DNA of 47,989 bases, taken from assembly GCA_003157485.1 (NCBI GenBank), contig PMJQ01000202.1, positions 348 to 48,336 on the forward strand, written 5' to 3'. Below are positions 1 through 47,989 of the stretch, piece after piece; position 1 is the first letter of the stretch, and every line of letters starts with the position of its first letter. The notes under the pieces are model-generated. The model saw only the letters and a list, made by a program, of their open reading frames with translations. It did not search any database and had not been told where the DNA came from. The position numbers were made by a program, and so were the translations under genes. The stretch is from Ignavibacteriota bacterium. Lineage in GTDB: Bacteria > Bacteroidota > Ignavibacteria > UBA10030 > UBA6906.

Positions 1-986
1 TTCCTGAAATTCCAGAAACTGCGGAAGAAGTCCCTCTGACTGCCGACAGAGTCAAGCCCGGCGAAATATTCAAGCTCCCAGTCCGAGACGATGTACTTCA
101 GGTCGTCGAAGAGAATGGCCGCGCCAAGCGGGGTGCGGATCCCGCTGACGGCGTTCCAGTACTCCGACTCCGCCCCTCTCCTGTCGCCCTGGCGGAATTT
201 CAACCTGGCGAGTGAAAGACGGACGGCCTGGGGGGAGACATCGCCGGGATCGGTGAGCAGAGTTTCCAGGAGGGATTCCGCCACTTTGAGATTTCCATGC
301 CTGCGGAACATCTCCGCCTTGAAATACCGCGGCATGGACCCGGGGAGATTCCCGAGCCAGGAGATGAAGTCGGTGGAGTCTTCGGTGAGCATGAAGTATC
401 GGAAGAGCCCGTATCTTCCCGCCCTCGGGCCGACAAGGTCCGGCCTTCTCGCAATTTGCGCGGCATCCATGTCGAGCGCCCCGTCCCTGTCCCCTTCGTA
501 ACGAAGCAGGAGGGAGAACTGATACAGGACGTCCTCAAACGACGAATCCCGCCCGAGTATCCAGGTGAACAGCCTGCGGGAGTGTCCCCAGTCTCCGAAC
601 CGCGACGGGCCGGAGTAGCCGGGTTCACGGAATGCAAACGCGCCGATCTCGCGGCGGGCAACGGCGGCAATGTAGTGTGCAGGAAGGCTTTCGGGGTCGA
701 TCTCAAGGACGCGCTCCGCACGGGCGACGGCATCGTTCCACTCGCGGTCCGCAAGCGCAATCCTTCCCAGCCCGACAAGAGCGCGGATATTGTCGCTCTT
801 ATCGCCGAGGAGGGCGGAATATATTGATCTGGCGCTGTCGATATTCCCGCGCGCGAGAAGCGAGTCTGCGCGGCGGCATGCGGATTCCATGTCACCCGGG
901 GGGAAGGAGGCGCGCACGGAGCCGGGGGTTGTGCAGATTGCGACAAGCAGATATGCGGAAAGGAATCGCAGGAGAGATCGCGGCAT
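1..986 (-). CDS. secreted GWxTD-type / TPR-like protein, C-terminus outside window
   Basis: Reading the minus strand from an ATG at 986 gives an open frame that runs off the left edge (about 328 residues). The ATG lies behind GAAAGAGGTC, a fair ribosome binding site. The N-terminus (MPRSLLRFLSAYLLVAIC, then a small-residue A-R-A cleavage site near residue 26) is a typical signal peptide. The body is helical and TPR-like, for example around ALVGLGRIALADREWNDAVA and later segments with AESLLETLL and RLKFRQGDRRGAE. The last visible residues, RDFFRSFWNFR, resemble the start of the GWxTD domain found in secreted proteins of Bacteroidota/Ignavibacteria, Acidobacteria and related phyla. The function of that family is unknown. 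It lies just downstream of the terminator at 1009-1060, so it is probably transcribed separately. The GWxTD call is an inference because the diagnostic domain is cut off. Confidence 0.72.
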   Translation of the reverse strand, partial: MPRSLLRFLSAYLLVAICTTPGSVRASFPPGDMESACRRADSLLARGNIDSARSIYSALLGDKSDNIRALVGLGRIALADREWNDAVARAERVLEIDPESLPAHYIAAVARREIGAFAFREPGYSGPSRFGDWGHSRRLFTWILGRDSSFEDVLYQFSLLLRYEGDRDGALDMDAAQIARRPDLVGPRAGRYGLFRYFMLTEDSTDFISWLGNLPGSMPRYFKAEMFRRHGNLKVAESLLETLLTDPGDVSPQAVRLSLARLKFRQGDRRGAESEYWNAVSGIRTPLGAAILFDDLKYIVSDWELEYFAGLDSVGSQRDFFRSFWNFR

Positions 987-1008
987 ACTGACCTCTTTCG
1001 GGGGACCC

Positions 1009-1060
1009 AAAAGAAAAGCCTCATGCCCCCCCCTGCAGATGCAGGGGAGCAGAATGAGGC
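1009..1060 (-). terminator. intrinsic terminator closing the chemosensory operon
   Basis: On the minus strand GCCTCAT pairs with ATGAGGC and encloses a second CCCCTGCA/TGCAGGGG pairing, giving a long GC-rich hairpin (1018-1060) followed by TTTTCTTTT (1009-1017). It lies 190 bases past the stop of the small CxC protein. It is the only strong stem plus T-tract I see in the window, and it separates the chemotaxis operon from the secreted protein gene. Confidence 0.85.
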
Positions 1061-1122
1061 CATCTCAAGGAACGGTTTCCGGAGAAAAGTACCCCGGCGA
1101 ACCGAGAAAAGCAACTACGGGG

Positions 1123-1141
1123 CAAACGTGCAACGTTTGCA
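1123..1141. repeat. short perfect inverted repeat
   Basis: GCAAACGT-GCA-ACGTTTGC is a perfect 8-base inverted repeat with a 3-base loop in the 264-base gap between the chemosensory operon and the secreted protein gene. It could be an operator or a second hairpin ahead of the terminator. No T-tract follows it. Confidence 0.5.
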
Positions 1142-1250
1142 GGGACACATCCTGCTGCAGGTCCGCTGGGACCGCAGCGAGGCGTTTATCCGCCGTGCAA
1201 GGCTTTGCAGGGTACGCCCGCACGCTCTCCCTGAACCGTTGTACGCCGCG

Positions 1251-1502
1251 TCAGTCGTAGTCAAAGGAGACGGCGGACGTCCTGCCGCACCTGCACGTAA
1301 ATTCAATCTTTGCGATCCGGTCTCCTTCGCGGTGGACCAGTATATCCGGCTCGCCGTCGTCGACCGGAGCAACGACCCTGTCATCCCTGACGGCGACCGA
1401 ATCGGATTTTATCACATTCCCGCCGGTGCGGACCCCCCGGCGAAACGCCCCCTGACATGCCCCGAGGGGCGTGAATTCACCGCGTGTCGGATTGCTCTCC
1501 AT
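1251..1502 (-). CDS. small CxC-motif protein at the end of the che operon
   Basis: This 83-residue protein begins at an ATG with a near-perfect AGGAGG site about seven bases upstream, 11 bases after the stop of cheB, so it is very likely translated from the same mRNA. The C-terminal third (DRIAKIEFTCRCGRTSAVSF) has a Cys-Arg-Cys-Gly turn in a beta-rich stretch, like half of a zinc ribbon. There is no signal peptide or membrane segment. A single CxC pair would need a second subunit or partner to complete a metal site. I do not recognise a characterised family. Its position after cheA-cheB suggests an accessory role in chemotaxis signalling, but no function can be read from the sequence. Confidence 0.7.
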   Translation of the reverse strand: MESNPTRGEFTPLGACQGAFRRGVRTGGNVIKSDSVAVRDDRVVAPVDDGEPDILVHREGDRIAKIEFTCRCGRTSAVSFDYD

Positions 1503-1513
1503 CTTCCACCTCC

Positions 1514-2623
1514 TTAATCAAAGAGACGCGTCATGCCGCCCGGAATTCCGTCCAGCGGGAGTACCGCATCGGCGAGACCGTCCTCCACTGCGGCTCTCGG
1601 CATGCCGTACACAACGCAGGAATCCTCATTCTGTGCGATCACCACCCCTCCCTTTTGCTTGATACGCCTGAGCCCCTCCAGCCCGTCTTTCCCCATGCCC
1701 GTCATGATGACCCCCAGCAACGGACCGTTGAATGTCTCGACCGCCGACGAAAACATGATATCGGCACACGGCCTGTAGAGCGTCGTGGAAGGCTCGGATC
1801 GTATCGTCGCGACGACGCTTCCCCCCTTCCGGCGGAACGTCATATGCTGACCCCCCGGAGCCAGAAGCACCATCCCGGGCGCGAGAACATCCCCGTCGGC
1901 CGCCTCGCGGACATTGAGGGCGCTCAGGCTGTCGAGCCGCTCCGCGAGCGATTTTGTGAACCGGGGGGGCATGTGCTGCACGATCGCGATCCCCAGAGGA
2001 AAGTCCACACCGAGCTTCGGTATTGTCTGCAGAAGAGCAAAGGGGCCGCCGGTGGATATCCCCAGCACGACAGCCTTCAGTTTCTTCCCTGCTCCCGCCG
2101 GGATGTTCCATCCCGGCGCGGCTTGCTGACCGGGCCTCGGCGCTGAACCGGGCACGGTGCGGAGCGTGGTTCCCGGCGCGCGATTGCGGAACGGACGGCT
2201 CCGGACGATCGTCTTTACCTTGGAGATGAGCTCCTCGCGGATCTTCTTAATGTCCACGGAGACGTATGACAGCTCCTTGGGGATGAAATCCACCGCGCCA
2301 AGGTCCAGGGCATCGAGCGTCGCCTGCGCCCCCTCGCTCGTCAGCGAACTTATCATGATCACCGGAAGAGGGATTTCCTTCATGATGATCCTGAGCGCCG
2401 AGAGCCCGTCCAGCACGGGCATTTCGATGTCGAGTGTTACGAGATCCGGCCGGAACTCCCGGATCTTGTTGATGCCGTCCTGGCCGTCCCTGGCCGTCGC
2501 GACGACCTTGATCCCGGGATCGGATTCGAGCATCATGGAAATCGACTTTCTCATGAACGCCGAGTCGTCGACCACGACGACGTTAATGATCCGTGAAGGC
2601 AGAGGCGCGAGAGCGAGATTCAT
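1514..2623 (-). CDS. cheB: CheB, receptor methylesterase/deamidase with receiver domain
   Basis: This 369-residue protein has the usual CheB size. Residues about 12-130 form a receiver domain with VVVDDSAFMRK and the acceptor Asp in LVTLDIEMP. A linker rich in Pro and Ala follows, then the methylesterase domain with the catalytic Ser in GISTGGP, the His in IVQHMPP and the Asp in VIMTGMGKDG. It removes methyl groups from glutamates of chemoreceptors when phosphorylated by CheA, opposing CheR. The start has AGGAAG just upstream and lies 18 bases from the end of cheA. All catalytic residues are present, so it should be active. Confidence 0.96.
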   Translation of the reverse strand: MNLALAPLPSRIINVVVVDDSAFMRKSISMMLESDPGIKVVATARDGQDGINKIREFRPDLVTLDIEMPVLDGLSALRIIMKEIPLPVIMISSLTSEGAQATLDALDLGAVDFIPKELSYVSVDIKKIREELISKVKTIVRSRPFRNRAPGTTLRTVPGSAPRPGQQAAPGWNIPAGAGKKLKAVVLGISTGGPFALLQTIPKLGVDFPLGIAIVQHMPPRFTKSLAERLDSLSALNVREAADGDVLAPGMVLLAPGGQHMTFRRKGGSVVATIRSEPSTTLYRPCADIMFSSAVETFNGPLLGVIMTGMGKDGLEGLRRIKQKGGVVIAQNEDSCVVYGMPRAAVEDGLADAVLPLDGIPGGMTRLFD

Positions 2624-2640
2624 TCTTCCTTCTCCGTGAT

Positions 2641-4443
2641 TCAGTTCATTGATGCAAAGAGGTTCATGAACTCGACGATGTCGAGTATCATAATCACCCT
2701 GCCGTCGCCGAGTATCGTCGATCCGGCAATGCCGTGAACTTCGCGAAGGTACGCACCCATCGACTTGATAACGACCTCTTTCTGGCCGGTGAGTCCGTCC
2801 ACGATAATGCCGAGTTTCCTCTCCGCAACGCCGACAACGACGACGTAGATCCAGTCCCCGCCTGCGCCGCCGGAGGGAACGTTCAACACACGATCCAGCC
2901 GGGCGATCGGGAGAACCGCATCGCGCAGCCGAATGACCTCGCGGCCGTGAATTGTGGTAATGTCGGAGGCGCGGACTCTGACGACCTCAAGAACTGAACC
3001 CAGCGGGACCGAAAACGTCTCTTTTCCGGACTGCACGAGAAGCGCCTGGATTATCGCCAGCGTGAGGGGGAGCTTGATCGTAAAGACGCTCCCCTTGCCG
3101 ATGCCGGATGTTATCTCAATTATGCCCTTCAGGCGACCGATATTGGTTCTCACAACGTCCATCCCGACGCCGCGGCCCGAAATATTCGTCACGTTCGCGG
3201 CCATGCTGAACCCCGGAAGGAAGATGAGGTTATACGCCTCGTTGACGGACATCTCACGGGCCTGCGCCTCGGTGATCACGCCTTTCTCCACACCTTTTGC
3301 CTTCAGCCTGTCAGGGTCCATTCCCTTCCCGTCGTCCTCGATACGGATGACGATATGGTTCCCCTCGTGTTCCGCCGATACCTTGACCGTCCCCAGCGCC
3401 GGTTTGCCGGCTTTCTCGCGCACCTCCGGAACCTCGATTCCGTGATCCACGGCGTTGCGGAGTATGTGGACGAGGGGATCGGTGAGCTCTTCGATAATCG
3501 TCTTGTCGAGCTCGGTTTCTTCCCCGCTCACCTGCAGGTCAACCTGCTTCCCCGTCTCCTTCATCAGGTCGCGCACAAGCCTCGGAAGCCGGTTGAACAC
3601 CTTCGACACGGGGATCATGCGGGTTTTCATCACCGCCATCTGAAGCTCAGTCGTGACAAAATCGATCTGCGCACTCGTGGCGGCAAGCTCGCGGGCCAGA
3701 GGCATTCCCTCATTCTCCTGACCGAGATCGAACGCAATCTGCGCAAGCCGGTTCCTCCCGAGGACGAGCTCGCCCACGAGGTTCATCAGGGCGTCGAGCC
3801 TCGTCACATCCACCCGGATCGTCGTGTCCGCGGTCCTGGCATCGGCGGCGGGCTTCGCAGCCGGGGACGGATCGGCAGACGGTTCGGCAGGCCGTGGTTC
3901 CTCCGCCGGCGGCGCCGCAGAGGACGCCGGTTCCAGAGTTGACGGCGAGGCCTCCGCTTCCTCCGCCTTCGATCGCTTTTTCGGCGGCGCGGCCTTCGTT
4001 GACGGCACCGGCGCCGACTCGGCGCCAGAACCGAACGCAGGGTCCGCCGCGGCCTTCAGCTTCTCGAGTATTGCATCGAGGTCGACGTGCTCATTCTTGC
4101 GCGCCTCGATATTTCCCAGCAGAAGACGGAGGAGGTCATATGCCTCGAGCATGACGTCCATCCGGAGCGGCGTAACTGTAAGCTCGCCCTTTCGCACCTT
4201 GTTGAGGACATCCTCGAACCGGTGTGCGAGCCCCGTCATCTGGTCAAGCCCCAGGAACGAGGATGTCCCCTTCAGAGTATGCACCGCCCGGAATATCGTG
4301 TTGAGCATTTCCTTGTCGGCGATCCCCTTTTCCAGCGTGAGCAGATCCTGCCCCAGGCGCTCCAGGATCTCCCGGCTCTCCACGATGAAGCTTTCGAGGA
4401 TCTCGGCCATCTCTTCTTCAAATGCAGCGGGGCTCTCAGGCAT
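2641..4443 (-). CDS. cheA: CheA, chemotaxis histidine kinase
   Basis: I place the start at the ATG at 4443 (GAGGA site; overlaps the last codons of cheZ as ATGCCTGA), giving 600 residues; a longer upstream frame only shadows cheZ. Domains: HPt with phospho-acceptor His55 in FRAVHTLKG; a Pro/Ala/Glu-rich linker about 130-210 with no obvious P2 CheY/CheB-binding fold; P3 dimerisation (RVDVTRLDALMNLVGELVLG); the ATPase with the N box in ILRNAVDHGIE and G boxes in EDDGKGMD and GRGVGMDVV; and a CheW-like P5 domain to the end. CheA autophosphorylates under receptor control and passes phosphate to the CheY and CheB proteins encoded beside it. The lack of a clear P2 domain is the only unusual trait. 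Confidence 0.96.
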   Translation of the reverse strand: MPESPAAFEEEMAEILESFIVESREILERLGQDLLTLEKGIADKEMLNTIFRAVHTLKGTSSFLGLDQMTGLAHRFEDVLNKVRKGELTVTPLRMDVMLEAYDLLRLLLGNIEARKNEHVDLDAILEKLKAAADPAFGSGAESAPVPSTKAAPPKKRSKAEEAEASPSTLEPASSAAPPAEEPRPAEPSADPSPAAKPAADARTADTTIRVDVTRLDALMNLVGELVLGRNRLAQIAFDLGQENEGMPLARELAATSAQIDFVTTELQMAVMKTRMIPVSKVFNRLPRLVRDLMKETGKQVDLQVSGEETELDKTIIEELTDPLVHILRNAVDHGIEVPEVREKAGKPALGTVKVSAEHEGNHIVIRIEDDGKGMDPDRLKAKGVEKGVITEAQAREMSVNEAYNLIFLPGFSMAANVTNISGRGVGMDVVRTNIGRLKGIIEITSGIGKGSVFTIKLPLTLAIIQALLVQSGKETFSVPLGSVLEVVRVRASDITTIHGREVIRLRDAVLPIARLDRVLNVPSGGAGGDWIYVVVVGVAERKLGIIVDGLTGQKEVVIKSMGAYLREVHGIAGSTILGDGRVIMILDIVEFMNLFASMN

Positions 4444-5179
4444 GGTTTCCTCGCTTCCAGCGTTCAACGATCTCATCTGCGTCTTCCTGCCGGTCAGGCA
4501 TGCGGGAGTATTCCGCGTCGCCGTTGAACCGGCCGTTGGGATCGGCCGGCCGGGACTTCGTCTGTTCCGGCGGAGACGTCCTCTCCCCTTCGCTGAAGCT
4601 CTGCAGCACTTCGGCAAGGTTCATCCGGATCGATTCGATCATATGGGAAACCCCTGCGATCTGCTGGGTCGTGATATCCTGCACCTGGAGCGCCATACCG
4701 ATGTTCATCGTATCGGTCCGGAGCGCATCGAACTCGGCGTCCAGACTTGCCGGGAGCGCCAGGCATCCCGGGGATTTCCGGAATTCACACCAGCGTGCAT
4801 GCACCTCCGGATTGGACATTGCCAGCGGGGCGATGAGCGCATCCATGGCAGCAAGCCGGATCTCCCCCTCCCGGGACGCGGCACGCACCCCGACGATCGC
4901 TTTCCCGAGTGTATCCACGCGAGCCGACATCCGCTCGAGAAGATCCAGGATCTCCACGGTCGCCGACTCCGTGGCTTTCGTGACGTTGTCGAGCTGGCGC
5001 GAGGCCTTCGGGATGCTCCCGGTGCTCTCCTCGAGCGACTCCTTCACCGAATCGAGAAGGGGGATCACGCCCGAGACGACTTTCAGGAAATTGTCAAGCG
5101 AATCCCGTGCAGGCCACCCTCCGCGGGGACGGCCGCCGCGCGGAACGTGAGATTTTCTTGAAGCCTTCATGTTCAGCAC
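4436..5179 (-). CDS. cheZ: CheZ-like CheY-P phosphatase
   Basis: This 247-residue, mostly helical protein has a long helix, a region of amphipathic heptads, and near residues 161-190 the stretch GMALQVQDITTQQIAGV. In known CheZ the catalytic pair is an Asp and a Gln four residues later (D143 and Q147 in E. coli, within QDLTGQ); here they are D168 and Q172, with the same spacing. The polar, proline-rich tail ends in an acidic helix (ADEIVERW), a plausible CheY-binding tail as in enterobacterial CheZ. It would dephosphorylate CheY-P to end the motor signal. It sits between cheY and cheA and overlaps cheA by 8 bases. An alternative start is the Met at residue 4. Similarity outside the active-site helix is low, so the call rests on motif, architecture and context. 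Confidence 0.82.
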   Translation of the reverse strand: MLNMKASRKSHVPRGGRPRGGWPARDSLDNFLKVVSGVIPLLDSVKESLEESTGSIPKASRQLDNVTKATESATVEILDLLERMSARVDTLGKAIVGVRAASREGEIRLAAMDALIAPLAMSNPEVHARWCEFRKSPGCLALPASLDAEFDALRTDTMNIGMALQVQDITTQQIAGVSHMIESIRMNLAEVLQSFSEGERTSPPEQTKSRPADPNGRFNGDAEYSRMPDRQEDADEIVERWKRGNHA

Positions 5180-5210
5180 CTTTCAAGTTTGAATGGTCCC
5201 CCCCCCGCCG

Positions 5211-5603
5211 CTACGCCGCCCCGGCCCCGACTGATTTGAGAATCTGGTCGATCTTTTCCTTCAGTCCTGGAGCCGTGAAGGGCTTCACGATGTAGTTGTT
5301 GACCCGCATCTTCATCGCCTCGATGACGTCGTCCTTGTTGCCCCGCGTCGTTATCATCAATATCGGCATGTCCGCAAACTGCTCGCTCGCCCGGGCCCAT
5401 TTCACAAGATCAAGACCGCTCATCTCCGGCATGTTCCAGTCGGTAATGAGGAACTCCGCCCCCTCGCTGAGCAGTTTGGCCATGGCGTCCTTCCCGTCGG
5501 CCGCCTCAATGACGTTTTCAAAACCGATGCTCTTGAGCGTGTTTATGACGATGCGGCGCATCGTCAGCGAGTCGTCGACAATAAGAAATTTCGTCGTAGC
5601 CAT
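5211..5603 (-). CDS. cheY: CheY, single-domain response regulator (first copy)
   Basis: A 130-residue receiver domain with no output domain. It has the acidic pocket Asp10-Asp11, acceptor Asp55 in ITDWNMP, the conserved Thr in MITTRG and Lys in IVKPF. The WNMPEMSGLDLV stretch is the form typical of motor-binding CheY rather than of transcription regulators. It should carry the signal from CheA to FliM. A GGTGAAAGGAT site precedes the ATG. It lies directly before cheZ and cheA, so this copy is the better candidate for the true motor regulator of the two here. Confidence 0.93.
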   Translation of the reverse strand: MATTKFLIVDDSLTMRRIVINTLKSIGFENVIEAADGKDAMAKLLSEGAEFLITDWNMPEMSGLDLVKWARASEQFADMPILMITTRGNKDDVIEAMKMRVNNYIVKPFTAPGLKEKIDQILKSVGAGAA

Positions 5604-5645
5604 ATCCTTTCACCTTTCCACTGCAATGAGCTAAGGCCGGCGGTC

Positions 5646-6020
5646 TCAATCCGCCCAGCTTATGTACTTTGACACTTCGTATTGAATCTTCTCCAGACTG
5701 AACGGTTTCATGAGGTACGAGCTGGCCCCCACCCCCTTTCCCGTTTGGATGCTCGTGCTGTCGTCCAGGGACGAAAGGATGATGATCGGGAGCTCTTTGT
5801 ACTGCGGGTTCCCGCGGAGTGAGCGTATCAGCTCAAACCCGTCCATATTCGGCATGTTGAGATCGGTGATGACGAGATCGAACGTCCAGGACGGCAGCTT
5901 CTCGAGGGCGTCCATTCCGTCGCACGCCGCGATCACATTGAACCCCTGCATTGTCAGGGACGCGGAGACGAACTTCCGCACGGTCGCTGAATCATCGACG
6001 ACAAGTATGACTTTCCCCAT
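5646..6020 (-). CDS. CheY-like single-domain response regulator (second copy)
   Basis: This 124-residue receiver has the Asp9-Asp10 pocket, acceptor Asp53 in VITDLNMP, a Ser in IILSSLDD (replacing the usual switch Thr) and Lys in LMKPFSLEK. There is no output domain. It is clearly divergent from the neighbouring CheY, so it is not a recent duplicate. It could be a phosphate sink, a second motor ligand or an adaptation regulator, as in other systems with several CheY proteins. It lies 6 bases before the end of cheR and belongs to the same operon. Confidence 0.9.
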   Translation of the reverse strand: MGKVILVVDDSATVRKFVSASLTMQGFNVIAACDGMDALEKLPSWTFDLVITDLNMPNMDGFELIRSLRGNPQYKELPIIILSSLDDSTSIQTGKGVGASSYLMKPFSLEKIQYEVSKYISWAD

Positions 6021-6026
6021 GAGACG

Positions 6027-6938
6027 TTATTCCTTCCTGTACGCAACGGTCTTCGGAAAATTCAGGAGCTTGAACGCGGAAGAAATCCCGTGCAGGGATT
6101 CCGCGTAGCCGATGAAAAGGTACCCCCCCTTGTTCAGACTGTCATAGAGGTTTGAAACGACCTGGATCTTCGACTTGTTGTCGAAGTAGATCAGGACGTT
6201 CGCACAGAATATGATGTCGAATCCCATCATCTGCCGCATCGCCCGCTGGTCAAACAGATTCATGTGATCGAACCGCGCCAGCCGGCGGACATCCTCGTGG
6301 ACCTCGAACCGCCCCTCCCCGCAGTCGAAATACTTGTTCAGGTAGAGTTTCGGCATGTTCCGGACCGAGTACTCCCTGTAGATCCCCTTTCGCGCCGTCT
6401 CGACGACCGACGGGCTGATATCCGTCCCGACAACCTCAAAATCGAGGAGCGGAAACTTCGGCTTCAGTCTTTCCAGGTAGATCATGGAGAGTGTGTATCC
6501 CTCCTCCCCGCTGGACGAAGCGGCGCTCCAGACCCGCAGTTTGGAGCGCCCGCCCGGCCTCTTCGCCGCGACAATTTCGGGGACCAGGGTCTTCTCGAAC
6601 GCTTCAAACTGGGGTTCGTTTCTGAAAAAGAACGTCTCGTTTATTGTGATTGCGTCATAGAACGAGTGCATTTCCTCCTGGCGTCCGGTCCCGTAACGGA
6701 TCATCTGGAGGTATTCGCCGAAATCCTTCATGCCGAGTATCTGAAGACGTTTTCCGAGCCTTCCTTCAAGCAGGTATTTTTTTGAGTCCTGGAAATAGAT
6801 CCCTGTCAGCTGATAGATGAACGCCCGGATCTCAAGGTAGACCGCGTCGGTCATCTTCGGGCCCGAGGACAACCCGGTGATAATCCCGGGAGGTCGAACC
6901 AGCGACGGAGACGGGTTCTGGCGGATATCAGGGCTCAT
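6027..6938 (-). CDS. cheR: CheR, chemoreceptor glutamate methyltransferase
   Basis: This 303-residue protein has an N-terminal all-helical CheR domain (about 30-90) and a SAM-dependent methyltransferase domain. Motif I appears as RVWSAASSSGEEGYTLSM, almost the E. coli CheR form, followed by VGTDISPSVVETARKG and the YFDNKSKIQV region. It methylates receptor glutamates using S-adenosylmethionine and sets adaptation together with CheB. The ATG overlaps the stop of the HEAT-repeat gene by 11 bases, which implies translational coupling. The first 28 residues are Pro-rich and may be an extension; the Met of MTDAVYLEI is an alternative start. Confidence 0.95.
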   Translation of the reverse strand: MSPDIRQNPSPSLVRPPGIITGLSSGPKMTDAVYLEIRAFIYQLTGIYFQDSKKYLLEGRLGKRLQILGMKDFGEYLQMIRYGTGRQEEMHSFYDAITINETFFFRNEPQFEAFEKTLVPEIVAAKRPGGRSKLRVWSAASSSGEEGYTLSMIYLERLKPKFPLLDFEVVGTDISPSVVETARKGIYREYSVRNMPKLYLNKYFDCGEGRFEVHEDVRRLARFDHMNLFDQRAMRQMMGFDIIFCANVLIYFDNKSKIQVVSNLYDSLNKGGYLFIGYAESLHGISSAFKLLNFPKTVAYRKE

Positions 6939-8340
6939 CAGTCACGAATCCCTTCGCCCGGAGCACATTCTCCGCGAGCTCGCGCACCATTTCGTCCTCG
7001 TCGTTCAGGAACCGCGCGATATACACGGGGGCCCTGCTGTCCGCAATCGCGGCGATCACCTCAAGCACATGCATGCGGAGCCACGGATCGGGCTGTTCCA
7101 GTATCGCATCGAGAAACTGCACCGCCCTGTCGCCGTCCAGATGGAACATCGCATCGATGAGCGACGACCGCGCATCCTGGTCCGCCTCCTCCCACGCACG
7201 CGCAACGGCATCGAACGCGGAAGTGATGATTTCCTCGTCGTCCGGTGAACCGCCCGTGCGCATGATGGCTTTGATCCTTGCGAGCACGAGCTGTGAGAGA
7301 AGCGCAGCCTTCGCGCGGGCGCCCGTCCCCGCGCCTTCGTGAAGCGCCGCCACAAGCAGGGGGAGCGATTCGGGCCGGTCCGTGAGGGCGGAGGCAAGGA
7401 GCGCATCGACTTCAGGGACTGCGCCGTACGCATGCACCATCGCCGCCACCGATTCCGCTCCCGCGCATTCCCTGAGCCATGCCGCTGCGCTCGTGCGGAC
7501 CGCGAGATCGTCGTTGTTCAGCATGCCGGACAGGATCGGTTCAACGCCGGGAATCGCCGGGAGGCGCCGGCACGTTCTCGACGCGATCCTTGCAACGGCA
7601 TGGAGAGCCGCATCCCGGATTCCCGGAGGAATTCGCACATAGCCGCCGGTCAGACAGTCGAGCGCGTCGCCATCCCCCACTGCGCCGGCCGCCTCGACGA
7701 GACCGAGAAGGGTCAGAGGATCTTCATTGATATCCTCAAGAGCATGGCGGAGATTTGTCATCACGAAGTTGCACGAGCGGGGATCCCCGATCTTTCCGAG
7801 CGCCTCCGCCACCGCAGGGCGCGCGTACGCGTAACGACCGAACGCCTCCTCAAGCCCCGCCACCCCATCCGGACTGTGAAGATTGCCGAGCGCTTCGACC
7901 GCAGAGACGACGACGTTTTCGTCGGGATCCATAAGGAGCTCCACAACGGCACCCGCGGGCACCCGGCCCTCGACGAGACCGAGAACGTCGACAACGGCTT
8001 TCCGCACGTCGTGGTCGGGGTCCTTCAGGTACGGCAAAAGGGCCGGGATGCCCGGCTCCCCGATCTTCATGAGGAGATCGGTGGCCAGGTTGCGCGTCAC
8101 GATGTCCGGGCTGCACACGTACTCGACAACCGCGCGCGCCGCGTCGGCCCCTCCGATGACGAGGAGCGACCTGCATGCCGTATCCCGCACCCCCTTATTG
8201 GCGTCCTGAAGGGCCGCAGCAAGCGCGGCGATCGGCGCGAGGCCGCGTTCCCCGGCCAGATCCTCCGCCGCATGCCTGCGCGCATCGGAATCGTCGTCCG
8301 TGATAAGGACCGCGATGTTTCTTCTCGCTTCATCAGTCAT
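6928..8340 (-). CDS. HEAT-repeat protein in the chemosensory operon
   Basis: Starting at the ATG at 8340 (GGAG six bases upstream), this 470-residue soluble protein is built almost entirely of HEAT/PBS-lyase-like helical repeats. Visible repeat cores include DANKGVRDTACRSLLVIGG, DPDHDVRKAVVDVLGLV, DPDENVVVSAVEALGNL and, near the end, DPWLRMHVLEVIAAIADS. No signal peptide, membrane helix or catalytic motif is visible. HEAT-repeat proteins act as protein-binding scaffolds, and here the neighbours are cheR on one side and a FapA-like gene on the other, in one operon. A scaffold or sensor-binding role in the chemosensory complex is an inference. The repeats continue to the C-terminus, so the protein looks complete. 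Confidence 0.85.
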   Translation of the reverse strand: MTDEARRNIAVLITDDDSDARRHAAEDLAGERGLAPIAALAAALQDANKGVRDTACRSLLVIGGADAARAVVEYVCSPDIVTRNLATDLLMKIGEPGIPALLPYLKDPDHDVRKAVVDVLGLVEGRVPAGAVVELLMDPDENVVVSAVEALGNLHSPDGVAGLEEAFGRYAYARPAVAEALGKIGDPRSCNFVMTNLRHALEDINEDPLTLLGLVEAAGAVGDGDALDCLTGGYVRIPPGIRDAALHAVARIASRTCRRLPAIPGVEPILSGMLNNDDLAVRTSAAAWLRECAGAESVAAMVHAYGAVPEVDALLASALTDRPESLPLLVAALHEGAGTGARAKAALLSQLVLARIKAIMRTGGSPDDEEIITSAFDAVARAWEEADQDARSSLIDAMFHLDGDRAVQFLDAILEQPDPWLRMHVLEVIAAIADSRAPVYIARFLNDEDEMVRELAENVLRAKGFVTDEP

Positions 8341-8370
8341 TGACAACTCCGCGTCTACGGCGTCTCATAC

Positions 8371-9711
8371 TCAGCATGAGCTTACCTCGATCATCCCGTT
8401 CCGTTCACGAAACGTGACGCCACTGAGCGCCGCGTCGATGATCTTCTTCGCCCCGTTGATTTCCAGCTTCGTGTTCTCAAATACCGTCTCGCAGACTTTC
8501 ACCGTGACGTCCTGGTTTTTCTTGAGCGAATCCTTCAGGCCCGCCAGCTCCGCCTTTATCGCAGCGATGCGTTGCGGGAGGGCCTTCTGTGCGGCCTGAA
8601 GCTTCCGGAGTGAATTTTGCTTTTCGGCATCAAGCGACCCCGCGTCAATCTGCATCCGCACAAGTCTGTAAACCGCTTCTTTGACCTCCGCGGTCTGTTC
8701 CTCCGCCTGCTTCAACTCCCGCTCAGCCGAAGGGAGCCGCTCGAGTATCCTCCCTCTCTTCCCGGCACGGATTTTCGCCTGAAGCCCGTCCGTCGATCCT
8801 ATCGTGTTCACGACAATCCCGCCATCCGCGTGGAGGACCCCTCCCGCGATCACTGCACGCGGGGCGTCAATGATCCCTTTTGCATCCACCGTTCCGTTGA
8901 CGGACTCCCGTCCAAGATGCACGTCTTTCCCGGCGGTGACAGTCTGATTGAGGAGATGGAGAAGCGTGACGCTTCCTCCGGCCGCAAGACGGCCTTTGCC
9001 GCGCCCCACAAACCCCTTTGTGATCGTGACATCCTCCCCCGCCTCTATCTCTGCGTCCTCGACATTCCCGTGGACAGTGAGCGATCCTTTCACACGGACG
9101 GTGATGTCGCCCCGAATGTCCCCGTTGACGACAAGCGACCCCGCGAAATCGACGTTTCCCGTCCCATAGTCGATCTGGCCGTTCACTGTAAGGACCGGCT
9201 GGACATCGACGGATCCCTCGCCCGCAACGATATTGCCTCCGGCGGTCGCGACGACCGCATCAGGGTCCGCAGAATCCACCGACGTGTTGGAACCTTTCCT
9301 GAGATGTGCGGGCTTACCCGGAACCGGCGGGAGCACCTCGCCTTGCACCGACATGCCGGGCGTGCCCGCGGAGGGAGGGTGTACAACTGCAATGCGCTGA
9401 CCGGGGGCGGCGTTCCGGTACATCGCCTTGATTCCGGGCTTCGGAGCAAAGAGCCATTCGATCCAGCCGTCTTCCCCCTTCACGGGCACGGTCCCCGACG
9501 CGACGACCACCATGACTCCGGCAGCCGTACCGGCGGCGATGTTCTCAAGTGCTTCGGAAAGTATGCCGGTGTTTACCCCGGCCACTTCCAGCGCCTCCCG
9601 AAGCTCCCGTACGGAGGGGACGGGAACGCCGGCGTCGATAATCACGATCGCCTGCATGCGGTCGGCGGCGATGCGTATCGCCGGGGCGGTTCCTGCCTTC
9701 TCTGGTTCCAT
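8371..9711 (-). CDS. FapA-type (DUF342) protein with polymer-forming beta-helix
   Basis: I choose the ATG at 9711, preceded by GGGAGGAGGCGCTT, rather than a GTG 30 bases upstream; this gives 446 residues. The FapA/DUF342 signature is clear: a central right-handed beta-helix with turns such as DFAGSLVVNGDIRGD, KGSLTVHGNVEDAEIEAG and AGKDVHLGRESVNGTVDAKG, followed by a helical coiled-coil segment (about 330-400, SAERELKQAEEQTAEVKE) and a beta C-terminus. The family is widespread and often encoded near flagellar or chemotaxis genes. Its proposed roles include polarity and surface localisation, but its biochemistry is poorly defined. It overlaps neither neighbour and belongs to the operon. Polar assembly of chemosensory or flagellar components is a reasonable guess only. 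Confidence 0.88.
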   Translation of the reverse strand: MEPEKAGTAPAIRIAADRMQAIVIIDAGVPVPSVRELREALEVAGVNTGILSEALENIAAGTAAGVMVVVASGTVPVKGEDGWIEWLFAPKPGIKAMYRNAAPGQRIAVVHPPSAGTPGMSVQGEVLPPVPGKPAHLRKGSNTSVDSADPDAVVATAGGNIVAGEGSVDVQPVLTVNGQIDYGTGNVDFAGSLVVNGDIRGDITVRVKGSLTVHGNVEDAEIEAGEDVTITKGFVGRGKGRLAAGGSVTLLHLLNQTVTAGKDVHLGRESVNGTVDAKGIIDAPRAVIAGGVLHADGGIVVNTIGSTDGLQAKIRAGKRGRILERLPSAERELKQAEEQTAEVKEAVYRLVRMQIDAGSLDAEKQNSLRKLQAAQKALPQRIAAIKAELAGLKDSLKKNQDVTVKVCETVFENTKLEINGAKKIIDAALSGVTFRERNGMIEVSSC

Positions 9712-9747
9712 AAGCGCCTCCTCCCGCATTGTCCCGGCCACCCTCTC

Positions 9748-10326
9748 TTACTCCGTTTGTCCGTAATTCTTCAGCTGACCCTTTTCCTCCCCAGCAACCG
9801 CCGCGTAACACTCAGGGCACACCCCGTGAGAGAGATCCGCTTCCGTCCGTTCCGTCATGAACGATTCGACGGCATGCCACTCACCGTGATCGTCGCGTAT
9901 GCGCTTGCACCGGGGGCAGATCGAGAGAAGACCCTGAAGCTGTTCCACCTCGTTCTGAAGAGAAAGTATTCTCTCCGCAACGCGGAGGCGCATGTTCAGA
10001 TCCACGATCTCGCACGGCTTCGTCATAAAGTCATCGGCCCCCGCGCTCATACCCTCGAAGTAGCCGACTTTCGAGTCGAGCGCCGTAAATATGATCACGT
10101 ACGTGTACCCGGGCCGGGGGTTCTCACGCACCCTCCGCGTCAGTTCAAGGCCGTCCATCAAGGGCATCATCCAGTCCGTAATGACCACCTGCGGCGGAGA
10201 CGCGAGAAATGCGTCCCACGCCTCCTTCCCGTTTTCCGCCGACACGACCTCGTGGCCCAGTTTTTTGAGCCTCTCCACAAGGACCAGACGCGACGCGTCG
10301 TCGTCTTCGGCTATGAGGATCTTCAT
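9748..10326 (-). CDS. response regulator with Cys-rich (zinc-ribbon-like) tail
   Basis: A 192-residue protein: receiver domain (1-120) with Glu7-Asp8-Asp9 pocket, acceptor Asp in VITDWMMP and Lys in MTKPC, then a short coiled coil (LRVAERILSLQNEVEQLQGLL) leading to a tail with ICPRCKRIRDDHGEW and GVCPECY. The two CxxC pairs about 40 residues apart look like a zinc-ribbon. The same tail, in the form I-C-x-x-C-K-K-I-R-D-D, is common on PAS/response-regulator proteins of many bacteria, but its function is not established. It lies 14 bases after the hybrid kinase gene, whose HPt domain is the obvious phosphate donor. Confidence 0.88.
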   Translation of the reverse strand: MKILIAEDDDASRLVLVERLKKLGHEVVSAENGKEAWDAFLASPPQVVITDWMMPLMDGLELTRRVRENPRPGYTYVIIFTALDSKVGYFEGMSAGADDFMTKPCEIVDLNMRLRVAERILSLQNEVEQLQGLLSICPRCKRIRDDHGEWHAVESFMTERTEADLSHGVCPECYAAVAGEEKGQLKNYGQTE

Positions 10327-10340
10327 TGCCGGTGCTCCTT

Positions 10341-12533
10341 TCAGAGATACATTTTCTCCAGCTCGAGTGATATCCTCCGAGATTCCTCTTCCAGCCTGTC
10401 AACAAAACCATCGGCGCCCGACAGCACCCCCGACTGCCCCATCTTCTGAAGCGATTCACAAATGCCGACCATCGTCTTGATTCCCAGGTTCCCGCTCAGC
10501 CCTTTGAGCGAATGCGCGGCCTGAAAAAGCGCTTCCGGATCTCCCTTGCCGAGCGCTTCCTTCATGCGGGCTATCCTCGCCGGAGCGTCCTCAAGAAAGC
10601 CCCGTATCAGCTCGGTGAACATCGAAGGGTCCCGTTTCCTGCTCAGATCCTGCAGATGTTCGAGCCGTTTCCAGTCGATCCCGGGATCGGAACCGGCGAC
10701 CGGCTTCTCAGGAACCGCCTCAGGAGCGGGCGCGCCGGAATTCATCTCACCGGGTCGGTTTGCCCACGTGCGAAGCGAATCCTCCAGCCCTTTGAGCATT
10801 ATCGGCTTTGTGATGTAATCATCCATCCCCGCGGCGAGGCACTTTTCCTTTTCCCCCTGCATGGCGTTCGCCGTCATCGCGACGATCGGCGTCCGGCGTC
10901 CGCTCCCTTCCGCGATCCGGATTGCACGCGTCGCCTCCAGCCCGTCCATGACGGGCATATGACAGTCCATGTAGACGATATCAAACCCGCCGGCGGCGAC
11001 CGCCTTCACGCCTTCGCGCCCGTCCCCGACGATCTGGACCTGGCATCCGAGTTTTTCGAGCATAAGGCGTGCAACGGCCTGGTTCCCTTCGTTGTCCTCG
11101 ACGACGAGGACCTTTGTACCGCCGGGAAGAGCCGTCTGTGCCTGGAGATCGCCATCCGCGCTCCTGACGCGGACGTTTTTCCGCACGAACCCCGCTTCGG
11201 CCTTCTTTAACGCGACGGTGAACCAGAATTTGCTCCCGCGGCCGGGGACGCTTGAAAATCCGATGTTCCCCCCCATGAGCTCCGCGAGCTGGCGGGAGAT
11301 CACGAGCCCCAGCCCCGTCCCCCCGTACTTCCGCGTCGCCGAACCGTCCCCCTGCTGAAAAGGCTGGAAGAGTGTCGGCTGGACTTCCGGCGGGATGCCG
11401 ACCCCGGTGTCGCTCACGGTGAACCTGACGAGCGACGCGTCTCCCCTGTCGCGCTCCAGCTCCGCGTCAATCGACACGCTCCCCTTCTCCGTAAACTTGA
11501 GCGCGTTGCCGATGAGGTTTGTCAGTATCTGGAGAAGCCTCACCTGATCTCCGGAGACGATCACGGGGACATCCTCCGCCACGCAGGTTACGAGATCGAT
11601 CCCTTTCTCTCTTGCCCTGAGTCCGAGAAGGTGCCCCGCCTGCTCCACCGCTTCGCGCGGAGAGAACGGAAGATCCTCGAGGATCATCTTCCCCGCTTCG
11701 ATCTTGGAAAAGTCGAGTATGTCGTTGATGACGGCAAGAAGGGCCTTGCTGCTCTTCTCGATGATGGAGAGATACCCCTTCTGCTCCGCGCCCAGGGGCG
11801 TGTCCTGGAGAAGACCGACGAGTCCCATGATGCCGTTCATAGGCGTCCTGATCTCGTGGCTCATGTTGGCAACGAACTGCCGCTTGGCTTCGTTGGCGAC
11901 CTCGGCGCGCTGCAGCGCCAGCTCCAGATCCTTCGTTCGCTCCTTCACTGTTTTCTCGAGCATCCGGTTCTGGTCGTTGATTTTCCTGTACAGAGCGGCG
12001 CTCTCGAGGGCGTTCGCGCAGTTCAGCAGTATGATCGAGAGAAGGTTCAGCGACGCGTCGGTCACCTGAAGCGCCTCCTCCGGAAGGACCCCCACGAACA
12101 TCCCCAGGACCTTCGAGCGGGTCGCAAGCGCATGGAGAACAAGCGTGTTCCCGTAGTTCCTTGCCGGGACAAGGACCGAGCGGTTCTGGTTCAGGGCCCA
12201 GGCAAACGTCCCCTCGCCGATCTGCAGGTCCACCTCCTGCTGCAGGAGCGCGCTGTCCGCCTTCGGCTCGCAGTCGATCATCGTGAAATCAAAGTCCGCG
12301 TCATCCACCGTGAAGAAGGCGATCGCCCTGAACGCGAAAAGACGGTTCAGATGCGCCCGCGCCGCCGCAAGGATGGCGGCGTCGTCCTGCTCGTCGTTGA
12401 TGCGGCTGTGAAAATCCCCCAGAGACGCCGCAAGATCGAGGGAGTCCAGCACCCAGCGGTTGACTTCCTCGAGGCGCTTCACGCGCGTCTCGGTCTCCCG
12501 CAGATGCTCCACCAGTTCGAGGAATTCGCTCAT
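10341..12533 (-). CDS. hybrid sensor histidine kinase, GAF-HisKA-HATPase-REC-HPt
   Basis: A 730-residue cytoplasmic kinase with no membrane segment. Order: coiled coil (1-30), GAF-like sensor domain (about 50-185), coiled coil, HisKA with the phospho-His226 in [12 protein letters not shown], HATPase (N box in [13 protein letters not shown] boxes [10 protein letters not shown] and [14 protein letters not shown]), receiver domain (Asp in [13 protein letters not shown]), and an HPt domain with the His in [13 protein letters not shown] near residue 680. This is the BarA/ArcB multistep phosphorelay layout, so phosphate should leave through the HPt to a separate receiver, most simply the response regulator 14 bases downstream. 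It overlaps the HDOD gene stop as ATGA, which indicates translational coupling. Confidence 0.94.
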
Positions 12534-13387
12534 GATCGCTTCTTCACTCCAAGAGAGTCAATGGCATCGTCGTACTGCTGCTCGACGGTTTTCATTGTCG
12601 ACCTGAGTATCCCCTCGGTGAACCCGAGGAGCTTCCAGGCCGGACGGTCAAGCGGCGGGACGAACTGTTCGCCGCTGCTTCCCAGCTGCATTACGTGCGC
12701 GATGATGTCCGCCACGTGGATTATCGCCGCTTCCACGGGATACTGCACCGCGGTCCCGGGGTCGTGATGGCATCTGACGACCTCCTCGAGGCTGACGGGA
12801 AGCTTCCAGAGCTCCATCAGCGCCCCGCCGATTGCGGCATGCGTGTAGCCGATCACTTCCCGCTCGGCGTCAAAGAGCATGAGCTTCTCCTGCGTGCAGC
12901 GGAGAATCGTCTCCTGGCTCAGCTCCTGCGCCTTGGTGAAAAGGACGAGTCGTCCGATGTCATGCATCATCCCCGCCACAAAGAACCGCTCCACGTTCGG
13001 CTCCCGTCGAAGCGTGGCAAGCGTGCGAGCGGCCAGGCCGCACCCCACGCTGTGCCGCCAGAAGGACTCCATCGTCACGAACTCCTTCGGGATCCCCTTG
13101 AACAGATCGATAACGGAAGTCGCCAGGGCGAGCGCACCGAGCTGCTGCGTCCCGACGATCGTCACCGCGTGCGTAATCGTTTCGACTTTCGACGGGAAGC
13201 TGTAGAAGACGCTGTTCACAATCCTCAGGAGCCGGGCGCTCAGGCCCGCATCCTCCCGGATGATCTTTGAAATGTCCGCCATCGACTTCCGCGGATTGTT
13301 TATCGCCTCGTCGAGGCGCGCATGGATCTTCGGCAGCGACGAGATCTCAACGTATCCGCGCAACAGGTCACGTGGGCTCGTCAGCAT
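12530..13387 (-). CDS. HDOD-domain signalling protein
   Basis: This 285-residue protein is a single HDOD domain with short flanks: the N-terminal [17 protein letters not shown] and [23 protein letters not shown], then [18 protein letters not shown], and the HD-like core [18 protein letters not shown] proteins look like HD-type phosphohydrolases that have lost activity and generally act as signalling partners; several regulate motility and c-di-GMP output. An apparent HD dyad (MHDIG) is present here, so residual hydrolase activity cannot be excluded. Its start lies inside the end of the upstream small gene and its stop overlaps the kinase start as ATGA. Confidence 0.92.
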
Positions 13388-13730
13388 GGTTGCTCTCCGC
13401 TTGATGTTCCGTTATAAAATGGTGTTTGAACAGCCGCATGAGTTCCCTGACCACCGGGTCGTCAGCGTCGGCATGGCGGAACCGGTCCAGCGCGACACGT
13501 TCCGCCGCCTCCATGAGAGCGGGGTCGACCTCATCGGCGGCGCGGGCCTCGATAATGTTCTGGTCGACCCCCTTCACGTCCAGGTCGGTCACCCCCCACA
13601 TCCTGAATATCTTCAACGCTTTTTCGGTGACGGCCTCCCCCACTCTGAGAAGGACATGACCATGGCGATCTTTGACGTCGGCCGCAAGGACCATGTCGGG
13701 CCTGGCGTCAGCGATGTTTATCGTTCCCAT
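13368..13730 (-). CDS. small protein with HD-GYP N-terminal-like linker domain
   Basis: I start at the ATG at 13730 (120 residues), because the preceding 38 codons of open frame have no domain character. The first 65 residues, MGTINIADARPDMVLAADV and DRHGHVLLRVGEAVTEKALK, match the beta-rich segment commonly seen just before HD or HD-GYP domains. The rest is a polar helical tail. As it is followed by, and overlaps by 20 bases, the HDOD gene, it looks like a detached regulatory domain of an HD-type signalling protein. A ribosome site (GGGAGAAACGG) lies rather far upstream. Role: probably a partner of the HDOD protein. Confidence 0.75.
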   Translation of the reverse strand: MGTINIADARPDMVLAADVKDRHGHVLLRVGEAVTEKALKIFRMWGVTDLDVKGVDQNIIEARAADEVDPALMEAAERVALDRFRHADADDPVVRELMRLFKHHFITEHQAESNHADEPT

Positions 13731-13792
13731 GTCGGTTTCCGTTTCTCCCGTGATAGAGTTTATTTCATTGCGCCGGACACTCCCGACGTGCG

Positions 13793-14053
13793 TTACTCTG
13801 CAAATCGAAATTTCGACGCCGCAATACCCAGCGTTGTCCCGCACCGCTTTGTCCTGTGCGTGAACAGGAGGATCCCCTCGGGGGGGAGGCCTTCTTCTAT
13901 CCTACGCCGGTTCACCTGGTATCCGTCCATCACCATCGTCCTGTCTGCCAGGAAATCTTCACGCGTGTGCCATTCCTTCCGGCACATCGAACAACGCTTG
14001 AATGGAGTCTCTGTTGTCGGCATGACAGTCTCTGATCTGGTTCCGGTGTCCAT
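13793..14053 (-). CDS. small Zn-ribbon-like protein, first gene of the chemosensory operon
   Basis: An 86-residue protein with FKRCSMCRKEWHTREDFL near the N-terminus and HRTKRCGTTLGIAASKF at the C-terminus. The two-Cys pair plus a later His and Cys suggests a compact metal site (CxxC...H...C). Similar short proteins with a C-terminal Cys-Gly-Thr-Thr-Leu occur in other bacteria, as far as I recall, without assigned function. Two starts are possible: 14053, or 14023 (M-P-T-T-E). Neither has a strong ribosome site. The sigma-54-like promoter at 14081-14096 predicts transcription from about 14070, which allows either. Being the first gene of a che operon is its only functional clue. Confidence 0.72.
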   Translation of the reverse strand: MDTGTRSETVMPTTETPFKRCSMCRKEWHTREDFLADRTMVMDGYQVNRRRIEEGLPPEGILLFTHRTKRCGTTLGIAASKFRFAE

Positions 14054-14080
14054 GCGCTACGGGCCTGCGGCATAGCGGAT

Positions 14081-14096
14081 TGCACACCGCGTGCCA
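14081..14096 (-). promoter_or_regulatory. sigma-54 promoter of the chemosensory operon
   Basis: The minus strand reads TGGCACGCGGTGTGCA. It matches the consensus TGGCACG-N4-TTGCW at all but one position (G for the first T of TTGC), with exact spacing. It lies 28-43 bases before the first possible start of the operon, in a gene-free gap of 242 bases. Confidence 0.72.
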
Positions 14097-14189
14097 CCTG
14101 GAGGAGGACACACACCGTGCAGAGAGAGTCGGATGGAGGGAAATTATTGGCCGGGAGAGGTTTTCGAACCGGGGAGGAGCGGGACAGGT

Positions 14190-14221
14190 GGCTGATGTTC
14201 CGCTTCTGTTCAATATCAGCC
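14190..14221. repeat. inverted repeat in the intergenic gap
   Basis: GGCTGAT (14190-14196) and ATCAGCC (14215-14221) are complementary arms with an 18-base loop, about 95-125 bases upstream of the sigma-54 element. It could be an activator-binding site, or a weak terminator for the kinase gene ending at 14296. No T-tract is present. Confidence 0.35.
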
Positions 14222-14295
14222 AGTTGACGGGAGACCCGCTTTATGCGACAATTGACACGATTCCAGCCGGGGATGTCTGGGAAAACGCACAGGTT

Positions 14296-16560
14296 TTATT
14301 CAGATTCTCCGGCAAGAACTTCGCGTATCGTCCTTATGAAAAGCTCGGGGGGGACCGGCTTTTGAATCGCCCGGAGATCCTCTTCCGCGAGAAGCTCGGT
14401 AATGACACGGTCCGACATGTAGCCTGTGCAGAAGAAGGCCTTGATCCCGGGATTGATCTTCTTCAGCTCGAGATAGAGCTGCCCGCCGTCCATGCCCGGC
14501 ATGACAAGATCGAGGACGACAATGTCGATCTCGTCCCGGTGGGCCGTGTACAGCTCGAGGGCCTCGCGGCCTCCCGGCGCGACATGGACTTTGTACCCCT
14601 GCTCCTCCAGAAGTTCCTTCCCCAGTTCGAGCATGACGGGCTCGTCATCGACGAGAAGCACCCCCTCGGGCCTTTTCTTCGCGCCGGGCCTCTCTCCGGT
14701 CCGGCGATTCTCCCCGGGGACCGGGGGGAGGAATATCCTGAACGTCGACCCGCTCCCCTCCTCGCTCTCCACAAGTATCGTCCCCCGGTGATTGCGGACC
14801 ACGTTGTACGCGACGGAGAGGCCAAGCCCGGTCCCTTTTCCCCTCTCCTTCGTCGTGAAAAACGGCTCGAAAATCCTGTCCCGAATCTCCTTCGGGATGC
14901 CGCACCCCGTATCGCTCACGCGCAGCTCGACGCTCCGCTCTCCGTGCGCCTGAAGAAGATGGGGGCTGACAGTGCCGCCGGGGTCGGCGGAGACCGCTTC
15001 GATCGTAAGCACCTGGTCCCCCTGCCGCCCGTCTCCCGCCATCGCATCCCGGGCGTTGACGCACAGGTTCAACAGAACCTGATAGAGCTCATTCCTGTCG
15101 CCGACCACGTGCGGGAGATCCCTTCCCACGATCTTCCTGACCGTGATCGAGGGGGGGAATGTGTCGGAACAGAGGGCGGCCATTTCATCGACAAGCGCGG
15201 CCACATCCACGGGGGAGGTCTCGCGCCGCGTCTTGCGGGCGAACGAGAGGAGCTGTGCCGACAGCTCGGCCCCGCGAACGGCGGATTTCTCGATCGTCTG
15301 GCAGTAGCGCTGCACCTTCTCGGCCTCGGAGGCGTGTTTCTTGAGCTGCATCGTGAAGCCGAGTATGTTGTTCAGGATGTTGTTGAAGTCGTGCGCAATG
15401 CTGCTCGCAAGCGTGCCGATCCCTTCCATCTTCTGGGCCTGGTTCAACTGCTGCTCGAGCATGAGCCGGTCCGTGATGTCCCGCGAAATCGAAAGCACGT
15501 ACTTCTCCCCGTCAAACTCGATCGGGCGGCCCGAAATGAGGCCGCTCCGGACCTCGCCGCTCCTTACGCGGAAACCGGCTTCGAAGTTCTTCACGTCCCC
15601 GCGCCGGGCAAGCTCCCCGAGAAACTGATCGCGCTGAGCCGGGTCCGCCCATATCCCGAGATCCATTTCGCTTTTTCCCACGGCCTCTTCACGCGCGTAC
15701 CCGGTCTGTTCCGTAAACCCCTGATTTACCTCCACGAAGATGCCGTCCGCGATCCTGCTTATGGCGATGGCGTCCGAGCTCGTCCGTAATGCCTTCGAGA
15801 ACCTGTCCTCGGACTGGCGGAGAGCACGTTCGGTTCGTTTCCGCTCCGTGATATCCTGAAACACCTCGAGAACCGCCGGCTGCCCATTGTACGTCATCCG
15901 CGTGTGCGTGATGTGAAACGTTCTCCCGCCGGCAATCCCCGGGACTTCTATCCCCATCGGACTCCAGAGGGCTTCGCTCCGCTTCAGGGGACAATCGCCG
16001 CACTGGGTCCTGTCTTCCCTGTAGATTTCCCAGCAATGGTATTCGGCGCCGTTCGTGCGGAACTCCCGTTTGAGATTGTCGGACATGAAGAGTATCCTCC
16101 CCGTGTCATCCACGATATCCATCCCGAACGGTATCGTCTGCACGAGAAGCTGGCTGAACGCGTTGCTCTCCCGGAGCTGTTGCTCCATCCTGTGCTTGTA
16201 GAGGGCCATCTCGATCGTGATGTGAAGCTCCCGCTCCTCGAACGGCTTGAGGAGGTACCCGAATGGCTCCGTCACTTTTGCGCGCTGGAGGTTTTTGTCG
16301 TCGACAAACGCGGTCAGGTAGATGACCGGCACGTTCATCTTTTCCCGGATCGCACTTGCGGCCTCGATGCCGTCCATCGGCCCGCGGAGCATGATATCCA
16401 TAAGCACGAGATCCGGCTTCAGTTTCCGTGCATGCGCTATCGCCTCCTCGCCCGTCGCAACCGGCCCTGAGACGGTATAGCCGAAATGCTCGAGCCGCAT
16501 GCAGATGTCACGGGCGACGATGTTTTCATCCTCGACGACGAGTATTCTTGCTGAAGGCAT
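14296..16560 (-). CDS. hybrid sensor kinase, REC-PAS-PAS-HisKA-HATPase-REC
   Basis: A 754-residue cytoplasmic kinase. It starts with a receiver domain (1-120; [11 protein letters not shown], Asp in [10 protein letters not shown]), then a PAS domain with a Cys pair ([18 protein letters not shown]), a second PAS ([20 protein letters not shown]), HisKA with the His in [17 protein letters not shown], an HATPase domain ([27 protein letters not shown]) and a C-terminal receiver ([14 protein letters not shown]; Asp in [13 protein letters not shown]). The HDFNN form of the H box is typical of NtrB-like kinases. An N-terminal receiver means it can itself receive phosphate. It follows another kinase by 43 bases. 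Its partner could be the NtrC-type regulator in the same block. Confidence 0.93.
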
Positions 16561-16603
16561 GACAGGCAGTCCTTTCGTGTACGTTATCCCGGACGCGCCC
16601 CGT

Positions 16604-18940
16604 TCAGGCGGGGTGTCGTCTCTCCTCCGTTGGCGCGAATGCTATCCGAAACTCGGTGCCGTTCGAGCGGTCGACTTCGAGAACGCCCCCGATCTGCGCG
16701 ACGAGCGTGTTCACGAGCTGCAGTCCCAGAGATTCGGGACGCGTCAAGTCCAGGCCGCGCGGGAAGCCGATCCCGTCGTCTTTCACCGTGAGCCTCATCA
16801 TTCCCCCCTGCGCCCTGAGGCCGAGAGTCACCTTCCCCCCGCGTCCCGCGGGGAACGCGTGCTTGAGGGCGTTCGAGAGAAGCTCGTTGATGATCAGCCC
16901 GCAGGGAACCGCCGCGTCGATGCCGAGGGAGACGTCGCCGAAATCGACCTCGAGACTGACGTTGCTCTCGTCGGAACGGTACGAACGAAACAACGTCGTG
17001 GCAAGACTCCGGGCGTACTGCGGAAAATCGACGAGGGAGACGTTCCCCGACTGATACAGTTTCTCGTGTATGAGGGCCATCGACCGTATGCGGTTCTGGC
17101 TTTCCCGGAACATCTCCACGTCGCTCTGGTCCCTGACGTATCCCGACTGGAGATTGAGGAGGCTGGATACAACCTGGAGATTGTTCTTCACCCGGTGATG
17201 GATCTCTTTCAGGAGGACTTCTTTCTCATCGAGAGACGAACGGAGCTGGTCCCTTCCGCGCTTCTGCTGCAGTATCTGCCATACGCTGTTCCAGAACAGC
17301 GTGAGCTGATGGATATCGGATTCGGTGTACCCGGTTTCCTTGTTCGCCACGCCGGCCAGCGCCACGACCGTGCCCCCTTCCATGACGGGGATGTGGAGGG
17401 AACGCGCCACGTGTTCCAAGGCAACCGGCCACGCGTCCGCGCCGCACTCGGGAGCATCGGCAAGGCTCGGCGAGCGCCTGCGGAGAGGATCCGCCCATAT
17501 GCCGAAGGGCGGAATCCTCACCTGGCCGCGGTCTTCCGGGAGGGAGGAACCTGATCCGTCGTCCGGGGGAAGAAAAAGAAGCGAGGCCGTACGGCGGTCC
17601 TCGCCGATCGCGGCGAAGTACCCGGCGGAACTCCCCGTCAGGCGGGTCCCTTCGGCAAGCGCAAAGCCGCACATCTCGTTCACCGTCGCATCCAGCATCT
17701 GCGAGAGACGCAGATTCGCCTTCAGGCGGTCCTCCTCGCGGCTGAGTGTCTGCTCCGCAAGCCTCCGCTCGGTGATATCGTGCGAGACAACAACGACATG
17801 CGTGACATACCATCCCCCTTCGTGCTGCCAGTAGGGGGAATATGTCACGTCGTAGATCTTGATCCGGTCGCTCGGGAACCGGAACGACGCCTCGTAGTTG
17901 ACGCTGCGTCCCTGCAGGCATTCATCGACCGCCGGCTTCAGCGTCGAGCGGAAAAGCTCCTCACCCCAGAGTTCGCTCATGGTCCGTCCGATCAACTCGC
18001 CCCGCTCTTTCCCCTGCGCAACGCAGTAGGCGTTGTTGGCCGCGACATACCTGTAGTCCCGGTCCACGAGCGTCATCAGGCTTCCCGTCGTGTTTGCGAT
18101 GAATTCGTACTTCCTCAGGGCGTCTTCAGCCCGCTTCCTGTCCGTGATGTCGCGGACAACGGCCTGCGTCAGAAGCTCACCCGCGATCTCCACTTTGCCC
18201 AGGCAGATCTCCACATCGAAGGGGGTGCCGTCCGGGCGCAAGTGTTTCCATTCGAATAGCCGCCGCTCTCCCCCGAGCGCGGCGTCGAGCTGCAGGCGCC
18301 ATTTTTCATACGACGCATCCCCGTCGGGCTGGCGCGGCGGCGAAAAATCACATGCCGACTTCCCCAGCAGCTCGCCGCGCGGCACGCCGAACAACGCCAG
18401 GGCCGTCTCGTTCGCGTCGATGAACACCGAGCCCCGCATCAGAAGGATGGCGTCCGATCCGTTTTCAAAGAGGGTCCTGCGTCTTTCCTCCGACTGCCGG
18501 AGCTGTTCTTCGACATTCCGCCTGCCGGTGATATCGCGCACCACGAGGAGGGCGTCCCCGCTCCCGTCCACTCCGCGGACGGACACCTCGACGAACCGGC
18601 CGGGACCGCTTCCTGCCTCAAGCCGCGATTCGAATCTGGCCCCCGGGACACGACCGGAGGCCGTTTCCCTGATTGAGGACCGGGCCAGCTCGTCCCCTGC
18701 GAACAGCCCGACGATGTCGGGAATCGCAAGGAGCGCTTCCCGTGCGGACCCCGCGAGCCTGCAGAACCCGTCGCTCACGTACAGGGGACGTCCTTCCCTG
18801 CAGATGACGAGGCCTTCGTCGAGATCGTCATGGGAGGCGAGAAGGGATTCCCACAGCGCCGCGGACACGCCGGTCCGAATGCCGCTCAGGGGGGCTGCCG
18901 CGCGGCGCCGCACGACCTTGGCGGGGGCGTTTTTTTTCAT
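16604..18940 (-). CDS. multi-PAS/GAF sensor kinase of the HisKA_2 type
   Basis: A 778-residue cytoplasmic protein. After a short basic N-terminus there are at least three PAS domains (one ends in [20 protein letters not shown], another in [17 protein letters not shown], a third in [17 protein letters not shown]), then a GAF-like domain (about 430-570) and a HisKA_2/HWE-type kinase core with [19 protein letters not shown]. The ATPase part has [13 protein letters not shown] and VKDDGIGFP. There is no receiver domain. Kinases of this family often phosphorylate single-domain or unusual regulators. Several signals could be sensed through the PAS and GAF domains, but no ligand residues can be named. 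It sits between the NtrC-type regulator and another kinase, 46 bases after the former. Confidence 0.92.
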
Positions 18941-18986
18941 GGCACGGTGCTCCCTTCCGATGTCCGGGGCGCAGAGGGGATCATCA

Positions 18987-20408
18987 TCATCCTCTGGCCG
19001 CCGTGTAGCTGCGCTGCTCGGGGTGTATTCCGAGCTGCTCCATCCGGTACCGGAGTTTGGACCGGGTCAGACCCAGGACTTTGGCCGCCCGCACCTGATT
19101 CCCCCCGACGATGTCGAGTGTCTTCAGAATCAGCTCGCGGATGACATCGTTGATGGCGACGCCGGTCTGGCGGATCTCGAGATGAAATCCTTTTCCGTTG
19201 TCCGCTGCCAGCGGGACTGCATGCCCGTCCTGCCGGTTCAGGAACGCAAAGTGTTCGGGGAGGAGCAGCGGGACGCTGCTGAGGAGGACGACCCGTTCGA
19301 TGGCGTTTCTAAGCTCGCGGACGTTCCCCCTCCAGGGGAGACCCACGAGGAACTCCATCCCCTCGGGCGAGAGCGACGGAACCTCCTTGTTCTGCCTTTT
19401 GGCGAACTCCGAGAGGAACGCGGAGACCAGGTCGGGGATATCCTCCTTCCGTTCCCGCAGCGGGGGGATGCGGATCGTGGCGACGTTCAGCCGGTAGAAC
19501 AGATCCTCGCGGAACCGTCCCTCCTCCGATTCCCGCGCGAGCTCCCGGTTGGAGGCGGCGATCACCCGGACATCCACGCTGATTTCCTTCGTTCCCCCCA
19601 GTCTGTAGAACCGCTTTTCCTCCAGGACCCTCAGGAGCTTGACCTGCATGTCGAGGGAGAGCTCGCGGATCTCGTCCAGGAGAATCGTTCCACCGTCGGC
19701 GAGCTCGAATTTCCCCTGCTTCATCCTCTCCGTGGCCCCCGTGAACGCGCCCTTCTCATAGCCGAAGAATTCGCTCTCTGCCAGCTCTTTCGGAATCGCC
19801 CCGCAGTTGACGGTGATCATCGGCTTCTCCGCGCGGGCGCTCCTCTTGTGGAGGAACCGCGCCACAAGCTCCTTCCCGGTGCCGCTTTCGCCTTCGATGA
19901 GTACCGTCGTGTTGTCCCCGACGGCGAATTTTTCGGCCGTCTCCATGACGCGCTGAATCCCCGCGCTCTTGCCGATGATCCCGGACTGGGACCGGGTCGT
20001 CTCGAGCTCCTCCTGCAGGAGCCGAACGCGCGTCTGCAGCGAGGCGAACTCGAGGTTCTTCTCAATAAGGGCGCTCAGGTGGTTGAGGTCGAACGGCTTC
20101 ACGACAAAATCCGCCGCCCCCTCCTTCATCGCCTTGACGGCGAGCGCGACATCCGAGTGAGCGGTCATGATGATCACAGGGGTCTCCCAACCCGCCGCGC
20201 GGAGACCCTGGAGGAGCTCGATGCCGTTCACCTCCCCCATGTAGATGTCCATCAGCACGAGGTCCGGTTTCGAGGCGGCGAAGCGCTCTTCGAACTCCTT
20301 CCCCTTGTTGCAGACCGCGACTTCGTAGCCCTGCTCGCTCAGAATTTTCTTGAGCGTGTTGCTGAGGATTGTCTCATCATCCACTACAAGTATGCGCGCT
20401 TTTGCCAT
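18987..20408 (-). CDS. NtrC-family sigma-54-dependent response regulator
   Basis: Start at the ATG at 20408 (GGGAGG eight bases upstream); 473 residues. A receiver domain (acceptor Asp54 in LVLMDIYMG) is followed by an AAA+ domain with Walker A GESGTGKE (173-180), the sigma-54-contacting GAFTGA loop (220-225), Walker B in GGTILLDEI and an arginine-finger region ([10 protein letters not shown]). The Fis-type helix-turn-helix is at the end ([22 protein letters not shown]). It opens sigma-54 promoters when phosphorylated. At least four good sigma-54 promoters lie in this window, so it is the natural candidate activator, comparable to FlrC/FleR of polar flagellates. It lies 14 bases after the kinase gene at 20422-22068, its probable cognate kinase. 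Confidence 0.96.
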
Positions 20409-20421
20409 GTTCTGTCCTCCC

Positions 20422-22068
20422 TCACCCCTGAATTGGAAATACAAGCTTGACTATTGTGCCGCCGCCGACTGCCGGCTCGATGCGGATTTCCGCGTTGTGC
20501 CTGTCCATGATAAACTTCGAAAGCGCCAGTCCCAGACCCGTCCCTCCCGCTTTTGTCGTCCGGAACGATTCGAAAATCTGTTTCACGTGATCGGGGGGGA
20601 TACCCGCTCCGCGGTCGCGTATCTCGACGACGGCCTTCCTGATGGTGCCGGGCGTGACGTCGGTGCGCACTTCCACGGCGATGCCGGTCGTCACCGTGAG
20701 CATGCTCCCCTCGGGGGAGGCGTCGATCGCATTCTGCAAAACGTTGATCATCACCTGCTGGATCTGGCGGGCATCCGCGGAGACGGAGGGGATGTTCCTG
20801 TCAAGACGCGCCTCGATCGTGATCCGCTTCTGCTGCAGGGCGATCTTGACGTACCGGAGGACCTGATCGATGAGACCGTTGAGCTGGTTCAGCTCGAGAA
20901 CGGGAGGTGCGACGCGCGCAAGGTTCAGCGTATTGCCGATCACGGTCTCGATCCTGCGTGCACCTTCGAGCATGTCGTCGAGCGTCTGACGGAGATCCCC
21001 CTCCGCCCCCAGTTTGCCGACAAGGTACTGCAGGTTCAGCGTCACCGCGGCAAGAGGGTTCCGTATCTCATGCGCGATCCCCGCCGCGAGGCGCCCCATC
21101 AGGGTCAGCTTTTCGGCCTGGAGGAGCTGGGCCTGCATCTTCTTTTTCTCGGTGACGTCCCGCACGAACAGCATCACGCGCGGATCCTGCGGACGGGTCA
21201 CCGGGCCGACGACGACGTCGACCTGGATCGCCTCCCCGGATTTCGTCCGTATCGTCGTCTCCCCCGACGCATAAAGCGGGACGGCAGACTTCTGCGCACC
21301 CGGCTCCCCGCCGAATGGGAGCGCGGGCATCTCGAGAAGCTCCTCCTTTCTGTAGCCGAGGAGCGCAAGGGCCTGCCTGTTGGCGTCCAGGATCCGCCCG
21401 GACTCGTGATCGGTGACAAATATCGCAATGCTTGCGTGGTCGAAGAGCGCGCGGTAGCGTTCCTCAGAAGCCTGGATTTCCCGGTTCTTCCTGACGAGCG
21501 TATCCGCGTACATCTCGAGCTCCGCCATTTTCTCTTCCAGCTTCCGGATCACGATTGCGCGGTGCTGCTCAAGAAACGCGTGCTCGTCGATCTGTTCGGC
21601 CGCGGCGACGGGCTGAACCGCCCTGACGCCGTAACGCTGCTGCACGAGCTCGTTGACGGCGTCGACAAGCGCACCGAGCCCCGCATACTTGACGACGTAC
21701 CTGTCGACACCGATGCTCCGCGCGAGCCGCTGGTCCGTTTCGTCGATGTAGTTCCCCGTGTAGATGATGAACGGGACCGCCGCACACCCCGGGAGCGTCC
21801 GGACTTCCTTGCAGAGCTGGAACCCGTCCATCTTGGGCATCATCGCATCCGCCACGATAAGGTGGACCCTCTCGTGACGGAGCTTTGCCAGAGCCTCGAC
21901 GCCGTTGCGGGCAAGGACCGACGTGTAGTTATTCTCCGCAAGGACGTCCTGGAGAAGCTCGAGGTTCTCCTGGATGTCATCGACGAGAAGTATGTTCAGC
22001 CCCCCTGCGGGGACCTCTCCGTCGTCCGAATCGGACAGACCCGGGCGCGGATCGGCAGTTTGTGACAT
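20422..22068 (-). CDS. sensor kinase with N-terminal receiver and PAS domain
   Basis: I begin at the ATG at 22068 (548 residues); a TTG 81 bases further upstream would add residues without domain character. Neither has a clear ribosome site. Domains: receiver (about 20-145; ILLVDDIQENLELL, Asp in LIVADAMMPKMDG), a coiled-coil linker (VIRKLEEKMAELEMYADTL), PAS (RYRALFDHASIAIFVTDHES), HisKA with the His in AAGIAHEIRNPLAAVTLNL and HATPase (EIRDRGAGIPPDHV; GGTGLGLALSKFIMD). This is a soluble NtrB-like kinase. It is transcribed ahead of, and 14 bases from, the NtrC-type regulator, so the two probably form a pair controlling sigma-54 genes. Confidence 0.91.
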   Translation of the reverse strand: MSQTADPRPGLSDSDDGEVPAGGLNILLVDDIQENLELLQDVLAENNYTSVLARNGVEALAKLRHERVHLIVADAMMPKMDGFQLCKEVRTLPGCAAVPFIIYTGNYIDETDQRLARSIGVDRYVVKYAGLGALVDAVNELVQQRYGVRAVQPVAAAEQIDEHAFLEQHRAIVIRKLEEKMAELEMYADTLVRKNREIQASEERYRALFDHASIAIFVTDHESGRILDANRQALALLGYRKEELLEMPALPFGGEPGAQKSAVPLYASGETTIRTKSGEAIQVDVVVGPVTRPQDPRVMLFVRDVTEKKKMQAQLLQAEKLTLMGRLAAGIAHEIRNPLAAVTLNLQYLVGKLGAEGDLRQTLDDMLEGARRIETVIGNTLNLARVAPPVLELNQLNGLIDQVLRYVKIALQQKRITIEARLDRNIPSVSADARQIQQVMINVLQNAIDASPEGSMLTVTTGIAVEVRTDVTPGTIRKAVVEIRDRGAGIPPDHVKQIFESFRTTKAGGTGLGLALSKFIMDRHNAEIRIEPAVGGGTIVKLVFPIQG

Positions 22069-22147
22069 TGAACGAAAGTGGTCAGTGTGTGAAAGATCGC
22101 CATGTGAAGAAAGGTGCACCAATGTATAACGGCCGGCAACAGAGGAC

Positions 22148-22167
22148 AATACGCTTTACCGCGTATT
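22148..22167. repeat. perfect inverted repeat upstream of the kinase-NtrC pair
   Basis: AATACGC-TTTACC-GCGTATT has 7-base complementary arms and a 6-base loop. It lies 80 bases before the kinase start and after the heptamer repeat. It could be an operator for the kinase-regulator pair; without a T-tract it is a poor terminator. Confidence 0.45.
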
Positions 22168-22180
22168 TAACAGATTTGAT

Positions 22181-22229
22181 TGAAGATGGAGGATGGAAGA
22201 TGGAAGATGGAAGATCGAGGATCGAGGAC
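22181..22229. repeat. GGAAGAT heptamer tandem repeat
   Basis: Seven consecutive 7-base units read TGAAGAT, GGAGGAT, GGAAGAT, GGAAGAT, GGAAGAT, CGAGGAT, CGAGGAC. It is intergenic, just past the stop of the LuxR-type gene, and a further partial GAAGATGG lies a few bases on. Such degenerate heptamers occur as intergenic repeats in several bacterial genomes. Open frames over them (Lys-Met-Glu-Asp-Gly-type peptides) are artefacts. No function is evident. Confidence 0.8.
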
Positions 22230-22265
22230 GCTAATTGCCGATCGAAGATGGCAAAATGACAGATA

Positions 22266-22937
22266 TTACTTCGGGAGGATGACGATGCCGTTTTTGATGG
22301 CATATGTCACGAGGCTTGCAGTGTCGTGCAGGTTGAGTTTCTTCATGATGTTGTTTGTGTGCGTGTCGACTGTGCGAACGCTTATGAAAAGCCGGTCTGC
22401 GATGTGCTGGTGGGTCTCGCCTTCTGCGATAAGCTGGAGTATTTCTCTCTCGCGCGACGTGAGGGCGCCTCCCCGCAGCGGATCCTTCCCCTCATCCTGG
22501 GCGTCCGAGGCGCCAATCCCTCTGTCGCCGAACCGCCCCGTGAGGGAAGGGCTGAAGAACTGGTGTCCCGCATTGACGGTCCGTATCGCGCCATAGAGCT
22601 CTTCCGGAGAGGTGTTCTTCAGGACATAGCCGTTGGCACCGCTCCGGACGACCTGGCTCACATACTCGTCATTGTCGTGCGCGGAGAGTATGAGGACCTT
22701 CATTGCCGGCGCTTCCTTTTTTAACCGGGCCGTCGCTTCAAGTCCGTTGAGGACGGGCATACTGAGATCCATCAGAACGACGTCAGGCCGGAGCCGGAGT
22801 GCCAGTTCCACGGCGCTGCTGCCGTCCTCGGCTTCACCGATCACTTCGATGCCCTGATTGAGAGAGAGAAGCGAGACGAGTCCCCGTCGGAGGATCGTGT
22901 GGTCGTCTGCGATCAAAACGGTGATCCTGTGGTTCAT
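22266..22937 (-). CDS. NarL/FixJ-family (LuxR-type) response regulator
   Basis: The start at 22937 follows AGGGAGACG and gives 223 residues, the normal length of this family. The receiver domain has VLIADDHTILRRGL, acceptor Asp in VVLMDLSMPVLNG, and Lys in VLKNTSPEEL. A short Asp/Gly-rich linker leads to a LuxR-type helix-turn-helix: LTSREREILQLIAEGETHQHI, then RLFISVRTVDTHTNNIMKKL. It should be a phosphorylation-dependent activator or repressor. A cognate kinase is not directly adjacent in an operon; the HisKA_2 kinase in the block downstream is possible. A sigma-70-like promoter lies at 23016-23044, so it appears to be its own unit between the flagellar genes and the kinase block. Confidence 0.94.
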   Translation of the reverse strand: MNHRITVLIADDHTILRRGLVSLLSLNQGIEVIGEAEDGSSAVELALRLRPDVVLMDLSMPVLNGLEATARLKKEAPAMKVLILSAHDNDEYVSQVVRSGANGYVLKNTSPEELYGAIRTVNAGHQFFSPSLTGRFGDRGIGASDAQDEGKDPLRGGALTSREREILQLIAEGETHQHIADRLFISVRTVDTHTNNIMKKLNLHDTASLVTYAIKNGIVILPK

Positions 22938-23015
22938 CGTCTCCCTGGAAGATGGCGGCGAATCCCGTGTGCGGGGGGTACCGAAAATTACGGAGAAATG
23001 GGACGCCGTGAAGAG

Positions 23016-23044
23016 AATGTAAGGAAATCGACCGTGGGGGTCAA
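23016..23044 (-). promoter_or_regulatory. sigma-70-like promoter of the LuxR-type regulator
   Basis: TTGACC (23039-23044) and TACATT (23016-23021) are separated by exactly 17 bases on the minus strand. Transcription would begin near 23009, leaving a leader of about 70 bases. The rest of the 219-base gap between flgM and this gene shows no gene. Confidence 0.55.
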
Positions 23045-23156
23045 CAGATCGAGCGGGGGGGGTGACAGGGGGAGGCCGCGAAACGGGCAGGCGCCCGCAA
23101 TGAAGGGGCGGCGCCCGCCTCACGGGGGAGTGTACTCAGTGACGGGGCGTGGAGAA

Positions 23157-23417
23157 TCAGCCGAGATTCAGCAGATCATCCATAAGACCGTCGACGATCT
23201 TTTCGGTCACTTCCCGCGACGAGTAATATCCAGCCTCGAGACGGCTTCGTACTTCGTCCAGGCGTTTCGACTGATCCGCCTCAAAGAGCGATTTCGCCGC
23301 TCCCGAGACCTGGACTGTGTCTTTCCCGGCGGACGCCTGTTTTGCGGGCGCGGTGCTCTTCTTCTCCCTGACCGGTTCTACGGGAGCAAAGTCCCCTTCA
23401 ATTCCTTTGATAGCCAT
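23157..23417 (-). CDS. flgM: FlgM-like anti-sigma-28 factor
   Basis: The ATG at 23417 has AGGAGG six bases upstream and gives 86 residues, a normal FlgM size. The first half is polar and likely disordered. From residue about 37 the sequence reads DTVQVSGAAKSLFEADQSKR, then LDEVRSRLEAGYYSSREVTEKIVDGLMDDL. This matches the FlgM layout: a D-x-V-x-x-S segment followed by two helices, with an Arg/Leu-rich helix and a G-Y-Y turn before the final helix. FlgM binds sigma-28 until the hook is complete, then is exported. It is the last gene after fliS-fliD, and flagellin has a sigma-28 promoter, so the checkpoint fits. Sequence similarity is moderate, but the context is strong. Confidence 0.8.
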   Translation of the reverse strand: MAIKGIEGDFAPVEPVREKKSTAPAKQASAGKDTVQVSGAAKSLFEADQSKRLDEVRSRLEAGYYSSREVTEKIVDGLMDDLLNLG

Positions 23418-23431
23418 CTGGTCCTCCTGAC

Positions 23432-23770
23432 CTAAACAGCATACGCTGAAAGCCTCCGACGTCCTTCCGCCTCTGCGATGTTCCGAACAATCTTCCTTCG
23501 CTGCACTTTGAGCGCGTCGATGAGAAGCGCATTTGCCCTTTCGAAGTCCTTCAGCACCGGGAGTATTTCCGTCCACACATCCCCGGCGCCCCCTTCTTCG
23601 TTCCCCGATTTCCTCAGAGATGCGAGAAGTCCCGACACCTTTACGAGAAGCACGTCCCGTTCATGCATCCGGACGACAAGGTCGTGTATCTCACCCCGCT
23701 CCGCCAGCCCGCGCATCGACCGGCTCAGGATGACCGCCGCCGTGAGCGATTTCAACGTCTCATGCGCCAT
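23432..23770 (-). CDS. small helical protein, possible FliT/FlgN-type flagellar chaperone
   Basis: From the ATG at 23770 (overlapping the fliD stop by 11 bases, ATGGCGCATGA) this is a 112-residue all-helical protein: MAHETLKSLTAAVILSRSM, then EIHDLVVRMHERDVLLVKVS and a basic C-terminal helix (ALKVQRRKIVRN). FliT and FlgN, the export chaperones for the cap and hook-associated proteins, are helical proteins of this size, and fliT typically follows fliD and fliS. The sequence itself is not distinctive, so this is a context-based call. It could equally be an unrelated helper protein. It ends 14 bases before flgM. Confidence 0.6.
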   Translation of the reverse strand: MAHETLKSLTAAVILSRSMRGLAERGEIHDLVVRMHERDVLLVKVSGLLASLRKSGNEEGGAGDVWTEILPVLKDFERANALLIDALKVQRRKIVRNIAEAEGRRRLSAYAV

Positions 23771-25229
23771 AGGACGCAAAGCTGTTAAGGAGCGTCTGCG
23801 TCTGCTGCGCCTCGTCGAGCAGCTGCTGGATGTCGATGAACTGCTGCTTGTACGCATCGACCTGCGTATCGATCCTGGCGTTCAGCGTGACCAGCCTGCT
23901 TGCGATCGTCTTGATCTGCGCGTTGTCCCCTTTCGTCTCAGTGTCGATCGACCCTCCGTACGACACGAAAGAGGACAGCTTCGCCTGAAGAGTGTTCGCA
24001 ACACCGTTCGTCGAATTGAACAGATCGGAAACCTGCGTCGGGTTCGCCGCGAGCGCCGTTTCGAATTTCGATTTGTCGGAGAGACTCAGCGTACCGTCGT
24101 CGTTCGTCGTGATCCCGATGGAGGAGAGAACCGACGGCGCCCCCGCGGCAACGCTCGAGACGGAATGGAGCATCAGCGAACGGAGATCGGACGCCAGGTA
24201 GCGCACATTCATATCGTCGGCAAACGGCCCGCGCGTCCCCGCCGTGGCATCGATTGCGGTCTGCGTCCCCAGGTAACTTATCGTCGAATTGTACGCCGAG
24301 AGGAAGCTGTTTACCGTCGACTCGATGCTCTGGTTGTCCGGAGAAATCGTGAGTGTCACCGGCGTTGTGGACGTCCCCGTGAGGTTCAGGGTCAGCCCGT
24401 TCACGGCATCGGAGATTGAGTTCGACCCGCGCGTCATCGCGACGCCGTTCAGCGAAAACGATGCGTCCAGGTTTTCGCTGTACCCCTCGATGAATCCGGC
24501 CTGCGTGGGGGAAGCGATCGTTCTGGGGGTCGTTCCCGGCGTATCCGTGAAACTCACGGAGCCGTACCCGAGGAGCGCGGCGAGAGTCGAATTGCCGTCG
24601 GTCACGGAGGCGATGTGGTTTGCGGTTCCGGTCGATTTTGCCGTGAGCGCGAGCTCCGTATGGGTAGAGTCCACGTGGAGGACAGAGGCGGAGACGCCGA
24701 CATTCGGCGTGCCGTTGACCGCAGTGGCAATAGCGGCGATCACCTGGTCGTTCGTCTGTCCGTCGGTGAGCGTCACAGTAACCTGCGTCCCGTTTATCGA
24801 AAAGGTCCTGGCGCCCGCACCGAGCGACGTGATGATTGATGTGTCGGACGCCGTTAGCTGGGTTGACAGGAGTATATCGGATTTTGCGAGCCGCGTAACG
24901 CTGTCGAGCGTATGCGTCCCTATCGCCGCGGCGCTCGTCGCCGTCCCGTTCGCGACACCCGACGAGGAGCTTGCGACGGAGAAATCGGCAAAGGGGGACG
25001 ACGATCCGACCTTCTGAAGCGCCTGCACGCTTGTATAGAGCGTGTTCAGCTTGGATTTCAGCGCCGTGAGCGCGCTGACGCGCGTCTGCAGGGTGTCTTC
25101 CTGCGTCTGGACCGGCGTGACCGACGTCGCCACGAGCGTCGCCTTGTACTGCGCGGCGAGCGAGTCGAGCGACTGTGTCGATGATGTCGACGACGTTGAC
25201 GTGGTCGTCGGTGTAATCGTCGTTGCCAT
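23760..25229 (-). CDS. fliD: FliD, flagellar filament cap protein
   Basis: A 489-residue cap/hook-associated protein 2. The N-terminus is unusually Ser/Thr-rich (about the first 20 residues), followed by the conserved helix SLAAQYKATLVATSV and VSALTALKSKLNTLYTSVQAL. The middle is beta-rich with repeated Thr/Ser/Gly. The FliD C-terminal domain is clear: VNSFLSAYNSTISYLGTQT, DLRSLMLHSVSS, SDLFNSTNGVANTLQAKLSSF and a coiled-coil end (LNARIDTQVDAYKQQFIDIQ). It caps the filament and promotes flagellin folding. Its start shares one base with the fliS stop (TAATG), so the two are coupled. The Ser/Thr-rich head could be modified by the glycosyltransferases nearby; that is speculation. Confidence 0.95.
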   Translation of the reverse strand: MATTITPTTTSTSSTSSTQSLDSLAAQYKATLVATSVTPVQTQEDTLQTRVSALTALKSKLNTLYTSVQALQKVGSSSPFADFSVASSSSGVANGTATSAAAIGTHTLDSVTRLAKSDILLSTQLTASDTSIITSLGAGARTFSINGTQVTVTLTDGQTNDQVIAAIATAVNGTPNVGVSASVLHVDSTHTELALTAKSTGTANHIASVTDGNSTLAALLGYGSVSFTDTPGTTPRTIASPTQAGFIEGYSENLDASFSLNGVAMTRGSNSISDAVNGLTLNLTGTSTTPVTLTISPDNQSIESTVNSFLSAYNSTISYLGTQTAIDATAGTRGPFADDMNVRYLASDLRSLMLHSVSSVAAGAPSVLSSIGITTNDDGTLSLSDKSKFETALAANPTQVSDLFNSTNGVANTLQAKLSSFVSYGGSIDTETKGDNAQIKTIASRLVTLNARIDTQVDAYKQQFIDIQQLLDEAQQTQTLLNSFASYGA

Positions 25230-25630
25230 TATGCGGCCTCTTTGAGATGAAATGCCTCGGCCCAGGTCGTCCGCAGTTCGTCGAGGATCTTTATTGCTTT
25301 TTGAAAATCACTCTTGTAGATGCACATCTTGCAGTAATCGTACAGCCGGAAAAACCCCATGGACACGTCCGCGTACTTGAAATCGAGCGCGAGGATGAGC
25401 GCGTTGACCGCGCGGACCGCCTGCGTCCTGTCCTTTTTCCTGCACCCCTGGATTCCCAGCGACATCAGTTTGTGGACGATCTGCTCGGGTGACAGGTGCA
25501 TGAACTCTTCGCGCCTGTAGGCGTCGCGGGCGAGCTTCTGCCGGTGCGGGCTTCCGCCGAACCCCGACTCTACCGCAGCGTTCGGGGTGAAATTCTGTGG
25601 TGAATTCGGAGAAGTATACGCCTGGTTCAT
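25229..25630 (-). CDS. fliS: FliS, flagellin export chaperone
   Basis: This 133-residue helical protein has the FliS pattern: an N-terminal Tyr-containing segment, then SPEQIVHKLMSLGIQGCRK, AVRAVNALILALDF and a last helix with FFRLYDYCKMCIYKSDFQK. FliS binds the C-terminus of flagellin in the cytoplasm and prevents premature polymerisation. The first 40 residues are polar and longer than usual. It follows flagellin by 148 bases that hold two hairpins (see separate entries) and is translationally coupled to fliD by a one-base overlap. Confidence 0.92.
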   Translation of the reverse strand: MNQAYTSPNSPQNFTPNAAVESGFGGSPHRQKLARDAYRREEFMHLSPEQIVHKLMSLGIQGCRKKDRTQAVRAVNALILALDFKYADVSMGFFRLYDYCKMCIYKSDFQKAIKILDELRTTWAEAFHLKEAA

Positions 25631-25670
25631 TGTCGTGTCCTCAGTCGATCAACCTCTTGTCGAACAATCC

Positions 25671-25697
25671 GGGTGCCGGCGTTACTGCCCGGCACCC
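25671..25697 (-). repeat. hairpin, second of a twin element between flagellin and fliS
   Basis: GGGTGCCGG (25671-25679) pairs with CCGGCACCC (25689-25697) around a 9-base loop. On the minus strand it is preceded by GGATAATGGAACGG. The same leader with a different stem occurs 62 bases earlier. No T-tract follows, so an RNA-processing or stability hairpin is more likely than a full terminator. Confidence 0.6.
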
Positions 25698-25733
25698 GTT
25701 CCATTATCCCCCAGGTAGACGGGAGAGGAATCA

Positions 25734-25759
25734 GGACCCGGCGCCACCGCGCCGGATCC
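25734..25759 (-). repeat. hairpin, first of a twin element after flagellin
   Basis: On the minus strand GGATCCGGCGC pairs with GCGCCGGGTCC (one mismatch) around a short loop, 20 bases past the flagellin stop. The preceding bases are GGATAGCGGAACGG, nearly the same as ahead of the second hairpin. The stem sequences differ but both keep pairing. Confidence 0.6.
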
Positions 25760-25778
25760 CGTTCCGCTATCCATCATG

Positions 25779-26576
25779 CTACTGAAAAAGCTTCAGGAAT
25801 ACCTGGTTGCCCGTGTTCGCCTGGGCGAGCTGTGTGACCGCGGTCTGCTGCAGTATCTGCAGTTTCGTGGACTCCAGCTGCTCCTGCGCGATATCCGCAT
25901 CCATGATCCTGCTCTCCGCAGCCTGCGTGTTCGTTATGGCCACGTTGAGGTTCTGTTCCTTCGCATCCATACGGGAAATGAGGGAACCCATCGTCTGAAG
26001 CGCGGTGACGACAGTGTTGACCTGGGCGCTGACATCGAGGGTCGAGACGTTGACAGAGCTCTGCGCGGCGATGCTTGCAAAGCTGGCGCTGTACGTCACG
26101 TCGATGGAATCGGCAAGGGTAGCACCGACCTGAAACTTCTGGCTGAAGTTCGCCACGTTGAACAGCGACGTACCGTTGAAGTCGGTCTGCGTGATGACGT
26201 CGTTGATTTCCGTGGTGAGCTGGTTCACGTCGTTCGACAGTGCCGTCTTGTCCGACACAGGATCGTTCGCCGCCGCAACCTTCTCCTGGATCGTCGTGAA
26301 GAGGTCACGGACGGTCTGCAATGCCTGCTCGGCAGTGTCCATCATGTTCTTTGCGTCGCCGATGTTGTTGACCGCGGCACCGAGAACTCCGGCGCGGGAT
26401 TCCATCTGCTTCGCAATCGTGTACCCTGACGGATCGTCCGCGACCGAGTTGATGCGTTTGCCGGTCGACAGACGGAGTTGACGAACGCTCAATTGCTGAT
26501 TAACGTTGTTCAACGCATTGTAGGCGTTGTACGCGTTGATCGGCGTATTGATGCGTGCACCTGTTGAGTAAGCCAT
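25779..26576 (-). CDS. fliC: flagellin
   Basis: A 265-residue flagellin. The conserved D0/D1 N-terminus (ARINTPINAYNAYNALNNVN, then STGKRINSVADDPSGYTIA) and C-terminus (NTQAAESRIMDADIAQEQLE, then NTGNQVFLKLFQ) are both complete. The central domain is very short (about residues 145-195) and rich in Ser and Ala, so the filament surface is formed by D1 and a small loop. The ATG follows CAGGGAGGTAGTC, a strong ribosome site. An exact sigma-28 promoter lies upstream. The gene stands between fliS and a glycosyltransferase island, so its Ser/Thr residues may be glycosylated (inference). It is the only flagellin in the window. Confidence 0.97.
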   Translation of the reverse strand: MAYSTGARINTPINAYNAYNALNNVNQQLSVRQLRLSTGKRINSVADDPSGYTIAKQMESRAGVLGAAVNNIGDAKNMMDTAEQALQTVRDLFTTIQEKVAAANDPVSDKTALSNDVNQLTTEINDVITQTDFNGTSLFNVANFSQKFQVGATLADSIDVTYSASFASIAAQSSVNVSTLDVSAQVNTVVTALQTMGSLISRMDAKEQNLNVAITNTQAAESRIMDADIAQEQLESTKLQILQQTAVTQLAQANTGNQVFLKLFQ

Positions 26577-26661
26577 GACTACCTCCCTGTAGTGTGTTGT
26601 GTGATTGAGCGGGGGCTTCCGTGCCCCTGTGCGCTGAATTCAGATTCAGCTTCTACCCTTG

Positions 26662-26688
26662 TTATCGGCAGGCCGAGAAAAAACTTTA
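26662..26688 (-). promoter_or_regulatory. sigma-28 (FliA) promoter of flagellin
   Basis: TAAAGTTT (26681-26688), 11 bases, then GCCGATAA (26662-26669) on the minus strand: a full match to the sigma-28 consensus TAAAGTTT-N11-GCCGATAA. It leaves a leader of about 75 bases before the flagellin ATG. Confidence 0.93.
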
Positions 26689-26730
26689 GGGGGATTCCGG
26701 AACGCCGCGCCCAACATGTGAACGGACACG

Positions 26731-26746
26731 GGTGAGGCTCCTCACC
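26731..26746 (-). terminator. possible hairpin at the end of the glycosylation island
   Basis: GGTGAGG-CT-CCTCACC is a perfect stem overlapping the stop codon of the GT2-TPR gene and lying 43 bases before the flagellin -35 element. No T-tract follows, so termination is not assured and some island transcripts may run into flagellin. Confidence 0.35.
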
Positions 26747-27902
26747 GGGATCCCGATGAGGCGACATGGGATCCGGCAACTGCGAGCGCGGTATCGAAAT
26801 TCGAGCGGATTTCAGGCGACGAAGGATCGAGACGGAGCGCGTGTGCAAAATATTCAAGCGCGGAGGCGCCGTCACCCATCTTCCACATGCACTGGCCCAT
26901 GATCTGGCGCACAATCGATTCATCCATCTCCAGGTCGACGGCGATGTCGAGCGGAGGCCGCGAGGGGGCCTCGAAAAACATCGACAGTATCTCGCGGAGA
27001 AGGGGAACCGCCGACGCGAAGTCTTTTCGCGCGATATGCGCACCGACGATGTACCAGCGGGCGGCGAGCTGCACGGGGGCAAGAGCGAGGGACGAGCGGC
27101 AGCACTTCTCCGCTTCCGCGGGCGCCCCGGTCCGCAGTTCCGCCTCCCCGAGAAGGTCCCAGACAATCGCCCTGATGGAATCCGGAAGACCCCCAGGCCT
27201 CAGCGCCCTCCGGAGATACTCTTTCGCCTCGCCGTACCGCTGGAACATCGAGGCGGTGCTGCCGATGTGGTAGCACGCGTAGGCGTCATGCGGGTTCTTC
27301 CCGAGCCTTTCGTGGAGGAGGCGGAGATTTCTCCCGGCCTTCTCCTCCATGATCCCGACTCCCTGCCCGTACCCGAGATGCTCGATCAGGATGGACGAGG
27401 AGACGATCTTCCCGCCGGCACGCTCGATGGAGGGGGTGATCTGCTCGTGTATCGTCCCCTCAAAACGGAACCGCGCGTCATTCCTGAAGAGCCTCGCGTA
27501 CGGCATCACGTGAACGGCAATGCCGGTGGGAAGCGTCGAGCGGCTGCGGACCTGGAGCATGTATGCGGAGGCGGATCCGTCCCCGCAACAGCCGCGGAGC
27601 GCCACCTCCTGGCCCGGAGCAAGGCGCTCGTCCGCGTCAAGCATCAGCACCCACCGCCCCGAGCACCGTCGGAGCGATTCGTTCCGGGCCGATGCGAAGT
27701 CGTCCCGCCACGGGACGTGAACAACACGGCACCCGTGCGCGGAGGCGATCGCCACGGTGTCGTCTTTTGACCCCGTGTCCACGACGACGATCTCATCCGC
27801 GACGCCGCGCACGCTCGCGAGACATCCCGGGAGGAACTTCGATTCATCCCGGACGATCATGGCGAGAGAAATGAGGGGTCGAATGCCGTCCCGTCGTTCC
27901 AC
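26742..27902 (-). CDS. family 2 glycosyltransferase with TPR-like C-terminus
   Basis: A 386-residue protein starting at a GTG three bases after the previous stop (GAGGTG site). Residues about 10-210 form a GT2 (GT-A) domain of the SunS-like type: ISLAMIVRDESKFLPGCLAS, the nucleotide-binding VVVDTGSKDDT, and the metal-binding LMLDADERL. A conserved FEGTIHEQI follows. From about 220 on there are TPR-like helices: DAYACYHIGSTASMFQRYGE, AIVWDLLGEAELRTG and a final GDGASALEYFAHALRLDP. This layout is common among bacterial protein- and peptide-directed glycosyltransferases. It is the last gene of the island and lies next to flagellin, so flagellin is the likeliest acceptor (inference). Confidence 0.9.
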   Translation of the reverse strand: MERRDGIRPLISLAMIVRDESKFLPGCLASVRGVADEIVVVDTGSKDDTVAIASAHGCRVVHVPWRDDFASARNESLRRCSGRWVLMLDADERLAPGQEVALRGCCGDGSASAYMLQVRSRSTLPTGIAVHVMPYARLFRNDARFRFEGTIHEQITPSIERAGGKIVSSSILIEHLGYGQGVGIMEEKAGRNLRLLHERLGKNPHDAYACYHIGSTASMFQRYGEAKEYLRRALRPGGLPDSIRAIVWDLLGEAELRTGAPAEAEKCCRSSLALAPVQLAARWYIVGAHIARKDFASAVPLLREILSMFFEAPSRPPLDIAVDLEMDESIVRQIMGQCMWKMGDGASALEYFAHALRLDPSSPEIRSNFDTALAVAGSHVASSGSR

Positions 27903-27905
27903 GCG

Positions 27906-30900
27906 TCACCTCACCGCACGTTTCACAAGTTCCACCCTGACATCCCGCATCACGCCGGCCCAGTCGCCGTGTGCAGACTGCCGGAAGAGCCGCATGCCGG
28001 GGTACCAGGGCGAATCCGTCCGGTCAAGAAGCCATCGCCAGTCGGGCCGGAAAGGAAGAAGCGTCCAGACAGGCCTCCCCATCGCGCCGGCGAGGTGCGC
28101 GACGGACGTGTCGACGGCAATCACCAGGTCGATGTGAGACAGCACGGCCGCGGTGCTCGAAAAATCGGCGAGGATCGGATCGAGATTGTCGACGCGAGCT
28201 CCCCCGGGGAGTGAGTCAAGCTGCCCGACGGGCTTCCCTTTCTGAAGGCTGTGAAACTGCACACCGGGAACGTCAAGGAGGGGAAGAAATTCGTAAAGAG
28301 CGCACGACCGGTTCAAGTCATTCCTGTGTATAGGATTCCCTCCCCATACGATCCCCACGTGAAAGATCCCTTCCCCGAATCTGCCCCGCACGGATTCCGC
28401 GGCGGCTGGATCGGCATGGAGATACGGGCCGGACCAGGGAATCGAGCCGATCGAGCGGGTACCGAGCAGGCCGGGAAGACTCAGAAGCTGAACGTACCTG
28501 TCGAAAGGAACGTCCGGTGCCGTCCCCCGAAATTCGATAAGCTGTTCGACGCCGGGAAATCCTCGGAAGAGTCCGCACAGCTCTTTCGGACACTCGAACA
28601 GAACGCTCGCCCCCATTTCCGCAAGAAGGGGGATGTACCGGGCAAACTGTATCGTGTCGCCAAACCCCTGCTCCGGACGGACGAGTATCCGTTTTCCCCC
28701 CATCGGGGAGCCGTCCCAGCGGAGATTCTCTGGTCCCGGCGGCACGTAGAGGCGGCGGGGATCTTTGACCTTGAACCTGAATTCGTAGTCGCGCCACCCC
28801 TCCTCGAACTGCCCCCTGAGAAGGAGGACAAGTGCCCTGTTGAGGCGGGCCTCCGCATACGCAGGATTTATGCGGAGGGCCTCGTCGTAGCTCGCCAGGG
28901 ATTCATCGAACCTGTGCTCGAATTGAAGCGCGGCGGCGAGGTTGAAATACACCTCGGGGATCGCCGGATTCTCGGCGATCACCGCGCGGTAGACCTGCTT
29001 CGCTTCGTGGAACCGCCCGAGGCCGGCAAGAGCGTTCCCGAGGTTGTTCCATGCCAGGTGATAGTCGGGCGAAAGCCGGATCGCCTCGCTGAATTCCTTC
29101 TCCGCTTCGGCAAAACGGGAACTGTCAAGGAGGAGCGAACCCAGGTTGTTATGCGCGGGGGAGTACTCCGCACAGGACCGAATCGCCATCCGGAAGCATT
29201 TCTCGGCGATCGCGGGCTGCCCCTTTTCCCTCAGCACCATCCCCATGTTGTTGAGGACTTCCGGGAAATCGGGCTTGATGCGGAGCGCGGTTTCAAGGGC
29301 CCGGTACGCCTCTTCGGATGATCCCTTGAGGACGAGCGCGGTTCCGAGACGCGCCCAGCCCCAGGGACTCTCCGGATCAAGTTCCGTCACATTCCGGTAG
29401 CACAGGATCGCCCCGTCAATGTCCCCCCTGGACTGCCGGAGCGGGCCCGCAAGCATGTAGAGCTCCACCTCACGGGGATCCGCCGTGATCGCCCGGTCGA
29501 ACGCGAGGAGCGCCCCATCATCGTCATGAAGAGCCTTGCAAAGCACTCCGACATTCTTCAGGAGAAGCGGCGAGGTCGGGTTGAGCGCGAGCGCGCTTCT
29601 GTATTCCTCCAATGCGCCCGCCGGATCCCCCTGTTCGTTGAGAAGACTCCCCAGGTTCACGTGCGCCTGCAGGAATTCCGGGTCCCTTTCGAGTGCGGCA
29701 CGGTAACACGCGGCCGCTTCCACGGGATTTCCCTGCACCTTCCGTATGTTCCCCAGGTTGTATTGGTATTCTGCGTTCTCCGGCTCAAGCGCGATCGCGG
29801 CGGCGATCTCTGAGGCGCCCGATCCGGGTTCCCCCAACGACGCGAGGACGACGCCAAGGGCGTTACGGGATTCCGCATGTGCGCCGTCGGCGGCAATCGC
29901 CTCACGGAAACAGCGCAATGCCTCTTCCTTGTCGCCGGACCTGAATGAGGCGGAACCCCGTTCAAACAATGACGCGGCAGATTCGCCCACGCACGGGGCG
30001 AGGATCGCGCCGGGATGATGCGCGAGTTTTCTCTCCGACTCCCGCTCGAGGGCGGCGCCGACCCGCTCCATGACGCCGGACCAGTCACCCGGGGCCGTCT
30101 GACGGAAGATCCGCAGGGAAGGGTACCACGGCGAATCCTCACGCTCAAGCTGCCAGCGCCAGTCCGGCACAAAGGGGAGCAGGAGCCAGACGGGCTTCCC
30201 CATCGCCCCGGCAAGGTGAGCCACCGCCGTGTCCACCGTGAGAACGAGGTCGAGATTCGCGATGACCCCCGCGGTAACGGCAAAGTCGTCAAGCTCTCCT
30301 CCCAGGTCCCTGACACCCGGGAGCGGGATTGACTCAACCTCTGCCGCGTGTTTCTGGAGACTGTAGAGCTGCACACCCGGAATCGAGGAAACCGGAAGGA
30401 AGTAATCCCGATCCATCGACCGCGCGGCGTCATTCCGGTGGGAAGGATTCCCGGCGCGGACGACGCCGACATTGAGCGCGCGTCCGTCGCACACTCCCCG
30501 GAACCGTTCCACGAATGCGGGATCCGGATGAATGTACGGCCCGCTCCAGGGAATATCCTTTTCGCCGGCGGAGAATATCCCGGGGAGGCTGAGGAGCGGA
30601 ACGGCAAAGTCGTATCCCCCCGGGGACACGGGCTCTTCACGCGCGGCCATCCTGTCGACACCGGGGAACGCGTTCAGAATCCGGACGAGATCCTTCTGAC
30701 ACTCGAGTACCACGCTCCCTCCCCGCGCTTTGACGAGAGGGAGATACCGCACAAACTGCAGAGTGTCGCCGAATCCCTGCTCCGCATAGACAAGGAGTGT
30801 CTTCCCGGCGAACGGAGCACCGTCCCATGCCGCCTTCTCCCGATCGGGATCACGGTACGTCGCGTTCGCGCCGCGGATACGAAAACGATACTCGTACTCT

Positions 30901-31520
30901 TTCCAACCCTCTTCAAGCCTTCCGAGCGTCAAAAGCGCGTTCCCCCTGTTCCAGTGCGCGTTGGAATGGGACGGGGAGATTCCGAGCGCACGATCGTACA
31001 GCCGGAGAGCACTCCCGACATCCCCCTGTTCATGCGCGATGACGCCGAGGTTGACGATTGCGTCCGCGAGGCGGGGGTTGATCGCGAGGGCATCATTGTA
31101 TGAGGCGACGGCGGATTCCGCGTCTCCCCGGGCATGCCGTGCGTTCCCGAAAACCACCAACGCCCGAGCACAGAGAGGATCGGTCCCGATCGCGCGCCGG
31201 CTGAACCGTTCGGCCCCTTCCGGATCGTTCAATTCTTCCAGAAGGAGGAGCGCGAGATCGGCAAGCGCGGACGCGTAATTCGGTTTCAAGGACAGGAGGC
31301 TCCGGAATGCGTCAAGAGCTCCCTTCAGATCCCGCTTCTTCCACCTGGTCCGCGCAAGCAGATAGAGCGCATCGACGTGACGGGGATGCGCGGCGGCCGC
31401 CTTCCCGAGAGAACATTCGGCCTCGTCGAGATCGCCCGCATAGTAATGGGAGCGCCCCGATGTATAATCGGCGTTCATCGCGAGCGGACTCCTGTCCCCG
31501 TGTGCGCCGTCCTCTCTCAC
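27906..31520 (-). CDS. duplicated TPR-glycosyltransferase (GT9/OGT-like) protein
   Basis: This 1204-residue protein contains the same two-part module twice. Module 1: TPRs about 20-200, then a GT-B-like domain 205-495. Module 2: a longer TPR array 515-905, then a second GT domain 905-1204. Both begin EEGW-[KR]-[DE]-YE-[FY]-RF, carry EQGFGDT (247-253 and 950-956) and end with AVDT/TVDT, VAHLAGAMG and the PDWRW region. The C-terminal domain resembles ADP-heptose (GT9)-type transferases; TPRs in such proteins bind protein acceptors, as in O-GlcNAc transferases. The GTG start overlaps the previous stop as GTGA. An ATG 42 bases inside with AGGAG is an alternative. Both copies retain the core motifs, so both may be active. 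Confidence 0.9.
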   Translation of the reverse strand: MREDGAHGDRSPLAMNADYTSGRSHYYAGDLDEAECSLGKAAAAHPRHVDALYLLARTRWKKRDLKGALDAFRSLLSLKPNYASALADLALLLLEELNDPEGAERFSRRAIGTDPLCARALVVFGNARHARGDAESAVASYNDALAINPRLADAIVNLGVIAHEQGDVGSALRLYDRALGISPSHSNAHWNRGNALLTLGRLEEGWKEYEYRFRIRGANATYRDPDREKAAWDGAPFAGKTLLVYAEQGFGDTLQFVRYLPLVKARGGSVVLECQKDLVRILNAFPGVDRMAAREEPVSPGGYDFAVPLLSLPGIFSAGEKDIPWSGPYIHPDPAFVERFRGVCDGRALNVGVVRAGNPSHRNDAARSMDRDYFLPVSSIPGVQLYSLQKHAAEVESIPLPGVRDLGGELDDFAVTAGVIANLDLVLTVDTAVAHLAGAMGKPVWLLLPFVPDWRWQLEREDSPWYPSLRIFRQTAPGDWSGVMERVGAALERESERKLAHHPGAILAPCVGESAASLFERGSASFRSGDKEEALRCFREAIAADGAHAESRNALGVVLASLGEPGSGASEIAAAIALEPENAEYQYNLGNIRKVQGNPVEAAACYRAALERDPEFLQAHVNLGSLLNEQGDPAGALEEYRSALALNPTSPLLLKNVGVLCKALHDDDGALLAFDRAITADPREVELYMLAGPLRQSRGDIDGAILCYRNVTELDPESPWGWARLGTALVLKGSSEEAYRALETALRIKPDFPEVLNNMGMVLREKGQPAIAEKCFRMAIRSCAEYSPAHNNLGSLLLDSSRFAEAEKEFSEAIRLSPDYHLAWNNLGNALAGLGRFHEAKQVYRAVIAENPAIPEVYFNLAAALQFEHRFDESLASYDEALRINPAYAEARLNRALVLLLRGQFEEGWRDYEFRFKVKDPRRLYVPPGPENLRWDGSPMGGKRILVRPEQGFGDTIQFARYIPLLAEMGASVLFECPKELCGLFRGFPGVEQLIEFRGTAPDVPFDRYVQLLSLPGLLGTRSIGSIPWSGPYLHADPAAAESVRGRFGEGIFHVGIVWGGNPIHRNDLNRSCALYEFLPLLDVPGVQFHSLQKGKPVGQLDSLPGGARVDNLDPILADFSSTAAVLSHIDLVIAVDTSVAHLAGAMGRPVWTLLPFRPDWRWLLDRTDSPWYPGMRLFRQSAHGDWAGVMRDVRVELVKRAVR

Positions 31521-34500
31521 ACCCGTCCCCCGGAGGATGCCAACAGTTTGTTATCATCGGCCGCCAGTCCGAGCAACGCGTTCACTTTTGCAAGTCCTGA
31601 GGCCCCGAACCTGTTTTCCGCCGAGAGCGCCACTGCATGCTCGAACATCATCTTTGCCTCCGTGTCGAGTCCGGCGAGATACAGGACTTCTCCGAGCCCC
31701 GCGCATGCCTGCGTCGAGCCGGGACGGATGCTCAGCGCACGTTCGAACGAGCCTTTCGCTTTTTCGAGATCGCTCAATCCGAGGTGGCTCATCCCCCTGA
31801 ACGTCTCGAGTCCCGCGGCCGCCTCCTCCCGCGCGTCCGGGGGGAGTCCCGCAATGATATTGTCGGCCCCTTCAAGCGCACCTATCGCCTCGACGAACAT
31901 TTTCTTTCCAAACAGGTCGCCCGCGATCGCAAGCCGCGCACTGAGCTCGCTCACCGGCACGCTTTTGGTGCGCGGCGCGGCAGGGGTGAATTTCGCAAGA
32001 CAGAATCCCGCCTTTTCTTTCATAGCCTTGATGACCTCGAAACGGGGGTCGGCGGAGAGCTGCTGGAAGCTCCTGTGGTGCTTGACGTGGTGTATGTCGT
32101 CAAGCATCACAAAGCAGGGACCCTTCAACCGCCCGATGACATAATTGAATTCCACGTTTCCCATGTGCCCGCCGCTGTCGAGGAGGACGAAATCAGGCTC
32201 AAAGGCGAATACGCCCAGGACCTTCCCCAGGAGATCGTCGGCAACGTCGGGGAAATCGGTTTCCCGGAAATAGTTCTCGACGCGCTCGTTCTCCGCATGA
32301 TCGACATACAGGGATATCGTCTCCGGCTCTTTCACGGTCCGTTTCTCTATCTCTTCGCGTGTCGGGAGGAGACCGCGCGGGACCGAGAGTCCGTTCAGGA
32401 GCGTCACATAGGCGAGAAGCCCCTCCTTCTCGAGATTCCGTCCTGCCAGTCCGTGAAGGCCGGGGTTGACTTCAATGGAGTAGAACACCGAGTCATCGAG
32501 CGCAAAATCTCTGAGCGCAGCGGCGATCACGGCGGTAGTTCCCGTCCCCATAAACGTGCCGGTCTCGAGTATCTTCTTCGGCCTGGTGCGCACAAACAAC
32601 TCACGTATGGTCCGGGCAAATACGGAGTCCGTGTGCACGGCCGTAATGTCTTCGCCCCCGGCCTGTTCCGACGGCAAGGTGCCGGCCGCCAGCACCTCCT
32701 CCGGCAGTTCCGCCGGCACTTCCGATTGAAGAAGCGCTTCGGGGGAGGCAGCGGCCCCGGCAGAGACAGAATCGATGCTCCCGGGGCGGGGGGAAGCGCT
32801 AACACCAACGCGGGCGAGTGATTCTTTCCCGGCATATCCGAGGAGGAGCCGTTCGAGCTCGTCCCATTCCCGCTCCTGCGGGAACCGGGCAGCGGTCTCG
32901 CGTCCGCCGCGGACGATCTTCTCCCTGAGATCAGATTCGCGGATGAGACGCCGGACCGCGCCGGCGATCTGCTCCGGAGACCGGGGGGGAACAAGGAGGG
33001 CATTCTCCCCGTCGCGGCAGTACTCAAGAGCTCCCGCGGTGGATGTACAGACGACGGCGACTCCGGCCGCCATCGCCTCAAGCGGCGGGCGGGGGCAGGA
33101 ATCATAATGAGAGGCATAGACAAGTATGTCGGCCGTCCCGAAGAGCATCCGCTTTCCTTCGTCGGAGGGGGCAATATGGAATTCACCGGGGAACCCGCGA
33201 AAGATGAGAGGAGGGGTGTTGGAGATCCTCACCGCCGTGAATTTCCCGCCGGAGTCCCGGAGGAGCTCGAGCGCTCTCCGTGCGTCGGCCATCCCCTTGA
33301 AGCCGAGGGGCTCGATCTCCGTTCCGGATTCATCGGGTCCGACGATGAGTATCCGGGGGATACCCCCGGCAGGAGTCTTCTCGAGCGGCGCGAAAACGTG
33401 TTGATCGACGCAGACGGAAATGAATGCGTCGGCCTTGCGGCCGTACAATTTCTCGACCCTCGAGGCGAGCGCCCGCGAATTGGCGACAAAACGGACTCCC
33501 GGGAGAAGATAGGACATCCGCGACATCTCTTTCATCGCCGCATGGAGCTTTCGCACGTCCGGCCGCGCGGATGCGCAGGCATCGTCGAATACGAACTGGT
33601 CCCCCTGCGCGAAATAGACCTTCACGGGGGCGCTCACACCGGCAAGCTCACCGGCATTGGCGAAGTACGTGCTTATCACAACGTCGGAGGGAGGCACAGA
33701 GCGCCACATCGGATCGTTCCCCGCGACATGGATGACGTCCGCGCGTATGTCGAACCATGAGGGACGGGGCGAGCGGGTCACAATCGCCACGCGGTGCCCC
33801 CGGTCGGCAAGAGCGTTGGCCTGACGGAGAAGCGTCAGATTCCCCCCCGTCACGCCGAGTATGCTCGAGATAAGGTATGTGACGGAAAGCCTGTCTTCTC
33901 CGGACTGTGCGGAGCCGCTCCCGGCGCGCGCGCGCGAACGTTCGACGGAATTCGTATTTTCCATTGTATGATTCTCCCTGCCGGTGCGCCGCAATTGATC
34001 TATTGCCCGCCGGATTTCGGGGAGAGGGAATCTCTTCTCCCCCTCCACAAGGTGCGCGATCGCGCCCGTCGTGTCTCCGTACCCGGCAAGAATTTCCGCC
34101 ACGCTCACATGGGCCAGCGCCGAGGCGTGGTCCCCCTTCCCCTTCTTCCACATGGGGCCGGGGAAGAGCTTCTCGAGACCGTACCGCCGGAGGAGCCCTT
34201 CGACGATGCGCGATTCATATCTCATGTCGACCCGTTTCCCCGAACCCGCGCCCAGGTTACCCCCGTGCCAGCGCCACCGGTACACCATCGCGTCGTTGTG
34301 CTTGAAGAGCGCGCTGCCGGCCAGCCGGGACCACCACTCATAGTCGTGGGCACGGGGGAACTCCGGATCGTACGTGCCGAACCTTTCATAGCACGACTTC
34401 CGTATGAGCGACCCGCCGTCGGGTATGACGTTCGCCCGTACCATCGCCCCGGGAAGTTCTCCGTTCCGGCCGGACCACTCTTCATACCGGAGTGTCCGCT

Positions 34501-35347
34501 GCGGGACGAGACCGGAGTCGCAGAGCGTCATATTGCCGTACACCACATCCGCCGACGGATTCCGCGCAAGCACGCTGACGTGCGACGAGACGCAATCCTT
34601 CTCCAGCACGTCGTCGGCACCGAGCCACACGATGAACCCGCCCTTCGCCTCAGCGATCCCCCGGTTCCGGGCCGCAGGAGCCCCGCCGTGATCCTGACGA
34701 ACGTACCGGAAGCGGGGAGACTCGATCGACTTCACAAGAGTTTCCGTCCCGTCTGTCGATCCGTCATCGATCACGATCACTTCGAAATTGTCGTACACCT
34801 GATCGAGCGCGCTCCCGATTGCCTCGCCGAGATAGCGCGCGCCGTTGTACGTGAACAGTATGATGCTCACGAGCGGATGCGCGGGCGCGGCCGGCCGGAG
34901 TATTTCCTTTTCCCCGGGGGGGGGCGTCCGCTCCGCGCTTTCCAGAAGGCGGTATATGCTCTCAACGAGCCCGGCCGGTGAAGCAAAAATCGTCACGCCG
35001 TTTCCGAACCGCTCCGCCATGCGCGGATGACTCTCGGCGAGGAGAATCGCCCCGCGTCCGGAGGCGTGCACCGCCTCGGCGATGGGAGGCTCGCTTCCGG
35101 GGGAGAGGAACAGGACGACAATATCACCGGGAGACGGCTCCCTGAGCGGCGCCGGAGAGTTGTACATCGCGACACCCGCGGGGAGATCATCGCCGCGCGC
35201 GCACGAGACCGCAAATTCCACATTGAACTCCGTTCCCCAGCGGTATCCCCACCCCAGAGTCGCCCGGGCGACCGACCGGAGGCATTCCCGCTGCGGTTCG
35301 TTGAGGCGATCCCAATCGGCGGAGACAAGGACAGACGGACCTCTCAT
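31517..35347 (-). CDS. GT2-GT4-methyltransferase-TPR fusion protein
   Basis: A 1276-residue multi-domain protein. Residues 1-140 form a small region of GT-B-like character. GT2 follows (about 157-380) with SIILFTYNGA, IDDGSTDG (193-200) and GADD (243-246). A GT4 (GT-B) domain spans about 487-840, with TSTAGALEYCRDGENALLV and HYDSCPRPPLEAMAAG. A class I SAM methyltransferase-like domain (about 905-1120) has ETGTFMGTGTT (928-938), a Lys-Ile-Leu strand before it and DPDFVLLDSGG and MLDDIHHVKHH further on. Helical TPR-like repeats fill 1133-1270. The ATG overlaps the asparagine-synthetase stop as ATGA. The protein probably extends and methylates a flagellin glycan, with the TPRs binding the acceptor; this is inference. 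No membrane segments are seen. Confidence 0.88.
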   Translation of the reverse strand: MRGPSVLVSADWDRLNEPQRECLRSVARATLGWGYRWGTEFNVEFAVSCARGDDLPAGVAMYNSPAPLREPSPGDIVVLFLSPGSEPPIAEAVHASGRGAILLAESHPRMAERFGNGVTIFASPAGLVESIYRLLESAERTPPPGEKEILRPAAPAHPLVSIILFTYNGARYLGEAIGSALDQVYDNFEVIVIDDGSTDGTETLVKSIESPRFRYVRQDHGGAPAARNRGIAEAKGGFIVWLGADDVLEKDCVSSHVSVLARNPSADVVYGNMTLCDSGLVPQRTLRYEEWSGRNGELPGAMVRANVIPDGGSLIRKSCYERFGTYDPEFPRAHDYEWWSRLAGSALFKHNDAMVYRWRWHGGNLGAGSGKRVDMRYESRIVEGLLRRYGLEKLFPGPMWKKGKGDHASALAHVSVAEILAGYGDTTGAIAHLVEGEKRFPLPEIRRAIDQLRRTGRENHTMENTNSVERSRARAGSGSAQSGEDRLSVTYLISSILGVTGGNLTLLRQANALADRGHRVAIVTRSPRPSWFDIRADVIHVAGNDPMWRSVPPSDVVISTYFANAGELAGVSAPVKVYFAQGDQFVFDDACASARPDVRKLHAAMKEMSRMSYLLPGVRFVANSRALASRVEKLYGRKADAFISVCVDQHVFAPLEKTPAGGIPRILIVGPDESGTEIEPLGFKGMADARRALELLRDSGGKFTAVRISNTPPLIFRGFPGEFHIAPSDEGKRMLFGTADILVYASHYDSCPRPPLEAMAAGVAVVCTSTAGALEYCRDGENALLVPPRSPEQIAGAVRRLIRESDLREKIVRGGRETAARFPQEREWDELERLLLGYAGKESLARVGVSASPRPGSIDSVSAGAAASPEALLQSEVPAELPEEVLAAGTLPSEQAGGEDITAVHTDSVFARTIRELFVRTRPKKILETGTFMGTGTTAVIAAALRDFALDDSVFYSIEVNPGLHGLAGRNLEKEGLLAYVTLLNGLSVPRGLLPTREEIEKRTVKEPETISLYVDHAENERVENYFRETDFPDVADDLLGKVLGVFAFEPDFVLLDSGGHMGNVEFNYVIGRLKGPCFVMLDDIHHVKHHRSFQQLSADPRFEVIKAMKEKAGFCLAKFTPAAPRTKSVPVSELSARLAIAGDLFGKKMFVEAIGALEGADNIIAGLPPDAREEAAAGLETFRGMSHLGLSDLEKAKGSFERALSIRPGSTQACAGLGEVLYLAGLDTEAKMMFEHAVALSAENRFGASGLAKVNALLGLAADDNKLLASSGGRV

Positions 35348-37041
35348 GACAGCTCCAGGCGTTTACGTTCCACGAAGAGGGAGTGCCAGAGGACGAGGTT
35401 CACCATTATCGAAAGCTGCACGACGTCCCCCCAATCCCTGTACCGCCACGGCCCGGCATCGATCCTCGCGCTGTACCGCGAGGCCATCTCCTTCCCGTTC
35501 CAGTACGGGTTGTCGAGCCAGAACGGGTGGCGGACCAGACTCCCGACGACGCCCGACATGGGCCCATTGAACCATTCGATGAGGGGGGCATTGAAACCGA
35601 TCTTCGAGCGTCTGCTGCGTATCTCGTCGGGGAGTATCCCCCGGAGCGCGTCCCTCAGGACACGCTTCGTATATCCCCCTCCGATCCTCGAGGAGGCGGG
35701 GAGGGCGAGCGAGAACGTGACAAGCCTCCAATCGAGCATCGGCATCCGCACCTCGACCCCATGCGCCATTGAACACCTGTCGTAATTCCTGAGTATGGAA
35801 GGGAGCATCGTCCTGTGGACGTCCTCATAGAGCCGCCGGCCGATGTCGCGGAGAGGAACGTCGAGATATCCCGCGTATCCCCCCAGCAGTTCGTCGGCGC
35901 CGTGCCCGTCGATTGAAACGAGGACGTTCTCCCTTCTCATCTCCCTGTATGTCGCCCAGACCGGCGAGGAGAGGACCCCGTGCACGTATTCGACGGCCCA
36001 GACCGCGTCCTGCAGCGTCCTCACCGCCTCCTCGGGATCGAACGCCCTGTAGCGGACATCGGCGCCAGACTCCCGGGCGGCGATCTCCGCGTAGTGCTTC
36101 TCATCGAGACCACTTCCGGGGAAGAGCGCGACGAACGCTTTCTGCCAGTCGGACGGGCACCGCCGGAGGTCCGTCCCCGCATCAGCGTGAAGCCGGGCCA
36201 TGGCACACGCAACCGCGCTCGAGTCGACACCGCCGCTGAGCGAAGTCCCCACGGGGACGTCGCTTCGCATTCTGATGCGGACCGCGTCGAGGAAAAGCCA
36301 GCGGAACTGTTCCACCTGGTCCTCGTAGCGGCCGGGGACCTCCGGGAAATGATCGCTTGACTCCCACCACCTGACCGGCACGGCACGCCCGTCCTCCCCC
36401 ACGGTCATGCAGTGCCCCGACGGGAGCGAGCGGATCCCTGCGATCATCGTCTCGTCGGTCGTCCCTTCCCACGGCTCAGAGGACTTCATGATCCCGTGGA
36501 CGAGCGGCTCGTTCATCACGATTGTACAATCGTTCAGCCGGGTGAATGCTTTCAGTTCGGAGGCAAATGCCAGGCGTCCGTTCTGATGATAATACAGGGG
36601 CTTGACGCCGAACCGGTCCCGCGCGAGAAAAAGCTCCTTCCGCGCGGAGTCCCAGAGCGCGAACGCCCACATGCCGTTGAGTTTTTCCAGGCACGCTTTC
36701 CCCCACTCGGCGTACGACGCCAGGACGACCTCCGTATCGGTCTGAGTCCTGAACCGGTGCCCCCGCCGCTCCAGATCGGCCCGTATCTCGAGGAAATTGT
36801 ATACCTCACCGTTGAACGTGATCCTGAAAAGGCTCCCCGCAGGGGACACGTATTCCATCGGATTCGCCCCGGCATCAGACAGGTCGAGTATCGCCAGACG
36901 GCGATGCCCCAGCCCGACGGTTCCGTCGATATGCACGCGGCCCCCGTCCGGCCCGCGGTGGGAGAGCGCGTCCGTGAACCGGACGAGCTCATCCCGGTCG
37001 CTCACGCCGCGCCGGTCAACGATCCCCGCAATGCCGCACAT
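35344..37041 (-). CDS. asparagine-synthetase-like amidotransferase (first)
   Basis: A 565-residue class II glutamine amidotransferase plus ATP-dependent synthetase. The mature N-terminal Cys2 (MCGIAGIVDRRG), the SHRGPDGG and GHRRLAILDLS stretches and the NGEVYN motif are present, so glutaminase should work. The synthetase domain has the PP-loop SLSGGVDSSAVA and VSIDGHGADELLGGYAG. Members next to glycosyltransferases amidate sugars or sugar acids, or act on surface glycan precursors, rather than making asparagine. It follows the second homologue by 60 bases and overlaps the fusion gene by 4 bases. The ATG has AAGGAACGCGG before it. The two copies differ clearly in sequence, so they probably have different substrates. 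Confidence 0.92.
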   Translation of the reverse strand: MCGIAGIVDRRGVSDRDELVRFTDALSHRGPDGGRVHIDGTVGLGHRRLAILDLSDAGANPMEYVSPAGSLFRITFNGEVYNFLEIRADLERRGHRFRTQTDTEVVLASYAEWGKACLEKLNGMWAFALWDSARKELFLARDRFGVKPLYYHQNGRLAFASELKAFTRLNDCTIVMNEPLVHGIMKSSEPWEGTTDETMIAGIRSLPSGHCMTVGEDGRAVPVRWWESSDHFPEVPGRYEDQVEQFRWLFLDAVRIRMRSDVPVGTSLSGGVDSSAVACAMARLHADAGTDLRRCPSDWQKAFVALFPGSGLDEKHYAEIAARESGADVRYRAFDPEEAVRTLQDAVWAVEYVHGVLSSPVWATYREMRRENVLVSIDGHGADELLGGYAGYLDVPLRDIGRRLYEDVHRTMLPSILRNYDRCSMAHGVEVRMPMLDWRLVTFSLALPASSRIGGGYTKRVLRDALRGILPDEIRSRRSKIGFNAPLIEWFNGPMSGVVGSLVRHPFWLDNPYWNGKEMASRYSARIDAGPWRYRDWGDVVQLSIMVNLVLWHSLFVERKRLELS

Positions 37042-37101
37042 CCGCGTTCCTTTCGATTGAACAATGGCCCCCCATTCCGGGGAAGCCGATGGGCCGGCCG
37101 G

Positions 37102-38979
37102 TCATGCGAGAAACGTCCTCAGCCACCATTCGAAGCTCAGGAGAGACCAGATCAGGAGCCGCCGGTTCTGCTTCCCCTCCAGGTGCTCATCCACAAGCGC
37201 GCAGACGGCCTCGCGGTCAAGATAGTCGAAGAGCCGCGCCCTGGGGCTCATGATCTCCCGTCGGACGTAGTCCATGCTCTCACCCTTGAACCAGCTCGCA
37301 TCGGGAGCGGAGAACCCCTGTTTTTCCGCGACCGCGACTTCAGGGGGGATGTACCGGGACATCACATTTCTCAGGAGCACTTTCCCGTCGGATGTCCTCT
37401 GAAAATATTTCGAGCGCTTGGCACCAGGTTCGTTTTCGTTCAGCCGCACGACCTCCCCAAGGTTTGCCAGCTTCAGGCGGACCGGGAGCTTCATCGCGAA
37501 CTCGACAAGATCGTTGTCAAGAAAGGGAACGCGAGTCTCCACACCGTGCGCCATGCTCAGCTTGTCCTCCACGGTGAGGAGGCCGTGAAGAAACGTCTTC
37601 GCCTCGAAATAGAGCGAGTGATTTATGTAGTCCTCGGGGCGGGTCAGCGTCGGCGCATAGCTGTCGAACACGTCGCGGAAGATGTCCCGCGTCCATACGC
37701 CGGCAACGTCGGCGCGTATCGGACTGAACACCTGCCGGACGACCCTGTTCGGAATGAGCCGCTGCCAGTAGAGGTAGTACTTGTCCACGTATTCTTCGAA
37801 CCCTGCATTGACGACCGCGCGGTAATAGCGCCAAGGATATCCGCCGAACAGTTCGTCCCCCCCTTCGCCCGATAGGACAACCTTGACGAATTTTCCGGCG
37901 AGCTGCGACGCGTAAAAGTTGGGATAGCTCTGACCGACCCTGGGCTCCTCGATGTGCAAAGCGACGCGCGGGAACACCCGCTCCATGTCGCCGGCCTTCA
38001 GAACCATCTCGTAGTGCTCGGTCTTGAAGCGGTAAGACATGATCTCGGCCTTGGATCGCTCGTCAAATGCGAGTTCCATCCCGGAGGCCGAATGAAGGTC
38101 GAATCCGCAGGTGAAGCTTTTCAGGTACGGGAGATGCGTCGCAGCGATGGCGGTCAGCGTCCCGGAATCCATCCCGCCGCTCAGGTACGCGCCGACGTCC
38201 ACGTCGCTCACGAGCTGGCGACTCACGGCCTGCTTCATGAGCCTGTCGAGCTCTTCGGCATACTCTTCGTCGCTACGGGGGGAGGCGGGCTCTTCAAACC
38301 GGTAGTCCCAGTACCGCCGGGGGACGGGTTCCGACGCCGCCCCCAGAGGAATGCGGAGAAACGTCCCCGCCGGAAGGAGGTGGACGCCTGCGAAGAGGGT
38401 CCTGTCGCTGAAAAAATTCTGAAACGTGAAATACTCAAGGAGCGCGGGCCTGTCAAGCCCCACGCGGAATGCCGGGTGCGGGATGAGGGCCTTGACTTCG
38501 GACCCGAACAGGAGCGTGTTCCCGCACAGAGCATAGTAGAGAGGTTTGACCCCGTAGCGGTCGCGTGCAAGGAACAGCTCCTGGCGCGTCCTGTCCCAGA
38601 TCGCGAACGCAAACATGCCGTTGAATCTCTCCAGGGCCTTTTCCCCCCACCGGGCGCAGGCATGGAGGACGACCTCGGTATCGGTCCTCGAATGGAACCG
38701 GGCGCCCAGGGATTCGAGCTCCAGCCGGAGCTCCTGGAAGTTGTACACCTCGCCGTTGTAGCTTATGATGAACTGGCGGTCCGGCGTCATCATCGGCTGG
38801 TGGCCGGCGGGAGAAAGATCGATGATGGAAAGCCGGCGGTGGCCGAGCCCGACGAAGCCATCCGTGTAAAATCCCTCGCCGTCCGGCCCGCGGTGCGCGA
38901 TGGCGTCGGTCATCCGCCGGAGTATGACGGGGGAAACCGGCTCACCGTTCAGATTGAAAATGCCCGCAATTCCGCACAT
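37102..38979 (-). CDS. asparagine-synthetase-like amidotransferase (second)
   Basis: A 625-residue homologue with the same layout: catalytic Cys2 in MCGIAGIFNLNG, AHRGPDGEGF, GHRRLSIIDLSPAGHQPM, NGEVYN, then a PP-loop YLSGGMDSGTL and LSGEGGDELFGGYPWRYY. It is longer than the first copy by a C-terminal region and resembles the AsnB family of exopolysaccharide loci. It should transfer ammonia from glutamine to an acidic sugar or amino acid. It is preceded, within 17 bases, by the remains of a wbpD gene and then by a complete WbpB-type dehydrogenase, so the expected substrate would be a uronic-acid-type sugar of the glycan. The ribosome site is weak (GGACCTCC). Confidence 0.91.
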   Translation of the reverse strand: MCGIAGIFNLNGEPVSPVILRRMTDAIAHRGPDGEGFYTDGFVGLGHRRLSIIDLSPAGHQPMMTPDRQFIISYNGEVYNFQELRLELESLGARFHSRTDTEVVLHACARWGEKALERFNGMFAFAIWDRTRQELFLARDRYGVKPLYYALCGNTLLFGSEVKALIPHPAFRVGLDRPALLEYFTFQNFFSDRTLFAGVHLLPAGTFLRIPLGAASEPVPRRYWDYRFEEPASPRSDEEYAEELDRLMKQAVSRQLVSDVDVGAYLSGGMDSGTLTAIAATHLPYLKSFTCGFDLHSASGMELAFDERSKAEIMSYRFKTEHYEMVLKAGDMERVFPRVALHIEEPRVGQSYPNFYASQLAGKFVKVVLSGEGGDELFGGYPWRYYRAVVNAGFEEYVDKYYLYWQRLIPNRVVRQVFSPIRADVAGVWTRDIFRDVFDSYAPTLTRPEDYINHSLYFEAKTFLHGLLTVEDKLSMAHGVETRVPFLDNDLVEFAMKLPVRLKLANLGEVVRLNENEPGAKRSKYFQRTSDGKVLLRNVMSRYIPPEVAVAEKQGFSAPDASWFKGESMDYVRREIMSPRARLFDYLDREAVCALVDEHLEGKQNRRLLIWSLLSFEWWLRTFLA

Positions 38980-38995
38980 GGAGGTCCGTTTGTTT

Positions 38996-39115
38996 TCAGA
39001 CTATTGCGCTGACGGCGCTGTTCCGCAGCCTGTACTTCTTCCCGCTTTTTTCACACACGTCCGTCCCGTCGGACCCGAACACGAGCTTCCTCCCCGGTTC
39101 GCTCACCCGGCCGAC
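38996..39115 (-). pseudogene. 3' remnant of a WbpD-type acetyltransferase gene
   Basis: Directly after the wbpB stop codon (39116-39118) the same frame continues as V-G-R, then VSEPGRKLVFGSDGTDVCEK, SGKKYRLRNSAVSAIV and a stop. This matches the C-terminal tail of many WbpD/WlbB-type UDP-sugar N-acetyltransferases, which read G-W-M-S-E-x-G-x-x-L-x-F, D-x-x-G, C-P-E-S-G-x-K-Y-x-L. Here G-W has become G-R. The left-handed beta-helix acetyltransferase body is absent. wbpD normally follows wbpB, so a deletion removed most of it, leaving about 39 codons. A misassembly could look the same. A GTG at 39106 could in principle start a 36-residue peptide, but I see no ribosome site. Confidence 0.68.
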
Positions 39116-40099
39116 TCACGCCTGAAGCAGCTCATACCGACGCAGCCTCCCGCAGGTTCTCCCGATGAGGGGATGAACATGGTCCGTTTCGCCGCTCACG
39201 CGCGCATTCCTGATATCGTACACGAGCTGGATGGAGGGGCGCGCATCGTCGATGCCGAATCCCCGCCCGGCAAGGATCTCCGCGTACACCTTCGTATGCA
39301 GATCGGCGAACCCATCGGTGAATTCCAGATCCTCCCCATCGATCGTGATGGAGCGGTACGTCGTCTTTCCGCCCGTCAGATCCGCGGGAGGAAGGTCGTT
39401 CATGTCCGTCGAGAGGAACCACCGCACATTCGCCTTCTGCAGCTCGAGAAACCCGGACATCCGGCCGGGCTCCACGCTGTGCACGATGCTGTACCCCGCA
39501 CCGCCGAAGAGCCAGAGGAGGAGGTCGAAGAGATGGATCCCGATATTCGTTGCGAGCCCGCCCGAGCGCTCCGCGTCCCCTTTCCATGAGTAGTGGTACC
39601 AGGGCCCGCGCCCGGTAACGTACGTCAGGCACACCTCGCGGCGTCGCCCCCGGGGGGCGGCGTCGATGGACCGCTTCAACTCCTGAATCGCCGGGTGGAT
39701 GCGGAGCTGGAGGACCGTGCTGACCTTTCCCCCGGTCTCGCTTTCCATCTCCTGCAATGCGTCGAGGTTCCACGGCTTCAGGACAAGCGGCTTTTCGCAT
39801 ATCGCGTGCGCGCCCGTGCGGAGCGCGAACCGTATGTGAGCGTCGTGAAGATGGTTCGGCGTGCAGATCGACATGTAGTGAATCCTCCGCTCCTCCGGAC
39901 CCCGGCGGAGCTTCTCCACATGCCTGTCAAATCTCTCGAACTCGGTGAAAAAGCTCGCATCAGGGAAGAACCGGTCGAGAATCCCCACGGAATCATGGGG
40001 ATCCACGGCCGCTTCGAGCCTGTTCCCCGTATCCCGGATCGCCTGAAGGTGCCGCGGAGCGATGTACCCCGCAACACCGGACAGGGCAAAATTTTTCAT
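39116..40099 (-). CDS. wbpB: WbpB/WlbA-type UDP-sugar 3-dehydrogenase (Gfo/Idh/MocA family)
   Basis: Start at the ATG at 40099 (GAGG six bases upstream); 327 residues. The N-terminal Rossmann segment ALSGVAGYIAPRHLQAIRDT is the signature of the WbpB/WlbA group, as are FFPDASFFTEFERFDRH and the catalytic Glu-Lys-Pro (102-104) in AHAICEKPLVL. The end carries NIGIHLFDLLLWLFGG. These enzymes oxidise the C3 hydroxyl of UDP-GlcNAc-uronic acid as the first of three steps (WbpB, WbpE, WbpD) to a 2,3-diamino uronic acid used in O-antigen and glycoprotein sugars. No wbpE is in the window, and wbpD is only a remnant, so the route is incomplete here. A sigma-54 promoter precedes the gene. Confidence 0.91.
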   Translation of the reverse strand: MKNFALSGVAGYIAPRHLQAIRDTGNRLEAAVDPHDSVGILDRFFPDASFFTEFERFDRHVEKLRRGPEERRIHYMSICTPNHLHDAHIRFALRTGAHAICEKPLVLKPWNLDALQEMESETGGKVSTVLQLRIHPAIQELKRSIDAAPRGRRREVCLTYVTGRGPWYHYSWKGDAERSGGLATNIGIHLFDLLLWLFGGAGYSIVHSVEPGRMSGFLELQKANVRWFLSTDMNDLPPADLTGGKTTYRSITIDGEDLEFTDGFADLHTKVYAEILAGRGFGIDDARPSIQLVYDIRNARVSGETDHVHPLIGRTCGRLRRYELLQA

Positions 40100-40147
40100 G
40101 AGGGGCCTCGAGGTCAAGTTGTGGAGTGTGCACGTGGCTTATGGAAG

Positions 40148-40163
40148 GGCAAACCTCATACCA
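40148..40163 (-). promoter_or_regulatory. sigma-54 promoter of the glycan island
   Basis: TGGTATGAGGTTTGCC on the minus strand has TGG and TTGC at the exact sigma-54 spacing (TGGCACG-N4-TTGCW; mismatches at C4 and C6). It lies 49 bases upstream of the wbpB ATG. The six genes downstream follow with gaps under 140 bases, so it may drive the whole 13-kb island. Confidence 0.7.
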
Positions 40164-40195
40164 AGAGGGGTGACCGGTGAAACTAACGCCCTGAA

Positions 40196-40206
40196 CGCGT
40201 TTCGCG
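40196..40206. promoter_or_regulatory. GC-rich palindrome upstream of the sigma-54 promoter
   Basis: CGCG-TTT-CGCG, extended on one side as GCGCGAAACGCGTT on the minus strand, lies 33-43 bases upstream of the -24 element. A similar GCGCGAA palindrome precedes the tylF-like gene's promoter (41356-41370). It may be an activator-binding site, although it is close for a sigma-54 enhancer. Confidence 0.3.
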
Positions 40207-40287
40207 CGGGATTGGGATGATCAGCCGTTAACGGGGAAATAAGGACCCGGCCTCGCGGAGGAGTGCTGGCTGATATTGGACAGATGG

Positions 40288-41247
40288 TTAACGCTTCGTT
40301 ACGAAGCACTGCCCGCTCGGCAGATAAAAAGGGCGCTCCGGCGTGTCGCGAAAGAACTCGTCCACGGCGAGCTTTGCTCCCGGGCACGTCTCGTACCCGT
40401 AGTCGTCGAATACCATCTTTCCCCCCGGCATCATGCGCGGATAGAAGAAGCGACAGCAGTCGAGGACGGAGCGGTAAATATCGACGTCGATGTGCGCGAG
40501 ACTAAAGACGCTCTCTTCGATGGGGGGAGACGTCGCGGGGAAATAGCCAGGATAGAAAAACACGTTTTCGCACCCCGCAAGGTTTTTTTGCACCGATGCG
40601 AGGGACGTATCGCTGAAGTCTCCCTGGCGGTGAGCGTCTTTCGAGGGGTCAGTCGAGGGCATCCCCTCAAACGTATCGAAGAGGTGTATCTTCTTGCCGC
40701 TTCCTTCACACGCCTTGGCAAGGAGACGCGCGGTTCCACCCCTGTACACTCCGATTTCAGCCATTTCCCCCTCAGACTGAAGGGCCTCGAGCGCAAACTG
40801 ATACAGCATGTAGCATCTCGTCCTGTCCACCAGCGAGTACGTGATCTCCCGCATGATCCCGACAAACCGCTCGTCCGTGTCCCAGAGCGGCATGGGTCGT
40901 ATCACTCTCACCTGGAGGGGGGGACCGCCCCCCTGTATGGCTCCCGGGTTCCCTTCCGAGGCAATGCGTGCGAGCCCGCGGGAGGCGGGCATATTTGAAT
41001 GGTCGAGCGTGATGACTCTCCTGAAGAATATCGCTGCAGTTGCATCGTCATGAACGAGGAGGCAGAGCTCGCCCAAGCCGACAAGGACGTCGATGTTGTT
41101 CGGATCTGCGGCAAGAAGCCTCCTGTAGATAGGCACCGCTTCGTCATAACGGCCGGCGCTCACACAGGCAAGGGCTGCGGCCAGTGAGTCAGCCGGGGGG
41201 GCGGCCGGAGAATCGGCCAGTATCTCAGAAGGCGAATAGAGTTCCAT
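40288..41247 (-). CDS. TPR-TylF/MycF-type O-methyltransferase
   Basis: A 319-residue protein. The first 90 residues are TPR-like (LAAALACVSAGRYDEAVPIY, VLVGLGELCLLVHDDATAAI). The rest is a TylF/MycF-like macrocin O-methyltransferase domain: YMLYQFALEALQSEGEMAEI followed by GVYRGGTARLLAKA (SAM site), HLFDTFEGMPSTDPS, AHIDVDIYRSVLDC with the metal-binding Asp pair, and GGKMVFDDYG. TylF-type enzymes methylate sugar hydroxyls of glycosylated products with a divalent metal. The N-terminal TPR is unusual and suggests a protein acceptor; compare the TPRs of the island's transferases. It has its own sigma-54 promoter and stands one gene before the island. Confidence 0.9.
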   Translation of the reverse strand: MELYSPSEILADSPAAPPADSLAAALACVSAGRYDEAVPIYRRLLAADPNNIDVLVGLGELCLLVHDDATAAIFFRRVITLDHSNMPASRGLARIASEGNPGAIQGGGPPLQVRVIRPMPLWDTDERFVGIMREITYSLVDRTRCYMLYQFALEALQSEGEMAEIGVYRGGTARLLAKACEGSGKKIHLFDTFEGMPSTDPSKDAHRQGDFSDTSLASVQKNLAGCENVFFYPGYFPATSPPIEESVFSLAHIDVDIYRSVLDCCRFFYPRMMPGGKMVFDDYGYETCPGAKLAVDEFFRDTPERPFYLPSGQCFVTKR

Positions 41248-41289
41248 GGTCTTCCGCAGGGAGGGATGAAAGACATTTGCAAACAGGAG

Positions 41290-41305
41290 TGCAAAGGATG
41301 TACCA
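41290..41305 (-). promoter_or_regulatory. sigma-54 promoter of the TPR-methyltransferase gene
   Basis: TGGTACATCCTTTGCA on the minus strand matches TGGCACG-N4-TTGCW except at two less-conserved positions. It starts 43 bases upstream of the ATG at 41247, leaving a leader of about 30 bases. Confidence 0.72.
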
Positions 41306-41338
41306 AAGGGGGATCAGAGAGGAGGATCGGCGACGGAC

Positions 41339-41370
41339 GAGCGGCAGGCCGCTCAGCGCGAATTTCGCGC
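41339..41370. promoter_or_regulatory. two adjacent palindromes upstream of the sigma-54 promoter
   Basis: GAGCGGC-AG-GCCGCTC (41339-41354) and GCGCGAA-T-TTCGCGC (41356-41370) are both perfect inverted repeats, 34-65 bases upstream of the -24 element. Two palindromes side by side look like paired binding sites for an activator. The second shares GCGCGAA with the site at 40196. Confidence 0.4.
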
Positions 41371-41441
41371 GCCCGGAGGAGCGCCTTCGGTATCACAACC
41401 GGAGGGAGTGGCGGGTAGTAACCAGGTGGCGGAAATCGGGA

Positions 41442-41467
41442 GCCCCCGGACTCGAGAGTCCGGAGGC
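41442..41467 (-). terminator. hairpin downstream of the large sensor kinase
   Basis: CCGGACTC-GA-GAGTCCGG with extra pairing GCC/GGC outside forms a strong stem 23 bases past the kinase stop. There is no T-tract on the minus strand, so it is a partial terminator or a stability element. Confidence 0.5.
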
Positions 41468-41489
41468 AATGGAGGAGGAATTGATTACA

Positions 41490-44165
41490 TCAGGGGGTAA
41501 CCTCGGCCCCGTCGATGACTTTCCTGACAATGGCGAGGAGCTCCGAAAGTCCGTACGGCTTTGCGACGAGAGCCCTGACGCCGAGTTGTATAAGCTCTCC
41601 CCTTACGTGCGGCTCGAAATACCCGCTTGCGACGACGACCTTTACCGCGGGGTTCAGCGCCTGGAGCGAACGGAGAAGCGCGGCACCGTCGGCCTTCGGA
41701 AGGCCGAAGTCAGTCACGACAACCGCGATTTCGTTCATATGTTCCCTATACTCTTCGAGACCTTTCACACCGTCCGGTGCCAGAAACACCCTGTAGCCAT
41801 TGTCCAGGAACGCCGACTCGAGAAGTTCGAGAAGCGTCTCCTCATCCTCAACCACAAGCACCGCCTCCCCTTTCCCCTCCAGAGGAGCACCCCCCTCCTC
41901 CCCTTTTTCGTCGCAGGAAACGTGGGCGCCGCTCACCGGGAAATAGAGCCTGAAGACCGTTCCCCCCCCCAGCCGGGAGTCGACCTCGATGACTCCTCCA
42001 TGCGTCTTGACGACCCCGTAGACGAGCGACAATCCCAGTCCCGTCCCCCTCCCGAGTTCCTTCGTCGTAAAAAAGGGCTCGAATATCCGCTGGACGGTGG
42101 CATCAGTCATGCCCGTCCCCTCGTCGCCGACGCTGATTTCGACATACTGGAGAGAGGGATCTGCTCCTTCCCGCGAAGAGAGGACCGCCCCGTCCACCAC
42201 AAGCGTTCGCACGGTGAGTTTGCCTCCCGGGGCTCGCCCCTCCCGCTGTTCCATCATCGCATCCCGAGCGTTTATGCACAGATTGAGGAGCGCCTGGTGG
42301 AGCTGGGTGTTGTCAATCGAGATAATAGGAATGTTTTCGCCGAGATCGAGGACAATCTCGATCGTCCTTGGAAACGTCTCCTGTATCATTTTCGAGAGGT
42401 CGAGGATCGCTTTGTTCACATCGATCGATTCGGGATGGACTTCGGTTTTCCGCGCGAACGTCAGTATCTGCCGGACCAGCCCCGCGCCGCGCTGTATCGC
42501 GGCGTTGATGGAGCGGATGCTCTGCTCGAACGCGCTGTTCTCGTTTCTGCGGATCTCCAGGAGCGAGACGTGGCCGAGGATAATTCCCAGGATGTTGTTG
42601 AAATCGTGCGCGACTCCCCCCGCAAGAGTCCCGAGCGATTCCATCGTCTCCATCTCCCGGATATGGAGCTCCATCTCTTTCTTCTCCGTGATGTCGTCCT
42701 TCAGCGCGAGGTAATGCGTGACGACCCCGTTCGAATCCTTGATCGGCGATATCAGCGCCGACTCCCAGTAGAGATCCCCGTTCTTCTTCCTGTTGTGGAA
42801 TTCTCCCCTCCACTCCCCCCCTGATGTGATCATCTCCCAGAGACGGGCGTATTCTTCGGGGGGGGTCGCGCCCGATTTGAGAATGCGCGGGTTCTTTCCC
42901 TTCGCCTCCTCCAGCGTGTACCCGGTCAGCCGGGTGAACTTCGGGTTGACATATTCGATGTTCCCGTCCAGATCGGTGATAACGATCGACGAGCCGCTCT
43001 GTTCGACGACCCTGGAGAGCTGGCGGAGCTGTGTCTGGTCCTTCTTCCAGCTCGTGATGTCGGTGATCATCGCAAGGCGCAGAGACGAATTCCCCCCGGC
43101 ATCGGGGATAAGCGCCGTGGACATCCTTACGTCGACGAGGACTCCGTCCTTCCGCCTCCGGACGGTCTCCCATTCCGCAACCCCTCCTCCTCTGAATGTC
43201 TTTTCGGTAGAGTCCCGGAATTCGTCGATCTTGTGCGGGGGAACAATCGGGTATTTCTCTCCGATCACCTCCCGGGAAGTCCACCCGAATATCCGCTCGG
43301 CCGCGGGATTCCAGACACGCACGAGATCGTTCTCGTCAAGCGCTATAACGGCCTGCGGCAGAGCCTCAACAAGGGATTTGAGCGCGGCATTGCTCGCAAG
43401 GAGCGCGCGTTCGGCGTTTTTCCTATCCGTGATATCGCGCGTGATCGAGAGGAGGCACGGCTCGCCGTCGAATGTCAGTGTGTGCGCGGACATGAGCGCC
43501 GTGATGACCCTCCCGTCCTTGCAGCGGAACCGGGCCTCAAGCCCGACGACCTCTCCCGACTTCTTCAGTCCGTCGACAAGTCTCTGCCTGTCAGTGTCAT
43601 CGACCCAGATGCTCAGGTCATGCGTCATCGAGGATCTGCCTGCCACATCGGCCCATGTATAGCCCGTGAGCTTCGTGAATCCCTCGTTCACGGCGAAATA
43701 CAAACCGTCGGAGAGGCGGTTAATGTTCACCGAATCGGGACTGACGTGAAAAGCCTTCGAGTACTTCTCTTCCGATTCTCTGAGAGCGACATGCGCATCG
43801 TGGAGCCGGAATGCCATCGTGATGGAGGCAAAGAGGACCTCCTCGCCGGAATTCTTGAGCACGTACCCGTAGTTCGTGATCCTTCCCGTCCTGGAGACCA
43901 TCTCCCTTTCGGAGTGCGAGGTGAGAAAGATGACCGGGATGTCTCTTGTTTTGAGTATTTCGCGCGCGGCATCGGCGCCGTCCATCCCTGTGCCGAGGTC
44001 GATGTCCATCAATATGAGATCAACCGGAGGGGTCTCATCTCTTGCTGCGGCAATTGCCCTGGCGGCGTCCGCCACACACACGACATCGTACCCCGCCCCC
44101 TTCAGTACAAGCGACTGATCGAGGTTGACAACCGCGTCATCCTCAACGAGGAGTATTTTCTTCAA
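41490..44165 (-). CDS. hybrid sensor kinase, REC-multi-PAS-HisKA-HATPase-REC
   Basis: I start at a TTG at 44165 with GGAGG six bases upstream, giving 891 residues; the next upstream starts add residues with no domain character. Order: receiver (ILLVEDDAVVNLDQ; Asp in LILMDIDLG), three PAS domains (PDSVNINRLSDGLYFAVNEG; PQAVIALDENDLVRVWNPA; SSIVITDLDGNIEYVNPKF), HisKA with the His in [20 protein letters not shown], HATPase (VGDEGTGMTDATV; GRGTGLGLSLVYGVV) and a C-terminal receiver (VVEDEETLLELLES; Asp in VVVTDFGLPKADG). It is soluble and NtrB-like in its kinase core. It belongs to no obvious operon. Its layout matches the kinase at 14296-16560, so the two are probably paralogues. Confidence 0.92.
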   Translation of the reverse strand: MKKILLVEDDAVVNLDQSLVLKGAGYDVVCVADAARAIAAARDETPPVDLILMDIDLGTGMDGADAAREILKTRDIPVIFLTSHSEREMVSRTGRITNYGYVLKNSGEEVLFASITMAFRLHDAHVALRESEEKYSKAFHVSPDSVNINRLSDGLYFAVNEGFTKLTGYTWADVAGRSSMTHDLSIWVDDTDRQRLVDGLKKSGEVVGLEARFRCKDGRVITALMSAHTLTFDGEPCLLSITRDITDRKNAERALLASNAALKSLVEALPQAVIALDENDLVRVWNPAAERIFGWTSREVIGEKYPIVPPHKIDEFRDSTEKTFRGGGVAEWETVRRRKDGVLVDVRMSTALIPDAGGNSSLRLAMITDITSWKKDQTQLRQLSRVVEQSGSSIVITDLDGNIEYVNPKFTRLTGYTLEEAKGKNPRILKSGATPPEEYARLWEMITSGGEWRGEFHNRKKNGDLYWESALISPIKDSNGVVTHYLALKDDITEKKEMELHIREMETMESLGTLAGGVAHDFNNILGIILGHVSLLEIRRNENSAFEQSIRSINAAIQRGAGLVRQILTFARKTEVHPESIDVNKAILDLSKMIQETFPRTIEIVLDLGENIPIISIDNTQLHQALLNLCINARDAMMEQREGRAPGGKLTVRTLVVDGAVLSSREGADPSLQYVEISVGDEGTGMTDATVQRIFEPFFTTKELGRGTGLGLSLVYGVVKTHGGVIEVDSRLGGGTVFRLYFPVSGAHVSCDEKGEEGGAPLEGKGEAVLVVEDEETLLELLESAFLDNGYRVFLAPDGVKGLEEYREHMNEIAVVVTDFGLPKADGAALLRSLQALNPAVKVVVASGYFEPHVRGELIQLGVRALVAKPYGLSELLAIVRKVIDGAEVTP

Positions 44166-44261
44166 GGCAACCTCCTGACCCGGCGGGATTGCAGCTCGCC
44201 GGTTCGACAGGATGAGGAGCAATCCACGAAACTATCAGATTTATGGGAGGGTATAATATGT

Positions 44262-44290
44262 ATAATAGGTGCGTTCGAAACAAGGTTCAG
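44262..44290 (-). promoter_or_regulatory. possible sigma-70-like promoter of the large kinase
   Basis: CTGAAC (44285-44290) and TATTAT (44262-44267) are 17 bases apart on the minus strand, in the AT-rich gap before the kinase. The -10 is good (5 of 6), the -35 weak (3 of 6). Confidence 0.35.
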
Positions 44291-44409
44291 CGTGTTACAA
44301 ATCCCTGTGGATAAAGGAGGGGAATAGACGAAGAAAACCATGGAAATGCGATCCACGGGTGGGGAGTAAATGAAACCACAATGTCAATTATGTCCCTTCA
44401 AACGGGCAC

Positions 44410-44616
44410 CTAGAGGAGCAGAGGGCGGAAGCTGCGCCACCCCACCACTTCCATCTCCTCTTCCGAATCCTCCTCTGTTTCTTCTCCAAGGAAATAATAG
44501 CGGCAGTCCCCGTAATGGGCAGGCTCATCGTGCAGCCAAGGATGGCCGCATTCAGAACAACGCTCAATCTGATCAATCGATTCCACGAAACTGACAATCC
44601 CCGGCGTGTCTTCCAT
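44410..44616 (-). CDS. small Cys/His-rich protein
   Basis: A 68-residue protein from an ATG with a strong GGGAGGGAG site. The core, IERCSECGHPWLHDEPAHYG followed by DCRYYFL, holds CxxC, two His and a further Cys, which together look like a small zinc site. The C-terminal half is acidic (EETEEDSEEE). It is too short for a known enzyme and carries no signal peptide. I do not recognise a family. It lies alone between cheW and a sensor kinase, and together with the Cys-rich proteins at 1251 and 13793 is one of three small metal-site proteins around che genes. A weak sigma-54-like site is at 44704-44719. Confidence 0.68.
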   Translation of the reverse strand: MEDTPGIVSFVESIDQIERCSECGHPWLHDEPAHYGDCRYYFLGEETEEDSEEEMEVVGWRSFRPLLL

Positions 44617-45002
44617 GGATCTCCCTCCCCATACAGGCTGGCAATTCGATCATTCTCATGAACTCGCAAAACGGCAGCTCGCCGCCACATCTCAATTCCA
44701 GAGAGTCAACAGGTGTGCCACAGGACCGATCCGTTCCATCCTCGGACGCAACAGGCCTTTTTGCGCCGGAGAGACGGGAGATCAGCAGCTATCCACATAC
44801 ACGCAGGAGGTGAGGGGGCGACCCGCCGGATACACGAGTCTGAGTGGCGGCTACTGTTGGCCACATGAAGAATAGCGTCTACACACAGGGATGCGGCTGA
44901 GCTTTTGCGGGACGGAGAACGAACGGGGACTGCCGTGCGATCACGGCAGCCCCCGTCACCGGAAGACATCACTCACGAATTCCCGGCCCCTCACCCGGGG
45001 AT
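44617..45002. other. gene-free stretch between cheW and the Cys/His protein
   Basis: This 386-base gap has no open frame that looks like a protein. It holds the hairpin at 44925-44953. A sigma-54-like TGGCACACCTGTTGAC at 44704-44719 on the minus strand has an A for the key C of TTGC. I see no other structure. Confidence 0.5.
44925..44953 (-). terminator. terminator-like hairpin after cheW
   Basis: On the minus strand GGGGCTGCCGTG pairs with CACGGCAGTCCCC around a 4-base loop, one mismatch, 50 bases past the cheW stop. The following GTTCGTTCT has few Ts, so it may be only partly efficient. Confidence 0.5.
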
Positions 45003-45521
45003 CTATGCCGCAGCGGAGATCTTCCCCTTCTCGGCACCGGTGAGGACACTCTCGAGGTCCAGGAGTATCAAAAGGCGATCCTCGAGCTTGCCGACCGCCG
45101 TGATGTACTCCGCGTCGATTCCCGCCACAATGGGCGGCGGCGGCTCGGTGACGCTTCTGGGGATCCGCAGAACCTCGCTCACCGCGTCAACGACAAAACC
45201 GACGATCTTCCCGTTAAGCTCCACCACGACGATGCGTGTGTTCTTGTCGCTTTCTTTCCGCTCCATGCCGAAACGCCTGCGCAACGCGATGATCGGTATC
45301 ACCTTCCCCCGCAGATTGATGACGCCATCCACGAATTCCGGTGCATTCGGCACGCGCGTTACTTCCAGCATGCGGTTGATTTCCTGCACCTTCAGGATGT
45401 CGACGCCGAACTCTTCATCCCCGATCTTGAAGCTCACAAGCTGCAGGAGTTCGTCGCTCGCCGTCGCCGACTGGGAGCTTCCCTTGATATCCACTGTTTC
45501 TTTCATTGGTCTCATTCCCAT
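45003..45521 (-). CDS. cheW: CheW, chemotaxis coupling protein
   Basis: A 172-residue single-domain CheW: LLQLVSFKIGDEEFGVDILK, then VPNAPEFVDGVINLRGKVIP and IALRRRFGM, VGFVVDAVSEVLRI, and LLILLDLESVL. It links chemoreceptors to CheA. Two or three starts are possible: 45521 and the Met of KETVDIKG, 15 bases later. It lies 15 bases after the receptor gene, so it is probably transcribed with it, separately from cheA, which is in the distant operon. This is the only free CheW in the window. Confidence 0.94.
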   Translation of the reverse strand: MGMRPMKETVDIKGSSQSATASDELLQLVSFKIGDEEFGVDILKVQEINRMLEVTRVPNAPEFVDGVINLRGKVIPIIALRRRFGMERKESDKNTRIVVVELNGKIVGFVVDAVSEVLRIPRSVTEPPPPIVAGIDAEYITAVGKLEDRLLILLDLESVLTGAEKGKISAAA

Positions 45522-45535
45522 GTAAGGATCGTGAT

Positions 45536-47308
45536 TTACTCGTGCGGAACGATTACGCCGTTTTCGCGTACAGCCAGATGCGATTTCGGCACTTTTGCCC
45601 CTGCCGATTTCTTTGCACCATACCTCCCGCCGGACGCGTGAGAGGCATCAGAAGCCGCATGGGTTGACCCGCCTCCGTCGAGTTTGAACTTCCCCAGGAT
45701 CTGCTGCAGGTTCTCGGTCAGCCGGTTCAGATCCTCCGCTGCACGGGCGATCTGCTGCGTTCCCTGCGCCGTTTCGCCCGTCACCGTGCTTATCGCCTCG
45801 ACGTTCTTGCTGATCTGTTCGCTCGCGCTCGACTGCTCTTCGCTGGCGGCGGCAATCTGGGAAACCATATCCGTCAGGTTCTGGATCATCGCCACGATCT
45901 CCTTCAGGGACGCGCCCGCCCTGTCGGCCAGCTTGATGCCGTGATCGACCTCCTGCGTCCCCTCCTCCATCGACGCCACGGCCCCGGTCGTGTCGCCCTG
46001 GATCGTCTTGATCATCCCGGCAATCTCCTTTGTCGCCTTCGTCGTGCGTTCCGCGAGTTTCCTCACTTCATCGGCCACCACGGCAAACCCGCGCCCCTGT
46101 TCCCCCGCGCGCGCCGCTTCGATTGCCGCGTTGAGCGCCAGCAGGTTCGTCTGGTCCGCGATGTCATCGATCACGCCTATGATCTCCCCGATCTGGTCGC
46201 TCGATTTGCCGAGAGCCTTCACAGTCCCCGCGGACTTGTTGACAACCTCCGCGATCCGCTTCATTCCCGCGACGGTCTCCTCCACAACGGCCCCACCCTG
46301 CTCCGCAGCTTCCTTCGCTTTCCTCGCGGTTTCCGCGGTATTCCCCGCGTTTTTCGAGTTTTCGACGATCGTCTTTGTCATTTCCTCGACGGCCGAGGCG
46401 ACCTCACCGGCCTGCGACGTCTGTTCCTGCGAACCCGCGGCCATTTGCTCGGTGCTCGAGGATATTTCCGTGCTTGCGCTTGCCACGGCCGACGATGCCT
46501 CACCCACCTGACCTATCGTCTCACGCAGATTCTCCACCATCTTTCTGAACGCACCTGCCAACTGACCGATCTCGTCTTCCGAATTCGCCGCCACATCCAC
46601 CGTCAGATCGCCTGTTGCAACGGCTTGCGCCTTCTCCGCCAACTCCTTGACCGGCTTGCTGATCACCTGTGCGATGAAGAACCCCAGACCGATGGCCGCG
46701 AGGATCGACAGCCCAAGCACGAGGAGCATGATTCTCTGAGCTCCTTCCGCGAGAGAGGTGTTCTCCCCCGACGTCTTCCTTGCCGCTTCGACGTTCAACT
46801 GAACGAGCCTGTCGATCGCCGCCTGCTGCGCTTTCGCGGCGGCAATGGCAGCGTCACTGCGCAGGACAACGACCGATTCCGCATGTTTGTTCGCCAGCGC
46901 GAGCTCCACGATTTGATTCTGGAACGGCAGGAATGCCTCGTGAGTCGCAACAAATTCCTTGAACGCCTCCCTGATCTCCTGGGAGATTATCGCTTTCTCA
47001 AACTCTGCATTGGCTTTTTCGATCTTCGCCTCAAAGTCCTTAAGCCCGGCCGAGTATTTTTCCTGTTCGGCGGGGTTGCGGGCAAGTATGGCATCGCGGA
47101 AGCTCACCCGAATCTGCTGGAAATCCGTCGCCATTGTGGTAAGCGTGGCGATCGGCAAGGTCATGTTTTCATACAGTCTTGTGTCTGCAGCGCTGACATC
47201 CCTCAAGTCCGTTATTCCAACGTACCCGACCAACGCCGCCAGGCAGGCCACGACAATAAAGCTCACGAGGAGCTTCACACGCACTTTCAGATCATAAAAC
47301 CATTTCAT
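45536..47308 (-). CDS. methyl-accepting chemotaxis protein
   Basis: The ATG at 47308 follows GGAGG by nine bases and gives 590 residues. There is an N-terminal membrane segment ([20 protein letters not shown]), a periplasmic helical sensor region of the 4HB_MCP type (about 35-185), a second membrane segment ([20 protein letters not shown]), a HAMP domain and a cytoplasmic signalling domain with the hairpin tip [20 protein letters not shown]. Upstream Ala/Glu/Gln-rich stretches contain likely methylation sites for CheR and CheB. The C-terminus has no obvious CheR-docking pentapeptide. The ligand is unknown. A sigma-54 promoter at 47417-47432 puts this receptor and cheW into the same regulon as the chemosensory operon. 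Confidence 0.96.
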
Positions 47309-47416
47309 GACGCTCATCCTCCAGGTTATCCGATTGTGATGAGACCCGGCACTTCGTCCTGATACACCTTTTATGACGGAAGCGGGCCGTGAAGCCTTTA
47401 TGTGTGAGACAAGAGG

Positions 47417-47432
47417 CGCAAAGTCCATGCCA
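47417..47432 (-). promoter_or_regulatory. sigma-54 promoter of the receptor-cheW pair
   Basis: TGGCATGGACTTTGCG on the minus strand fits TGGCACG-N4-TTGC with one mismatch (T for C at position 6). It lies 109-124 bases upstream of the receptor ATG at 47308 and is the strongest of the sigma-54 matches. Confidence 0.75.
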
Positions 47433-47614
47433 CAACGTTTGGCTGATCATGCACTTCATTGCGAACGGAAGGAAGTCTCCGGTGTCCGTAGTTGGCCACG
47501 TGGTCAGGATTTTCACGTGCCGGCCATCCGCGCGACACATACCTCATGTCGTGACGGCACAGAGAATCACGCCGTCAGCTCAGTTTATGGAGAGAATTCC
47601 CTCGCGGGGAGGGT

Positions 47615-47630
47615 TGGCACAGCAATTGTC
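47615..47630 (+). promoter_or_regulatory. weak sigma-54-like site before the rightward gene
   Basis: TGGCACAGCAATTGTC on the plus strand has perfect TGGCAC and TTG but a T for the key C of TTGC. It lies 94 bases before the start at 47724. If real, the two divergent genes share the regulon. The remaining gap from 47309 to 47723 shows nothing else convincing. Confidence 0.3.
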
Positions 47631-47723
47631 AATCATCAACTACCTTCCATCCGACGGGCCAGAAGAAAGATGTCAGGCTGTCACGGAAGCAACAGTGTAA
47701 TCGCACTGCAGGAGGAACATAAG

Positions 47724-47989
47724 GTGATTACAGCTCGAGGGTGCAGGCAGCTCATGCAAGCAATCATGCTCTTCACCTTCCCTTTGATGCTTGCGACGGT
47801 GGCGCTCCCTGCGAGCGCTCCGGCACAGGAACTCTCGGCGAGAGAAAAACTGCTGAAGCTCCTGGATGAATCCGGCACGGCGAAAACGAACGGGAAGACA
47901 GCGACAGGCGGCATAGGAAAGACGGCGGGGAGCCCTCTGAAGAGTCCGGCCCCGCACCGTTCCACGCCTGCAACGCAACAGGCGTTGCC
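47724..47989 (+). CDS. secreted protein, N-terminal part only
   Basis: The only rightward gene in the window, running off the right edge. A GTG at 47724 has GCAGGAGGAAC just before it. The first residues (MITARGCRQLMQAIMLFTFP, then LMLATVALPASAPAQ) make a signal peptide with cleavage near A-Q-E. A later ATG at 47754 would also give a signal peptide. The mature start (ELSAREKLLKLLDESGTAK) is followed by a Lys/Thr/Gly/Pro-rich low-complexity stretch, so it is probably a periplasmic or surface protein with a linker. No family can be named from this fragment. It is divergent from the receptor gene and may share its control region. Confidence 0.68.
   Translation, partial: MITARGCRQLMQAIMLFTFPLMLATVALPASAPAQELSAREKLLKLLDESGTAKTNGKTATGGIGKTAGSPLKSPAPHRSTPATQQAL

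Follow-up and report, generated by a model that had tools for sequence, protein, structure and literature searches.

Flagellin glycans are highly variable among bacteria, and FlmG is among the few modifying enzymes whose way of finding flagellin is known. Does the long chain of glycosyltransferase and methyltransferase domains encoded upstream of flagellin in the window (the whole stretch of 47,989 nucleotides of Ignavibacteriota DNA that was analysed) act on flagellin, and which part of it would find the substrate? We put the probability at about 0.68 that this 1276-aa protein is a soluble cytoplasmic flagellin-glycosylating multienzyme, in which a TPR module docks the substrate, GT2 and GT4 domains extend the glycan and a COMT-like domain O-methylates it.

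The ORF at 31517-35347 on the minus strand starts with ATG and runs in a single frame without interruption for 1276 aa, which bears out the preliminary description of one fusion chain of that length. The order given there (GT2, GT4, methyltransferase, TPR) was recovered from Pfam, from AlphaFold2 and Foldseek for the methyltransferase, and from homologues of the tail. All four named domains are present, but the count of four was one too low, as a fifth part occupies aa 1-150. The profile search that had been proposed as a check placed the GT2 and GT4 matches above the Pfam cut-off and the methyltransferase and TPR matches below it, so the latter two calls required separate proof and were established by other means. 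No transmembrane segment was found in the 1276-aa protein. The ORF and its parts are as follows.

31517..35347, minus strand: five-part ORF (orphan N-domain, GT2, GT4, COMT-like methyltransferase, TPR tail), 1276 aa.
34898..35347, minus strand: orphan alpha/beta domain, aa 1-150, with no Pfam family; a block in AlphaFold2.
34268..34882, minus strand: GT2 (GT-A) glycosyltransferase, aa 156-360, with PF00535 and the motifs DDGS, ADD and DYEWW.
32822..33889, minus strand: GT4 (GT-B) glycosyltransferase of a D(x7)E subfamily, aa 487-842, from PF00534 and the domains of relatives.
31958..32653, minus strand: predicted COMT-type SAM O-methyltransferase, here called MTx, aa 899-1130, from a 43-row alignment, AlphaFold2, Foldseek and a local profile.
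31565..31870, minus strand: flagellin-locus TPR module, aa 1160-1261 (core aa 1183-1261), from a module-specific profile and linkage to flagellin.

The GT2 domain has both the GT-A profile (Glycos_transf_2, PF00535, aa 161-287, 103 bits) and the motifs of a GT2 glycosyltransferase, namely DDGS at aa 194-197 and the DxD-type ADD at aa 244-246, with HDYEWW from aa 334; its PDB relatives are chondroitin synthase, WrtF and TarP. The GT4 domain matches Glycos_transf_1 (PF00534) at aa 731-817 with 66 bits, and its N-lobe matches weakly at aa 500-646. The E(x7)E motif of GT4 reads D749(x7)E757 here, and the earlier statement that all key motifs are intact is correct for GT2 and the methyltransferase but not for GT4. 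Since Asp stands for the first Glu in 5/5 members of the subfamily compared, all of which also have HYDSCPxPPLE in common, we regard it as a trait of this GT4 subfamily and not as decay. Four relatives from the same order carry GT4 domains that are 53-59% identical, within ORFs of 1616 to 2293 aa. A search of 395 genomes of the phylum recovered no homologue of the N-terminal 150 residues, and AlphaFold2 gave a low-confidence alpha/beta structure of alternating strands and helices (pLDDT 42-71). A degenerate GT4 lobe was considered for this region and dropped, as profile comparison gave no support and the model was of low confidence.

For the methyltransferase, the Methyltransf_24 match (aa 927-991) scores 17.5 bits against a cut-off of 26.3. 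The AlphaFold2 model built from the 43-row alignment reached a pLDDT of 90.6 and a pTM of 0.84, and Foldseek matched it to COMT/CCoAOMT-type O-methyltransferases (7cvu, E 1.5e-9; TM 0.55-0.62). D1057 and D1083-D1084 are invariant among the 43 aligned sequences. We take D1057, D1083 and D1084 to be candidate metal ligands from their motif position as in COMT enzymes, without superposition. By modelled fold and conserved acidic residues, MTx qualifies as a COMT-type metal-dependent O-methyltransferase of predicted activity.

The gene overlaps its neighbours at both ends by 4 bp on the same strand, in an operon-like manner. The genes around it are listed here from FliD upwards.

23760..25229, minus strand: FliD filament cap (PF07195, PF02465).
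25229..25630, minus strand: FliS-like flagellin chaperone (PF02561).
25779..26576, minus strand: flagellin, 265 aa (PF00669, PF00700).
26742..27902, minus strand: GT2-TPR protein, near flagellin in relatives too (33-49% identity).
27906..31520, minus strand: TPR-GT9-like-TPR-GT9-like protein, 1204 aa, the next gene after the ORF.
35344..37041, minus strand: asparagine-synthase-type amidotransferase (PF00733, PF13537), overlapping the ORF start.
37102..38979, minus strand: second asparagine-synthase-type amidotransferase.
39116..40117, minus strand: GFO/IDH/MocA oxidoreductase (PF01408).
40288..41247, minus strand: TPR-TylF-type O-methyltransferase (PF05711 and TPR).

Downstream of the ORF, a same-strand run leads through TPR-GT9-TPR-GT9 and GT2-TPR to flagellin, FliS and FliD, so that flagellin and other glycan genes share one run, as in a flagellin glycosylation island. 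The remainder of the window holds chiefly chemotaxis, two-component and flagellar-assembly genes. The connection to flagellin drawn in the preliminary description is supported by this run and by the linkage of the tail described below. The layout of the 27906-31520 product is that of two FlmG-type units, head to tail; its GT9-like domains and the GT9 found after MTx in other proteins share only a short match (47 columns).

TPR families match the tail at aa 1184-1263, all below the Pfam cut-off, and its homologues are 38-55% identical. For the tail, a local profile of generic TPRs gave too weak a signal, and a module-specific profile was applied instead, with a query of 137 aa and E<=1e-8 as a strong match. 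At this threshold the module was found in 13/98 genomes of the order, and flagellin is present in 13/13. In 12 of the 13, flagellin follows on the same strand and contig, 1.4-9.6 kb downstream of the match, and the 13th match sits on a contig of 3.6 kb that has no flagellin. About 1000 further TPR-like candidates from those genomes were scored and did not pass the threshold. In the class, the module is carried by 59/381 genomes, and a PF00669 match by 54/59 of these versus 93/322 of the others (Fisher p ~3e-20, kinship ignored), counts that are not independent because the genomes are related and that include some false flagellins because PF00669 also matches FlgL. Among the matches listed (for flagellin, down to E ~8e-20), 22/23 same-contig pairs of module and flagellin lie within 20 kb of each other on the same strand, with flagellin downstream.

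The arrays joined to the module comprise GT2-GT2-GT4, GT4-GT4, MT-GT2-GT4-GT2, GT4-GT2, GT2 and MT-MTx-MT-GT9-GT2-GT2. The regularity lies in the tail and not in the enzymes: the tail is constant and the attached arrays vary. At somewhat less than even odds, we suggest that the tail is a dedicated, exchangeable flagellin dock onto which swapped GT/MT cassettes are plugged, the attached array setting the filament glycan. If this were true, dock and array would work as an assembly line tethered to the substrate. A tail that stays constant near flagellin genes while the catalytic part is shuffled would open docking to direct tests, and flagellin-modifying enzymes of uncultured phyla could be predicted from it. 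Besides a 294-aa double copy, the module is found upstream of flagellin at two loci as enzyme-free ORFs of 136 and 153 aa (L126:12557-12964 and L127:771-1229), which are possibly a separate flagellin adaptor.

In Caulobacter crescentus, the TPR domain of FlmG binds flagellins and is required for their glycosylation (PMC7591256). FlmG resembles the window protein in having TPR and a glycosyltransferase in one chain, and it O-glycosylates flagellin in the cytoplasm, with the TPR as the flagellin-binding part (PMC7591256). However, FlmG has 596 aa with an N-terminal TPR and one GT-B (PMC7591256), whereas the TPR of the window protein is C-terminal and follows GT2, GT4 and methyltransferase domains. 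Compared by layout and not by sequence, the 27906-31520 product is nearer to FlmG than is the 1276-aa protein, which we do not class as FlmG but which, by analogy, may work like it. Under the reading that we prefer, the C-terminal TPR module would dock flagellin prior to export, as in FlmG; the GT2 and GT4 domains, acting together with the adjacent TPR-GT9 and GT2-TPR proteins, would add successive sugars onto a Ser/Thr-linked glycan of this flagellin; and one sugar of that glycan would be O-methylated by the COMT-like domain, possibly stopping glycan growth. That the TPR binds flagellin is suggested here by how the module and flagellin genes are linked in genomes. The bound acceptor being flagellin, the sugar identities, the reaction order, the methyl acceptor and any capping role are parts of this scheme that we infer. 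Extension and capping on one carrier, as originally envisaged, may apply; internal O-methylation would fit equally well as a cap.

Enzymes that join a glycosyltransferase to a methyltransferase are known from other glycosylation systems. The type B flagellin GT2 of C. difficile, CDR20291_0242, likewise combines a GT with a methyltransferase domain and is encoded beside fliC, and its proposed activities are the addition of rhamnose to flagellin and the methylation of that rhamnose; its methyltransferase is PF08241, and the sections of that report drawn on here mention no GT4 or TPR tail (PMC5207246). Enterobacterial flagellin islands also have fused GT and methyltransferase in genes beside fliC, but these are of GT41 type with one GT2 case, and no GT2-GT4 pair is reported (PMC4875605). 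In WsaE of Geobacillus stearothermophilus, two rhamnosyltransferase domains share a chain with an O-methyltransferase that places a 2-O-methyl cap, the methyl group being the chain end; WsaE differs in its N-terminal methyltransferase, its lipid-linked S-layer glycan and its three reported domains, none of which is TPR (PMC2943079).

WsaE also illustrates a different possibility, namely that the array makes a lipid-carried glycan of another kind for the cell surface (S-layer, LPS or exopolysaccharide), with the TPR as a generic scaffold and the proximity of flagellin due to chance. Among the enzymes that the GT2/GT4 domains resemble are chondroitin synthase, EPS enzymes and others of polysaccharide synthesis, and the closest GT4 relatives (L022-L024) have neither an adjacent flagellin in the DNA examined nor a strong tail module. 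However, the tail keeps to flagellin genes in both distance and orientation, such a preference for flagellin loci would not be expected of a generic TPR, and the genes annotated in the run include no flippase, polymerase or oligosaccharyltransferase. We consider this alternative unlikely. In the same three relatives, GT2-TPR, which in the window is a gene of its own, appears to be fused to the C-terminal part of a GT2-GT4-GT2-GT4 array of 2.2-2.3k residues (L022:8073-14903, L023:9944-16618, L024:6704-13582).

In the open-access literature we found no account of flagellin glycosylation in Ignavibacteria. Every ingredient of the window protein has precedent, and a limited open-access search found no description of the GT2-GT4-MT-TPR combination or of the constant tail with variable arrays. 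The earlier remark that no characterised protein has this order agrees with that literature, but the singularity it implied does not hold. On sequence grounds, the 1276-aa protein belongs to a broad family of fused GT/MT/TPR arrays, of which it shows one arrangement. Fused relatives from its order and class are often larger, up to 4.7k residues, with GT2, GT4, GT9 and MT modules shuffled. Uncharacterised giant arrays from Ignavibacteria, Planctomycetota, Verrucomicrobiota and Geobacteraceae (L021, L035/L071, L052, L080 and others) share the GT4 subfamily, the MTx family or the TPR module with it, and several adjoin flagellin or FliD; they differ from it in module order and number, and most have MTx followed by GT9. 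The whole protein used as a query gave no match to genome contigs, and the methyltransferase alignment used as a query did match. The proposed search for the same order returned fused relatives but not the identical order, which was seen nowhere else among the genomes searched; the nearest are GT2-GT2-GT4-TPR of L021 and MT-GT2-GT4-MTx-like-MTx-GT9 in a 2086-aa protein of Geobacter argillaceus (L080), the latter with the only other GT2-GT4-MT order seen. Two of the largest ORFs, L040:638-14767 (4710 aa) and L028:1571-15163 (4531 aa), have about a dozen GT/MT domains each.

Homologues are not split, and the objection that they might always be was not borne out. Another possibility is that the chain is an assembly artefact joining separate genes. 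The genome is a draft in 239 contigs, the methyltransferase segment has a GC content of 0.578 versus 0.63-0.66 in the other domains, and MTx is absent from the remaining 97 genomes of the order. However, the ORF is one open frame with no stop and similar GC3 throughout, and both GT2-GT4-TPR and MT-GT fusions occur in single frames of independent genomes. One of these, L021 from the same order, adjoins flagellin and has GT2-GT2-GT4-TPR with the same tail in one chain, which makes an assembly error unlikely for the GT2-GT4-TPR frame; the two methyltransferase joints have no same-order homologue. An artefact appears very improbable overall. The window protein looks like the C-terminal part of the L021 type, with GT4 and tail separated by a methyltransferase cassette, and the lower GC content and the absence from the order suggest a recent gain of this cassette, although GC3 is level.

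MTx has no match in plasmids, phage records or PDB sequences, and is up to 58% identical to domains within giant glycosyltransferase chains from other phyla. Its family was found at 52 loci of other groups, with 29 members in ORFs of at least 990 aa (mostly GT2 ... MTx-GT9), 22 solo and one in a 451-aa ORF. FliC or FliD is in the flanking DNA examined at 11/29 fused loci versus 0/22 solo loci (Fisher p 0.001), in favour of the flagellin reading. An alternative is that flagellin is glycosylated but that the methyltransferase acts on a nucleotide sugar or on the protein itself and not on the assembled glycan. COMT-fold enzymes methylate many small hydroxyl substrates, and solo relatives with no fused GT occur in Nitrospirota and viral contigs; on the other side, the embedding in GT chains at the 29 fused loci, mostly with GT9 following, suggests glycan-linked work. 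We judge this variant a little less probable than the other surface glycan, and favour O-methylation of the flagellin glycan. In the MTx tree the window row falls within an unresolved fork, so we claim no donor; by path, Planctomycetota are nearest. The viral members come from 34 IMG/VR contigs (L092-L125), are at most 47% identical and are never fused to a GT.
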